From Frankia nepalensis (GTDB lineage Bacteria > Actinomycetota > Actinomycetes > Frankiales > Frankiaceae): DNA of 53,047 bases. The notes beneath the pieces were generated by a model, which had not been told where the DNA came from, searched no databases, and saw nothing but the letters and a program-made list of their open reading frames with translations. Location: NCBI RefSeq assembly GCF_016786325.1, contig NZ_JADWYU010000200.1, forward strand, positions 17,395-70,441, given 5' to 3'. A program made the translations under genes and the position numbers. Every line of letters starts with the position of its first letter. Position 1 is the stretch's first letter. Positions 1 through 53,047 of the stretch are shown one piece after another.

Positions 1-242
1 CGCCAGCTCAGTTACGCGACGCTGCAACGTTACGGATCGGCTACTCCTTGCGAGGGCTGGTACTGGTTCGCTCCGGCTGGACGGACCACCACGTCGCTTC
101 GCTCGTGGCGGGCCTCCAGGGAGGCGCGCCTGCGCGCCAGCTCAGTTACGCGACGCTGCAACGTTACGGATCGGCTACTCCTTGCGAGGGCTGGTACTGG
201 TTCGCTCCGGCCGGGCGGACCGCCACGTCGCTTCGCTCGTGG
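1..242. repeat. 134-bp tandem direct repeat, cut by the window edge
   Basis: Bases 1-108 recur almost exactly at 135-242, a period of 134 bp; bases 109-134 are a spacer carrying a GCGCGCC run. The only differences I see are a few substitutions near the end of the unit. Each unit ends with a short inverted motif (CCACG ... CGTGG). No credible protein is encoded in either direction. Because copy one begins at base 1, the array may extend to the left. Its role is unknown. Confidence 0.85.
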
Positions 243-290
243 TGTGCTTTCGCGCCAGCCGGTTGCGGCGGACGGTCTTGGCGAGGGGCG

Positions 291-1172
291 TTATGCGGCT
301 GGGCGGAGGATGTTGAACTCGGCGAAGCGGTGGCGCAGGACCGGGCGGCCGTAGAGGTCGACGCCGGGCTCGCCGACGTGGCCGGCGCGGGTGGCCTCGA
401 TCGCGTCGGCGGCGTCGCGCAGCAGGTGCGGCCCGGCCTCGCAGGAGCGGGTGTGCGCTGGCATGACGCGCGCCACCTGGCCGGCGAGCTCGCCGTCGAG
501 CCGGCGCAGGCTGGTGACGAAGGCCTCGAGATCCGTGTCGTCGGTGTGCGCCCAGAAGTCGCCGGTGATCAGCGTGTCGCCGACGAACAGCAGGCCGTCG
601 CGCTCGTCGAACAGGCACAGCGAGTCCGGCGAGTGGCCCGGGCTGTGCAGGACGCGCAGCGCCCGGCCGCCAAGGTCGATCACGTCGCCGTCGGCGAGCG
701 GGCGCGCCGCCGGGCCGCTTGCGATCGGTGCCGCCGTCGCCGGATGGACGCCCGGCGGCAGCGGGCGGGGGCGGGTCTCGGCGGTGAACAGGTGGAAGTA
801 CCGGTCGTCGAGCGCGCGGGTCGTCTCGTAGGCGGCGAGCTGCTCGGTGGCGACCGTGAGGTAGGCGCCGACCCGGTCGGCGGGGACCGCCAGCGCGAGG
901 CGCTCGACGGCGACCGGGTGGGCGGCGACCTCGTCGAAGAAGACGTTCCCGCCACGGTGGTCATCGTGCGCATGGGTGTTGACGACGAGCACCGGCAGGC
1001 CGGTGATCCGCCGGACCGGGGCGGAGATGTCCGCGATGCCGGTGCCGGTGTCGATCAGCACGGCCCGCTCGGTACCGACGACGAGGAAGCAGTAGACGTG
1101 CCATGGCTCGGCGACCAGCCACACGCCTTCGCGCAGCCTCCGGGTCATGAACCAGGGGTCGGGCTCGGCCAT
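291..1172 (-). CDS. MBL-fold metallo-hydrolase
   Basis: A 293-residue protein of the metallo-beta-lactamase superfamily, probably a cytoplasmic Zn-dependent hydrolase. The metal-binding signature THAHDDH lies near residue 66. Further metal ligands are visible in HSPGHSPDS, in FVGDTLITGD and in the late MPAHTRS. An ATG start is preceded by GGAGAGGA. It is the last gene of a minus-strand group with a cupin (87 bp upstream), a RutB-like hydrolase and a flavin monooxygenase, so it may hydrolyse a thioester, lactone or ester intermediate of that pathway. The substrate cannot be read from the sequence. Confidence 0.9.
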   Translation of the reverse strand: MAEPDPWFMTRRLREGVWLVAEPWHVYCFLVVGTERAVLIDTGTGIADISAPVRRITGLPVLVVNTHAHDDHRGGNVFFDEVAAHPVAVERLALAVPADRVGAYLTVATEQLAAYETTRALDDRYFHLFTAETRPRPLPPGVHPATAAPIASGPAARPLADGDVIDLGGRALRVLHSPGHSPDSLCLFDERDGLLFVGDTLITGDFWAHTDDTDLEAFVTSLRRLDGELAGQVARVMPAHTRSCEAGPHLLRDAADAIEATRAGHVGEPGVDLYGRPVLRHRFAEFNILRPAA

Positions 1173-1259
1173 CTCGTCCTCTCCTGTCCTCGTCGCCTTC
1201 CCGCGGCCCTTCCCGCCGGCCTCCGCACCGCTCTCGGCTCGGGAGCCGCCGACGGGCCG

Positions 1260-1745
1260 TCAGCCGCCGGTGGCGCCGCGCAGGACCGCGAGGTCCGCGG
1301 GGTCGAGGGCGACCGCAGGGCCGCGCTCGATGAGGGCCGCGAAGCCGTCGTCCGGCGCCATCACCGTGATCGTGTAGAGCCGCTCCGTGTCGGACGTGTT
1401 GACGATCCGATGCACCGAGCCCGGTGGGAGCACCAGGACGTCGCCCGGTCCGATGGGGCGGGTGTGCCCGTCGCTGTGCGCGCGGCCGTGGCCGGCGAGC
1501 ACGACGAAGGTCTCGGTGGAGGCCGGGTGCGAGTTGGGCGGCTGTGACCCGCCCGGCTCCCACACCTCGAACACCACGGTGGTCGGCGAGCCCTGGGCCG
1601 GCCCGGACAGCACGGCGAGGCGAACCGTGTCGGTCGGCGAGATCCGGTGGGCCGTCACCTCGCCCAGGGGCCGCACCACCGGCGGCCCCACCACCCTTGG
1701 CGACGCCACGGCGGGCGCCGGCCCGGGCGCCCGGCCGCCGGTCAC
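1260..1745 (-). CDS. Small cupin-domain protein
   Basis: A 161-residue single cupin barrel. Motif 1 is seen around NSHPASTETFVVLAGHGRAHSDG and motif 2 around GDVLVLPPGSVHRIVN; the His and Glu residues could bind a metal. I chose the GTG at 1745 because it overlaps the stop of the upstream hydrolase as GTGA, with AAGG about 10 bases before it. Longer in-frame starts would run into that gene in a low-complexity frame. The overlap argues for translational coupling. It could be a ring-cleaving or isomerising enzyme or a non-enzymatic binding protein. Confidence 0.85.
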   Translation of the reverse strand: MTGGRAPGPAPAVASPRVVGPPVVRPLGEVTAHRISPTDTVRLAVLSGPAQGSPTTVVFEVWEPGGSQPPNSHPASTETFVVLAGHGRAHSDGHTRPIGPGDVLVLPPGSVHRIVNTSDTERLYTITVMAPDDGFAALIERGPAVALDPADLAVLRGATGG

Positions 1746-2629
1746 GGCAACGCCTTGAGGGCGTCGGCCAGGTCGGCGGCCGTGACGGTGAACCCGAAAC
1801 ACTGACGGACGTTGTAGACGGTCGCCGCCATGCAGAAGTCCGGCGACGTGGTCGCCACCGCCTCCTCGACCATGACGACGTCGTAGCCGGCGCAGGCGGC
1901 GTCGACGAGGGTCGCCAGCACGCACTGGTCGGCGTTGACGCCGGCGAACAGCAGCGTGTCGACGCGCAGGTTGCGCAGGATCGTGTCCAGCGGGGTGTCC
2001 CAGAAGCCGCTCATGCGGTATTTCGAGACCTCGATGTCGCCCGGCGCGATCGGCAGCTCGTCGACGACCGCCGCCGCCCAGGCGCCCTCGGTGAGCACCG
2101 GGGAGCCGTTCGGCAACGGGTCGCCGATGCCGGTGCCGGACCCGTCGCCGTCGTAGACGTGCAGCACGCCCGGTGGCAGGTTGGCCCGGTCGGGGCGGTT
2201 GCCCCAGTTCAGCCAGACGACCGCCGCACCGGCGGCGCGCAGCGCGGGCAGCAGCTCGGCGAGCACCGGGATCGGGGCGCGCGCCGCGGCGATGTCGACG
2301 CCGATGCCCGCGAGCCAGCCGTCGGGGTGGCAGAAGTCGTTCTGCATGTCGATCACCACGATGGCGGCGCGGGCCAGGTCCAGCGTCAGCCGCTGGGGCA
2401 GCGCGGGCAGGGTGATCGCCCGCTCGGGCCTGGCCGGACGGCGCAGGTCCACCGCGCCTGGCCCGACCCGCCAGGAGTTGGCGGCCGTCGGGCCGAGCGG
2501 CACCGTCGGGTCACCCTCCCGCGGGCGCTGCCCGGCAGGCCGGCTGGCGCCGGTCCCCGGGGATCCCAGCGGGGACGATGACGAAGCCTCGCGGTCCCGG
2601 AGGCCGCTTCGCGCGGCGTCGTCAGTCAT
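1742..2629 (-). CDS. RutB-like cysteine hydrolase (isochorismatase family)
   Basis: A cysteine amidohydrolase of about 295 residues. The family's triad is visible: Asp in VVIDMQNDF, Lys in EVSKYRMSGFWDTPLD, and nucleophilic Cys in FAGVNADQCV. The stretch from GAWAAAVVDEL through the Lys motif resembles ureidoacrylate amidohydrolase RutB more than true isochorismatases. Cleavage of a carbamate, ureide or biuret-like amide is therefore the likely chemistry. The first 50 residues are variable and low complexity. AGGAG directly abuts the ATG at 2641, so the ATG at 2629 is the likelier start. It lies between the flavin monooxygenase and the overlapping cupin gene. Confidence 0.9.
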   Translation of the reverse strand: MTDDAARSGLRDREASSSSPLGSPGTGASRPAGQRPREGDPTVPLGPTAANSWRVGPGAVDLRRPARPERAITLPALPQRLTLDLARAAIVVIDMQNDFCHPDGWLAGIGVDIAAARAPIPVLAELLPALRAAGAAVVWLNWGNRPDRANLPPGVLHVYDGDGSGTGIGDPLPNGSPVLTEGAWAAAVVDELPIAPGDIEVSKYRMSGFWDTPLDTILRNLRVDTLLFAGVNADQCVLATLVDAACAGYDVVMVEEAVATTSPDFCMAATVYNVRQCFGFTVTAADLADALKALP

Positions 2630-2662
2630 CGGGCCAGGCATCTCCTGCCGGTCGCCGTCGTC

Positions 2663-2719
2663 ACCGCGGATCCGTGCCCGGGCTCGGGCCGCCGCGCGTG
2701 CCTGGCGCGGATCCGCGGT
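2663..2719. repeat. 12-bp perfect inverted repeat between the monooxygenase and hydrolase genes
   Basis: ACCGCGGATCCG at 2663-2674 is the exact reverse complement of 2708-2719. It lies in the 112-bp gap upstream of the RutB-like gene. It could form a stem that attenuates or processes the message, or be a regulator site. No U-tract follows. Confidence 0.45.
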
Positions 2720-2741
2720 TCGTGATCGGGGATGTACGGGC

Positions 2742-3986
2742 TCACCGGAAGGGGGCCGGGGCCACGTCGGCGGCGGTGATGTCGGCCGCGACGGCGCCGG
2801 TCCGCGCGGTGCCGGCGGCGTCGAGGAGCGGGCGCACGTCGCGCGCGAAGCGGCGCAGTTGCTCGTCGGTCGCGTCGTAGCTCTCGCCGGGGCCGGTGGG
2901 GAAGATCGTCAGGTCGGTCAGGCCGCCCAGGTCGTCGCGCAGCCGCGCGATCGCCTCGGCGACGTCCTGGGCGGTGCCTACCGCCCACACGCCCTGGTCG
3001 ACCGAGTCCTCCAGCGTCGGCACCCAGCCGGCCGGCGGCTTGCCGCCGTCGGGGCCGAGGTAGGCCCGGTTCCAGCCGTACGGGCCGAGGAAGCGCCAGA
3101 ACTCGTCGTGGCCGGGGCGCGCGAGTTCCATCGCCTGCTCACGGGTGTCGGCGAGGCAGGTGTTGAGCACCACCATCCGCTTCTCGCCGGGAGCGAGCCG
3201 GGCGCCGTCGTGCGTGTCCGCGTAGACCTCGGCGTAGCGGTCCCAGCGACCACGCAGCAGCGAGCGGTTGACCAGCCAGAACACGCCGCCGAAGCCGCGC
3301 GCCGGCACCGCCGCGAGCGAGCCGGGGCTGCTGATCGCCTGCCACACCTGGTAGGGGTAGGCGGGCCGCGGGATGAGGGTGAGGGACTCCACCTCGCCGC
3401 CCCGGTCGGGGATGCCCGGCGGCGGTGCCTGGAAGTACCGGCCGCGGTGGGAGAACGTCTCGTTGTCCAGCGCGGCGAGCAGCAGGTCGAGGGCCTCGCC
3501 CGTGACGTCCCGGTTGACGCCGTCGGCGGCGAGCGCGTCCGGATTGTCGCTGGAGCCGACCGACATCCGGCCGAGCGAGAGCGGCTCCATCTCGCGCGGC
3601 ACGGTCCCCCGGCCCACCCCGAGGATGCCGCGGCCACCGGAGAGGTTGTGCAGCATCGCGAAGTCCTCGGCCAGGCGCAGCGGGTGCCACTGGCCGACGA
3701 CGTTGAACATCGTGCCGATGCGGATCCGCCGGGTCCGCTCGGCCAGGAACGCGCCGAACAGCAGGCCGTTGGGCACGACCTCGTAGCCCTCGTGCTGGAA
3801 GTGGTGCTCGGTCAGCCAGAACGCGTCGTAGCCGAGCTCGTCGGCCAGCACCCCGGTGTCCAGGATGCGGCGCATCGCGGACAGGAAGTCGGCCTGCCCG
3901 TAGCGGCGCGCCGTCGGCTCGGTGCCCCCGGCGCCGATCGTGTCGCCCATCTCGACGGCTCCGAAGAGAAAGACGCCGACGCGCAT
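2742..3986 (-). CDS. LLM-class flavin-dependent monooxygenase
   Basis: A 414-residue luciferase-like (bacterial luciferase alpha fold) F420/FMN oxidoreductase. It begins MRVGVFLFG and shows family features such as AFWLTEHHF, RIRIGTMFNV, HPLRLAEDFAML and SGGRGILGVGRG. The start is fixed by GGGGAGGGGAG just before the ATG at 3986; in-frame starts further upstream read through a repeat-rich intergenic region. It is the first gene of the minus-strand group with the RutB-like hydrolase. RutA of pyrimidine degradation is also an LLM enzyme, but this sequence is not a clear RutA. A ring-opening or hydroxylating step is plausible. Confidence 0.9.
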   Translation of the reverse strand: MRVGVFLFGAVEMGDTIGAGGTEPTARRYGQADFLSAMRRILDTGVLADELGYDAFWLTEHHFQHEGYEVVPNGLLFGAFLAERTRRIRIGTMFNVVGQWHPLRLAEDFAMLHNLSGGRGILGVGRGTVPREMEPLSLGRMSVGSSDNPDALAADGVNRDVTGEALDLLLAALDNETFSHRGRYFQAPPPGIPDRGGEVESLTLIPRPAYPYQVWQAISSPGSLAAVPARGFGGVFWLVNRSLLRGRWDRYAEVYADTHDGARLAPGEKRMVVLNTCLADTREQAMELARPGHDEFWRFLGPYGWNRAYLGPDGGKPPAGWVPTLEDSVDQGVWAVGTAQDVAEAIARLRDDLGGLTDLTIFPTGPGESYDATDEQLRRFARDVRPLLDAAGTARTGAVAADITAADVAPAPFR

Positions 3987-4093
3987 CGCGCTCCCCTCCC
4001 CGCCGGACGCGGGACGTCGATACCGCCGAGGCCGTCGACCACGCGGCTTCGTCATTGTCGCGCGGCCCGCGGCCGTGGAGCGGCGTTGCCGCG

Positions 4094-4198
4094 ATGAACA
4101 TCGATGTGATGGACATCGATGTGATGGACGCTGCCACGACGAACACTGCCACGACCAACATCGCCGCGACGAACGCCGCTGTGATGGACGCTGCCGCG
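4094..4198. repeat. Seven degenerate 15-bp tandem units
   Basis: Units of the type ATGGACATCGATGTG begin at 4094, 4109, 4124, 4139, 4154, 4169 and 4184. They lie in the divergent region between the monooxygenase and the amidase. The period is a multiple of three and the plus-strand frame stays open through them, but no good ribosome site or product is evident. The rest of 3987-4464 holds two dyads and no gene that I can support. Confidence 0.75.
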
Positions 4199-4226
4199 AC
4201 GACATTGCCTCGCGCGTATTTCGGAC

Positions 4227-4240
4227 CGGTCAATCGACCG
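4227..4240. promoter_or_regulatory. Dyad CGGTC-aatc-GACCG, possible operator
   Basis: A perfect 5+5 bp inverted repeat with a 4-base spacer in the divergent promoter region. A second dyad, CGGAT-agtg-ATCCG, lies at 4381-4394. Both sit upstream of the amidase start. They are candidate binding sites for the nearby XRE-cupin regulator, which is inference. Confidence 0.4.
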
Positions 4241-4464
4241 TTAAGAGCCCCACTCTCGTGAAGAACGTCACCCGGGGTAATCACCGGGCCCGGCCCCACC
4301 GGGGGCGCGCGGGCCGGCTACCACGGTAGGGGCGCCGCCAACCCGCCCGGACCAGCCGCCCGCGGCCCGCGCCGCCGTAGCGGATAGTGATCCGTCGTCG
4401 CGCGGTGGTCTACTGGTTCAGCCTTTCGCCGTGTCAGAACTCGCCATGTCCGAAGGAGCCACCT

Positions 4465-6207
4465 GTGCCGTGCGACGTCCGCTACCACGCGGTCGGCCAG
4501 TCCCACCGGCCCGGGGCCGCCGCGCCCGCCGGGGACCCCGCCTGGCGGGCCGGCCTGGAGGCGGCGTTCTGGCGGTATGAGCGCGCGCTGCTCGACAACG
4601 ACCTGGACGTGCTCGACGAGCTGTTCCTCGACGACCCGGCCACGCTGCGCGCCGACGGCGCCGGGGTGCTGGTCGGCCACGCCGAGATCAGCCTGTTCCG
4701 GCGGGCGCGGGGCGGCGGCCCCGGGCTACCGGGGCCGCGCGCCGTCGAGCGGCTGCACGTCCAGGTACACGGCCCGGCCTGCGTGGTGCTGGTCGCCGAG
4801 GTCGTGCGCGCGGACGGCGGACGCGGGCTGCAGACCCAGCTGTGGGTGGCGGCCGACGGCCCCGGATCCGGCGGCGACGCCACCGGGGACGACGCGGCCG
4901 GGAACGACGCGGCCGGGCGGCCCCGGTGGCGGGTCGCGGCGGCCCACGTCAGCGGCTCGCCCGCGCGCCAGGAGGCCCCGGCGGGATCGGCGCCCGCGGA
5001 CCCGCCGAGCGAGGCCGCCCGCGCGGTGTGGCGCGCGCGGGCGGACAGGGACGACGAGCCGCTGGTCGCGGGCGCCCCCGCCGGGCCGCTGCGCGGGCTG
5101 AGCGTCGCGGTCAAGGACCTGTTCGCCGTCCGGGGATACCCGACCGGGGCCGGCAACCCGACCTGGCTGGCCCAGGCACGGCCCGAGCCCGACCACGCGC
5201 CCGCCGTCGCCGCGCTGCTCGCGGCCGGCGCCGACGTCGCCGGCATCGCCCAGACCGACGAGCTGGCCTACAGCCTGTCCGGAACGAACGTCCACTACGG
5301 CACGCCGCCGAACCCGACGGCGCCGGGCGTCGTGCCGGGCGGTTCCAGCAGCGGCCCGGCCAGCGCGGTCGCGCTCGGCCTCGCCGACGTCGGGCTGGGC
5401 ACCGACACCGGCGGCTCGGTGCGGGTGCCGGCGTCCTACTGCGCGCTGTTCGGCATCCGCCCGTCCCACGGCGCTGTGTCCACCGCCGGAGTCGTCCCGC
5501 TCGCGCCGAGTTTCGACACGGTCGGATGGCTGGCCAGGGACGCCGCCACGCTCGCCCGCGTCGGCGCGGTCCTGCTGCCGCCGGCCGACCGCGCGGCTCC
5601 GGCGCCGGCGGAGCTGCTCCTCGCGGACGACCTGACGACGCTCGCCGAACCCGAGGTCGCCGCCGCGCTCACGGCCGCCGTCCCGGGGCTCGCCGCGTCC
5701 GTCGGGCTGCCGGTCCGGCGGGTGCCGGCTGTCGCCGGCGGGCGGCTCGGCGCGTGGCTCACGGCGTTCCGGCACTGCCAGGGCCACGAGGCGCACCTGT
5801 CGCACGGGTCCTGGGTGGCGGCGCACCCGGGCGCCCTCGGGCCTGGCGTCGCCGCCCGGTTCGCCGCGGCCGCCGCCGTCACCGCCGAGCAGGTGGCGGC
5901 CGCGCGGGCGACGCGCGCCCAGGCCAGGGCGGCGCTCGCCGCCGCCCTCGGCGGTGGCGCCGTGCTGGTCGCGCCGGCCAGCAGCAGCCCGGCGCCACCC
6001 GTCGATCTTGCCGTCGACGTCAAGGACCGGGTGCGCGCCGCCACCCTCACGCTGACCTGCGCCGCCGGCCTCGCCGGTCTGCCGGTCGTCGTGCTGCCGC
6101 TGCTGAGGGTCCGCGACCGCCCGGTCGGCGTCGCCCTCGTCGGCGCCGCCGGCACCGACCGGGCCCTGCTCACCCTCGCCACCCGGGCCTGCCCGGCCGC
6201 GTACTGA
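4465..6207 (+). CDS. AtzH-like domain / amidase-signature fusion hydrolase
   Basis: A 580-residue protein. Residues 1 to about 135 resemble the AtzH (DUF3225) NTF2-like domain; from about 180 onward it is an amidase-signature enzyme. The Ser-cisSer-Lys triad is visible: Lys217 in VAVKDLF, cis-Ser in GGSSSGPAS (294-296), and nucleophile Ser318 in GTDTGGSVR. In cyanuric acid degradation AtzH and the amidase AtzE (1-carboxybiuret hydrolase) are separate proteins, so this looks like a natural fusion. The GTG at 4465 is chosen because AAGGAG lies seven bases ahead. It is divergent from the RutB-like/monooxygenase set, which suggests one N-compound pathway. The C-terminal half is shorter than in many amidases. 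Confidence 0.9.
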   Translation: MPCDVRYHAVGQSHRPGAAAPAGDPAWRAGLEAAFWRYERALLDNDLDVLDELFLDDPATLRADGAGVLVGHAEISLFRRARGGGPGLPGPRAVERLHVQVHGPACVVLVAEVVRADGGRGLQTQLWVAADGPGSGGDATGDDAAGNDAAGRPRWRVAAAHVSGSPARQEAPAGSAPADPPSEAARAVWRARADRDDEPLVAGAPAGPLRGLSVAVKDLFAVRGYPTGAGNPTWLAQARPEPDHAPAVAALLAAGADVAGIAQTDELAYSLSGTNVHYGTPPNPTAPGVVPGGSSSGPASAVALGLADVGLGTDTGGSVRVPASYCALFGIRPSHGAVSTAGVVPLAPSFDTVGWLARDAATLARVGAVLLPPADRAAPAPAELLLADDLTTLAEPEVAAALTAAVPGLAASVGLPVRRVPAVAGGRLGAWLTAFRHCQGHEAHLSHGSWVAAHPGALGPGVAARFAAAAAVTAEQVAAARATRAQARAALAAALGGGAVLVAPASSSPAPPVDLAVDVKDRVRAATLTLTCAAGLAGLPVVVLPLLRVRDRPVGVALVGAAGTDRALLTLATRACPAAY

Positions 6208-6292
6208 GGCTCGTGGCCCGGGCGCGGCCGGCGGTCCGGGCCGCGCCGCGACCGCCCGCGCGGCATCTGGCCTGGTCAGCGACGGAGCACGA

Positions 6293-6979
6293 TTGGTTGA
6301 TGCGACAATGGTCTCTATGGGTGTGGACGTAGCGAATGCCTACGACGGCCCGACCCGGCGGGGAGGGCCGGGCGCGGCCGAGCTGGGCGGCCAGACCGAG
6401 GAGGAGTTGCGCAACTGGATCGGCCACTCGATCCGGACCCTGCGGCGGCGCCAGAATCTCACCCTGGTACAGCTCGCCGCGCTGGCCGGCCTGTCACACC
6501 CGTTCCTGAGCCAGCTCGAACGCGGCCGGGCCCGGCCGAGCATGAAGTCGCTGCACCGGATCGCCCAGGCGCTCGGAACGACGCAGCAGGCGCTGATGTC
6601 GATGGCGCATCACGACGACCCGGAAGCGCCGCCGGACGGCCGCCGGGTAAGCCTGGTGCGAGCCAGCAACGGCTTCTCGATCGCGAACCAGCACGGCGTG
6701 GTACGCGCCCTCGTCTCCGGCACGCGGGCGATGTATCCGCTGCTCTTCGAGGGCGCGCCGACCGAGTTCAGCGAGACCTACACCCATTCCGGCGACGAGT
6801 TCGTCTTCGTCATGGCGGGCACGGTCGAGATGGAGATCGAGAACGAGGGCCTGGTCGTCCTCGGCGCCGGCGACACCCTCTACTACCCGGGTGGCCTCGC
6901 CCACCGCTGGCGCGGCCTGCCCGGCCCCGAGGTCCGCGCCCTCATCGTCCTGGAGAGCCGCGGCACCGCCCACCGCTGA
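6293..6979 (+). CDS. XRE-family regulator with C-terminal cupin
   Basis: A 228-residue cytoplasmic repressor or activator. Residues about 48-105 form a lambda-repressor-type HTH (LTLVQLAALAGLSHPFLSQLERG); residues about 120-225 form a cupin sensor domain (THSGDEFVFVMAGTVEME, AGDTLYYPGGLAHRW). Proteins of this design usually sense small metabolites and control adjacent catabolic genes. It follows the amidase by 85 bp on the same strand and probably controls the divergent cluster. A TTG at 6293 has GGAG five bases before it; ATGs at 6308 and 6317 are alternatives. Confidence 0.9.
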   Translation: MVDATMVSMGVDVANAYDGPTRRGGPGAAELGGQTEEELRNWIGHSIRTLRRRQNLTLVQLAALAGLSHPFLSQLERGRARPSMKSLHRIAQALGTTQQALMSMAHHDDPEAPPDGRRVSLVRASNGFSIANQHGVVRALVSGTRAMYPLLFEGAPTEFSETYTHSGDEFVFVMAGTVEMEIENEGLVVLGAGDTLYYPGGLAHRWRGLPGPEVRALIVLESRGTAHR

Positions 6980-6981
6980 GA

Positions 6982-7019
6982 CCCGCCCCGCGGACGCCCA
7001 CGCCGTGGGTGCCGGCGGG
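6982..7019. terminator. Hairpin between convergent genes
   Basis: CCCGCC (6982-6987) pairs with GGCGGG (7014-7019) around an inner perfect CCCAC-gcc-GTGGG stem (6997-7009). It occupies most of the 44 bases between the convergent XRE-cupin and ABC genes. There is no U-tract, which is usual in such GC-rich genomes. Confidence 0.5.
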
Positions 7020-7023
7020 CAGG

Positions 7024-9003
7024 TCACAGGGCGGCGATGCCGGCGGACCAGGAGTCGTGCAGGCGCTGGTAGACGCCGGGGGTGGCGGCGAGCTCGGCGT
7101 GGGTGCCCAGCTGGACGACCCGGCCCGCGTCGACGACGACGACCAGGTCGGCGGTCTCGGCGGTGGACAGGCGGTGGGCGATCGTCACCGAGGTGCGGCC
7201 GCGGGTGAGCTCCAGCAGCGCCGCGCCGAGGCGGACCTCCGTCGCCGGGTCGACCGCGGACGTCGCCTCGTCGAGGACGAGCAGGTCCGGGTCGGCGAGC
7301 TCCGCGCGGGCCAGGGCGACCAGCTGGCGTTCGCCGGCGGACAGCTGCCCGCCGCTCTCCCCCACCGGCGTGCGCACCCCGCCGGGCAGGCCGGCCAGCC
7401 AGTCCGTGAGGCCCAGCCGCTCGAACGCGTCGACGATCTCGGCGTCGGTCGCGTCGGGGCGGCCGTAGCGGACGTTGTCGGCGATCGTCGCGTCGAACAG
7501 GAAGCCATCTTGCGGCACCATCACCACCCGGCCGCGCAGCGACGAGAAGCGCACCTCGGTCAGCGGCGTCCCACCGATCAGGACCCGCCCCTCGGTGGGG
7601 TCCATCAGGCGGGTGAGCAGCTTGGCGATCGTGGTCTTGCCCGAGCCGGTCTCGCCGACGACCGCGACCCGGGCGCGCGCCGGGATGCGCAGGTCGATGC
7701 CGTGCAGCACCGGCGGGCCGGTCGGGTAGCGGAAGGTGACGCGCTCGAAGGCCACGTCGAGCACGCCGGCGGGCAGGTCGCGGCCGCCCGGCTCGTGGCT
7801 CCCCGTTTCGGCCCGGCCGGAGGAGGCGCGAAAATGCTCTTCCTTCGCGCCTTCGTGGGCCCCTGTTTCGGCGGGGTCGCGGACGTCGCTGGGAGTGTCG
7901 AGGATGTCGAGGACGCGGCGCAGGCCGGCGAGCGCGTTCGCGCCGTCGTTGAGCACCTCGGTCAGCATCTGCACAGGCATGACGAACAGCGTCATCAGGA
8001 ACAGGAACGCCACCAGCCGGCCGGTGGTGAGCGCCCCGCCGACACCGAGCGCCACGCCGGCCAGCACGACGCCGGCCAGCGCGACCGACGCGATCAGCTC
8101 GCCGGCGGAGAACACGGAGGCGACCAGCACCTGCGCCCGGCTCTGGGCCGAGCGGTAGGCCTCCACCGTCTGGTCGACCCGGGCGGCCGTGCGCCGCTGG
8201 GCTCCGTAGGCGCGGACCACGTGCGCTCCGACCACCGACTCGGACACCGCGCCGAGCATGTCCCCGACGCGGCGGCGAACGACCACGTACCGGGTCGACA
8301 GCCGGCGCTGGAAGCCACGGGTGGCAAACACCATCGGGATGAAGCAGACATAGACCAGCAGCGTGAGCTGCCAGGAGTAGACCAGCATCAGGCAGGTCGC
8401 GACGACCATCTGGCCGGTGGAGACGACCAGCAGCACGCCGCCGAACTGCAGGAACTGCGACATCTGGTCGACGTCCGTGGTCACCCGGGCCGTCAGCCCG
8501 CCGCGCGCCTGCGTCGCCTGGGTGAGCATCGACAGGTCGTGGATATGCCGGAAGGCCCGCACCCGCAGCGTCGCGAGCGCGCCCTCGGACGCCGTGTAGA
8601 GGCGCAGGTTCATCGCGTACGTCGCGCCCGCCGTCACCACGATCGCGGCGGCGGCGAGCGCCACGGCGGCGTACACGAAGCCGAGGTCGACGCCGTCGGA
8701 GCCGGAGATGCCCCGGTCGAGCGTCTGCTGCACGACGAGCGGAATGACGATCTTGCCGGCGGTGGCGACGAGCGCGAGCAGCAGGGTGACGCCGATCCCC
8801 TTCGTCGCCTCCGGGACGAGCCGGCGCAGCCGGCGCGCCGTGCTCCACAGTCCCTCCCGCCTGGCGGCGGGCACCGGCTGGTCGCCCGCGGCCGAGGGGC
8901 CGCCGCGCTGGCGCGGGATCGGCGCGTCGGCGGGCGGCGGTGTGGTCCCGGCGGCCGCGTCGGTCGTGGGCCGCTCGTCGCCGCGCGGACGCCCGGCCGT
9001 CAT
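7024..9003 (-). CDS. ABC exporter half-transporter, subunit with the intact catalytic Glu
   Basis: A 659-residue membrane exporter half: a Pro-rich N-terminus, six predicted membrane helices (about 70-350) and an ATPase domain. Visible motifs are Walker A GETGSGKTT, signature LSAGERQ (altered from LSGGQ), Walker B LLVLDEATSAVD with the catalytic Glu, and the switch His in TIAHRLS. The stop of the upstream partner overlaps its ATG as ATGA, so the two are translationally coupled. An unusual insert of about 30 residues lies between the membrane and ATPase domains (7790-7872). The likely role is export of a lipid, peptide or drug. Confidence 0.93.
   Translation of the reverse strand: MTAGRPRGDERPTTDAAAGTTPPPADAPIPRQRGGPSAAGDQPVPAARREGLWSTARRLRRLVPEATKGIGVTLLLALVATAGKIVIPLVVQQTLDRGISGSDGVDLGFVYAAVALAAAAIVVTAGATYAMNLRLYTASEGALATLRVRAFRHIHDLSMLTQATQARGGLTARVTTDVDQMSQFLQFGGVLLVVSTGQMVVATCLMLVYSWQLTLLVYVCFIPMVFATRGFQRRLSTRYVVVRRRVGDMLGAVSESVVGAHVVRAYGAQRRTAARVDQTVEAYRSAQSRAQVLVASVFSAGELIASVALAGVVLAGVALGVGGALTTGRLVAFLFLMTLFVMPVQMLTEVLNDGANALAGLRRVLDILDTPSDVRDPAETGAHEGAKEEHFRASSGRAETGSHEPGGRDLPAGVLDVAFERVTFRYPTGPPVLHGIDLRIPARARVAVVGETGSGKTTIAKLLTRLMDPTEGRVLIGGTPLTEVRFSSLRGRVVMVPQDGFLFDATIADNVRYGRPDATDAEIVDAFERLGLTDWLAGLPGGVRTPVGESGGQLSAGERQLVALARAELADPDLLVLDEATSAVDPATEVRLGAALLELTRGRTSVTIAHRLSTAETADLVVVVDAGRVVQLGTHAELAATPGVYQRLHDSWSAGIAAL
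7790..7872. repeat. Insert-like segment inside the ABC gene
   Basis: Two similar segments (around CGTGGCTCCCCGTTTCGGC and CGTGGGCCCCTGTTTCGGC) flank a perfect 8-bp stem GGCGCGAA / TTCGCGCC with an 11-base loop. The block keeps frame and adds repeated AETG(A/S)HE peptides between the two domains of the transporter. It is less GC-rich than its surroundings. It may be a small in-frame palindromic element. Confidence 0.5.
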
Positions 9004-11141
9004 GACAGCACTCCCTCGTCCAGTTCGTCCCCGCCCAGCTCGCCGCCGCCGCCCAGCTCGTCCCAGTCCAGGTCCGCGTCCGCGTCCGCCGCCACGTCCG
9101 CGGTACCGGCCGGCGCGGCGCCGGCGGCGCCGGCGGCTGCCCGTTCGTAGGCGGTGAGCAGGTCGGCGTAGCCGGGCGAGCCGACGAGCAGCTCGTCGTG
9201 CCGGCCGTGCGCGGCGACCCGGCCGCCCTCCAGGTAGACGACCTCGTCGGCGAGCGCGATCGTGGCCCGCCGGTGCGCGACGACCACCACGGTCGACGCC
9301 CCGGCGTCCGAGCGCAGCCGGGCCAGGATGGACGCCTCCACCCGTGGGTCGACGCTGGAGGTCGCGTCGTCCAGCACCAGCAGCCGGGGCTTGCGGACCA
9401 ACGCCCTGGCCAGCGCGACCCGCTGGCGCTGGCCGCCGGAGAGCGTGGTGCCGCGCTCCCCCACCTCGGTGTCCAGCCCGTCGGGCAGGGCGGCGACGAA
9501 CCGGTCGGCCTGCGCGCGGCGCAGCGCGTCCCAGACGGCGTCGTCGGACAGGTCCGCGCCGAGGGTGATGTTGGCCCGGACCGTGTCGTCGAACAGGAAC
9601 GCCTGCTGCGCGACGAGCGCGACCGCTCCCGTCACCTCGCCGGCGGCCAGGTCGCGCAGGTCGGTGCCGTCGAGGCGCACCGCGCCGGCGTCCGGGTCGA
9701 CGAGCCGGGCGAGCAGCCCGACCAGCGTCGACTTGCCGGCGCCGGTGCGGCCGGCGATGGCGATGACCTTTCCCGGCGTGGCCTCGAAGGTCACGTCCGT
9801 CAACGCCGCCGGGGCCGGCCGGCCGCGCGCGTGCCCGCCCCCGGCCGCTTCGGACGCCGGCGCTTCGGACGCCGGCGCTTCGGAGGCCGGCGACGGGTAG
9901 CGGTAGGAGACGCCGTCCAGGCGCAGCCGCGCCGGGCCGGTGGCGGCGAGCCGCGCCCCGCCGAAGGTCTGTTCGCCGCTCGCGGTCAGCACCGCCGACA
10001 CCCGGCCCCAGCCGACGACCGACCGGGGCAGCTCGCTGATCACCCAGCCGATCGCCCGGATCGGGAACGCCAGGAGCGTGAACAGGTAGGCCACCCGGAC
10101 CAGGTCACCGACGGACAGGCTCCCGGCGGAGATCCGGTGCGCGCCGACGACGAGGACCGCGAGCACGCCCAGGTTCGGCAGCGCCTCCATCAGCGGGTCG
10201 AAGATCCCCCGGACCCGGCCGGCGCGGATCATCGCGTCGCGCAGCGCCTCGGCCGACCCGCGGAAGCGGGCGGTCTCGTCGGCCTCCCGGCCGAGCGTCT
10301 TGACGACGAGCGCCCCGTCGAACGACTCGTGCGCGACGCCGCTGACCTCGGCCCGCAGCTCCTGCACCCGGGCGAACAGCGGCGACACGCGCCGCGAGTA
10401 GACGTAGTTGAGGACGCCGACGAGCGGGAAGACGACGAAACCGACGGCGGCGAGCAGCGGGTCGGTGGCGACCAGCAGGACCACGGCGGCGGCCAGCATC
10501 AGCACGACGCCGACCGCGAACGGGAACGGCGCGACCGGGGCCCACAGCGCCTCGACGTCGGCGTTGGCATTCGACAGCAGCGCCCCGGTGGAGTGCCGCT
10601 GGTGCCAGGCAAGGGGCAGGCGCAGGTACTGGCGGGTGACCCGGCGCCGGTAGTGCGCCTGCATCCGGTACTGCAGGACGCCGGCCGCGAACCGGCGGAA
10701 GAACATCCCGACCGCGCGCGTCGCGCCGACGGCGAACACCAGCAGCGCCGCGCCGGCCACGCCTGCCCAGGCGGCGTGCCCGTCTCGCAGCGACGGGACG
10801 ACGATCCGCTGGGTGACCTCGCCGAGGACGTAGGAGCTGGCCACGGTGGCCAGGCCGAACAGCCCGCTGCCGAAGACCGAGAGCGCGAACAGCCGCGGCT
10901 CCTCATGGACCGCCAGCCGCAGGATGCGCAGGCCACGCCCGATGACCGAGCCGGTCGCGTCTACCCGGCTCGCGGCCTGGGCGAAACCGGCTGGGCCCAC
11001 GGCGTCGACCGGGTCGGCGGACCCCGCCGGGCTCGCGGCGTCGACCGGGCTCGCGGCGTCGACCGGGATCTCGACATCGGCCGGGATCTCGACATCGGCG
11101 GGCCTCGTCGGCCCGTTCGGGGCCGCACCGGATCCGGGCAC
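9000..11141 (-). CDS. ABC exporter half-transporter, subunit with a degenerate ATPase site
   Basis: A 713-residue partner of the downstream subunit. After a repetitive Asp/Val/Pro/Ala-rich N-terminal tail come six membrane helices (about 80-350) and an ATPase domain. Visible motifs are Walker A GRTGAGKST, signature LSGGQRQRVALARAL, and Walker B LLVLDDATSSVD, where the usual catalytic Glu is Asp. With the altered signature of the partner this gives one degenerate and one consensus ATP site, as in TM287/288-type heterodimers. The GTG at 11141 is preceded by GAGAGGAG and is preferred over the GTG at 11162. A 15-bp repeat encodes the linker ASEAP repeats. Confidence 0.93.
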   Translation of the reverse strand: MPGSGAAPNGPTRPADVEIPADVEIPVDAASPVDAASPAGSADPVDAVGPAGFAQAASRVDATGSVIGRGLRILRLAVHEEPRLFALSVFGSGLFGLATVASSYVLGEVTQRIVVPSLRDGHAAWAGVAGAALLVFAVGATRAVGMFFRRFAAGVLQYRMQAHYRRRVTRQYLRLPLAWHQRHSTGALLSNANADVEALWAPVAPFPFAVGVVLMLAAAVVLLVATDPLLAAVGFVVFPLVGVLNYVYSRRVSPLFARVQELRAEVSGVAHESFDGALVVKTLGREADETARFRGSAEALRDAMIRAGRVRGIFDPLMEALPNLGVLAVLVVGAHRISAGSLSVGDLVRVAYLFTLLAFPIRAIGWVISELPRSVVGWGRVSAVLTASGEQTFGGARLAATGPARLRLDGVSYRYPSPASEAPASEAPASEAAGGGHARGRPAPAALTDVTFEATPGKVIAIAGRTGAGKSTLVGLLARLVDPDAGAVRLDGTDLRDLAAGEVTGAVALVAQQAFLFDDTVRANITLGADLSDDAVWDALRRAQADRFVAALPDGLDTEVGERGTTLSGGQRQRVALARALVRKPRLLVLDDATSSVDPRVEASILARLRSDAGASTVVVVAHRRATIALADEVVYLEGGRVAAHGRHDELLVGSPGYADLLTAYERAAAGAAGAAPAGTADVAADADADLDWDELGGGGELGGDELDEGVLS
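9847..9891. repeat. Three 15-bp tandem units in the ABC linker
   Basis: GCTTCGGACGCCGGC repeats three times in frame, the third with one change. On the coding strand it gives ASEAP-ASEAP-ASEAA between the membrane and ATPase domains. Confidence 0.85.
11029..11100. repeat. Two pairs of 18-bp tandem units in the ABC N-terminal tail
   Basis: GGGCTCGCGGCGTCGACC occurs twice (11029-11064), followed by GGGATCTCGACATCGGCC twice (11065-11100, one difference). They encode repeated DAASPV and DVEIPA hexapeptides in the cytoplasmic tail before the first membrane helix. Confidence 0.9.
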
Positions 11142-11455
11142 GGTTCTCCTCTCGCCACTCACGCGCCGGCTCGCCGCGCTACGCGTCCCTCACCCCGGAT
11201 CGCCCCGGATCGCCCCGAGGCCGACCGGCTCGCCGTCGGGCGACGAATGCTCCGAAACAGCCGGACTGATACGTAACGGCTACCGTCCAGCTACCGCTTC
11301 ATGACAGCCATGTGACCTTCAGGCTGCAACAACGGATGACCGCCGCGCAGTCCCGCGGCCGGCGGGCACGCGCCGGCCGGCGCCACCGGGACGGCGGGAT
11401 GGCGGGATGGCGGGCGACCAGTGGCTGGTCCCTCGGCGGCCGGTCAGCTGCCCGA
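11142..11455. other. Intergenic region upstream of the ABC operon
   Basis: This 314-bp stretch follows the MFS gene end and precedes the ABC operon, all on the minus strand. It holds a perfect 14-bp palindrome GCGCCGGCCGGCGC at 11370-11383, which may help end the MFS transcript, and a locally less GC-rich stretch near 11262-11340 where the ABC promoter is likely. I see no gene. Confidence 0.5.
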
Positions 11456-12994
11456 TCAGCTCGCCGCCGGAGCGCTCACGGCCTCGCCAGCCGCGACGAC
11501 GGGCGTCGGCGCGCCCATTCCGCCGGCCCGGCCCGCCCGGGCGCGGGCGGTCGGGACCAGGGCCCCGGCGAGCGCCGCGACCAGCGTCGCCGCGCCCAGC
11601 ACCACCATGCCGATGACGTAGCCGGACTCCTTCGGGTAGCCGCTCGGGAGCGTGCCGGCGGCGAGCACGCTCGCGATGATGCCGCTGCCGATGGATCCCC
11701 CGATGGTCCGGATGTTGGCGTTCATGCCGGTGGCCGCGCCGGTCGCCTCGACCGGGACCGACTGAATGATCAGGTTGGCCATCGAGGAGAACGCCAGGCC
11801 GATGCCGATGCCCTGCACAGCCGACATCACGATGAAGCTCCACGGCTCGTTGTGTACGGCGACCAGCAGGGCGCACGCGGCCGCCGCGATCACCGAGCCG
11901 ACGACGAGCGGCAGCTTCGCGCCGAACCGGTCGGTGATCCGGCCGATCAGCACGCCGACGACGAGCATCGCGGCGGTGCCCGGCAGCATGTACAGGCCCG
12001 AGAGCGTCACCGACGCGCCCAGGCCGTAGCCGACGCTCGTCGGCGTCTGCATGAGCGGCGGCACGACGATGAACGACGCGTACATCCCGATGCCGAGCAG
12101 CAGCGCGGCGATGTTCGTCCACCACACCGCCGGGATCCGCATCACCTGCAGGTCGATCAGCGGCACCGCCGAGCGGCTCTCCACCAGCACCCACACGCCG
12201 AACAGCACGACCGCGGCGGCGAACAGACCGATCGTGCCGCCGGACGCCCAGCCCCAGGTGGAGCCCTTGGACAGGCCGAGCAGCAGCGCCACCAGCCAGG
12301 CGGCGAGCGCGCCCGCGGCCGGCAGGTTCACCGAGCCGGTCGCCCGCGCCGGCGAATCGGGAATGAACACGAACGTCGCGACCAGCGCGAGCCCGGACAC
12401 CATCAGCGGGAACCAGAACAGCCAGTGCCACGACAGCGCGTCGACGATCGGGCCGGCGAGCACGACGCCCAGGCCGCTGCCGATGCCGAGCATGCCGGAC
12501 ATCAGGCCGATCGCGGCGGGGACCCGCGCGGCCGGGAACTCGTCGCGGATGATGCCGTACGACAGCGGGAAGATCGCGCCGGCGAGGCCCTGGATGACCC
12601 GGGCGAGGATGAGCACGCCGATCGAGTCGGCCAGTCCCGAGATCAGCGATCCCACGCTGAGCGCGGCGAAGACGACCAGCAGCATCTGCCGCTTGCCGAC
12701 CAGGTCGCCGACGCGGCCGAGAATCGGGGTGGCGATCGACGCGGAGAGCAGGAACGCCGTCAGGAGCCACGAGGACGTCGCCTGCGAGGTGTGCAGGTCG
12801 CGCTGGATCACGGGCAGCGCCGGCAGCACCAGGGACTGCAGCACCGTGTACGCGGACGCGCCGAGCGCGAGCGTCACGAAGATCAGCGTCGGGCTGCCGC
12901 GGCCGGGCGTGCGCGCGGCGGCCGGGCGGTTGCCCGCGGCGCCAGGGCCGGGCGAGGCGGCACGGCCTGCGCCGCTGCCGGGTTCGGCGGACAT
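11456..12994 (-). CDS. DHA2-type MFS efflux transporter
   Basis: A 512-residue membrane protein with about 14 predicted helices, as in the DHA2 drug:H+ antiporters. Family features include the loop GRVGDLVGKRQMLL between helices 2 and 3, LILARVIQGLAGAIFPL in helix 4, and the antiporter-type GIGSGLGVVLAGPIVD in helix 5. The first 30 residues are Pro/Ala/Gly-rich and cytoplasmic. The ATG at 12994 has GGAG five bases before it. It is transcribed alone, separated by more than 270 bp on both sides. Likely substrates are drugs or secondary metabolites. Confidence 0.92.
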   Translation of the reverse strand: MSAEPGSGAGRAASPGPGAAGNRPAAARTPGRGSPTLIFVTLALGASAYTVLQSLVLPALPVIQRDLHTSQATSSWLLTAFLLSASIATPILGRVGDLVGKRQMLLVVFAALSVGSLISGLADSIGVLILARVIQGLAGAIFPLSYGIIRDEFPAARVPAAIGLMSGMLGIGSGLGVVLAGPIVDALSWHWLFWFPLMVSGLALVATFVFIPDSPARATGSVNLPAAGALAAWLVALLLGLSKGSTWGWASGGTIGLFAAAVVLFGVWVLVESRSAVPLIDLQVMRIPAVWWTNIAALLLGIGMYASFIVVPPLMQTPTSVGYGLGASVTLSGLYMLPGTAAMLVVGVLIGRITDRFGAKLPLVVGSVIAAAACALLVAVHNEPWSFIVMSAVQGIGIGLAFSSMANLIIQSVPVEATGAATGMNANIRTIGGSIGSGIIASVLAAGTLPSGYPKESGYVIGMVVLGAATLVAALAGALVPTARARAGRAGGMGAPTPVVAAGEAVSAPAAS

Positions 12995-13272
12995 GGGGCT
13001 CCGTTCACGGGGCGGACGAGAAGCGGAATCGCGCTCCGGATGATACCGCCAACCGGAAGCGTCCCTCCGCTTCCCGTCCGTGGATCACATGGGAACGGGG
13101 CGAGCGTCACCGCCAGGCAGTTTCCGATCATCCAGCCCCGGCCCATCGCCGCGAGCGGCCCCTTGCCGGACACGCGGCCCTCCGACGACGGCCCCGGAGA
13201 TCCCGCGGCGTCGCCACCGCCCCCGCGGGCAGACCGCGGAGAGACCTTTGTCGCATTCCCGCGGCGGGCGGA

Positions 13273-14037
13273 TCAGCGGACGGGGACCTCCGCGGCCCGC
13301 AGGACGGACTTGACGTCGGCGATGCGCAGGTGGCCGAAGTGGAACACGCTGGCGGCCAGCACCGCGTCGGCGCCGGCCGCGACCGCGGGCGCGAAGTCCG
13401 CGAGCTGGCCCGCGCCGCCGCTGGCGATCACCGGCACGTCCACCTCGGCGCGGACCGCGGCGATCATCTCCAGGTCGTAGCCGTCCCGCGTCCCGTCGGC
13501 GTCCATCGAGTTGAGCAGGATCTCGCCCGCGCCCAGCTCGACGGCGCGCGCCGCCCAGGCGACCGCGTCGATGCCGGTGCCGCGCCGCCCGCCGTGCGTC
13601 GTCACCTCGAACCGTGGGCCGTCCGGGTCCTTCGCGCGCCGGGCGTCGACCGACAGGACGACACACTGGCTGCCGAAGCGCAGCGCGCACTCGCGCAGCA
13701 GCTCGGGCCGGGCCACCGCGGCCGTGTTGACGCCGACCTTGTCGGCCCCGGCCCGCAGCAGCCGGTCGACGTCGTCGGCCGCGCGCACCCCACCGCCGAC
13801 GGTGAGCGGGATGAACACCTGCTCGGCGGTGCGGCGCACGATGTCGTAGGTCGTCTCCCGGTTGCCGCTGGAGGCGGTGATGTCGAGGAAGGTCAGCTCG
13901 TCGGCGCCCTCGGCGTCGTAGAGGCGGGCCATCTCGACCGGGTCGCCGGCGTCCCGCAGGCCGGTGAAGTTGACCCCCTTGACCACCCGCCCGGCGTCGA
14001 CGTCCAGGCAGGGGATCACACGGACGGCGACGCTCAT
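13273..14037 (-). CDS. hisF: Imidazole glycerol phosphate synthase cyclase subunit HisF
   Basis: A 254-residue (beta/alpha)8 barrel, the normal length. It begins with [14 protein letters not shown]; the catalytic Asp lies in PCLD and a second in VVLSVDARR. Phosphate-binding loops TVGGGVR and IASGGAG are present. It uses ammonia from HisH to convert PRFAR to imidazole glycerol phosphate and AICAR. Its ATG overlaps the stop of hisA by four bases, so the two are co-translated. It is the last gene of the hisA-hisF unit. HisH is encoded about 1.7 kb upstream, beyond an oppositely oriented gene. Confidence 0.97.
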
Positions 14038-14771
14038 CGCGTGGCGTCGCCCCGGGCCACCGCCAGGGCCTCCGGGAGGGTGAAGGCACCCGCGTAGAGA
14101 GCCTTGCCGATGATCGCGCCCTCGACGCCGGGGACGCCGGCGATCGCGGTCAGGTCCGCGAGCGAGGACACGCCGCCGCTGGCCACCACCGGCCGGTCGG
14201 TCGCGGCGGTGACGGCGGCCAGCAGCTCCAGGTTCGGGCCGGTGAGGGTGCCGTCGCGCCGGACGTCGGTGAGCACGTACCGGGAGCAGCCGTCGGCGTC
14301 GAGGCGGGCGAGCACCTCGAACAGTTCGCCGCCCTCCTTCGTCCAGCCCCGGGCCGCGAGCGTCGTGCCGCGCACGTCCAGGCCCACCGCGATCCGGTCG
14401 CCGACCCGGTCGATCGCCCGGCGCACCCAGTCGGGGTTCTCCAGCGCGGCGGTGCCGACGTTCACCCGCGCCGCCCCGGTGGACAGCGCGGCGTCGAGCG
14501 AGTCGTCGTCGCGGATCCCGCCGGACAGCTCCACGGCGACGTCGAGCGACTTCACCACCTCGGCGAGCAGCTCCCGGTTGGAGCCCCGGCCGAAGGCGGC
14601 GTCGAGGTCGACGAGGTGGATCCACTCCGCGCCGTCGCGCTGCCAGGCGAGCGCGGCCTCGCGCGGGTCGCCGTAGACGGTCTCCGACCCGGCCTCGCCC
14701 TGCACCAACCGGACGGCCACCCCGTCCGCCACATCCACCGCGGGCAACAACGTCAACGTCACGCCGCCCAC
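14034..14771 (-). CDS. hisA: Phosphoribosyl isomerase HisA (PriA type)
   Basis: A 245-residue (beta/alpha)8 barrel beginning [20 protein letters not shown]. The catalytic Asp residues are in PAVDV and in [11 protein letters not shown]. Phosphate-binding loops are [10 protein letters not shown] and VASGGVSS. It isomerises ProFAR to PRFAR. In actinobacteria this protein is often the dual HisA/TrpF enzyme PriA, which is likely here but cannot be proved from the sequence alone. GTG starts exist at 14771 and 14762. It overlaps hisF by four bases and probably has its own promoter in the 139-bp divergent gap. Confidence 0.95.
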
Positions 14772-14910
14772 CCTACGGGGCCACGGCGGGAGATCCGCCG
14801 GCCCTCGGGCCGATCGTGACCTGGACCGCCGCGCCCCCGCGCCGGGAGGGATGTCAGGGAGGACGCGAGGAGGGATGCGCCCGCGCGACGAACGCGCGAG
14901 ACTCCGACGA

Positions 14911-15627
14911 ATGGACTATCCCGCGCTGTTCCAGGCGGAGGCCGAGGCGCTGCTCGCCTCCGCCGCCAAGGACCTCGACGCGCCGGTGCCCGCCTGCCCC
15001 GGCTGGGACTGCCGGCGGCTGGTGTCGCACGTCGCCCGGCTGCTCGACTCGACCGTCGCGCACCTGCCGCGCGGCGTCGTCGACCCGCCGCCGCGCGTCG
15101 AGCGGCCCCCGGCCGAGTCCGCCGCGCTGGTCGAGCACTACCGGCGCGCGGTCGCGGCCACGGCGGCCCTGCTGCGCGACCTGGACCCGGCGGCGCCGGC
15201 GTGGAACATGACCCTCGAGCCGCGGGTCGTCGGCTTCTGGCGGCGCCGGCTGGCCCACGAGCTGCAGATCCACGCCTGGGACGCGGCCGGGGCGGCCGGC
15301 GAGGCGCGCCCGCTCGACCCGGTGCTCGCCGCCGACGGCATCGACGAGCTGCTGCGCGCCCTGCTGCCCGCCAGCCGGGCCGCCGGCCTGTCCGGGCCCG
15401 GCGACGGCACCGCGCACATCCACCTCACCGACACCCCCGGCGAGTGGATGATCGGCCTGGCGGGCGACAAGGTCGACGTCACCGAGGGGCACGCGAAGGG
15501 CGACGCCGGCCTGCGCGGCGAGGCCGGCCCGGCGCTGCTCGCCCTGTGGGGGCGGACCGGTTTCGACGCCCCCGGCCTGACCGCCTTCGGCGACACGGAC
15601 CTGCTGCTCGCCCTGCGCGCCGGCTGA
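14911..15627 (+). CDS. Maleylpyruvate isomerase-family, mycothiol-dependent (DinB-fold) protein
   Basis: A 238-residue protein of the mycothiol-dependent maleylpyruvate isomerase/DinB-like group. The N-terminal four-helix part carries [19 protein letters not shown] with a metal-type His and, later, [16 protein letters not shown]-terminal SCP2-like part begins near [15 protein letters not shown] chose the ATG at 14911, where similarity begins; ATGs at 14851 and 14875 abut their purine-rich sequences. It stands on the opposite strand between hisH and hisA, breaking the histidine operon. The substrate is unknown. Dependence on mycothiol is known for family members and fits an actinobacterium. 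Confidence 0.85.
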
Positions 15628-15710
15628 CGCCAGCCCCGCTGGCCCACCGCCGCCGCGGGCTCCGCCAGCCGCCGGCGTGCCCGCGCCCGATGGCCGGACG
15701 GCCGGGCCGG

Positions 15711-16325
15711 TCAGCGCAGCGTGGCCAGCCAGTTGGTGAGGACGTGCGCGCCGGCGTCCCCGGACTTCTCCGGGTGGAACTGCGTCGCGCACAGCGCGCC
15801 GCGCTCGACGGCGGCGGCGAACGGCTCGCCGTGCTCGGCGACGGTGTCACCGGCGTCGACGTCCGCCTTGGCGGCGTAGGAGTGCACGAAGTAGAACCGG
15901 GTCCCGGCTGGCAGGCCGGCGAACAGCGTGGAGCCGGCCGGCGGGGTGACGGTGTTCCAGCCCATGTGCGGCAGGATCGGCGCGGCCAGCCGGCGCACCT
16001 CGCCGGCCAGCAGCGAAAGGCCCACCGTGCGCACCCCGTGCTCGTCGCCCAGCTCGTAGAGGATCTGCATGCCGACGCAGATGCCCAGCACCGGCCGCCC
16101 GGCCGCGACCCGCGCCCGGACCGCCGGAGCGCCCCCGATGCCGTCGAGGCCGGCCATGCAGGCCGCGTAGGCGCCCACCCCCGGCACGACCAGCCCGTCG
16201 GCCTCCGCCGCCGCCGCCAGGTCGGCGGTCACGGTGACCTCGGCGCCGACGCGCTCGACGGCCCGCTGCGCCGAGCGCAGGTTGCCCGACCCGTAGTCGA
16301 GGACGACGACCTTCGGTCGGCTCAC
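15711..16325 (-). CDS. hisH: Imidazole glycerol phosphate synthase glutaminase subunit HisH
   Basis: A 204-residue class I glutamine amidotransferase. The Cys-His-Glu triad is seen in [13 protein letters not shown] (Cys), and in QFHPEKSGD (His and Glu); the oxyanion strand PGVGAY is present. It releases ammonia from glutamine and passes it to HisF. A GTG start overlaps the hisB stop by four bases. It ends the hisDCBH unit; convergent with the next gene, with only 83 bp between. Confidence 0.96.
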
Positions 16326-16915
16326 AGGACGCCCTTGGTCGACGGGATTCCGGTGACGCGGGCGTCGAAGGCGACCGCGTCACGCATCGCCCGGGCGACC
16401 GCCTTGAACTGGGCCTCGACGACGTGGTGCGCGTTGCGGCCGGACAGCACCCGCACGTGCAGCGCGATCCGGGCCGCCGAGGTGATCGACTCGAAGATGT
16501 GCCGGGTGAGCGTCGTGTCGTAGGTGCCGATCATCGGGGCCAGCTCCGGCTCGACGTGCACGCAGTACGGCCGGCCGGACAGGTCGACGGCGGCCTGCAC
16601 CAGCGCCTCGTCGAGCGGCACCATCGCGTCCCCGAACCGCCTGATGCCGGACTTGTCGCCGAGCGCCGCGCGCAGCGCCTCGCCGAACGCGATCGAGGTG
16701 TCCTCGACCGTGTGATGCGCGTCGATGTGCAGGTCGCCCCTGGTGCGCACGGTGAGGTCGAAACCGCCGTGCTTGCCCAGCTGGGCCAGCATGTGGTCGT
16801 AGAACCCGACACCGGTGTCCACCGTCGCGACGCCGCTCCCGTCGAGGTCCAGCTCGACGAGCACGTCCGACTCCAGCGTCTTGCGTTCGATCCGAGCGGT
16901 CCGCGTTCCTGCCAT
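16322..16915 (-). CDS. hisB: Imidazoleglycerol-phosphate dehydratase HisB
   Basis: A 197-residue monofunctional dehydratase, the usual actinobacterial length, without the phosphatase domain found in enterobacterial HisB. Metal-binding motifs [17 protein letters not shown] and [18 protein letters not shown] are intact. It forms imidazole acetol phosphate from IGP in histidine synthesis. It starts five bases after hisC ends and overlaps hisH by four bases. Confidence 0.97.
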
Positions 16916-16920
16916 CTCTC

Positions 16921-18135
16921 CTACTCCGCTCCCGCCAGCAGCGACGGGTTCTCCGTGAGCACTCCGCGCAGCGCGCCGAGGAAGGCCTCGGTCTCGTTCG
17001 GCAGGCCGGCGGTGACCCGCAGCCAGCCCGGCAGGGACAGGTCACGCACGAGCACGCCGGCGTCGAGCAGCCCGCGCCAGACCGCTCGCTGGTCGCTGAA
17101 CAGGCCGAACAGCACGAAGTTCGCGTCCGACGGCACCACCCGCGCGCCGAGGGCGGGCAGCTCGTCGACCATCCGGTCACGCTGGGCCTTGACCGCCTCC
17201 ACCGTGCCCAGCAGCTCGTCGGCGTACGCGAGCGCGGTACGCGCCACCGCCTGGGTGAACGACGACAGGTGGTAGGGCAGCCGGACGAGCTGCAGCGCGT
17301 CGACGACCGCCGGGTGGGCGGCCAGGTAGCCGACCCGGGCGCCGGCGAGCGCGAACGCCTTGCTCATCGTCCTGGTGACGACCAGGCGCGGCTGCTCGGG
17401 CAGCAGCGTGAGCGCGCTCGGCACCCCGGCGCGGCGGAACTCGGCGTACGCCTCGTCCACGAGGACCATGCAGCCGCCGATCTCCTCGGCCGCCGCGCAG
17501 ACCGCCTTGACGACGTCCAGGGGCAGCGCCGTCGCGCTCGGGTTGTTCGGCGAGCACAGGAACACCAGCGACGGGCGGTGCCGGCGGACCGCGTCCGCCG
17601 CGGCCACCGGGTCGATCGTGTAGTCGGCGGCCCGGTCCTCGGCCACCCACTCGGTCGCGGTGGCCAGCGAGATCAGCCGGTGCATCGAGTACGACGGCTC
17701 GAAGCCGAGCGCGCGCCGGCCGGGTCCGCCGAACGCCTGCAGCAGCTGCTGGAGCACCTCGTTGGAGCCGTTCGCCGCCCAGACCTGGCTGGTGTGCAGG
17801 CCGAAGCCGGCGTCCGGGGTCAGGTAGTAGGCGAGGTCCGCGCGCAACGCCTCGGCCTCGCGCTCCGGGTAGCGGTTGGCCTCGGTCGCGGCGAGCGTCG
17901 CCGCCTTGCCGAGCGCGTCCACCAGCTCGGCCGACGGCCCGTAGGGGTTCTCGTTGGTGTTCAGCCGGACCGGCACCTCCAGCTGCGGAGCGCCGTAGGG
18001 CGAGCGGCCCCGCAGGTCGTCCCGCAACGGCAGGTCGTCGAGGGTCGCCGGCCGCCACGGCCGGTCGGCGGCCGGCTGCCGCGCGTCGGCCCGCGCCAGG
18101 AGACGGCCGGCGTGCGGCCTGGACGGCTGGTTCAC
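16921..18135 (-). CDS. hisC: Histidinol-phosphate aminotransferase HisC
   Basis: A 404-residue class I/II PLP aminotransferase. Visible motifs are [48 protein letters not shown] and the PLP lysine in [15 protein letters not shown]. It transaminates imidazole acetol phosphate with glutamate. I prefer the GTG at 18135, since the longer in-frame start at 18216 would overlap hisD by 38 bases and adds an Arg-rich tail. The ribosome site is weak, so coupling to hisD is likely. Confidence 0.95.
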
Positions 18136-18178
18136 CGGGCCACCGCCGACGGGTCCCCGGCGCCTGTCACGGGTCTCG

Positions 18179-19495
18179 TCATCGAGAACGCACCTCCACC
18201 GCGTCGACGTGGGCAAGCAGGTCCTCGGCGGCGCCGAGCGCCGCGATCCGCGGCGCGATCGCGGCGAGCGCCTCCCTGGTGCACTCGACGACGTGCACCT
18301 GGCGCTGGAACGCGGCCACCGCCAGCCCGCTGGAATGACGGGCGGTCCCGCCGGTGGGCAGGACGTGGTTGGAGCCCGCGAGGTAGTCGCCGAGCGGTAC
18401 GGGCGCGTACGAGCCGACGAACACGGCGCCGGCGTGGCGCACCCGGGCGGCGACGGCGGCGGCGTTCTCGGTCTGGATCTGCAGGTGCTCGGCCGCCCAG
18501 GCGTCGACCACCCGCAGCCCGGCGTCGAGGTCGTCGACGAGCGCGACCGCGCCCTGGCCGGACAGCGACTCCTCGACGCGTTCGCGGTGGCGGGTGACCG
18601 GCACCCGCTTGCCCAGCTCCACCTCGACCGCGTCGGCGAGCTCGGCCGACGTGGTGACCAGCAGGCAGGCCGCCATCGGGTCGTGCTCGGCCTGGGCGAT
18701 CAGGTCGGCGGCGACGAACGCGGGGTCGGCCGTGTGGTCCGCGAGGATCGCGATCTCGGTGGGCCCGGCCTCGGCGTCGATCCCGACGAGCCCGCGCAGC
18801 AGCCGCTTCGCCGCGGCGACGTACACGTTGCCCGGTCCGGTGATCACGTCGACCGCCGGGCAGCTCTCGGTGCCGTGCGCGAGCATCGCCACGGCCTGCG
18901 CGCCGCCGGCGGCGTAGACCTCGTCGACGCCGAGCAGCTGGCAGGCGGCCAGCACGACCGGGTGCGGCAGGCCGTCGCCACCGCGCCACGGCGGGGAGAC
19001 GACGGCGAGCGAGCCGACGCCGGCCTCCTGGGCGGGCACCACGTTCATCACCACGCTGCTCGGGTAGGCGACCCGCCCGCCCGGCACGTACAGCCCGACC
19101 CGCTCGACCGGCACCCAGCGCTCGGTGACGGTGGTGCCCGGCGCGACCTCGACCGTCACCGGCTCGCGCAGCTGGGCGCGGTGGACGAGCCGGGCACGCC
19201 GGATCGCCTCGGTGAGCGCGTCGGCCACCGCCGGGTCGAGCGCGTCGAGAGCCGCCGCCAGGGCGGCGGCGGGCACCCGCAGCGCGGCGGGGCGGACCCC
19301 GTCAAACCGCTCGGTCGCGTCCAGCACGGCGGCGTCGCCGCGGTCGCGGACGTCGTCACAGATCGGCCGGACCACGTCGAGCGCGACGTCGACGTCCGTC
19401 GCGGCCCGCGGCAGCCGCCGGCGGATCTCGGCCGGTGACAGCTCGTTCACACGCGCGGCCACGCCGCGTAGGTCCAGCCTTCTCCACACGCACAC
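18179..19495 (-). CDS. hisD: Histidinol dehydrogenase HisD
   Basis: A 438-residue zinc-dependent dehydrogenase that oxidises L-histidinol to histidine in two NAD steps. Motifs include [41 protein letters not shown] and [21 protein letters not shown] with metal and catalytic His residues. It is the first gene of hisDCBH. Two GTG starts (19495, 19489) lie close together; no Shine-Dalgarno is seen and GATACC lies just upstream, so a leaderless message is possible. Confidence 0.96.
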
Positions 19496-19631
19496 GAGGG
19501 TATCGGCCGGCGTGCGTGAAACGCGGTTCTCGCCCCCGCCGTATCACACAGTGACCTCTGCCGCCGCGTCACCCCGCCGAGCCGCGCCTCACCAGCGGCC
19601 GGACGCAGCTTTCCGCCCACCCGCCGGGACG

Positions 19632-19682
19632 CGCCGGTTTTCTTGCCTTTCCATCATTTTTGCCAGGACACGCCGGTTTTCT
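19632..19682. promoter_or_regulatory. Direct repeat CGCCGGTTTTCT in the hisD/bpsA-like divergent region
   Basis: CGCCGGTTTTCT occurs at 19632-19643 and again at 19671-19682 (39-bp phase) in the most AT-rich stretch of the 279-bp divergent gap. It may be paired regulator sites or duplicated promoter elements for hisD or the polyamine-synthase operon. Confidence 0.4.
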
Positions 19683-19774
19683 CCCTCCCGGCGCCGACGG
19701 CGCCCGGTGGGGCGGCCGCGCGAGCCGCGACGGCCCGCGCTCACCGCGCCACCAGGGGATGGCACGCTGGAACG

Positions 19775-21976
19775 GTGACTCCCGGCCACGGCCAGCGCCC
19801 GCCCGACGAGCCGAAGGCCGGCGCCGACCCGGCGGCACCGGGCGCCGGGGCTGGCCCCGCGACGACCCCGGGCCAGAGCCAGCTGGCCGAACTGCTGGCG
19901 GCGCACGGCGCGTACGCGCGGCCGCTGCGCGCGCTGGTGGCCCGGCTGGCGGAGCCGGTCGCGGTGGCCTCCGGCTCGGGCGCCGCCGCGCCGAAAGGCG
20001 CCGTGTCGGACGGCGCGGTGTCGGACAGCGCGGTGTCGGACAGCGCGGTGTCGGACGGCGCCGTGTTGGACGGCCGGGCGGTGGGGCGGCTGACGCGAGC
20101 CGCGGGGCTGCCCCGGCGGACCGTCGAGGAGGTGCTCGCGGCGCTCGGCGACGACGTGGTGGACGATCCGGTCGTCGGGCCGCGGATCCGTCCTGACCGG
20201 GCCGCCGGCTACCGCGCCCTGGTCGACTCCGGCGGGCTCGCGGTCGCCGCCTCGGCGGACCCGCTGGCCGGGCAGCTGGCCGCGCGCGCCGACCTGGTGG
20301 CGACGATGCGTGAGCTGATCGCGGCCGCCCCCCGGCCGCGCGCCGACCTCGACCACGTCGCGGCCACGGCCGAGACGGCGGCGCGCCGGGCGCTGTGGCT
20401 CGCGGCGACCTACGACCTGGCGGGCCGCCACGTGCTCTGCGTCGGCGACCACGACCTGACGTCGCTGGCCGCCGCCGCCGTCATTCCCGGCCTGCGGGTC
20501 ACGGTCGTCGACGTCGACGACGACCTGCTCGACTTCCTCGACGCCCAGGCCAGGGCTCGCGGGCTGGCGGTCCACCCCTACTTCGCCGACCTGCGGTTCG
20601 GGTTGCCGCCGGCGGTGGCCGGCGGCGCCGACATCGCGTTCACCGACCCGCCGTACACCCCGGAGGGGGTGGCGCTGTTCTGCGCCCGGGGCGCCGAGGG
20701 GCTGCGCGACCGCGAACGTGGCCGAGTACTGCTGGCGTACGGGTTCTCCGCCCGGACGCCGACGCTCGGCTGGAAGACCCAGCGAGCCCTGCTCGACGCC
20801 GGGTTCGTGATCGAGGCGATGCTGCCGGCCTTCCATGCCTATGACGGCGCCGAGGCGGTCGGTGCCCGGGCCGATCACTACGTCTGCCGCCCGACCACTC
20901 ACACCTGGCGCCATCTGGAGCGATCCACGGGGCCGCTGGCCGCCGACCTGGCCATCTACACCCACGGCCGCTCGTCCCTGGAGAGCGTCGCGAAGGAAAT
21001 GACCGAGCCCGCCGCGCGGGCGCTGCGCGACGCGGCGGTCGGCGCCGCCCGTCCCCTCGCGACGGCGACAGCGACGGTGGCGGCGGCTCGCCCGGCCACG
21101 GCACCGGCCGCGGCCACGGACGCGCCGGCCGCGACAGGCCAGCTGGTGTTCGTCGGGGACGCGGTTCCCGCCGGCCTCGCCGGCGGTGGCACCGCGGCGC
21201 GCGCCGCCTGGCCCGTGACGCACGTTCGCCTCGCGACGGTCCTGGCGCAGGGGCTGCCGCCGGCGGCCAGGGCCCGCCGGCCGGTCGCGGTCGCCGCCGA
21301 CCTGACCGACGACCCCGGCGGCTGGCTACCTCGGCTGCTGCTGGCCGTCAACGCGGACGCCCTCGCCGCCGTCGTCCGCGCCGACCATCCGGCCATGGCG
21401 GCCGCGGTGCCCGGCACCCCGCGCCGGGCGGGCTGGAGCGGCCCGGGCGCGGGGTCCCTTGGCCCGGCGGGCCACCTGCCCGTCGGGGCGACCGGCCCGA
21501 AGTGGACGGCGCTGCCACCCAGGCCCGTCGGCCAGTCCGCCGGCGGCCGGCTGTGGGTCCTCCCCTTCGCCTCGTTCGACCTGGCGGGGTCCGACAACCC
21601 GACCGACCGGCCGCTGCGGTCGCTGCTCGACCGCGCGCACGGCCGGATCGGCAACGTGTGGCGGGAGGCTCTCATCGCGCATTTCCGCGAGGAGCACGCG
21701 ACGACGCTGGGGAAGCGGGACGCTCGGGCGGTCATCGAGAACGCGCTGTCGCGGCGGGAGCCGCCGGATCCGCGCGGGTATCTTCAGGCCCGCCTGGTCG
21801 ACCTGCCCAGGACGACCCTGGCCAGCCTGATCGACGCCGCCGAGTGGACGTGGTGGCCCGAGGCGCTCCGCGAGATCGGTGACGACGCCAGGGCCGGCAT
21901 CAGGGCCGGCGCCGAGGCCAGCCCCGCGGACGCGGCCGGCGGCGATGCCGGCACCGCGGCCGGGGGACGGGCATGA
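19775..21976 (+). CDS. BpsA-like branched-chain polyamine synthase with C-terminal extension
   Basis: A 733-residue protein. Its middle part (about 90-400) resembles N4-bis(aminopropyl)spermidine synthase: a winged-helix-like N-terminal portion, VLCVGDHDLTSLA (family GDDD, here GDHD), VVDVDDDLLDFLD, and DIAFTDPPYTPEG. Known BpsA enzymes add aminopropyl groups from decarboxylated SAM to spermidine, mainly in thermophiles. The DPPY motif also occurs in methyltransferases, so that chemistry is possible. Residues about 440-733 are an extension I do not recognise. An AVSDG/S pentapeptide repeat lies near residues 77-101. The GTG at 19775 is the chosen start. The stop overlaps the regulator ATG. 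Confidence 0.8.
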   Translation: MTPGHGQRPPDEPKAGADPAAPGAGAGPATTPGQSQLAELLAAHGAYARPLRALVARLAEPVAVASGSGAAAPKGAVSDGAVSDSAVSDSAVSDGAVLDGRAVGRLTRAAGLPRRTVEEVLAALGDDVVDDPVVGPRIRPDRAAGYRALVDSGGLAVAASADPLAGQLAARADLVATMRELIAAAPRPRADLDHVAATAETAARRALWLAATYDLAGRHVLCVGDHDLTSLAAAAVIPGLRVTVVDVDDDLLDFLDAQARARGLAVHPYFADLRFGLPPAVAGGADIAFTDPPYTPEGVALFCARGAEGLRDRERGRVLLAYGFSARTPTLGWKTQRALLDAGFVIEAMLPAFHAYDGAEAVGARADHYVCRPTTHTWRHLERSTGPLAADLAIYTHGRSSLESVAKEMTEPAARALRDAAVGAARPLATATATVAAARPATAPAAATDAPAATGQLVFVGDAVPAGLAGGGTAARAAWPVTHVRLATVLAQGLPPAARARRPVAVAADLTDDPGGWLPRLLLAVNADALAAVVRADHPAMAAAVPGTPRRAGWSGPGAGSLGPAGHLPVGATGPKWTALPPRPVGQSAGGRLWVLPFASFDLAGSDNPTDRPLRSLLDRAHGRIGNVWREALIAHFREEHATTLGKRDARAVIENALSRREPPDPRGYLQARLVDLPRTTLASLIDAAEWTWWPEALREIGDDARAGIRAGAEASPADAAGGDAGTAAGGRA
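20003..20077. repeat. Five 15-bp tandem units in the bpsA-like gene
   Basis: GTGTCGGACGGCGCG-type units begin at 20003, 20018, 20033, 20048 and 20063, in frame, encoding VSDGA/VSDSA repeats in an N-terminal linker. The last unit is degenerate. Confidence 0.9.
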
Positions 21977-22986
21977 CCAAGGACGCCGCCCCGCCCGCGC
22001 CCGGCTCCCGGGACCTGGGCGCCGCCCGACCGGCGGGCGCACTGGAGCCGGGCGGGGCCGCGGTGCTCGTCGTCGAGGATGACGACGCGGTCGGCACGCA
22101 GCTGGTACGTGGGCTCCTGCGGGCGGGCTACGCGGCCACCCGCGTGGCCACCGGCGCCGACGCGCTCGAGGCGGTCGGCGGCCGGCAGCCACCCGACCTG
22201 GTGCTGCTCGACCTCGGCCTGCCCGACCTGGACGGCACGGAGGTCTGCCGGCGGATCCGCGCGGTCGCCGACATCCCGGTGATCGTGGTGACGGCCAGGG
22301 CCGACGAGGCGGACCGGGTCGAGGCGCTCGACCTCGGCGGGGACGACTACCTGGTCAAGCCGTTCGGCTTCGCCGAGCTGCTCGCCCGCATCCGCGCCGT
22401 CCGGCGGCGCTGGGCCCGCGCCACGGCCGTGGCCGGCCCGGCCCGCGGCTCCGAGCCGAACGGCGCCTCCGTCACCCCGGCGCCCGACACCCCGGCGTCC
22501 GACACCCCCGCCACGGGCATCCCGGCCACCGGCATCCCAGCCACGCCGGCCGACCGCGCCGCCACGGCCGGCGAAGCGGGCCAGATCGACGAAGCGGGCC
22601 AGATCGACGAAGCGGGCCAGATCGGCGAAGCGGGCCAGATCGGCGAGGGCGCCGTCAGCGCCGACCTGGTCCGGTACGGGGAGCTGGTCGTGGATCGACG
22701 GACCCGACGGGTCGAGCTGGCCGGGCGGCCGGTGACGCTGACCGCGCGGGAGTTCGACCTGCTCGCGTTCCTCGCCGCCGATGCCGGCCGGGTGCGCACC
22801 CGGCGGGAGATCTTCCAGGCCGTGTGGGGCCCGTGGTTCGGCTCCACCAAGGTCCTCGACGTCCACGTCGGGTCGCTGCGCCGCAAGCTGGGCGGCCCGG
22901 AGATGATCGAGACCGTCTACGGGGTCGGCTTCCGGCTGGCCGACCCGGCGGGCCCGGCGGCCGGGCCGGCGGTGGGACGGCCATGA
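21973..22986 (+). CDS. OmpR/PhoB-family response regulator with a repetitive linker
   Basis: A 337-residue regulator, about 100 longer than usual. The receiver domain (about 30-145) has acidic VVEDDDA, phospho-acceptor Asp80 in LLDLGLPDLDG and Lys129 in LVKPFG. The C-terminal winged helix (about 235-325) shows LTAREFDLLAFLA, VWGPWF, STKVLDVHVGSLRRKLG and TVYGVGFRLA. The extra length is a Pro/Ala/Gly/Gln linker built of tandem repeats. Its ATG overlaps the stop of the bpsA-like gene and its stop overlaps the kinase ATG, so the three are co-translated. Confidence 0.95.
   Translation: MTKDAAPPAPGSRDLGAARPAGALEPGGAAVLVVEDDDAVGTQLVRGLLRAGYAATRVATGADALEAVGGRQPPDLVLLDLGLPDLDGTEVCRRIRAVADIPVIVVTARADEADRVEALDLGGDDYLVKPFGFAELLARIRAVRRRWARATAVAGPARGSEPNGASVTPAPDTPASDTPATGIPATGIPATPADRAATAGEAGQIDEAGQIDEAGQIGEAGQIGEGAVSADLVRYGELVVDRRTRRVELAGRPVTLTAREFDLLAFLAADAGRVRTRREIFQAVWGPWFGSTKVLDVHVGSLRRKLGGPEMIETVYGVGFRLADPAGPAAGPAVGRP
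22510..22644. repeat. Two tandem-repeat blocks in the response-regulator linker
   Basis: A 15-bp unit GCCACGGGCATCCCG (22510, 22525, partly 22540) is followed by four 18-bp units GAAGCGGGCCAGATCGAC (22573, 22591, 22609, 22627; the last two end GGC). They encode ATGIP and EAGQID/EAGQIG repeats between the receiver and DNA-binding domains. Confidence 0.92.
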
Positions 22987-24569
22987 CCAGGCGGATCCTC
23001 GCCGTCCAGCTGCTGCTCACGGCGCTGCTGGTGACCTGTGTGTGCATCCCCCTCGGCCTCGAGGCCGCCCGGCACGACCGCACCCTGCTCACGCTGCGCA
23101 CGACGTCCGCCGTCGAGGCGTATGCCGCCGAGGTCAAGTGGCGGCGCCTGTCCGCCGGCGCGCCCCAGCTGCCGACGTCCGTGCGCGACGACGCGCATCC
23201 CGAGCGGATCCAACCCGATGACGATCTCGCCCTCTACCTGCCGGACGGATCGTTCGTCGGTTCGTCGGGCTGGCCGATAGAGCTGACGGCCGACCAGTTG
23301 GCGGCGGCCCGCGAGCAGCGGCTCGTGCTGGAGCCGGCCGCCGAGAACGGCCACCGGCTCGTCGTCGTCACCCCCGTGTCCAACGCCAACGGGCTGGTCG
23401 CGATCCTCGCGGTCGGGCGGTCGGACGCCGCGACCCGGGCCGAGATCCAGGAACGCTGGATCCGGCTGGCCGTGGGTTCGGGGCTGGCGAGCCTCATCGC
23501 CCTGGCGCTGTCGGTGCTGCTCGCCCGCTGGGTGGGACGGCCGCTGCGCGGGCTGGAGCGAGCCGCGGCCGAGTTCGGCGACGGGCAGCTGTCGACCCGC
23601 GCCGACGCCGCCGGGGGCCCGGCGGAGGTGCGCGAGCTCGCGACGACCTTCGACGCGATGGCGGCCCGGATCGAGGAGCTGGTCGGCGGTCAGCGGGCCT
23701 TCCTCGCCGACGTGTCCCACCAGCTCCGCACCCCGCTGACCGCGATGCGGCTGCGCCTGGAGCTGCTCGCCCAGGATGTGGCCGCCGATCAGGCGGCCGA
23801 GGTCGGCGGCACGCTCGCCGAGGTGCACCGGCTGTCCCGGATGGTCGACGGCCTGCTCGCGATGGCGCGCGCGCAGGCCCCGGGCGCCTCGCCCGCCAGG
23901 GCGCCGGTGCGCGTCGGCCGGGTGGTCGAGGAGCGCGCCGCGGCCTGGCGGCCCGTCGCCAGGGCCGCCGGCGTCGCGCTGGACACCGACGTCGAGGACC
24001 CGGCCGACGCCCTGCTCACCGCTGGCCATCTGGAGCAGGTCCTCGACAACCTGCTCTCGAACGCGCTCGAGGCCGCCCCGCGGGGCGGGCGGGTCGTGGT
24101 CCGTGCCCGTCCTCGCGCCGGCGAGGCGCCGGTCCTCGCGGCTCTCGAGGTGCTCGAGCCCGCGACCGCCCCGGGCTCGGCCGGCCGGGCGGGCGCGCGC
24201 GGGTCATCCCGGGACGTGGCCGCGGCGGCGGCCGGGCTGATCCGGCTGACGGTCGCGGACGACGGGCCCGGGATGACGGCGGCGGCCCGCGCGGTCGCGT
24301 TCGAGCGATTCCGCCAGGGCACCGCGGCCCGGCCCGTCCGGGCGGACCGGCGCGGGCACGGGCTGGGACTCGCCGTCGTGCACGCCCTCGTCGTGGCCGA
24401 CGGCGGTCAGGTCACCCTCGACGAGGCGGAGTCGGGTGGTCTCCTGGTAGCGCTCGACCTGCCGGCCGCGCCCCCGGGAGCACCCGGTCCGGCCGGCGGG
24501 ACCGGCCGCGGGCAGCGGGCGCCCGCGCCGGCCGCCGGCCAGGGGCTGGCTCGCGGCGCGACCCCCTGA
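22983..24569 (+). CDS. Membrane sensor histidine kinase
   Basis: A 528-residue kinase. A first membrane helix (about 5-27), an extracytoplasmic sensor of about 130 residues, and a second helix (about 160-182) precede a HAMP region and the dimerisation helix with phospho-His246 in FLADVSHQLRTPLTAM. The ATPase domain has N box NLLSNALEAAP, VADDGPGM and GHGLGLAVVH. A Pro/Gly/Ala tail follows. It starts within the last codons of the response regulator and is presumably its partner; the signal sensed is unknown. Confidence 0.95.
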   Translation: MTRRILAVQLLLTALLVTCVCIPLGLEAARHDRTLLTLRTTSAVEAYAAEVKWRRLSAGAPQLPTSVRDDAHPERIQPDDDLALYLPDGSFVGSSGWPIELTADQLAAAREQRLVLEPAAENGHRLVVVTPVSNANGLVAILAVGRSDAATRAEIQERWIRLAVGSGLASLIALALSVLLARWVGRPLRGLERAAAEFGDGQLSTRADAAGGPAEVRELATTFDAMAARIEELVGGQRAFLADVSHQLRTPLTAMRLRLELLAQDVAADQAAEVGGTLAEVHRLSRMVDGLLAMARAQAPGASPARAPVRVGRVVEERAAAWRPVARAAGVALDTDVEDPADALLTAGHLEQVLDNLLSNALEAAPRGGRVVVRARPRAGEAPVLAALEVLEPATAPGSAGRAGARGSSRDVAAAAAGLIRLTVADDGPGMTAAARAVAFERFRQGTAARPVRADRRGHGLGLAVVHALVVADGGQVTLDEAESGGLLVALDLPAAPPGAPGPAGGTGRGQRAPAPAAGQGLARGATP

Positions 24570-24603
24570 CCGGGGCCTCGCCACACCGGGTGGACCGGAC
24601 CGG

Positions 24604-25593
24604 TCACCGGTCCCAGCGGTCGCGATCGACGAACCCCTCCCCGGGGTCGTCATCGGCGCGGCCAGGCTCGCCGCGGTCGTAGCGGCGTTCCGTGGGGTAG
24701 TCACGCTCGTCGCCAGGACCGGAGAAGTCGCGGCCGGTGGGCCCACGGCCGGTCGTCTCCCGGCCCGTCGTGGGCTCCCGGCCCGCCGTCGGCTCCCGGC
24801 CCGACGTCGGCTCCCGGCCCGCGGTCGGCTCCCGGCCCATCGTGGACTCGCGGCCCGCCGCCTCGTGGCCCATCGTGTCCCGGCGGCCCGTCATGTCATG
24901 GCCCATGGACTCGCGGCCCATCGCGTCCCGGCCCATCGTGTCGCGCGTGTCCCGGCCCATCGTGTCCCGGCCCGCGTACTCGCGCTCGCGGTCGAGCTCG
25001 CGCGAACGGTCCGTGCCGCGGCCCGAGTAGCCCGTCAGGGCCCCGTCACGGCCGCCCATCAGGCCGTGCCCGCCACTCGCCTTGAGCCGGCGCAGCGCGA
25101 AGAAGGTCGCCGCGATCGCCGCGATCAGGCCCAGGATCAGCCCGGCCCGCGCACCGGACGAGAGGCCGGGGAAGCCGGCGCTGCTGCCGTGATAGTGCGG
25201 CAGCGTGATCCACCGGAGCACGATCAGCAACAGCGACACGGCGCTCAGCGTCGCGATCGCCGTCGACGCCCCCGGGCTGCCGAGACCGCTCGCCCTGCCC
25301 TTGCCCATCAGGTGCGCCGCGGCGAGCCCGGCGCAGACGAGCAGCAGCACGACCGGCAACCAGGCCAGCGCGCCGGAGTACCAGGCGTTCACATTGTCGT
25401 GCCACGTGTAGAGCTGTCCGTAGCTGTCGTACCCGCGGTACTTGACGCCGAACCACGGCAGAAAGCTCGCGACGAGGCCGAGGACACCCGACCCGATGAT
25501 TCCGATATCGTGCTTCCTGAGGCCGCGGTCTATATTGCCCGCGGCATTGGGGCCGGCGTGGGTCGCGGTACCGCGACCGCCCAGATTCGCCAT
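24604..25593 (-). CDS. Four-helix membrane protein with repetitive charged tail
   Basis: A 329-residue protein I do not recognise. Four predicted membrane helices (about 30-50, 74-94, 110-131, 148-166) are followed by a cytoplasmic tail of about 160 residues made of GRDTMGRD, GREPTA and related repeats, rich in Arg, Asp, Thr and Met. The ATG at 25593 has GAGG upstream. It is convergent with the kinase (34 bp apart) and divergent from the O-methyltransferase. The tail resembles low-complexity membrane proteins of other actinobacteria and may bind surface or nucleic acid partners; this is a guess. Confidence 0.8.
   Translation of the reverse strand: MANLGGRGTATHAGPNAAGNIDRGLRKHDIGIIGSGVLGLVASFLPWFGVKYRGYDSYGQLYTWHDNVNAWYSGALAWLPVVLLLVCAGLAAAHLMGKGRASGLGSPGASTAIATLSAVSLLLIVLRWITLPHYHGSSAGFPGLSSGARAGLILGLIAAIAATFFALRRLKASGGHGLMGGRDGALTGYSGRGTDRSRELDREREYAGRDTMGRDTRDTMGRDAMGRESMGHDMTGRRDTMGHEAAGRESTMGREPTAGREPTSGREPTAGREPTTGRETTGRGPTGRDFSGPGDERDYPTERRYDRGEPGRADDDPGEGFVDRDRWDR
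24752..24859. repeat. Six 18-bp tandem units in the tail of the membrane protein
   Basis: GTCGGCTCCCGGCCCGAC-type units begin at 24752, 24770, 24788, 24806, 24824 and 24842. On the coding strand they give GREPT(A/S/T) repeats. More diverged copies (GRDTM, GRESM) continue to about 24985. Confidence 0.92.
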
Positions 25594-25774
25594 TGACGAC
25601 AACCTCGTTTCTCCCGAGTCACCTCCCGGCGGCGGCCACGGGCCGCGTGCCTGGAGCCTCGTCGTCGGAGGATGTGAGTCGTGCGCGGCCAGCGCGCCGA
25701 AGCACGTCGACCGACCAGCCGCTCCCGTCCGGCGGCCCCTGGCGCCGGGCCCCGGCCGACCAGCCCACGGCGAG

Positions 25775-25794
25775 GAACTGATCTTTACCAGTTC
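25775..25794. promoter_or_regulatory. Dyad GAACTG-N8-CAGTTC in a divergent promoter region
   Basis: A perfect 6+6 bp inverted repeat in the 289-bp gap between the membrane protein (minus) and the O-methyltransferase (plus). It lies in a locally AT-rich patch and is a good operator candidate. The rest of the gap holds no gene that I can support. Confidence 0.5.
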
Positions 25795-25882
25795 TTGCCG
25801 AGCTCGTCTCGCCGTGTGACGTTCACCCGGCCATGACGGGGCTAGGTTCGGCGCAGGTCCACGGACGAACCCTGGAGTCATC

Positions 25883-26629
25883 GTGAACGTACGTCAGGCG
25901 CAGAGACTTCGTGACGTCACGACGAAACAGGCCGCGGTGGTGCGGAGAAACCTCCCCGGCTTCCTCCGGTCGGAAACAAAGTCGGCTTTTCTTGACGACG
26001 AAATCCTGCGGTATATGCGCAGTCACACCTCCCCGCCCGACCCGGTCCGCCAGGAGCTGGCGCGGCGGACCGCGGCGCTGGGATGGGCCGCCGAGATGCA
26101 GGTCCCCACCGAACAGGGCACCTTCCTGTCCGTCCTCACCGCGGCCGTCGCCCCTCGACGCGCCATCGAGATCGGCACGTTCACCGGCTACTCGTCGCTG
26201 TGCATCGCCCGCGCCCTGCCTCCGGGCGGCCAGCTGCTGTGCCTGGACATCAACGACGAGTGGACGTCCATCGCCCGGGAATACTGGGCGAAGGCCGGCG
26301 TCGACGACCGTGTCGAGCTGCGGCTCGGCCCCGCGGCCCAGACCCTGGCCGCGCTGCCGGTGGAGCCGACGTTCGGGCTGGCGTTCCTCGACGCCGACAA
26401 GACGTCCTACATCACCTACTACGAGCAGCTGGTCCCACGGATGCTGCCCGGCGGCCTGATCCTCGTGGACAACGTCTTCCAGTACGGCGCCGTCGTCGAG
26501 GAGCACAACACCGACCCGAGCGTGTCCGCCGTCCGCCGTTTCAACGACCACCTCGCCGACGACCCGCGGGTCGAGTCGGTGATGCTCCCGCTGGCCGACG
26601 GCCTCACGATCGCCCGCAGACTGCCCTAG
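25883..26629 (+). CDS. Class I SAM-dependent O-methyltransferase
   Basis: A 248-residue enzyme of the caffeoyl-CoA/catechol O-methyltransferase group. SAM-binding motif I is AIEIGTFTGYSSLCIARALP, motif II LLCLDINDEW, the metal-site Asp is in LAFLDADKTSYITYY, and LILVDNVFQYG follows. It likely methylates a catechol-type hydroxyl with a divalent metal. A GTG start at 25883 has GGAG seven bases before it. It stands alone, ending at a strong hairpin. Confidence 0.93.
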   Translation: MNVRQAQRLRDVTTKQAAVVRRNLPGFLRSETKSAFLDDEILRYMRSHTSPPDPVRQELARRTAALGWAAEMQVPTEQGTFLSVLTAAVAPRRAIEIGTFTGYSSLCIARALPPGGQLLCLDINDEWTSIAREYWAKAGVDDRVELRLGPAAQTLAALPVEPTFGLAFLDADKTSYITYYEQLVPRMLPGGLILVDNVFQYGAVVEEHNTDPSVSAVRRFNDHLADDPRVESVMLPLADGLTIARRLP

Positions 26630-26638
26630 GGCACCCTT

Positions 26639-26681
26639 CGCGGCCAGACCGGCCGGCCTGGCGAAGGCCGGTCTGGCCGCG
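26639..26681. terminator. Strong bidirectional terminator hairpin
   Basis: A perfect 16-bp stem (26639-26654 with 26666-26681, core GCCAGACCGGCC) and an 11-base loop. It lies in the 59 bp between the convergent O-methyltransferase and MFS genes and probably ends both transcripts. Confidence 0.75.
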
Positions 26682-26688
26682 GCGGCCG

Positions 26689-28080
26689 TCAGGCCGGCCC
26701 GTCGGCGGCCTGGTCCCGCGCCACCAGCGCCACGGGCTCTCCATCCGCCGGCGTGGCGGCCCGCGGACCCGCCTCGGCGTCCGGCGCGGGAGCAGGAGCA
26801 AGGCCGTCGTAGCGCACGAAGGACGGCACGGCCAGGAGCAGCCCGCCCAGGCCCAGCAGGCAGGCGACGCCGCCGACGAAGGCCGCGAGCCCCGGCGAGG
26901 TGAACCCGGCGAGGACCCCGTGGCCGAGGTCGCCGAGGCTCGGCCCGGCGGTCACCGTGACCATGAACAGCCCGGCGATCCGGCCGCGCACCGCGTCCGG
27001 CGCGGACACCTGCTGGATCGTGATCCGCAGTACGGCGGAGACGGTGTCGGCGGCGCCGGCGATGACCAGCAGCGCGAGGGCCAGCCACAGCGACTGGGCC
27101 AGCCCGAACGACGCGACGGCCGCGCCCCAGACCCCGATGGCCACCGCCACCACCAGACCCTGCCGGCGCACCCGCGACATCCAGCCGCCGGTGGCCGCGA
27201 CCAGTGTTCCGCCGATGGACAGGGCCGCGTAGAGCAGCCCGGTGGTGCGCGGGCCGCCGTGGAACTGGGTGACCGCGAGCGAGGCGAACAACACCCGCGG
27301 CATACCGAAGATCATGGCGTCCAGGTCGACGAGGAAGGTCATCAGCAGCACCGGCCGTTCCCGCAGCAGCCTGAAGCCGTCCAGGATGCTGCGCAGGCCG
27401 GCCCGGGTGCCGCCGCCCTCGGGCAGCAGCGACGGCAGCCGCCAGGTCGCGTACAGCAGGCCGAGGTAGGACACCATGTCGACGGCGTAGGCCTCCGTGA
27501 AGCCGGCCGTGGAGACGAGCAGGCCGGCGAGCAGCGGCCCGCCCGTGAGCGCCACCGTCATCGAGAAGCCCTCGAGGGCGCCGACCGCGGGCATCATGTC
27601 CGTGGGCAGCAGCCGGGCGGCGAACGTCCGCCGGATTGGGGCGTCCAGCGCGGAAAGCGACGTCTGTAACCCGATCAGGCCGAACAGCACCCACATCGGC
27701 GCGTCGAGCAGCGCCTGCAGGGTGAGTGCCGCCGAGGTGAGCATCATCCCGCCGGCGGTCAGCAGCGCGAGCACCCGCCGGTCGGCCGCGTCGGCGATCA
27801 TGCCGCCGACCATGCCGAAGACCACCAGCGAGGCGAAGGTGACCGCGCCGACCGCGCCGACCGCGAAGTTCGAGTGGGTTTCGGTGTAGACCTGCAGCAG
27901 CACCGTGGTGACGACGACCTGGGTGCCGGTCGCGCTGACCGCCTCGCCGATCCAGAACCGGCGAAACGCCGGGGACGTGCGCAGGGGCCGCAGGTCGGCG
28001 GTGAACGTCCGGGCGAGCCGGCGCGGCCGGGATCCCGAACCGGAGGCGGTCGATGCCGAGCCGGTGACCGGCTCAGCCAC
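26689..28080 (-). CDS. MFS transporter (enterobactin-exporter-like)
   Basis: A 463-residue protein with about 12 predicted helices, of the MFS_3 group that includes siderophore exporters and tetracycline/macrolide pumps. Features are FRRFWIGEAVSATGTQV in helix 1 and the loop GGMIADAADRRVLALL between helices 2 and 3. A GTG start lies inside the last codons of the GNAT toxin gene (8-base overlap), so it may be co-transcribed with the toxin-antitoxin pair. The C-terminal tail is Pro/Ala-rich. The substrate is not determined. Confidence 0.9.
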   Translation of the reverse strand: MAEPVTGSASTASGSGSRPRRLARTFTADLRPLRTSPAFRRFWIGEAVSATGTQVVVTTVLLQVYTETHSNFAVGAVGAVTFASLVVFGMVGGMIADAADRRVLALLTAGGMMLTSAALTLQALLDAPMWVLFGLIGLQTSLSALDAPIRRTFAARLLPTDMMPAVGALEGFSMTVALTGGPLLAGLLVSTAGFTEAYAVDMVSYLGLLYATWRLPSLLPEGGGTRAGLRSILDGFRLLRERPVLLMTFLVDLDAMIFGMPRVLFASLAVTQFHGGPRTTGLLYAALSIGGTLVAATGGWMSRVRRQGLVVAVAIGVWGAAVASFGLAQSLWLALALLVIAGAADTVSAVLRITIQQVSAPDAVRGRIAGLFMVTVTAGPSLGDLGHGVLAGFTSPGLAAFVGGVACLLGLGGLLLAVPSFVRYDGLAPAPAPDAEAGPRAATPADGEPVALVARDQAADGPA

Positions 28081-28606
28081 CAGGGCCCGGCCCCGGCCCC
28101 GCCGTCGCGTGCCGAAGCGCCAGGGCGACGAGATACGGGTCGAGCCGCGTGGAGGTGAACCCGAAGTGCCGGTAGAAGCCCCTGGCCGCGGGGGACGGCG
28201 CGTGGGCGAGCAGGAGGGGCAGGCCGGCCGTCCGGTAGACCGTCGCCGCCCGCATGACCGCGTCGCGCAGCAGCCGGGCGCCGACGCCGGCGCCCTGGAC
28301 CGTCTCGTCCACCGCGAGCCGGCCGACCAGCAGCGCCGGGATCGGGTCCGACGGCGCGAGCGCCGCGCGGCGGGCGCGCCAGCGCGGCGGGGCGGCCCGG
28401 GTGTGCTCGACCGCGCCGCGGGTGAGGCAGTAGTAGCCGACGACGCGTCCGCCGTCGGAGAGGACGAACGTCGTCACGCCCTCCTCGTGCTGCTCGAGGG
28501 CGCGATGGCGCAGCCAGCCGTCGAGCCTGTCGTCCCCGCTGCGGAAGCCGCGGGTGTCGTGCTCCTCGGCGAGCCGGGCGGGCGCCGCCGCCGGCCGGGG
28601 GCTCAT
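28073..28606 (-). CDS. GNAT-family toxin (TacT-like)
   Basis: A 177-residue GNAT acetyltransferase of the TacT toxin type. The N-terminus has FRSGDDRLDGWLRHRALEQ and VVGYYCLTRGAVEH, and the acetyl-CoA loop is QGAGVGARLL (105-114). Catalytic Tyr145 lies in ARGFYRHFGF. TacT toxins acetylate aminoacyl-tRNA and stop translation. The ATG overlaps the stop of the DUF1778-type gene as ATGA, the standard antitoxin-toxin order. A longer in-frame start would run through the antitoxin gene. Confidence 0.92.
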   Translation of the reverse strand: MSPRPAAAPARLAEEHDTRGFRSGDDRLDGWLRHRALEQHEEGVTTFVLSDGGRVVGYYCLTRGAVEHTRAAPPRWRARRAALAPSDPIPALLVGRLAVDETVQGAGVGARLLRDAVMRAATVYRTAGLPLLLAHAPSPAARGFYRHFGFTSTRLDPYLVALALRHATAGPGPGPGG

Positions 28607-28884
28607 CGGCCTTCCTCGTCCGGCCCGTCCTCGAGCAGTTCGTGTAGCCGGGGCGCCTCGTCCGGAGCCGGCCCGCCGAGCAGCGCGGTCAGTTCCCGCC
28701 ATGCCTCGTCGGTGGCGCCGAACAGCCGCCGGTCGGCCAGTGTGTCGGCGGCATAGCGCCTCATCGCCTCGACGGCGAAGTCCTCCAGCGTCGCTCCCAG
28801 GCTCTCGGCGGCCGAGCGGACCAGCTCCGCCGTCTCCCCCGCCAGCCGCACCGTGACCTGTTCGCCCTCGTCGGTCGCACCCAC
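28603..28884 (-). CDS. DUF1778-type RHH antitoxin (TacA-like)
   Basis: A 93-residue protein. The N-terminal part (QVTVRLAGETAELVRSAAESLGATLEDFAVEAMRRYA) has the ribbon-helix-helix layout of TacA antitoxins. The C-terminal part (ADRRLFGATDEAWRELTALL) matches the toxin-wrapping segment, including the typical W near a Leu-rich end. It probably neutralises the adjacent GNAT toxin and represses its own promoter. A GTG start at 28884 has a weak ribosome site. Confidence 0.9.
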   Translation of the reverse strand: MGATDEGEQVTVRLAGETAELVRSAAESLGATLEDFAVEAMRRYAADTLADRRLFGATDEAWRELTALLGGPAPDEAPRLHELLEDGPDEEGR

Positions 28885-29177
28885 GCCCGTCAGTCTGCCT
28901 GGTCGGGTCTCGGGGTCCGCACGGACCCGAATGAACCATTGCTCACTTCGGTAAACGCTTGCCCGCGACAGCGGACCGGTGATTCAGTCCGCCCCGCGAG
29001 CCGGGTCACCGCCTGGGCGCGCCGCGGGGGGACGGTCGCGCGTTCCGACGGGACGGGTACGTGGCGCTGGCCACCGGGGCGGGGCAGAGCGTGGGCGTCG
29101 GCGTCGCGGGGCGCCCGCCGCGAACGGCGCGGCGAACTCGCTCTCCCGATAACTGACACCACGTCAGCCGACCAGTA

Positions 29178-29192
29178 ATTACCTACCGTAAT
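29178..29192. promoter_or_regulatory. Dyad ATTAC-ctacc-GTAAT
   Basis: A perfect 5+5 bp inverted repeat about 210 bp upstream of the SDR gene. It is a possible repressor operator for either divergent gene. Confidence 0.4.
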
Positions 29193-29276
29193 CAGGTACT
29201 GGGACCTGCGCATTCAGTCGCCGAGATGACCGGCCTTTTAGGCGTGGGACCGGTCTCTCGGGCTGGACGAACACCA

Positions 29277-29292
29277 GTTAGCGCGTGCTAAC
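29277..29292. promoter_or_regulatory. Dyad GTTAGC-gcgt-GCTAAC, probable operator
   Basis: A perfect 6+6 bp inverted repeat, 110 bp upstream of the SDR gene. Size and symmetry fit a TetR-type site; no TetR gene is in the window, so the regulator would be elsewhere. Confidence 0.5.
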
Positions 29293-29402
29293 GTGCCCGA
29301 CGCGATGCCGCAATCTGGGCTTCATCTGCGCGTTCCGAGCCATTGTCGGCGCCGGGCCGTCGGGCGGCCCGCCTGGGCGGCGGAAGGTGTGGAGGAGGAC
29401 GC

Positions 29403-30269
29403 GTGGGTGCCACCGAGGGCCGGGTCGCCCTGGTCACGGGAGCCAGCCGAGGAATCGGAGCGGCCATCGCGATCCGGCTCGCGGCCGAGGGCGCCGCCGT
29501 CGCGCTGACCGCGCGGACCGTCCACGACGGCGATCGCGACGACCCTGGCTCGCTGGCCGGGGTGATCGCCCGGATCGAGGAGGCCGGCGGCAAGGCCGTG
29601 GCGTTCGCCGCCGACCTGTCCCGTCCCGACGGCGGCCGCGAGGGCCTGGTCGCCCGCGTCGAGGAACGGCTCGGGCCGCTCGACATCCTGGTCAACAACG
29701 CCGGCATGGGCGGATACATGCCGTTCCTGGACATCACGGACCCGCGGATCGACACGGTCTTCGAGGTGAACCTGCGCTCGCCGTGGGAGCTGTGCCGCCA
29801 AGCGCTGCCCGGCATGCGCCAACGCCGCCGCGGCTGGATCGTCAACGTCGGCAGCGCCGCCGCCGAGCACCCGCTCGGCCCGCCCTACCGCGACACGCTG
29901 CCCAACAGGCAGGGCTCGCTGTACGGCAGCTCGAAGGCGGCGCTACACCGGTTCACCACCTCGCTCGCCGCCGAGACCTACGGCGAGGGCATCGCCGTCA
30001 ACGTGCTGGCACCGGACGCGGCGGTTAAGGTGCGCGACAACTGGCCCTTCCCGGACGCGGTGTCCGAGCCCGTCGAGACCATGGCCGAGGCGGCGCTCGT
30101 ACTCGCGACCTGCGACCCCGGCGCGATCACCGGCAGGGTCGCCTACAGCCTCTCGCTGCTGGTCGAGCTCGGCCGGCCGGTCCGCGTCCTCGACGGCTCC
30201 CGGAAGTTCGCCGGCTGGCAGCCTCACGAGATCCCGCACTCCCGTCTGCGCAACCCGCCCCAGGGCTGA
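29403..30269 (+). CDS. Classical short-chain dehydrogenase/reductase
   Basis: A 288-residue NAD(P)-dependent SDR. The cofactor motif TGASRGIG is near residue 13, followed by DILVNNAG, the Ser in VNVGSAA and catalytic YxxxK in SLYGSSKAAL. The C-terminal part is longer than in minimal SDRs, with substrate-side residues AYSLSLLVELGRPV. The GTG at 29403 follows GGAGGAGGACGC, a strong ribosome site. A likely TetR-type operator lies upstream. The molybdopterin enzyme follows by 210 bp on the same strand; a shared substrate is possible but unproven. Confidence 0.93.
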   Translation: MGATEGRVALVTGASRGIGAAIAIRLAAEGAAVALTARTVHDGDRDDPGSLAGVIARIEEAGGKAVAFAADLSRPDGGREGLVARVEERLGPLDILVNNAGMGGYMPFLDITDPRIDTVFEVNLRSPWELCRQALPGMRQRRRGWIVNVGSAAAEHPLGPPYRDTLPNRQGSLYGSSKAALHRFTTSLAAETYGEGIAVNVLAPDAAVKVRDNWPFPDAVSEPVETMAEAALVLATCDPGAITGRVAYSLSLLVELGRPVRVLDGSRKFAGWQPHEIPHSRLRNPPQG

Positions 30270-30479
30270 CCGCCGCCGTCGGACCGGCCGGCCGGCCACC
30301 CGCCGCGGCCCCGCCACCTGCGGCTCGGCCCGGCCCGGCCCGCGGGCCGGAACCGATTGTGCGCCGCCGGGCGGCGAGGGTACGTTTTGCGCCGCGACAG
30401 GGCGGGCGTGCCGGCCCGCGATGGCGGATGGCGGAGGCCCAGGCATGGGCGGGCTGGGTCCCGGAGCACGGGAGGCCGA

Positions 30480-32480
30480 ATGACCGCGAGCAAGACGGTG
30501 CGCAGCTTCTGCCGAGTCTGCACCTCGGTGTGCGGCATCCTGGTCGAGACCGCTGGCGACCAGGTGATCCGGGTCCGCGGCGACCGCGACCATCCGCTCT
30601 CCGGCGGCTACACCTGTGCCAAGGGCCGTGGGCTGCCTGGGATGCACCATCACCCCCGCCGGTTAGAACGGCCGCTCGTCCGGTCCGGCGCCGAGCTCAC
30701 GCCGACCACCTGGGCGGAATGCCTGGACGACCTCGGAACCCGGGTACGCGCGATCATCGACGAGCACGGGCCGCAAGCGGTCGGGATCTTCTTCGGCAGC
30801 GGGGTCGGCATGGACGCCGCCGGCTACCGGATGGCGCAGCGGCTGCATGCCGCCATCGGCACCCCGGCAAAGTTCAGCCCCCTGACGATCGACGGCACCG
30901 CGAAGGTGCTGATCTCCGACCTGGTCGGCGGCTCGCCCGCGCTCGCCCCCCGTCCCGACTACGACGCGGCGACGTTCGTCCTGTTCGTCGGCAGCAACCC
31001 GGTCGTCTCCCACGGACACACCGTCGCGATGCCCAGCCCCGTCGGGACGCTCAAGGCGATCGCCGCCCGCGGCGAGCTCTGGGTCCTCGACCCCCGGCGC
31101 ACGGAGACGGCGCGGCTGGCCACCGGCCACCTGGCGCCGCGCCCCGGCACCGACCACGCCGTGCTCGCCTACCTGGTCCGCGAGGTGCTGCGCGACGGCG
31201 CCCGCCACGACATCCTGGAGCACCGCGCGGTCGACGCGGACGTGCTGGCCGCCGCGGTCGAGCCGTTCACCCTGGAACACACGGCGGCGGTGACCGACGT
31301 GGCGGAGGAGGACCTCGCCCGGCTGCTCGCCGCGGTGCGCCGCGCCGGGCGGGTCGCGGTCGAGACCGGCACCGGCGTCACGATGGCCGCCAGCGCCAAC
31401 GTCACCCAGTGGCTGGCCTGGGTCCTGATGATCGTGACCGGTTCGCTGAACCAGCCCGGCGGCGCCTGGTTCCACCCCGGGTTCGGGAACCGGCTCGAGT
31501 CCTTCGAGCTGCCGATCTCGCCGGCGGACGGCTCGTTCGGGCCAGGACCGCGCAGCCGCCCGGAGACGCATTCCTTCCTGAACGAGTGGCCCTGCGCTGT
31601 GCTCGCGGACGAGATCGAGGCCGGCAACATCCGTGCCGTGCTGAACCTGGGCGGTCACCTCGTCACGGCCTTCCCGGACACCGAGACCCTGGTGCCGGCG
31701 CTGAAGAAGCTCGACGTGCTCGCCACGATCGAGATCATCGAGAACGAGACGACCGCGCTGTCGACCCACGTCCTGCCGACGAAGGACCAGCTCGAGCGGG
31801 CCGACGTGACGCTGTGGGACGCCCTGCTCCCGCGGGTCGCCGCGCAGTACGCGCCGGCGGTGGTCGACCCCGTCGGCGACCGGCGCTCCACCTGGTGGGT
31901 GCTCGCGGAACTCGCCCGCCGCCTCGGCCACGAGCTCGCGGACACCACGGGCAAGGACGCCACCGACGAGGCGATGCTCGCCGCGATCGCGCGCCGCGGC
32001 CGGCGCCCCTTCGAGGACCTCGTCGCCGAGGGCTGGGTCGAGGCCGGCCGGGAGCTGCCGGCTCCCTGGGTCGAGCGCCACGTCGACCGCCTCGGCGGCT
32101 GGCGGCTCGCGCCCCGGCTCCTCATCGACCAGTTGGCCGCGCTGACGGAGCCGGCGCCGCTGGTGTTCGTGCCCCGCCGGCAGAAGCGCCACCTGAACTC
32201 CCAGTTCGACTTCCTGGGCGCGACCGCCGAGGTCCTCGTGCACCCCGACGACGCGGCCGCGGCCGGCCTCGTCGACGGCCAGCCGCTGATCGTGCGCGGC
32301 GCACGCGGCGAACTGACCGGCGTCACCCGGGTCGACCCGGAGATCCGCCGCGGGGCGGTCTCCGTGCCGCACGGCCACCAGACCGCGAACGTCAACCGCC
32401 TCACCGACAAGGACGACCTGGACCTGGTCACCGGCATGGCGCACTACTCCGGCCTCCCGGTCACCGTGCACCCGGCGTAG
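30480..32480 (+). CDS. Molybdopterin oxidoreductase (DMSO reductase family)
   Basis: A 666-residue cytoplasmic-type enzyme with an N-terminal [4Fe-4S] site (Cys11, Cys14, Cys18, Cys46) and bis-MGD binding domains. FGSGVGMDAAGYRMAQRL, TGSLNQPGGAWF, ENETTALSTHVLPTKDQLERAD and the C-terminal domain with HPDDAAAAGLVDG fit the family; no Tat signal is visible. GGGAGG precedes the ATG. No electron-transfer or chaperone subunit is adjacent, so its partner is unknown. It could be a formate dehydrogenase-like or other oxotransferase. Confidence 0.92.
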   Translation: MTASKTVRSFCRVCTSVCGILVETAGDQVIRVRGDRDHPLSGGYTCAKGRGLPGMHHHPRRLERPLVRSGAELTPTTWAECLDDLGTRVRAIIDEHGPQAVGIFFGSGVGMDAAGYRMAQRLHAAIGTPAKFSPLTIDGTAKVLISDLVGGSPALAPRPDYDAATFVLFVGSNPVVSHGHTVAMPSPVGTLKAIAARGELWVLDPRRTETARLATGHLAPRPGTDHAVLAYLVREVLRDGARHDILEHRAVDADVLAAAVEPFTLEHTAAVTDVAEEDLARLLAAVRRAGRVAVETGTGVTMAASANVTQWLAWVLMIVTGSLNQPGGAWFHPGFGNRLESFELPISPADGSFGPGPRSRPETHSFLNEWPCAVLADEIEAGNIRAVLNLGGHLVTAFPDTETLVPALKKLDVLATIEIIENETTALSTHVLPTKDQLERADVTLWDALLPRVAAQYAPAVVDPVGDRRSTWWVLAELARRLGHELADTTGKDATDEAMLAAIARRGRRPFEDLVAEGWVEAGRELPAPWVERHVDRLGGWRLAPRLLIDQLAALTEPAPLVFVPRRQKRHLNSQFDFLGATAEVLVHPDDAAAAGLVDGQPLIVRGARGELTGVTRVDPEIRRGAVSVPHGHQTANVNRLTDKDDLDLVTGMAHYSGLPVTVHPA

Positions 32481-32507
32481 GACACGGCCCGCGTCCCGGG
32501 TCGCCCC

Positions 32508-32597
32508 GGACGCGGGCATCTCGGACGCGGGCATCTCGGACGCGGGCATCTCGGACGCGGGCATCTCGGACGCGGGCATCTCGGACGCGGGCATCGC
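32508..32597. repeat. Six perfect 15-bp tandem units, intergenic
   Basis: GGACGCGGGCATCTC repeats from 32508 in exact 15-bp steps (32523, 32538, 32553, 32568, 32583), with the last unit ending in GCC. It starts 28 bases after the molybdopterin gene stop and ends 91 bases before the AraC-type start. On the minus strand it would read ASEMP repeats, similar to the ASEAP repeats in the ABC linker. Confidence 0.95.
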
Positions 32598-32687
32598 CAG
32601 CGGCCGCGCCGCCGCGCCGCCGCCGTCCCGCGGATCCGCGCAAGATCGGTCAGGCACGGGCTGGGCGGGCGCGGACACACTGGGCGC

Positions 32688-33650
32688 ATGACGGCGTCTG
32701 GACGTGACCGGCTGCGCGAACTGCTCGACGCGGCGCTCGCCGGGGCCGACGACGGGGTCACGCGGTCGCTCGGCGAGATGGCGGCCGGCGCGTTCGCCTC
32801 ACCGTTCCACTTCAGCCGGCTGCTGTCGCGGACCGTGGGCGAGCCGCCGGTGGCGATGCGCCGGCGGGTGATGCTCGAACGCGCGGCCTGGCAGCTGCGC
32901 CAGGGGTCGACGGTCACCGACGCCGCGTGGGCCGCCGGCTATGAGTCCGTCGAGGGCTTCACCCGGGCCTACACCCGCGCGTTCGGCCATCCGCCGAGCA
33001 CGCCGGCGCGCGGCCACTGGCTGCCGGCGCCCAACGGCATCCACTACCACCCACCGATGTCGCTGTGGGTGCACTCAACGGAGCACGTGATGAACCCGCT
33101 CACCGAACAGCTGGTCAGCCACGACCTGGACGACACCCGAGCCCTCCTCGAGATCGCCAAGGGCCTTCCCGAGGCCGACTTCCGCGCCGAGCGGCTCCCG
33201 TTCCCCGCTGTGACGTCCTGGGAGGGCCCCGAGAGGTCGATCGCCGCGGTGCTGGAGCACCACATCTGGACCAAGGAGGTCTGGCTGGCGTCGATCGAGG
33301 GTCTCGACCTGCCACCGCGAGACGAGAACAACGGCCCGGCCAGGCTGCTGGAACGCCACGACGCCACCGCCGGCCGATGGCTGGCCGTCGTGCGCGACAT
33401 CGAGGCCCGCGGCGCCTGGAACGACCGGCTGATCGACGCGCTGTGTGACCCGCCGGAGAGCTTCGTGCTGAGCGGCGTCGTCGCGCACGTGCTCACCTAC
33501 GCCGCGCACCGCCGCCAGCTGGTGCGTCACCTGCTGCGCGAGGTGGGGCGCGAGGTCGACGACGGCGACCCGATCATGTGGCTGCGCGCCGTGCGCGGCG
33601 AGGCCGCGGACGAGGCGACGCATGACACGGCGACGCGTGACACGACATGA
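32688..33650 (+). CDS. AraC-type HTH / DinB-like fusion protein
   Basis: A 320-residue protein. The first about 110 residues are an AraC/XylS double HTH (SLGEMAAGAFASPFHFSRLLSRTVGEPP; VTDAAWAAGYESVEGFTRAYTRAFGHPPS). Residues about 135-300 are a DinB-like four-helix bundle with metal-type His residues in AAVLEHHIWTKEVW and LTYAAHRRQLVRHLL. Such fusions probably sense a metabolite or thiol and regulate adjacent genes; the neighbouring RibD-fold reductase is the likely target. The C-terminus (EATHDTATRDTT) is built by the 20-bp repeat that crosses its stop. No signal for a ribosome site stands out. Confidence 0.88.
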   Translation: MTASGRDRLRELLDAALAGADDGVTRSLGEMAAGAFASPFHFSRLLSRTVGEPPVAMRRRVMLERAAWQLRQGSTVTDAAWAAGYESVEGFTRAYTRAFGHPPSTPARGHWLPAPNGIHYHPPMSLWVHSTEHVMNPLTEQLVSHDLDDTRALLEIAKGLPEADFRAERLPFPAVTSWEGPERSIAAVLEHHIWTKEVWLASIEGLDLPPRDENNGPARLLERHDATAGRWLAVVRDIEARGAWNDRLIDALCDPPESFVLSGVVAHVLTYAAHRRQLVRHLLREVGREVDDGDPIMWLRAVRGEAADEATHDTATRDTT

Positions 33651-33730
33651 CATGACGACACATGACACGACATGACGACGCGTGACACGACATGACGACG
33701 CGTGACACGACACACGACATGACACACGGC
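33621..33730. repeat. 20-bp tandem repeat crossing the AraC-type stop
   Basis: CATGACGACGCGTGACACGA occurs exactly at 33671-33690 and 33691-33710, with a diverged copy at 33651-33670 and related pieces from 33621 to 33730. The last codons of the regulator are made of the repeat. The period is not a multiple of three. Confidence 0.92.
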
Positions 33731-33798
33731 ACGACGTCCGCCACGACAGCCGCCACGGCGGCGGGCGAAGAGGCCGAGACGACGGGAGCTGAGGGCCG

Positions 33799-34359
33799 AT
33801 GAGCCGCACGACCTACTACACGGCGACGAGCCTCGACGGTTTCATCGCGGACGAGCACCACTCGCTCGACTGGCTGGTGACCCAGGACATCGACCCGAAG
33901 GGCCCGATGAGCCACGACGAGTTCATGGGACGGGTCGGGGCGCTCGTGATGGGATCGTCGACCTACCAGTGGCTGCTCGACAACCACATCGCCAAGGGCG
34001 GGAGCTGGGACTACAAGCAGCCGTCGTGGGTGATGACCTCCCGCGAGCGCGAGCTGGCCCGGGTCGAGGGGGCGGACATCCGGTTCGCGAGCGGCGACGT
34101 CCGACCGGTGCACGCCGCCGCGGCGGCGGTCGCCGGCGACCTCGACATCTGGGTGGTCGGCGGCGGCGACCTCGCCGGCCAGTTCGTCGACGCGGGCCTG
34201 CTCGACGACGTCATCGTCTCGTTCGCCCCGGTCACGCTCGGCACGGGCGCTCCCCTGCTTCCCCGCAAGCTGGACCTGCGCCTGGTCGAGCTCGCCCAGA
34301 ACCGGGCCTTCGCCTGCGCCCGCTACGACGTCGTCGGCCCACGCACCCCGAGCTCCTGA
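33799..34359 (+). CDS. RibD C-terminal/dihydrofolate reductase-fold reductase
   Basis: A 186-residue protein of the DHFR-like reductase superfamily (RibD_C). Motifs are TTYYTATSLDGFIAD, ALVMGSSTYQWLL, WVMTSRERELARVEG, and DIWVVGGGDLAGQFVDAGLLDDVIVSFAPVTLGTG. It probably uses NADPH to reduce a pterin-, flavin- or aldehyde-type substrate. GAGGG lies close before the ATG. It follows the AraC-DinB gene by 148 bp, with the 20-bp repeats between. Confidence 0.9.
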   Translation: MSRTTYYTATSLDGFIADEHHSLDWLVTQDIDPKGPMSHDEFMGRVGALVMGSSTYQWLLDNHIAKGGSWDYKQPSWVMTSRERELARVEGADIRFASGDVRPVHAAAAAVAGDLDIWVVGGGDLAGQFVDAGLLDDVIVSFAPVTLGTGAPLLPRKLDLRLVELAQNRAFACARYDVVGPRTPSS

Positions 34360-34465
34360 CCGCCCGCGTTGCTCGCGGCCGCCCGTGGACGGCTGGGACC
34401 GGGTGATCAGCCAGGCGATCTTTAACGGGCCGACGTGGCCGGGCCGGCGACATGAGCGAAACGCA

Positions 34466-35968
34466 CTAGCTCGGAGCGGATCGTTCGCCGGCATCCGGCG
34501 CCACGGCGTCCGTCGCGACGTCGTCGACTCGCCGCCCGGCCGAGCGGCCGGGCGGGCGCAGCCGGGAGATGCCGGCGTCGGCGAGGCCGGAGGCGTAGGC
34601 GAGGCGGCTCGCGAGCGGGCGGGCGCGCTCGACCTGCTCCCGTTCGTCGATCACGACGCAGGCGTGGTCGGCGACCAGGCGGCGGCCGTCGACCCAGACG
34701 TCGCGCACCGCGCGGGGGGAGGCGCCGTAGACCAGCTGACCGCACGGGTCGTGCAGCACCGAGACGCAGACCGAGTCCTGCAGCAGCACCAGGTCGGCCC
34801 GCTTGCCCGGCTCCAGGCTGCCGACCAGGTGGTCCAGGCCGAGTGCCCGGGCGCCGTCCAGGGTCGCCATCCGCAGCACGGTGGCCGCGTCGAGCACCGA
34901 CGGGTCGAGCGCGTGCACCTTCGCCAGCAGCGCCGCCATCTTGACGGCCTGCAGCATGTCCTGGCTGTCGTTGGAGGCCGCGCCGTCGGTGCCGATCCCG
35001 ACGGCGAGCCCGGCGGCGCGCAGCCGGGGCACCGGGCAGACCCCGGAGCCGAGGATCATGTTCGCGACCGGGTTGTGCGCGATCGCCACGTCGTGGCTCG
35101 CCAGGATGTCGATGTCGGACTCGGTCACCCAGACCCCGTGACCGGCGATGAGCGGCCGGTCGAACATGCCCAGGCCCAGGGCATGGGGGATGGTCCGCCG
35201 GCCCCACCGGGCGCTGGCGGTGACCAGTTCCTCGCGGACCTCCGCCAGGTGGGTGTGCACCGCCCAGCCGTGCGACCGGCAGGCGTCGACGCCCGCCTCC
35301 AGCAGTTCGTCGCTCTGCCCGAGCAGGGTGCCGACGCCGTACCGGAAGCCGATCGGCGCGCCGGAGGCGGCCGCCGCGGTCACCGCGACCGCCAGCTCGT
35401 CCTGCTCGGCCAGGATCCGCGCGGCGCCCGCCCAGGGGGCGCCGGGGACGGCCGCGTCCTCGGCGCCGAACGAGACCACGCCGCGCAGCCCGGCCGAGAC
35501 CAGCCCGTCGACCACGCCGAGGCTCGCGAACTCGTCCGGGTTGGAATGGACGAACATGTCGTTGACGGTCGTGACGCCGGTGAGCAGCAGTTCGACGGCC
35601 CGCAGCCGGGTTCCCTCGCACGCGTCCTCGATGGTCAGCACGGACCCGAGCGGACCCACGATCCGCTCGCCCCATTCGAAGAGCGTCAGCTCCGAGCCCA
35701 TCCCGGTGGTCAGCGCCTCCGACAGGTGGGTGTGCGCGTTGACGAAGCCCGGGATCAGCAGCCCCGTGCCGTCCCCGACGACCGGCACGTCCGGCAGGTC
35801 GGCCCGCAGCTCCGGATACGGCCCGACCGCGACGATCTCGCCGTCGCGCACGTGCACGGCGCCGTACGCGAGATCGCCCGCGGGCCCGACCGTGAGCACC
35901 CACGCCGCTCGGACCAGCACCTCCTCCCGCGGTGGCAGCTGGCCCGGCCGCGCCGTCGCATAGGTCAC
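34466..35968 (-). CDS. Atz/Trz-type metal-dependent amidohydrolase
   Basis: A 500-residue TIM-barrel amidohydrolase of the TrzA/AtzB/SAH-deaminase group. Metal ligands are visible: FVNAHTHLSEA, later AVHTHLAEV and AHNPVANMILGSGV, and the catalytic Asp in VGIGTDGAASNDSQDMLQ. A beta-sandwich wraps both ends. It probably deaminates or dehalogenates an N-heterocycle such as a purine-like compound. The GTG at 35968 has GAGGGA upstream; a GTG at 35986 is an alternative. It is divergent from the SnoaL-like gene and lies near other amide-cleaving genes. Confidence 0.93.
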   Translation of the reverse strand: MTYATARPGQLPPREEVLVRAAWVLTVGPAGDLAYGAVHVRDGEIVAVGPYPELRADLPDVPVVGDGTGLLIPGFVNAHTHLSEALTTGMGSELTLFEWGERIVGPLGSVLTIEDACEGTRLRAVELLLTGVTTVNDMFVHSNPDEFASLGVVDGLVSAGLRGVVSFGAEDAAVPGAPWAGAARILAEQDELAVAVTAAAASGAPIGFRYGVGTLLGQSDELLEAGVDACRSHGWAVHTHLAEVREELVTASARWGRRTIPHALGLGMFDRPLIAGHGVWVTESDIDILASHDVAIAHNPVANMILGSGVCPVPRLRAAGLAVGIGTDGAASNDSQDMLQAVKMAALLAKVHALDPSVLDAATVLRMATLDGARALGLDHLVGSLEPGKRADLVLLQDSVCVSVLHDPCGQLVYGASPRAVRDVWVDGRRLVADHACVVIDEREQVERARPLASRLAYASGLADAGISRLRPPGRSAGRRVDDVATDAVAPDAGERSAPS

Positions 35969-36085
35969 CGGACGATTTTCCCTCACCGCCGCCGCCTTCC
36001 GCCGGTGCGGAGGCTCGGCTGGCCGCCCATCCCGGCGCGCCGGCCCGATCGTCCCGCTCGCAAGCACGCCGGCACGCCGACGCCG

Positions 36086-36099
36086 GATCGCTTGCGATC
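36086..36099. promoter_or_regulatory. Palindrome GATCGC-tt-GCGATC upstream of the SnoaL-like gene
   Basis: A perfect 6+6 bp dyad in the 197-bp divergent gap between the amidohydrolase and the SnoaL-like gene, 67 bp before the latter. Possible operator. Confidence 0.4.
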
Positions 36100-36165
36100 G
36101 GCGAGGTGGGCGGGGAACGTGAGGGCTCGACCCGAAATGGCCAGGCCTGAGCAGGAGGGTGGACG

Positions 36166-36621
36166 GTGACCGACTTACGGGAAGACCAGGCCCAGATCAG
36201 CGAGGTGCTGACCCGATACTCGACGGGCATCGACCGGCGGGACTGGGAGCTGTTCCGGACCTGTTGGACCGAGGACGTCGAGGCCGACTACGGGCTGCGC
36301 TTCTCCGGCGTCGACGCCATCACCGAGTACATGACCACGGCCCACCGGGACATGGGCGACACCCGCCACCAGCTGTCGAACTTCGTCATCGACGTCGCCG
36401 GTGACCGGGCGACGGCCCGCTCCTACGTGCACGCCGTCCTGATGGTCCGCCCGGACGATCCGAACGCCTGGATCGACGTGATCGGCAGCTACGACGATGT
36501 CCTCCTACGGACCGCCGACGGCTGGCGGATCAGCCGGCGCGCCTTCCACCTGGTCCGGATGCTGAACTCCAACGTCACCCCGGACTGGCAGGCCCCGCTG
36601 CGCGACGCCACCCCCGCCTGA
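36166..36621 (+). CDS. SnoaL-like/NTF2-fold protein
   Basis: A 151-residue single-domain alpha+beta barrel protein. ISEVLTRYSTGIDRRDWELFRTCWTEDVEADYG and RHQLSNFVIDVAGDRATARSYVHAV fit the SnoaL_4/hydroxylase-beta-like group, with Tyr, Asp and His residues in the pocket (Y18, D23, H67). It may be an isomerase, dehydratase or cyclase-like enzyme. The GTG at 36166 has GGAGGG about 10 bases before it. It is divergent from the amidohydrolase. No specific substrate can be named. Confidence 0.88.
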   Translation: MTDLREDQAQISEVLTRYSTGIDRRDWELFRTCWTEDVEADYGLRFSGVDAITEYMTTAHRDMGDTRHQLSNFVIDVAGDRATARSYVHAVLMVRPDDPNAWIDVIGSYDDVLLRTADGWRISRRAFHLVRMLNSNVTPDWQAPLRDATPA

Positions 36622-36634
36622 GCGGGTATCTCAC

Positions 36635-36715
36635 TCGGGGCGCTCAGCGCCCCGACCGGCGTCCTGCCGGATCGGCGGAGCCGATCTGGGAGGTCTGGGT
36701 CGCCCCTGGGCGACC
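36635..36715. terminator. Cluster of three or four hairpins between convergent genes
   Basis: Perfect stems are TCGGGGCGC-tca-GCGCCCCGA (36635-36655), GATCGGC-gga-GCCGATC (36670-36686) and GGTCGCC-CCTG-GGCGACC (36698-36715). They sit between the SnoaL-like gene and the convergent MATE gene and likely end both transcripts. Confidence 0.7.
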
Positions 36716-36729
36716 TTGAGCCGACCGCC

Positions 36730-38061
36730 TCAGCGCTCGGCGCCGACGACCAGCCAGCCGGACCCGCGGACCCGCAGCGACAGGGTCACGGCCCGGGCGG
36801 CGAGGAAGCCGCCCGCGAACGCGCCCATCAGGTAGCCCACGCCCGCCCGGCCGCCCGGCGCCCAGAGCAGGACGGCGCCGGCGAGCACCGCGAACGCCGC
36901 GAGATTGATCAGTCCGGTCCAGGCGAGATAGCGGTTGTCGCCGGCGCCGATGAGCACGCCGTCGAGCACGAAGACCAGGCCCGCGAGCGGTGCCGTGACG
37001 GCGAGCACCAGCACGGCGGGGGTGACCAGGCCGGCGACCTCCTCCGCGCTGGTGAAGGCGGGCCCGATCACCCAGGCCAGCGCGGCGAACACGGCCCCGA
37101 CGACGACCCCGCCGGCGACGCCCCAGGCGACACAGCGGCGCAGCACCACGCGCGCGGCGGCCACGTCGCCGGCGCCGAGCCGGGCGCCCACGAGCACCTG
37201 GGCGGCGATCGCGAGGGCGTCGAGCGCGAACGCGGCCGTCGCGAACAGGGTCATCCCGATCTGAAGCGCGGCCAGTTCGTCCGAGCCCAGGGCGGCGGCC
37301 ACGTAGGTGACCAGCAGCAGCGCCACCCGCAGGCTCAGCGTGCGCAGGAACAGCCAGGAGCCGGCCCGCGCGCCGCTCAGGATGCCGACCCGCCGCGGCC
37401 GGCCGCTCGCCCCGACCCGGCGGGCGTGACGTGTGATCACCCACAGGTAGGCGCCCACCATGCCCCACTGGGCGAGGACGGTGCCGGCCGCCGAGCCCGC
37501 GATGCCCCAGCCGGCACCGTAGACGAGCGCCCCGTTCAGCGCCGCGTTCGCCGCGAAACCCGCCGCCGCGACGACGAGCGGGGTGCGGGTGTCGTGCAGG
37601 CCGCGCAGCAGGCCGGCCGCGGCGAAGACCAGCAGCATCGCCGGCAGGCCCGCCATCGAGATCGACAGATAGCGGGACGCCTGGTCCGCCACGGTCTCCT
37701 CGGCCCCGAACACGCCGACCAGGGCTGGTGTCGTCCACCAGCCCGCGAGCGCGAGCGCCACCCCCAGCGCCGCCGCGAGCCACAGCCCGTCGACCCCCGC
37801 GGTCACGGCGCCCCGCTCGTCGCCCGCGCCGCGTAACCGGGCGACCGCCGGGGTGGTCGCGTACGCCAGGAACACCATGAGGCCGATCGCCGTCTGCAGC
37901 ACCGACGACGCGAGGCTGAGCCCGGCCAGCGCGGTGGTGCCGAGATGCCCGACCATCGCGGTGTCGGCCAGCAGGAACAACGGCTCGGCCACCAGCGCGC
38001 CCAACGCCGGCACCGCCAGCCCGACGATCTCCCGATCCAGCCGCCGATCCGGACGCGTCAC
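36730..38061 (-). CDS. MATE-family efflux transporter (DinF-like)
   Basis: A 443-residue protein with 12 predicted membrane helices arranged as two similar halves, typical of DinF-type Na+/H+-coupled multidrug pumps. Family features are ADTAMVGHLGTTALAGLSLASSV in the first half and AADALAIAAQVLVGARLGAGDV-like sequence in the second. The GTG at 38061 follows GGAGG by seven bases and is preferred over the start at 38079. It is preceded by the hydratase gene on the same strand 137 bp upstream, but may be independently transcribed. Confidence 0.93.
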   Translation of the reverse strand: MTRPDRRLDREIVGLAVPALGALVAEPLFLLADTAMVGHLGTTALAGLSLASSVLQTAIGLMVFLAYATTPAVARLRGAGDERGAVTAGVDGLWLAAALGVALALAGWWTTPALVGVFGAEETVADQASRYLSISMAGLPAMLLVFAAAGLLRGLHDTRTPLVVAAAGFAANAALNGALVYGAGWGIAGSAAGTVLAQWGMVGAYLWVITRHARRVGASGRPRRVGILSGARAGSWLFLRTLSLRVALLLVTYVAAALGSDELAALQIGMTLFATAAFALDALAIAAQVLVGARLGAGDVAAARVVLRRCVAWGVAGGVVVGAVFAALAWVIGPAFTSAEEVAGLVTPAVLVLAVTAPLAGLVFVLDGVLIGAGDNRYLAWTGLINLAAFAVLAGAVLLWAPGGRAGVGYLMGAFAGGFLAARAVTLSLRVRGSGWLVVGAER

Positions 38062-38197
38062 CCGGCAATCCTCCGGCACCGCGGGCCGTCGCCGAACAGG
38101 CCGTGGCGGTCGTCACGCCGCCCCATGCCGCCCGCGCCGCTCGCTCCACGGCCACCCGCCGGGCGGCCGTGGAGCGAGCCGGAGCCGGCGCGCTCCC

Positions 38198-38989
38198 TCA
38201 GGCGGTGACGCCGCCGTCGAGCTCGATCGAGCCGAGGTTCGCGAACCGCAGGGTGACGCGGGCGCCGGGCGGGGCGAAGACGGCATCGGTCAGGCCACCG
38301 GTCAGCACGACCTGGCCGGGCTCGATCGCGAGCCCACGGCCGGCCAGGCTGTTCGCCGCGAGCGCCAGCGCCTCGGCCGGATGCCCCTGCACGTCGGCCC
38401 CGGTCCCGGTGTGCACGACCGCCCCGTCGACCTCGACCGTGACCGCCTCGGCCGCGAGGTCCAGCCCGCCCGGCGGCAGCCGCGTGGCGCCGAGCACGAA
38501 CGCCGCCGACGAGGCGTTGTCGGCCACGACGTCGGGCAGCGCGAAGCTGAAGTCGCGGAAGCGCGAGTCGATGACCTCGGCGCCCGCGCACACGTGCTCC
38601 ACCGCCGCGAGCGCCCGGGCGGCGCTCACGCCCGGCCCGGCGAGCCGCTCCCCCAGCACGAAGACGATCTCCGGCTCGACGCGCGGATGGATCAGCCTGC
38701 CCTGGGGGACGGCCGCGCCGGCCGGGAGCGCCATCGCGTCGGTCAGCCAGGCGGTGAGCGGCGAGTCGATCCCCATGCGGCGCTGCTTCGCGCGCGACGT
38801 GAGGCCGAGCTTGACGCCGACCAGGCGCTCGCCGCGCGCGAGCCGGCGGCGCAGGGCCTCGTCCTGCACGCGGTAGGCCGTCGCGAGATCCAGCTCGGGC
38901 CACTCGTCGGTCAGCCGCCCGCGGTCGGCGCGGGCCTCCTCCGCCCGCAGCAGTTCCTCGGCGGCTCGTTCGACGGTCCAGCCGGTCAC
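38198..38989 (-). CDS. 2-Keto-4-pentenoate hydratase/FAA-hydrolase-family enzyme
   Basis: A 263-residue protein of the MhpD/FAH superfamily. Metal-binding acids are seen in RVEPEIVFVLG and EVIDSRFRDFSF; GVKLGLTSRAKQRRMG near residue 58 and GQVVLTGGLTDAVFAPPGARV near the C-terminus match hydratases and 4-oxalocrotonate decarboxylases. It likely acts in aromatic meta-cleavage or a related keto-acid pathway. A GTG start at 38989 is chosen; the frame stays open further upstream only because of GC bias. It ends the minus-strand operon headed by the FAD oxidase. Confidence 0.92.
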   Translation of the reverse strand: MTGWTVERAAEELLRAEEARADRGRLTDEWPELDLATAYRVQDEALRRRLARGERLVGVKLGLTSRAKQRRMGIDSPLTAWLTDAMALPAGAAVPQGRLIHPRVEPEIVFVLGERLAGPGVSAARALAAVEHVCAGAEVIDSRFRDFSFALPDVVADNASSAAFVLGATRLPPGGLDLAAEAVTVEVDGAVVHTGTGADVQGHPAEALALAANSLAGRGLAIEPGQVVLTGGLTDAVFAPPGARVTLRFANLGSIELDGGVTA

Positions 38990-38998
38990 GCTCCGCCT

Positions 38999-39120
38999 GC
39001 CTCTCCGCCCGTCGTACCTTTTGGCCCGTCGCGCCTCTTGGCCCGTCATACCGATCGGCCCGTCGCGCCTCTCCGCCCGTCGCCCGGGAGCCGCCGGTCC
39101 GCCCGTCGCCCGGGAGCCCC
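38999..39120. repeat. Degenerate repeat of CCCGTCGCGCCTCT type between hydratase and M20 genes
   Basis: Units of 14-28 bp containing GCCCGTCG recur about six times (for example at 39007, 39024, 39040 and 39059, 39073, 39100), with an exact CCGCCCGTCGCCCGGGAGCC pair near the right end. They fill the gap between two operon genes. Confidence 0.7.
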
Positions 39121-39129
39121 CGGCGGCCG

Positions 39130-40323
39130 CTAGCCGCCGGCGAGCGAGCGCAGGACGGTGGCGAGCGCCGCCGCGCCCGCCTCGCAGTCGGCCGGCTCGG
39201 CGTGCTCGGCCGGCGAGTGCGAGACGCCGGTGGGGTTGCGCACGAAGAGCATGGCCGACCGGATGCCATGTGTCGCGAGGATGCCGGCGTCGTGCCCCGC
39301 GCCGGTGCCGATGACCGGCGCGTCGCCGAGCAGCGCCGACAGCTCGGTGGCGAGCACCGGGTCGAACGCGGTGTCCGGCGTGAACGACTCCTCGACCGCG
39401 TTCGTCCCCACCGCCTCGGCGATCATCGGGACCATCCGGCGCACCGCGTCCTCGTCCGGCCCGCGGCCGTCGAGCCAGCCGGTCACCAGCGACGGGATCG
39501 CGTTGACCCCGTTCGGCAGCACCCGCACCTTGCCGACCGTCGCGACGCAGCCGAGCTGGGTCGCCGCCCGGCGCGCCTCGAGGATCAGCGCGGCGAGCCC
39601 CAGCGACGGGTCCTTCCGGTCGGCCAGCCTGGTCGTGCCCGCGTGGTTGGCCTCCCCCTCGAAGTCGAACCGCCATCGCCCGTGCGGCCAGATCGACGAG
39701 GCGACCGCGACCGGCGCCTCGGTGTCGACCAGGTGGCGGCCCTGCTCGATGTGCAGCTCGACGAACGTCCCGATCCGGCGCAGTGTGGCGTCGTCGCGGC
39801 CGATCTCGCGCGGGTCGCGGCCGGCGCGGGTGAGTGCCTCGGCGAGGCTGACCCCGTCGGCGTCGGTGAGCGCGAGCGCGCGGGCGGGCGCGAGCGCCCC
39901 CGTCAGGACCCGTGAGCCCGCGCAGGCGACGCCGAAGCGGGCGCCCTCCTCGTCGACGAAGTTCGCGACGCCGATCGCGCGGCGGGGGGCGAATCGCTGC
40001 GCCCGCAGCGTCTCGACGGCGCGCAGCGCCGAGATCACACCCAGTGGGCCGTCGAAGCCGCCGCCGTCCGGCACCGAGTCCAGGTGCGAGCCCGTGACCA
40101 CTCCGGGGCGGCCCGCCGCGACCGAGGCGTCGGGGTCGCCCCACCAGGCCCACTGGTTGCCGACCCGGTCCTCGGTGACCTCCAGGCCCAGCTTCTCCGC
40201 CTCACCGCGGAACCAGGCGCGCAGTTCGGCGTCCTCGCGGGTCCACGCGAAGCGCCGGTAGCCGCCGCTGCTCGCGGCCCGCCCTACCGCGGCGAGGTCG
40301 CCCAGCGCCGACTCGACCGACAT
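39130..40323 (-). CDS. M20-family amidohydrolase (allantoate/N-carbamoyl-amino-acid type)
   Basis: A 397-residue binuclear-Zn amidohydrolase. Ligands are visible in VVTGSHLDSVPDGGGFDG (His, Asp), DEEGARFG (Glu), FVELHIEQG (His) and GVSHSPAEH (His). The dimerisation lid includes FEGEANHAGTTRL, and GAGHDAGILATHG matches the ureidoglycolate/carbamoylase group. It likely releases ammonia or carbamate from a ureido or N-carbamoyl compound. The second ATG (40323) sits six bases after GGAGG. It lies between the FAD oxidase and the hydratase. Confidence 0.93.
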   Translation of the reverse strand: MSVESALGDLAAVGRAASSGGYRRFAWTREDAELRAWFRGEAEKLGLEVTEDRVGNQWAWWGDPDASVAAGRPGVVTGSHLDSVPDGGGFDGPLGVISALRAVETLRAQRFAPRRAIGVANFVDEEGARFGVACAGSRVLTGALAPARALALTDADGVSLAEALTRAGRDPREIGRDDATLRRIGTFVELHIEQGRHLVDTEAPVAVASSIWPHGRWRFDFEGEANHAGTTRLADRKDPSLGLAALILEARRAATQLGCVATVGKVRVLPNGVNAIPSLVTGWLDGRGPDEDAVRRMVPMIAEAVGTNAVEESFTPDTAFDPVLATELSALLGDAPVIGTGAGHDAGILATHGIRSAMLFVRNPTGVSHSPAEHAEPADCEAGAAALATVLRSLAGG

Positions 40324-40436
40324 CATCGACCTCCGAGGGGCTGTGAACGCTCATCAGCTCGGTGTTCTTCGGGCTCGGGCGCTTTTCGAACCCGCTTTTC
40401 GACCTCAGCAGGTCTCAAGATCGGCATGTCTCGAGC

Positions 40437-41609
40437 TCAGCGCATCTCGCCGGCGCCCGCGTACGGGTGCCGGCTGAGAAGCGGGCGGCCCTCGGCGAAC
40501 CGCTCCAGCCGGAAGTCCGCGGCCGGGATGTCCGGGTCGGTGCTGTCGCCCTCGAGGATGAGATCGGCCATCAGCGTGCCCACCGCCGGGCTGATCTTGA
40601 AACCGTGGCCGCTGAAGCCGGCGGCGAGGTAGAGGCCGCCGAAGCCGACCGGGGCGATCACGGGGTTCCAGTCGGGGGTGATGTCGTAACAGCCGGCGTA
40701 GGTGTGCGCCACGGAGACCTCCGGGAACTTGTCGAACCGGTGCAGCACCTTGGCGCCGGCCCGTTCGAGTCCGGCCTCGCTGGCCTGGTTCGAGTAGTTG
40801 TCCGGGTCGGCGAACTTCGGCTCGCTGTGGTCACTGTTGCCGACCAGCAGCTCGCCGGAGCCCTCGACGCGCACGTACTGCAGGCTGACCAGGTCCGAGA
40901 GCACCGGCAGGTCACGCAGGGGCTCGCCGGCGTCGACCACCAGCAGCTCCGAACGCAGCGACTGGACCGGGAAGTCGATCCGCAGAGCGGACATCAGCTC
41001 GCCGGACCACAGACCGGTCGCCACGACGACCACGTCCGCCTCGACGACCTCGCCCCCGGCGAGCTCCACCCCGGTCACGGCCTCGCCGGCCGTCAGCACC
41101 CGGGTCACTGGGGTGCTCTGCCGGATGCGCGCGCCACCCGACCTTGCCTGGGCGCCGAAGTGCGTCGCCAGCTGGGAGGCGTCCGCGTACCCGCCGCGCG
41201 GCTCGTACGAGAAGGCGGCGAAGTCATCGACCCGCAGGTAGGGCCACAGCCCCGCCACCCGGTCATGGTCGATCATCTCGACCTCGATGCCGAGGCGCTG
41301 GTGAACCTCGGTGTTGGCGCGCAGCGGCGCGGAGTTCTCCGCCCCGACGCCCACCAGGTAGCCGACCTGCCGGAAGCCGACCACGTCGCCGAGCTCCTCG
41401 AACGTCGGCAGGCTGCGCCACGACATCGCCGCGATCGAGGGCACGCCGTAGTGGCAGCGCACGATGCCGCTCGACTTGCCCGTCCCGCCGCTGGCCAGCG
41501 TGGCCCGCTCGAGCACGAGCACGTCGTCCACGCCGCGGGCGGTCAACGCCCGCGCGATCGACAGCCCGAGCAGCCCGCCACCCACGATGACGACCCGTTG
41601 TCCCGCCAC
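40437..41609 (-). CDS. FAD-dependent amine/sarcosine-type oxidoreductase
   Basis: A 390-residue DAO-family flavoprotein. The N-terminus RVVIVGGGLLGLSIARAL is the FAD Rossmann motif, and GGTGKSSGIVRCHYGVP resembles the FAD loop of sarcosine/dimethylglycine oxidase beta subunits. The C-terminal GLYLAAGFSGHGFKISPAVGTLMADL closes the flavin site. It may oxidise an N-methyl or secondary amine product. GTG start with GAGGGA nine bases before. It is the first gene of the minus-strand operon and is divergent from the PucR-type regulator. Confidence 0.93.
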   Translation of the reverse strand: MAGQRVVIVGGGLLGLSIARALTARGVDDVLVLERATLASGGTGKSSGIVRCHYGVPSIAAMSWRSLPTFEELGDVVGFRQVGYLVGVGAENSAPLRANTEVHQRLGIEVEMIDHDRVAGLWPYLRVDDFAAFSYEPRGGYADASQLATHFGAQARSGGARIRQSTPVTRVLTAGEAVTGVELAGGEVVEADVVVVATGLWSGELMSALRIDFPVQSLRSELLVVDAGEPLRDLPVLSDLVSLQYVRVEGSGELLVGNSDHSEPKFADPDNYSNQASEAGLERAGAKVLHRFDKFPEVSVAHTYAGCYDITPDWNPVIAPVGFGGLYLAAGFSGHGFKISPAVGTLMADLILEGDSTDPDIPAADFRLERFAEGRPLLSRHPYAGAGEMR

Positions 41610-41731
41610 GACGCATCCCTCGATCCGGTCGGCCGTTCGTCCGTCCCGGGCCGCCGGCGCGACCGCGCCGCCGCGACCTCGGCGTCGCCGCCCGTCCGGC
41701 TGTAGACGCTAGCCGGACGGCGGGCGCCCGG

Positions 41732-41763
41732 CTTCCGACAGCCGTAGGAAGTCTGCCTAGAAT
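41732..41763. promoter_or_regulatory. Dyad CTTCC-N10-GGAAG and candidate promoter between FAD oxidase and PucR genes
   Basis: Within the 267-bp divergent gap, CTTCC (41732-41736) is mirrored by GGAAG (41747-41751), followed by TAGAAT (41758-41763), a fair -10 for the regulator. The dyad may be an operator for the PucR-type protein. Confidence 0.35.
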
Positions 41764-41876
41764 CTTTCGACATCTGACGAGCCATCGTCCGCCACGGCGC
41801 ACCTGCGCTCGTCGCCGTCCTTGTCAGGAGCCACCGGCCGCGGCGGCGCGGACCGGAAGGCGCGGGACGGGAGTCG

Positions 41877-43076
41877 ATGACGGGGCTTCAGGAGATCGCC
41901 GAAGGGCTGGCCGCGCGGCTGCGCCGCTCGGTCGCGATCGACGATCTCGAGACGCGGTTGCTCGCCCACACCGCGCACGAGGAGCCCGTCGACCGGTTCC
42001 GGATCGACTCGGTCATGCTGCGCCGGCCCCGCTCCGAACCATCGGTGACGAGCTACGCGCGGGCGCTCGGCATCGCGACGGCGACCGGGCCGGTGCGGGT
42101 TCCCGCCAACCCCGAGCTCGGCTCGCTCGCGCGGGTCTGCGTGCCCGTCCGCTGCCAGGGCACCCTGCTCGGCTACCTCTGGCTCTTCGACCAGCCCACC
42201 GCGCTTTCCGACCGCGAGCTGCGCCAGGCGGACGAGGCGGCGCGGGCGGCCGGCGAGGTCCTCTTCCGCGAGCGGCTGCTCGACGACCTGCGCCGCGCGG
42301 CCGAGCGCGAGCTGCTCCGCGACGTCCTCAACCCGGCGGACGAGATCCGCCGGCACGCGGTGGGCCGGCTCGTCGCCGACCACGGTGTCGCGCCCGACGC
42401 CCGGGTCCGCGCGGTCGCCGTCGTCCTCGATCCCGGCCCCGGCGCCGCCAGCGCCGTCGAGATCGACCTTGCCCTCCAGCGCGCGCGGCGGCGGCTCGCG
42501 CCGGTCCGGGCGTTCAGCATGGCCACCAGCGGCACCGGCGGGGTCCTGCTGCTCGCGCAGCCGGTCCTGCCCGAACGCGCGGCGCTGCGGGCCGAGGCGG
42601 ACGGCGTCCGGGCGGAGCTCGCCGCGAGGCTGCCCTCCTCGGCGATCTGGATCGGCCTGGGCCCGGAACGGGACAGCCTGCGCGAGAGCGTCGACACCTA
42701 CCGGGCCGCGCTGGAGGCCACCCGGGTCGCCCGTCTCGTCCCGTCGCTCGGCCCCACGGCGTTCGCGGACGAGCTCGGTGTCTACGGGCTGCTCGCCCGT
42801 CTTCCCCTGGACGCCCTCGGGCCCGACGCGATCCCCGCCGGCCTGCGACGGCTGCTCGGCGACGAGAGGTCACGTGTCCTGGTCCAGACGCTGGAGGCCT
42901 ATCTCGACGCCGGCTGCGACCCCACCGCCACCGCGGCCGCGCTCGTGATCCACCGCACGACGCTCTACTACCGCCTCGGGCGCATCGCGGAGCACACCGG
43001 CCTGGATCTCCGGGACGGCAACGATCGTCTATCCCTCCACCTGGGCCTCAAGCTGGCCCGTCTGCTGGGGCTGTGA
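41877..43076 (+). CDS. PucR/CdaR-family transcriptional regulator
   Basis: A 399-residue regulator. The N-terminal half has a GAF-like sensor region (RSVAIDDLETRLLAHTAHEE; VCVPVRCQGTLLGYLWLFDQP). A GGDEF-like middle part and a C-terminal PucR HTH (TATAAALVIHRTTLYYRLGRIAEHTGLDLRD) follow. Such proteins usually activate purine, glycolate or ureide catabolism in response to the substrate. It is divergent from the FAD oxidase-M20-hydratase operon, its most likely target. ATG start at 41877. Confidence 0.93.
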   Translation: MTGLQEIAEGLAARLRRSVAIDDLETRLLAHTAHEEPVDRFRIDSVMLRRPRSEPSVTSYARALGIATATGPVRVPANPELGSLARVCVPVRCQGTLLGYLWLFDQPTALSDRELRQADEAARAAGEVLFRERLLDDLRRAAERELLRDVLNPADEIRRHAVGRLVADHGVAPDARVRAVAVVLDPGPGAASAVEIDLALQRARRRLAPVRAFSMATSGTGGVLLLAQPVLPERAALRAEADGVRAELAARLPSSAIWIGLGPERDSLRESVDTYRAALEATRVARLVPSLGPTAFADELGVYGLLARLPLDALGPDAIPAGLRRLLGDERSRVLVQTLEAYLDAGCDPTATAAALVIHRTTLYYRLGRIAEHTGLDLRDGNDRLSLHLGLKLARLLGL

Positions 43077-43176
43077 GCGCGCGGCCAGCCCAGCGGCCCT
43101 CGATCGCGCTCGGCGCCCCACGGCGCGGATCGACGACCGACGGTCAGCGGACGGTCAGCTCACCGCCCGGCCGGGC

Positions 43177-44958
43177 TCACGGGTACCGCCCCGGCGCGCG
43201 CGGCGCGCGCCGCCGGCCGGAGTCCGGCCCTGACAGCCCCGGCTGGTAGACCGTGACCGCTCCCCCGGCCCGCTTGGCCTCGTACATGGCCAGATCAGCC
43301 TGGTGGATCACCGTCTCCGGATCGGCGGCCCCGCCGGGCTCGACGATGGCGAGGCCGACGCTGCCGCGCACGGTGTACGGCGCTCCGGCGAGCACGCACG
43401 GCGCCGCGACGGCGTCGGCGACCCGCCGGCCGAGCTGCCGCGGATCGTCGCCGCCGCCCTCGGCCAGGATCGCGAACTCGTCCCCACCGAGCCGGGCGAC
43501 CGTGTCCACCGAGCGGACCGCGGCGGCGAGCCGGGCGGCGGTCACCCGCAGCAACTCGTCGCCCGCCCCGTGCCCGAGCGCGTCATTGACGATCTTGAAA
43601 TCGTCGAGATCGCAGAAGAGCACGGCCAACGACCGCGGGTCGCCATCGCGGGCACGCCGTTCGAGGGCGGCGCGCAGCCGCTGGCCGAACAACGCCCGGT
43701 TCGCCAGCCCGGTCAGCGGGTCGTGGAACGCCTGGTACCGCAGCTGACGCTGACTCGCGCGATAACGGGCCAGCAGGTTCGCGTTCTCCAACAGCGTGCA
43801 CACCTGCCGCACCAGGGCCAGCGCCAGCAGAAAGAACAGCACAAGCATCTCGTCTCGCTGGATTTGCGCCGATTCCACCAGCCGCACGACGGCGAGCAGG
43901 CCAACCGCGCCCAGTGGCAGATACGGCAGCATCAGATGCAGTACCTGCAGCCGGCCGGGGCGCCGGCCGCCCTCCCGGTCGCTGACATCCACCTCACTGA
44001 CATCGGCGTCACGGACATCGACGTCGCCGGCATCGACCGCCAGCAGCGACGTCGGCCGCGCCGGGACGACCGTCGCCAGCCCGACCAGCAGCAACGCGGC
44101 CACGAAACCGGCCGAGATCGGCGGTGGCACCACCACCCAGCGACGCACCGCGGCCGCGGCGTAGGTGGTCGCCACCACCGCCAGCAGGACCAGCCCGGCG
44201 GCGAGCAGGCTGAACGCGAGCCAGGACCGCGGCCGGCGGAACGTACCGACCAGGAACACCGCCACGATGAGAACCAGCGCGGCCAGCGCGAGCACCCACG
44301 CCATCAGGAGGGCGACCAGGCCGTGCCCGCGGCCCACGACGACGTCCTCGACCACGAGGTCCCAGCCGAGCAGCGCCAGCGAGCCGACCAGGAGCAGGCT
44401 GTCCAGCACGGTCACCACCAGCCATCGGCGGCTGGACACCGACCGGTGACGATCACGGCCTTCGCGGCCCGCCAGACCGTCCGGCCCGTGGTCGAGCGGG
44501 TCGGTGGGCATCGTGAGCAACCCGGCCAGCGCCAGCGCGTAGCAGACCAGATAGCCGAGATCGGACAGATGCAGCCGGGGCACGTTCGTGCCGGACACGG
44601 CGGTCGACCACGCGGCAGCGGCCACCCCGACCATCGTCACGGTCGCGGCGCTCCCGGTCAGCCAGCGCCATCGGCGCTCGTCTCCCCGGCAACGCCATCC
44701 CCCGAGCCCACCGCAGACGGCCGCCACTCCCGCGGCGGTCGCCCCCGCCGCCGGTTCGACGACGATCGCGACGGACCGCCGCGCCACCAGCGCGACCAGC
44801 AGCACGGCGAGCAGGAACATGGCGGCGCCAGTCGCCAACCGCCAGAACGTCTGCCCACTCATCGCCGAGCCGCCCAGCCGGCGCGCCGGCGCGCTCGCGG
44901 GCCGGGTCAGCCGGGACTTCCGCGGCCTCGCGCTCGGGCCGGCCTCAGGATCCCGCAT
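43177..44958 (-). CDS. Membrane-bound GGDEF diguanylate cyclase
   Basis: A 593-residue protein. About ten predicted membrane helices (to about residue 380) form the sensor; a GGDEF domain follows (about 410-580). The active-site motif GGDEF is at 491-495. The inhibitory RxxD site (R482-SV-D485) lies five residues before it, so feedback by c-di-GMP is likely. No EAL domain. A DVDVRDADVSEVDVSD repeat lies in a loop. It should synthesise c-di-GMP. It ends a gene convergent with PucR and lies 246 bp from the LOV phosphatase gene; a dyad is upstream. Confidence 0.93.
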   Translation of the reverse strand: MRDPEAGPSARPRKSRLTRPASAPARRLGGSAMSGQTFWRLATGAAMFLLAVLLVALVARRSVAIVVEPAAGATAAGVAAVCGGLGGWRCRGDERRWRWLTGSAATVTMVGVAAAAWSTAVSGTNVPRLHLSDLGYLVCYALALAGLLTMPTDPLDHGPDGLAGREGRDRHRSVSSRRWLVVTVLDSLLLVGSLALLGWDLVVEDVVVGRGHGLVALLMAWVLALAALVLIVAVFLVGTFRRPRSWLAFSLLAAGLVLLAVVATTYAAAAVRRWVVVPPPISAGFVAALLLVGLATVVPARPTSLLAVDAGDVDVRDADVSEVDVSDREGGRRPGRLQVLHLMLPYLPLGAVGLLAVVRLVESAQIQRDEMLVLFFLLALALVRQVCTLLENANLLARYRASQRQLRYQAFHDPLTGLANRALFGQRLRAALERRARDGDPRSLAVLFCDLDDFKIVNDALGHGAGDELLRVTAARLAAAVRSVDTVARLGGDEFAILAEGGGDDPRQLGRRVADAVAAPCVLAGAPYTVRGSVGLAIVEPGGAADPETVIHQADLAMYEAKRAGGAVTVYQPGLSGPDSGRRRAPRAPGRYP

Positions 44959-45030
44959 CGGCCGTCACCCCCTGCCTGCCGGGCGACCTTGATTCCGGGT
45001 TCGGACACCGGACCGCATCATCGTACGACC

Positions 45031-45055
45031 ATCTAACGAAACGTACCCGTTAGAT
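45031..45055. promoter_or_regulatory. Dyad ATCTAACG-N9-CGTTAGAT upstream of the cyclase gene
   Basis: A perfect 8+8 bp inverted repeat with a 9-base spacer, 73 bp upstream of the diguanylate cyclase start, in the most AT-rich part of the 246-bp gap. It is the best-formed operator candidate of the window. Confidence 0.55.
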
Positions 45056-45204
45056 CACTTAATGTATTTGCGCTTGGTGGCCCCGGGACCGCTCGACGCG
45101 GCGTCCGGGCGGGCATCACGCGCTCGGCCGACGCCTCGACCCGGCGATCTCCCCCTCGGGCGATACCGCCAACCATCCCGCCGGACCAACCGCGTGTGGT
45201 CGGA

Positions 45205-46530
45205 TCAGGCCGCCCCTGCGAGCCGCACGAGCAGGACGGCGATGTCGTCCTGTTGGGGCTCGCCGCCCGTCGCCTGGCTGGTGAGCGTGTCGGCCAGTCC
45301 CTCCAGGCCGGAGTCGGCGACCTGGCGGGAGGCGGGAGGCGGGGTATGGCCGGCGAGCAGGGCCGCGGCCCGGTCGATGCCGTCCTCGACGTCTCGCCCG
45401 CGCTGCTCGACCAGCCCGTCGGTGTAGAGGAGCAGCGTGGAACCGGGGGGGAGCGCGACGCTCGCCTCGTCGCGCGCGCCGATGTCGCTGACGCCGAGCA
45501 GGAGCGAGTGCGCGTCCGAGAGACGGTGGACCGGGCCGCCGCCGGCGGCGCACAGCAGCGGCGGCAGATGTCCCGCGTTGGCGTAGCTGAGCGTGGCCCC
45601 GCCGGAGGTGTTCGGCTCCAGGATGGCGTAGAAGACGGTCGCGAAACTGTCCATCGCGAGGCCCTGGGCCAGCCGGTCGAGGCGCTCGAGCACCTCCCCC
45701 GGCCCGACCAGCTCCCAGGCATAGGCCCGCAGCGTGCTGCGCAGTTGCGCCATCGCGGCGGCCGCGGGCAGGTCGTGGCCCATGACGTCCCCGATCGCGA
45801 GTCCCACCCTGCCATCGGGCAGGCTCAGGACGTCGTACCAGTCGCCCCCGACGCGGGCGGTGTCACTGGCCGGGAGGTAGCGGGCCACGAAGGTCAGGCC
45901 GGGCACGGTCGGCATCTCGGGGAGCAGGCTGCGCTGCAGCATCTCGGCGACCGCGTGCGCCCGCCCGTACAGCTCCTCCCGCTCCGCCCTGGCCTCGACC
46001 CGAGCGGTCACGTCGTCCTGCACGCCGACGAAATGGGTGAGCCTGCCGGCGCCGTCGAAGACGGGCGCGATCGCGATCTCGTTCCAGAAGGTTCCGCCGT
46101 CCTTCCGGTAGTTCAGGATCTCCACCCGGGTGGGTCGACACTCGCGTTGGGCCTCGCCGAGCCGGGCGGCGGCCGCCCGGTCGCTGCGCGGTCCTTGGAG
46201 AAAGCGGCAGTTGCGTCCCACGGCCTCCGCGAAGGGGTAACCGGTGATCCGCGTGAAGGCGCCGTTGACCCAGATCAGCGGGGTGTCAGGCTGGTGCGGG
46301 TCGGCGATCGTGAAGCTCACGTCCGTGCTCTGCAACGCGCGCAGATACAGGTCGTCGGCGGGCGCCGCGCCGACCAGCCGCTCCGCCAGGCCGGGTATCG
46401 CCTGGTGTATCTCGTCCGACCCGGCTCGGCCGGATCGGCCCGGCCGGCGGGGCCGGCCGCGGCCCGGCCACCTGCGATCGCCCCGCCCCCGCTCACCACG
46501 CGTGTCAGCTCGACTCCGCCACGCATTCAC
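45205..46530 (-). CDS. LOV-domain PP2C (SpoIIE-type) phosphatase
   Basis: A 441-residue protein. An Arg/Gly-rich N-terminal 40 residues may be untranslated if a later start is used. A LOV domain (about 65-175) follows, with the photoactive motif GRNCRFLQG (Cys108) and flavin-binding NYRKDGGTFWNEIAIAPVFD. The SpoIIE/PP2C domain (about 210-440) has GGDWYDVLSLPDG, IGDVMGHD, NAGHLPPLL and TDGLVEQRG. Blue light should form a flavin-Cys adduct and alter dephosphorylation of an anti-sigma antagonist. No partner gene is adjacent. It is divergent from the NmrA-photolyase pair. Confidence 0.93.
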   Translation of the reverse strand: MNAWRSRADTRGERGRGDRRWPGRGRPRRPGRSGRAGSDEIHQAIPGLAERLVGAAPADDLYLRALQSTDVSFTIADPHQPDTPLIWVNGAFTRITGYPFAEAVGRNCRFLQGPRSDRAAAARLGEAQRECRPTRVEILNYRKDGGTFWNEIAIAPVFDGAGRLTHFVGVQDDVTARVEARAEREELYGRAHAVAEMLQRSLLPEMPTVPGLTFVARYLPASDTARVGGDWYDVLSLPDGRVGLAIGDVMGHDLPAAAAMAQLRSTLRAYAWELVGPGEVLERLDRLAQGLAMDSFATVFYAILEPNTSGGATLSYANAGHLPPLLCAAGGGPVHRLSDAHSLLLGVSDIGARDEASVALPPGSTLLLYTDGLVEQRGRDVEDGIDRAAALLAGHTPPPASRQVADSGLEGLADTLTSQATGGEPQQDDIAVLLVRLAGAA

Positions 46531-46555
46531 TCCACTACATTAGGTCCGATGTGCC

Positions 46556-46618
46556 GGAACGGCCGGTCGACCGACAACGCCGCCCGCGACGCGACGGCCG
46601 GGGGGCACCGGCCGTTCC
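46556..46618. promoter_or_regulatory. 12-bp perfect inverted repeat in the LOV/photolyase divergent region
   Basis: GGAACGGCCGGT (46556-46567) is exactly complementary in reverse to 46607-46618, with 39 bases between. It fills most of the 167-bp gap between the LOV phosphatase and NmrA-like genes and could bind one regulator or form a stem in either message. Confidence 0.5.
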
Positions 46619-46697
46619 CCTGGGCACAGGCCTCGCCGCGTCATGATCGACCCGGCTGGGAGCGGTCGAAGGAGCCCAGGATGGGAAGCCTCGCGGG

Positions 46698-48200
46698 GTG
46701 AGATGCGTGGTGATGGGCGCGACCGGCTACATCGGCAGTCGGCTCGTCCCCGAACTGCTCTCCCGGGGGCACGTCGTGCGGGCCGCCGCCCGCACCCCCG
46801 CCAAGCTGGCCGAGGCACCCTGGCGTGACCGGGCCGAACTGGTGACGGCGGACGTCACCGACTCCGGCCAGGTGGCGGCCGCCCTGGCCGGGCAGGACGT
46901 CGTCTACTACCTCGTGCACTCCCTGCACCACCACGATTTCGCCGAACGCGACCGCGTCGCCGCCCACAACGTCGCCGAGGCCGCTCGGCGGGCGGGCGTC
47001 CGGCGGATCATCTACCTGGGCGGGATCAGCCCAGCCGGGCAGCGGCTTTCCGCCCACCTCGCCTCCCGCGGCGAGGTCGGGCAGATCCTGCTCGGTTCCG
47101 GGGTGCCCACGGTCGTGCTGCGGGCCGCGGTCGTCATCGGCTCGGGGTCGGCCAGCTTCGAGATGCTGCGCTACCTCACCGAACGGCTTCCGGCCATGGT
47201 CACGCCGCGGTGGGTGGGTACCCGCGTCCAGCCGATCGCCATCCGGGACGTGCTCTACTACCTCACCCGAGCCGCCGAGCTGGTTCCGGCCGGCGTCAGC
47301 CGTGGCTTCGACATCGGGGGGCCCGACATCCTCACCTACCGGGAGATGATGCGGCGGTACGCCGCGGTCGCCGGCCTGCCACGCCGTTTCGTGGTCCCGG
47401 TGCCGCTGCTCACGCCGTGGCTGTCGGCCCAGTGGGTCAACCTCGTGACACCGGTGCCTCGCGGCATCGCCGTCCCGCTGATCTCCTCACTGGTCAACGA
47501 GGTCGTCTGCCGCGACCAGGACATCGCCGCGTACGTCCCCGACCCCGCCCGCGGCCTGACGGGCTACGACGAGGCGGTCGCCCTCGCGCTGGCCAGAACC
47601 CGTGAGGCCCGGGAGCCGTCGCGCTGGACGTGGGCCACGATGCCGCGAGGGCGCCCGCGGCCGCCGTCGGAACCGCTCCCGACGGATCCGGACTGGTCCG
47701 GCGGCACGGTCTACCAGGACGCGCGAGAACTGACCACGGCCGCGGACGCCGGGCGGCTGTGGCGGGTCATCGAGTCCGTGGGAGACGAGCACGGCGGGCG
47801 CCCCCGCGCCCGGTCCGTCCGGGGGTGGATCGACCGGCTCGTCCCGGGTGCCGCGACGCGCCGCCGGTCGGTCCCGCGCGGCCCCCGCGTCGGCGAGCCC
47901 CTCTGCGGGCGGTCCGGATGGCCCCCCGGCGGATGGCGCGTGGAGGACGTCGACCGGCCGCGCCGGCTGCGGCTGCGCGCGCGGACGCGCCTGCCGGGCC
48001 GGGCCTGGATCGAGCTTTCCGCCGCCCCCACCGCCGGGGGCTCCGTCTACCGCCAGCGGGCGATCTTCGAACCGCGCGGGCTCGCCGGCCACCTGTGCTG
48101 GAAGTCCCTCGCGCCGGTGCGCGGCGCCGCGCTGGGCCGGATGGCGCGCGACATCACGGACACCGCCGAGCACGCGCGCCCCGTGGAGCGGTCGTGGTGA
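46698..48200 (+). CDS. NmrA-like SDR / DUF2867 two-domain protein
   Basis: A 500-residue protein. The first about 290 residues form an atypical SDR with MGATGYIGSRLVPELLSRGH (NAD(P) site) and YLVHSLHHHDFAERD. The rest matches the DUF2867/SRPBCC-like type, with MPRGRPRPPSEPLPTDPDW and WRVIESVGDE. Such proteins (YbjT-like) are often next to photolyases. A GTG at 46698 precedes the next codons GTG-ATG. Its stop overlaps the photolyase start, so the two are co-translated. The substrate is unknown. Confidence 0.9.
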   Translation: MRCVVMGATGYIGSRLVPELLSRGHVVRAAARTPAKLAEAPWRDRAELVTADVTDSGQVAAALAGQDVVYYLVHSLHHHDFAERDRVAAHNVAEAARRAGVRRIIYLGGISPAGQRLSAHLASRGEVGQILLGSGVPTVVLRAAVVIGSGSASFEMLRYLTERLPAMVTPRWVGTRVQPIAIRDVLYYLTRAAELVPAGVSRGFDIGGPDILTYREMMRRYAAVAGLPRRFVVPVPLLTPWLSAQWVNLVTPVPRGIAVPLISSLVNEVVCRDQDIAAYVPDPARGLTGYDEAVALALARTREAREPSRWTWATMPRGRPRPPSEPLPTDPDWSGGTVYQDARELTTAADAGRLWRVIESVGDEHGGRPRARSVRGWIDRLVPGAATRRRSVPRGPRVGEPLCGRSGWPPGGWRVEDVDRPRRLRLRARTRLPGRAWIELSAAPTAGGSVYRQRAIFEPRGLAGHLCWKSLAPVRGAALGRMARDITDTAEHARPVERSW

Positions 48201-49516
48201 CCACGCTGGCGGTCTTCACCCGGGACCTCCGGGTGCGCGACAACCCGATGCTCGTGGCCGCCGCGCGGGAGGCCGAGCGCGTGGTGCCGGTGTTCGTGCT
48301 GGACGCGGCCATGGACCGGAGCGGATTCGCCGCCGGCGGCCGGCGGCGGTTCCTGGCCGAAAGCCTCACCGACCTCGACCGGTCGCTGCGAGAGCTCGGG
48401 GGGCGTCTCGTCCTTCGGGCCGGTGAGCCGGTCGAGCAGATCTGCCGGCTCGCCGACGAGGTCGACGCCGCCCGGGTGCACATCGCCACGGACAGCTCCG
48501 CCCACGCCCACCGGCGCGAGGCGGCGCTGCGTTCGGCGCTGTCCGAGCGCCGCCGCGAGCTGCGCGGCCACGACGAGGTGCACGCCGTCGTCGCGCCGGG
48601 CCGGCTCCGGCCCGCCGGCCGGGATCATTTCGCGGTCTTCGGCGCCTACCACCGCCGGTGGTCCGACGTCCCGTGGCGGCGCGTGCTCGGGCCCCCGGAA
48701 CGGATCCGGCTCCCGGAGCTCGACCCGGGAGCGCTGCCGCCCGTCGAGCCGCGGGCGGGCACCGACGGGTTCCCGGGCGGCGAGCGGGCGGGCCTTATGC
48801 GGGCGGAGCGCTGGCTGGGCCAGGGCGTCGAGCACTATGACGACCAACGGGACCGGCTGGCCGCGGACGGCACGTCGCGCCTGTCGCCCTACCTTCACCT
48901 GGGCTGCCTGTCCGCCCTCGAGCTCGCGACCCGGGCGGGGGCGGGCGACGGCGCCCGGGAGTTCGTCCGGCAGCTCGCCTGGCGCGACTTCTTCCACCAG
49001 CTCCTCGACGCCCGCCCGGACACGGCGCACCGGGACTACGGCCGTCAGGTGGACGACTGGCGGGACGACCCCGAGGCGCTGGAGGCCTGGCGAACCGGTC
49101 ACACCGGCGTCCCGGTCGTCGACGCCGGCATGCGGCAGCTGCTCGCCGAGGGCTGGCTGCCCAACCGGGCACGGATGATCACCGCGAGCTTCCTCACGAG
49201 GACCCTCGGCATCGACTGGCGCGCCGGCGCCGCGCACTACCTGGAACACCTGGTCGACGGGGACCTGGCCAACAACAACCTCAACTGGCAGTGGGTCGCC
49301 GGCACCGGCACCGACCGCCGGCCGGGCCGCGTCCTGAACCCGCTGCGCCAGGCCGAACGGTACGACCCCGACGGGGCCTACGTCCGCCGGCACGTGCCGG
49401 AGCTCGCCGACCTGGCGGCCAGGGACCTTCGCCAGCCGTGGCGGCTGCCGGACCCCGAGCGGCGCGCCCTGAAGTACCCCGCGCCGCTCCCGGGCCTCGC
49501 CGACACACTGCGTTGA
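48197..49516 (+). CDS. phr: DNA photolyase/cryptochrome-family protein
   Basis: A 439-residue flavoprotein of the photolyase/cryptochrome family. The alpha/beta antenna domain (about 1-130) begins TLAVFTRDLRVRDNPML. The FAD domain has TSRLSPYLHLGCLS, FVRQLAWRDFF, GVPVVDAGMRQLLAEGWLPNRARMI and GDLANNNLNWQWVAGTGTD. The position of E. coli Glu274 (ELIW) is Gln here (RQLAW), as in many actinobacterial class III-like photolyases. It should repair pyrimidine dimers with blue light. A GTG at 48197 overlaps the preceding TGA; GGAG lies eight bases before. Confidence 0.93.
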   Translation: MTTLAVFTRDLRVRDNPMLVAAAREAERVVPVFVLDAAMDRSGFAAGGRRRFLAESLTDLDRSLRELGGRLVLRAGEPVEQICRLADEVDAARVHIATDSSAHAHRREAALRSALSERRRELRGHDEVHAVVAPGRLRPAGRDHFAVFGAYHRRWSDVPWRRVLGPPERIRLPELDPGALPPVEPRAGTDGFPGGERAGLMRAERWLGQGVEHYDDQRDRLAADGTSRLSPYLHLGCLSALELATRAGAGDGAREFVRQLAWRDFFHQLLDARPDTAHRDYGRQVDDWRDDPEALEAWRTGHTGVPVVDAGMRQLLAEGWLPNRARMITASFLTRTLGIDWRAGAAHYLEHLVDGDLANNNLNWQWVAGTGTDRRPGRVLNPLRQAERYDPDGAYVRRHVPELADLAARDLRQPWRLPDPERRALKYPAPLPGLADTLR

Positions 49517-49540
49517 CCATGACCGCCGCGTGGACCATGA

Positions 49541-49574
49541 CTGCCCGGTGAGCGCCGCTTCGGCCACCGGGCAG
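49541..49574. terminator. Hairpin after the photolyase gene
   Basis: A perfect 10-bp stem CTGCCCGGTG (49541-49550) / CACCGGGCAG (49565-49574) with a 14-base loop, 25 bases after the photolyase stop. It probably ends the NmrA-photolyase transcript. Confidence 0.65.
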
Positions 49575-49671
49575 CGAGACGACGGCCGTTCGAGGCAGAC
49601 CGGGCCCACAATGGCCACATAATGGGTAAAGCCAGGCTTGGCGGTCACCCCAGCCGGGTAGCCTGCCGGGA

Positions 49672-51387
49672 GTGACGCAGAGTAGGCGGGTGCAGCGGGC
49701 GGCGGGCGCCGCCACCTCGTTGGATTCGTGGCGGCGGGCGCGCCAGGCGCCTCGGCCGCGGCCTCTGTTGCGCCAGGGGGTGTCTTGGGTGAACGCGGCC
49801 GACCGGACGATGTTCGACGCCGTCGCGCGCGCCCGTCCCATCGCCGACCCGTTGCTGCCACGGCTGACCCACGCGGCCGACCACGGCCTGCTGTGGTGGG
49901 GGGTGGCCGGGCTCCTCGGGGTCACCCGCGGCCGGCGCCGCCGGGCGGCGGGACGCGGCCTGCTCGCGCTGGGGCTCGCGAGCGCCGTCACCAACGGCCC
50001 GGCGAAGGCGATCTTCCGGCGCGGCCGCCCCGCCACCCACGCGGTCCCGCTCGTGCGCCGCCCGCGGCGCGACCACTCCACGTTCTCGTTCCCGTCGGGG
50101 CACTCGGCCTCGGCCGCCGCCTTCGCCACCGCGGTGGCGCTCGACGCTCCGGGGGCCGCCGTGCCGGTCGGGGCGCTGGCCAGCCTGGTCGCGTTCTCCC
50201 GGGTGTACGTCGGCGTGCACTACCCGAGCGACGTCGTCGCCGGCGCCGCGCTCGGCGCGGCCTGCGCGTTCGCGACGACGAAGGTCCTGCCCAGGCGGTC
50301 CTGGGCGCCGGCGCGCGGCCGGCCGGCGCCGGCGGAGGTGTCCAGCCTGCCGGAAGGCGACGGGCTGGTCGTGGTCGTCAACGAGAGCTCCGGCGCCGGC
50401 GCCCGGTTCGGCCAGCCGTCCGGGGTCGCCGCGCCGATCCGCTCCCTGCTGCCGCTCGCCAAGGTGATCGAGGTCGGGCCGGGCGACGACCTGGAGGCGG
50501 CGCTCGACGACGCCGCCGCGTCCGCCCGGGTGCTCGGCGTCGCGGGCGGGGACGGCACCGTCAACGCGGCGGCGGAGCGCGCGCTCGCCCACGGCCTGCC
50601 GCTCGCCATCTTCCCGACCGGCACGCTCAACCACTTCGCCGCCGATCTGGGGCTCGGCGCCGGCATCGTCGGCATCGCGGACACCGTGCGCGCGCTGCGC
50701 GAGGGCAGCGCCGTCGCCGTCGACGTGGGCCGCTTCGACGGGACGCGCCCTGAGGGCACGTCCTTCGACGGCGTGTTCCTCAACACCGCGAGCGTGGGCG
50801 GCTACGCCCACCTGGTCGCGGTCAGGGAACGGCTCGAGAAGCGGCTCGGGAAATGGCCGGCGATGGTCGTGGCGCTGTCCTGGGTGCTGCGCAACGAGCC
50901 GCCGATCGACGTGACGATCATCGCCGACGAGCCGCTCGTCGGGACGCGGCCGCCCACTCCGGTCGGGCCCACCCGGCCGCGGCTCGCCCGGCCGGCGGGC
51001 GCGCGGCGGGCGGCCAGCGGAGAACGGCGCCGGCTGTGGCTGGCCTTCGTCGGCAACGGGATCTACCACCCGCCGGGCTTCGCCCCGACCTACCGGGAGC
51101 GGCTCGACGAGAGGATGCTCGACCTGCGGCTCGTCGACGGGACCGTCCCGCTCGCCAGGACGAGGCTGGTCGCCGCCGTCCTGACCGGCCGGCTGCGGCG
51201 CACCCCCGTCTACGAGCAGCGCGCGGCCACCAGGATCGAGATCACCGCCGTCGCCGCGGCCCGGGGGCGGGCTCGCGGGCGGGTCCCGTCGATGCCGTTC
51301 GCCCGGGACGGCGAGGTCACCGGGCGCGCGCGCCGCCTCATGATCACGCCGAACGGCGCCCGTCTCGTCGTCTTCCGGCCGCGCTGA
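49672..51387 (+). CDS. PAP2 phosphatase / diacylglycerol-kinase-like fusion
   Basis: A 571-residue bifunctional-looking protein. Residues about 60-210 form a PAP2 membrane phosphatase with the three motifs KAIFRRGRP, PSGHS and SRVYVGVHYPSD. Residues about 235-560 form a lipid/sphingoid kinase domain with VAGGDGTVN, FPTGTLNHFA and the late GNGIYHPPGFAPTYRERL. It may both dephosphorylate and phosphorylate lipids, for example in polyprenyl or phosphatidic acid turnover. The GTG at 49672 is used; GGGA abuts it, so a later start is possible. Confidence 0.92.
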   Translation: MTQSRRVQRAAGAATSLDSWRRARQAPRPRPLLRQGVSWVNAADRTMFDAVARARPIADPLLPRLTHAADHGLLWWGVAGLLGVTRGRRRRAAGRGLLALGLASAVTNGPAKAIFRRGRPATHAVPLVRRPRRDHSTFSFPSGHSASAAAFATAVALDAPGAAVPVGALASLVAFSRVYVGVHYPSDVVAGAALGAACAFATTKVLPRRSWAPARGRPAPAEVSSLPEGDGLVVVVNESSGAGARFGQPSGVAAPIRSLLPLAKVIEVGPGDDLEAALDDAAASARVLGVAGGDGTVNAAAERALAHGLPLAIFPTGTLNHFAADLGLGAGIVGIADTVRALREGSAVAVDVGRFDGTRPEGTSFDGVFLNTASVGGYAHLVAVRERLEKRLGKWPAMVVALSWVLRNEPPIDVTIIADEPLVGTRPPTPVGPTRPRLARPAGARRAASGERRRLWLAFVGNGIYHPPGFAPTYRERLDERMLDLRLVDGTVPLARTRLVAAVLTGRLRRTPVYEQRAATRIEITAVAAARGRARGRVPSMPFARDGEVTGRARRLMITPNGARLVVFRPR

Positions 51388-51423
51388 ACCAGTCCCGCCC
51401 ACCTGGGGCCGCGGGACGACGAG

Positions 51424-51455
51424 CCGCCGACGCGGGCGTCCCGCGTCCTCGGCGG
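51424..51455. terminator. Long hairpin between convergent genes
   Basis: CCGCCGA plus CGCGGG (51424-51436) pair with CCCGCG (51440-51445) and TCGGCGG (51449-51455), with a CGT loop and a 3-base bulge. It lies in the 112 bp between the PAP2-kinase and the unknown minus-strand gene. Confidence 0.65.
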
Positions 51456-51499
51456 ACCAAGGTCCTCAGTAGACGAAGGTCCCGCGCGGACACGGGTCC

Positions 51500-52342
51500 T
51501 CAGCGGACGGAGTGGTCCTGCAGGGGGATCAGCGCCGTCAGCGGCGTCGTCAGGCGGGCGCACAGCACCGGGTCGAGCAGGTCCTCGACCAGCAGCGCGC
51601 AGGCCAGATCGGCGCACAGCTCCATGACACGCGCCTCGGACGACGGGTCCTGGGCGAGCAGCGCGCCGCCCCGGCAGTCCTGGCAGGGGCGCCAGAAGCC
51701 CTCGGCGGCGCTGCGGCGGACCAGCGTCCAGACCCGGCGCCGACCGGTGAGCACGGCGGTGCCGAAGGCGGCGTCCATCGCCTCCTGGTGGTCGGTCTCG
51801 TCGCGGGTGAGCGCGGTGACCAGCAGGCCCTCGAAGACCTCGGAGCTGCGCGTGTCGTGGCAGCGCACGGCGAGCCTCGGCAGGGCCGCGAGCACCCGCT
51901 TCACGTCGGCCGAGGAGGGGCCGAGGTCGGGTTCGTGCGAGCGCGCCCTTGGGTAGACCACCCGCCAGGGACGCATCAGGCCCGCGTACTCGGACCGGGA
52001 GAGGATCGGCCGGGCGTAGGCGGCCGCGAGCGCGTCACGCATCGAGCGCAGGGCGGTCGCCGTCATCGACGGGTCGACCGAGACGAAGTCGGCGCCGGCC
52101 AGGTCATCGGCGTAGATGGCCGACAGCGCGTCGAACGCGGCCAGCACCTCGACGACGAGCGGCGAATCGGGCGAGAGCGCCCGGTCCCGGGCGACCGCGA
52201 GCGCGGACGAGTTGCGCCACTCGGCGGCAAGCCGGATCAGCTCGTCGTCGGTCGTGTGCACGAGCTGGGCAAGGATGCCCAGGATGCCGCGCAGGTTCGG
52301 GTGCTCCTCGAGCCGGTCGATGCGGCGAGCGCGAAGGATCAT
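51500..52342 (-). CDS. Unrecognised 280-residue protein
   Basis: I do not recognise this protein. It is soluble, largely helical by composition, with two Cys pairs: RPCQDCRGG near residue 222 and later CADLACALL. Codon positions show the strong GC3 bias of real genes, and the shadow frames here are low complexity. The ATG at 52342 opens just before a long palindrome; the start is not backed by a clear ribosome site. It is convergent with the PAP2-kinase gene and has no partner on its strand. A Zn-binding or redox CxxC function is possible. Confidence 0.75.
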   Translation of the reverse strand: MILRARRIDRLEEHPNLRGILGILAQLVHTTDDELIRLAAEWRNSSALAVARDRALSPDSPLVVEVLAAFDALSAIYADDLAGADFVSVDPSMTATALRSMRDALAAAYARPILSRSEYAGLMRPWRVVYPRARSHEPDLGPSSADVKRVLAALPRLAVRCHDTRSSEVFEGLLVTALTRDETDHQEAMDAAFGTAVLTGRRRVWTLVRRSAAEGFWRPCQDCRGGALLAQDPSSEARVMELCADLACALLVEDLLDPVLCARLTTPLTALIPLQDHSVR

Positions 52343-52397
52343 GCGGACGCTCCGGGCGCCCGAGCTCCAGATCTCCGGCCTATCTCGGGCGCGGGGT

Positions 52398-52433
52398 CCC
52401 CATTGATCTTTGCGCCAGCAAAAATCAATGGGG
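52398..52433. repeat. 36-bp near-perfect inverted repeat
   Basis: CCCCATTGATCTTTGC (52398-52413) is mirrored by 52418-52433 with one mismatch in 16 and a 4-base loop GCCA. It is AT-rich against a very GC-rich background and lies 55 bp upstream of the unknown gene. No U-tract follows on the plus strand. It may be a regulatory site or a small dispersed palindromic element. Confidence 0.85.
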
Positions 52434-52821
52434 GAGCCTGGGTCACGGCAGCCTGCACGTGGTCCTCCTCGCCATCGGCGCTTCCCTCATCGAGCGCGTC
52501 TCGCCGCGGATGCGGATGGTCCCGCCGCCGGGCATCTGTTTGCCGGCGGCGCGGCGGGACGCGGCCATGATCCGGCGGCTTCGGGCCGGCAGGCGACCGC
52601 GCCGCCGAAGCCCCGCCCCCGGTGAACAGGGAACGCGAGTCCCCCGAACACTGAGTGTCAGCCCCGTCAGCGTAGTGCGGCGCCGATGTCATCGCACCCA
52701 AACTGGCTGACTGCCCCGTCCCGTGGACTATTCGGACTCATCCAACGGACGAGCCGGGCGTCCCACCGCCCGCTGGATACTCATAGTAGCCAATGTCGAC
52801 GCGCCGGGGTCGGAGTCGACC
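52434..52821. other. Intergenic tail with lower GC, no gene seen
   Basis: This stretch follows the 36-bp palindrome. From about 52640 the base composition falls relative to the rest of the window and an 11-bp palindrome ACACTGAGTGT occurs at 52648-52658. I see no convincing gene. Confidence 0.5.
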
Positions 52822-53047
52822 AGTGGCGCGGGCCATGAAGACTGTGGGAACGCGCGCTAGAGCCCTGCGTAGCCAGCCATTCGACCGCATGGCGATCTAT
52901 GCCGCACTGGCCACCGTTCGCTACCACAATGGGCCTCCGTCCCGTCACGCGCGGTCAGGCATTCTCGGCCGCGAGAAGGGGCGTCCCGGTCTTCGACGCG
53001 CGCCCGGCCCTCGCGTCCGGCGCGGCGGGACCTGCCCGACCCGGGAG
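52822..53047 (+). CDS. Possible partial gene running off the window
   Basis: From a GTG at 52822 (GGAG seven bases before) or an ATG at 52834 the frame is open to the window end, at least 75 codons. The product would be basic and Arg-rich (RMAIYAALATVRYHNGPPSR) and I do not recognise it. It could equally be a chance open frame in a GC-rich region. Confidence 0.2.

Follow-up and report, generated by a model that had tools for sequence, protein, structure and literature searches.

A predicted blue-light phosphatase lacking the GAF domain of its relatives, encoded next to a photolyase gene pair in a single genome

A photoreceptor gene found beside genes for light-dependent DNA repair and for c-di-GMP synthesis raises the question of whether these neighbors form one unit under blue-light control, or whether the photoreceptor acts on partners encoded elsewhere. 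The window, meaning the whole stretch of 53,047 nucleotides analysed here (G000:C295:17395-70441), belongs to a draft genome of 10.7 Mb, assembled into 398 contigs. The original prediction for this DNA described a light-response island composed of a LOV-PP2C protein, a diguanylate cyclase, and an NmrA-photolyase pair, and all of these genes were found in place:

41877-43076: flanking PucR-type regulator
43177-44958, minus strand: membrane GGDEF diguanylate cyclase (GGDEF E=1.4e-39, I-site RSVD)
45205-46530, minus strand: LOV-PP2C (SpoIIE-type) phosphatase, 441 aa, GTG start (PAS_9 E=2.6e-18, SpoIIE E=8.5e-45)
46698-48200, plus strand: SDR (NmrA/NAD(P)-binding) fused to DUF2867, 500 aa (Pfam match)
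48197 (or 48194)-49516, plus strand: class I (CPD-type) DNA photolyase, 439 aa (FAD_binding_7 E=2.6e-65)
49672-51387: flanking PAP2-DAGK lipid enzyme

The predicted divergent arrangement holds, with 167 bp between the LOV gene and the SDR gene and a four-base overlap (GTGA) between the SDR and photolyase reading frames. The cyclase gene starts 246 bp downstream of the LOV gene stop. Its product has seven hydrophobic stretches resembling transmembrane segments and carries the I-site RSVD five residues before GGDEF; this combination of GGDEF signature and RxxD I-site marks it as a predicted diguanylate cyclase, as originally proposed.

Features within and just upstream of the LOV gene are as follows, from its 5' end:

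46541..46569, minus strand: conserved motif CGANCGGCCG-N12-GGACCTA, then TAnnnT, with the GTG start about 10 nt downstream (pattern search)
46003..46353, minus strand: LOV domain, residues about 60-176, photoactive Cys108 in GRNCRFLQG (alignment, LOV fold)
45970..45972, minus strand: deletion scar, CTG codon of L187 (microhomology at breakpoints)
45925..46008, minus strand: predicted single signalling helix, residues 175-202, running from LOV straight to PP2C (AlphaFold model)
45220..45936, minus strand: PP2C/SpoIIE domain with D230, D248, D371, D428, and D429 kept (Pfam, alignments)

The claim of a LOV-PP2C protein with a photoactive cysteine is confirmed by Pfam and by alignment with solved LOV domains, to which the N-terminal part matches with E-values down to 4.7e-36 and with GRNCRFLQG intact. 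Cys108 is invariant across 22 aligned members; one of the matching solved domains, 6y7r, has alanine at this position. From its cysteine motif and LOV fold, the protein is predicted to be a LOV photoreceptor. An exact DNA pattern of the NCRFLQG type occurs once in the genome, and a LOV-domain protein search of the same genome returned one match, the sole LOV found there. CarH/LitR was considered as an alternative photoreceptor and rejected, the single PF02607 match falling in a 1296-aa frame, presumably a methionine synthase from its size.

The phosphatase half is equally complete. The SpoIIE match covers positions 1-191 of the 192 in the profile, and the five aspartates, which we take to be the metal-binding ligands of PP2C, are invariant in alignments of 42 and 22 relatives. 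An AlphaFold model of the monomer (mean pLDDT 85.1, pTM 0.71) has as its nearest folds the RsbU domain of Rv1364c, the RssB phosphatase, and LOV domains. Fold and aspartates together place the output domain among PP2C phosphatases of the SpoIIE/RsbU type. In the model, one continuous helix spanning residues 175-202 leads from LOV into PP2C, with block means of 88 and 84 over residues 181-200, so that sensor and phosphatase are predicted to be joined by a helical linker in the manner of RsbP. The GTG start and first residues line up with GTG/V in four relatives.

What sets this protein apart is the region between its two domains. A GAF domain is present in 20 or more of 21 compared relatives and absent here; among 22 scanned members, the Pfam models GAF_3, GAF, and GAF_2 match 20, 19, and 18, respectively, and none of them matches the window protein. 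LOV and PP2C are separated by 15 residues in the window protein, compared with 212-225 in its counterparts from the genus genomes G001, G003, G004, and G006. A wider set of LOV+PP2C reading frames held 37 records, reduced to 26 distinct ones including the window by dropping eleven duplicates of the same LOV sequence. All 25 of the others have a spacing of 192-239 residues, leaving the window as the only GAF-less form. Since the set was collected by similarity to the short protein, any bias should run toward short forms. The family in the genus is recognized by a GAF domain between LOV and PP2C, and by its sequence the window protein falls outside that description.

The missing stretch, GAF included, amounts to 197 residues relative to G004 and G006 and to 210 relative to G001 and G003. 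The junction reads GAG-CTG-TAC, with CTG common to both breakpoints, on either one side or the other, in the sequences of three of these four relatives, and the reading frame stays open across it. Between the window protein and its relatives, dN/dS is 0.25-0.31, compared with 0.24-0.36 among the GAF-bearing relatives, and the branch is not long. By this measure selection on the short protein looks unrelaxed, although a very recent deletion could be invisible in dN/dS, and the fused helix could hold the phosphatase locked on or off. The evidence for the deletion comes from one draft genome of 398 contigs. We found no case of natural GAF loss in LOV-SpoIIE photoreceptors in the literature searched, a search that most subscription papers lay beyond. 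This loss, rather than an island, is the more interesting fact of the locus. In G017, a separate short LOV frame (363 aa) has LOV followed by a GAF-like stretch, judged by eye, and then runs out of frame.

Is the linkage between the LOV gene and photolyase conserved? All five Pseudofrankia genomes carrying the LOV gene also contain the SDR-photolyase pair, but only in the window does the pair lie next to that gene. The distance is 1.1 Mb in G001 and 3.4 Mb in G006, while in G003 and G004 the two are on different contigs. Over 17-20 kb surrounding the LOV gene, G001, G003, G004, and G006 show no SDR or photolyase match at 1e-5, and none occurs in any of 19 named LOV+PP2C loci, each covered over 4.7-17.8 kb (two of these loci, L039 and L040, coincide with those of G004 and G003). 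A conserved LOV-photolyase pair was therefore rejected. With the adjacency confined to this genome, a conserved light-response island is not supported, and neither is the light control of DNA repair that had been read from the adjacency; genes found side by side in one genome are a poor guide to a shared regulon. In G003, a nitroreductase-family gene (L138:11053-11706) sits immediately 5' of the LOV-GAF-PP2C gene.

The SDR and photolyase genes belong together more broadly. They adjoin each other in the window and in five relatives from the genus. Of 97 actinobacterial genomes searched, 61 carry the two genes at the chosen thresholds, within 2 kb of each other in 15 of the 61 and within about 10.4 kb in 19, in varied orientation; this pattern of occurrence points to an old, loosely linked module. 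The photolyase has E. coli photolyase as its best PDB match (4.9e-63), and the FAD-binding and antenna domains detected in its sequence would make it a class I CPD photolyase, a protein that scores below the NCBIfam equivalog cut-offs for photolyase. At the site of the WREF glutamate, which we take to be catalytic (E274 of E. coli photolyase), the window, G001, and G003 have aspartate (WRDFF), and a WxDFF/WxEFF pattern found no match in G004 or G006. Photolyase dN/dS is 0.35-0.45 between the window and its relatives, above the 0.21-0.34 seen among the relatives. A literature search on photolyase with DUF2867 found nothing.

SDR genes have another recurrent neighbor. Of 20 regions examined around SDR, 14 (L186-L198 and L200), all from two genera of the family including Frankia, have the gene tail to tail with a SpoIIE gene; of the remaining six, three are cut short by the end of the contig, and those of G005, G009, and G064 have no SpoIIE neighbor. 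Two of the tail-to-tail SpoIIE genes, checked by Pfam, encode GAF-SpoIIE-HATPase_c_2 proteins without LOV. The pair in G001 has a GAF-EAL c-di-GMP gene (L141:12287-13534) as its divergent neighbor, and one genus genome encodes an SDR (G005:C1:66595-68100, L185) with no photolyase match at 1e-20.

The conserved motif upstream of the LOV gene lies just 5' of the GTG start in five genomes. In a search of eight genus genomes it was matched once in each of the five with a LOV gene and not at all in the three without (absence of LOV judged at E<=1e-5); a reversed control pattern had no match in any of the eight. The same eight genomes lack the motif before SDR, whose own upstream similarity to relatives extends only about 45 bp. 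Its sequence makes the motif region a possible promoter or operator, perhaps of a leaderless transcript for which TAnnnT could serve as the -10 element; scans for sigma-70-type promoters and for terminators found nothing. Because the motif occurs once per genome, solely before the LOV gene, it marks no shared regulon, and a regulon-wide promoter was rejected as its explanation.

Results for the cyclase are more mixed. It belongs to a group of seven genes with 58-70% identity from five genus genomes, two of which, the window copy and one from G001, are neighbors of the LOV gene, though oriented oppositely (two of the five genomes). In a phylogenetic tree the window cyclase groups with an unlinked gene of G006 (support 0.899), not with the LOV-linked copy of G001. 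More widely, 4 of the 19 named loci have a GGDEF gene no more than 1 kb from the LOV+PP2C gene, compared with 3 of 61 PP2C-only loci, a difference with a Fisher p of 0.051 that is uncorrected for related species and so does not represent independent cases. The four loci (L053, L056, L058, and L092), in which the gene is the immediate neighbor of a LOV-GAF-PP2C gene, are three from Pseudokineococcus and one from Kineococcus; the Pseudokineococcus neighbors are GGDEF-EAL genes, and thus not the same gene as the window cyclase. Light control of c-di-GMP, as originally proposed, keeps some weak support from the recurring GGDEF neighbor, which is seen in differing orientation and in related loci. 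Gene neighborhoods thus give modest support, short of proof, to a tie between phosphatases of this kind and c-di-GMP; for the LOV-PP2C protein and its own GGDEF neighbor, such a tie is possible and weakly supported.

The prediction that the anti-sigma partner would lie outside the locus agrees with the absence of STAS_2 and HATPase_c_2 matches from the window. The genome-wide search for anti-sigma and antagonist genes suggested at the time was run, and it found candidates elsewhere: profile matches number 31 for SpoIIE, 49 for HATPase_c_2 (32 over the cut-off; many of the 49 are probably ordinary kinases), and 12 for STAS_2 (10 over the cut-off). Contigs C365, C326, C99, and C336 each have a STAS_2 and a HATPase_c_2 match no more than about 1 kb apart. 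The pair on C365 precedes a frame starting like a membrane pyrophosphatase, an arrangement shared with bldG of Streptomyces. Among so many SpoIIE genes (31 matches), no STAS protein can be singled out as cognate to the LOV-PP2C protein. To read that protein as a LOV phosphatase working by partner switching is sound.

The best explanation, to which we assign a probability of roughly 0.6, is a light-only, RsbP-like phosphatase whose GAF domain was deleted in frame in this lineage and which acts on unlinked STAS and anti-sigma partners. Blue light would form a Cys108-flavin adduct, and the resulting change would travel down the fused helix to shift the geometry and activity of the PP2C dimer, by analogy with phosphatases of the RsbU/RsbP type. 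Passages of PMC12143880 describe coiled-coil linkers that dimerise PP2C domains and transmit the signal in RsbU; the same is predicted there for RsbP and Rv1364c. The phosphatase would then dephosphorylate a STAS anti-anti-sigma protein encoded elsewhere, which in turn would free a sigma factor or other partner of an RsbW-type kinase. On this view, SDR and photolyase would form an independent module, widespread in actinobacteria, that ended up next to the LOV gene.

Other readings fit parts of these data. Joint control of the divergent SDR-photolyase pair and the neighboring cyclase by the LOV-PP2C protein under blue light would suit divergent promoters within 167 bp, a photolyase that itself requires light, the GGDEF genes adjoining LOV genes in G001 and in four named loci, and the c-di-GMP gene divergent from the pair in G001. 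We nevertheless regard it as improbable, in view of the adjacency to photolyase in one of five genus genomes and none of the named loci, the short upstream similarity of SDR and the missing LOV motif there, the grouping of the window cyclase with an unlinked gene, and the GGDEF neighbors of PP2C genes without LOV. Slightly better placed, though still unlikely, is a decaying gene, in which the deletion broke signalling and the GAF-less form is drifting. Its restriction to one genome and the three genus genomes without a LOV gene would agree with decay; the open frame, the intact phosphatase aspartates and LOV cysteine, dN/dS and branch length similar to those of relatives, the intact upstream motif, and the confident model all argue against it.

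The SiaABC pathway comprises a PP2C phosphatase, a STAS protein, and a diguanylate cyclase, and we hold it about as doubtful as decay that the phosphatase feeds some other STAS/kinase switch of this sort, controlling a cyclase rather than a sigma factor. GGDEF neighbors in some loci and a weak match to the SiaA model (2.2e-6) speak for such a switch, whereas the window cyclase has no STAS-binding part recognized by Pfam and the window has no STAS_2 match. A more speculative proposal, deserving as little credence as joint blue-light control, is that domain excision turned a two-input phosphatase (light plus a GAF ligand) into a light-only one by splicing two signalling helices, after which the lineage brought the gene into a back-to-back position beside photolyase, with the result that the CGANCGGCCG-N12-GGACCTA region may now also serve the repair operon.

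The light-only, RsbP-like phosphatase that we favor has several relatives among known systems. LOV-SpoIIE photoreceptors are an already known class, listed as a typical bacterial effector type in passages of a 2014 review (PMC4844311). Among the closest are the LOV-GAF-SpoIIE proteins of Pseudofrankia, Pseudokineococcus, Kineococcus, Quadrisphaera, and relatives, which share the GRNCRFLQG LOV domain (with small variants), the PP2C domain, and, within the genus, the upstream motif, and which differ in retaining the GAF domain deleted here. Bacillus subtilis RsbP (PAS-coiled coil-PP2C) likewise connects a PAS-type sensor to PP2C through one helix, according to passages of PMC12143880 and PMC3183031, but its PAS domain depends on RsbQ, where the window protein has LOV with a photoactive cysteine. 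Mycobacterium tuberculosis Rv1364c (PAS-PP2C-RsbW-STAS), the closest solved PP2C relative by sequence (8.8e-24) and by fold, carries a fused kinase and STAS domain, whereas the window protein stops after PP2C. YtvA (LOV-STAS) also brings blue light into sigma-B partner switching, and its NCBIfam model matches the LOV part of the window protein at 4.1e-38, below the family cut-off; its output is a STAS domain, unlike the phosphatase here. If the short protein is light-switched, it would offer a naturally occurring equivalent to engineered LOV fusions, and the pair of proteins from one genus, with and without GAF, would be a test of how sensors control PP2C domains through a helical linker.
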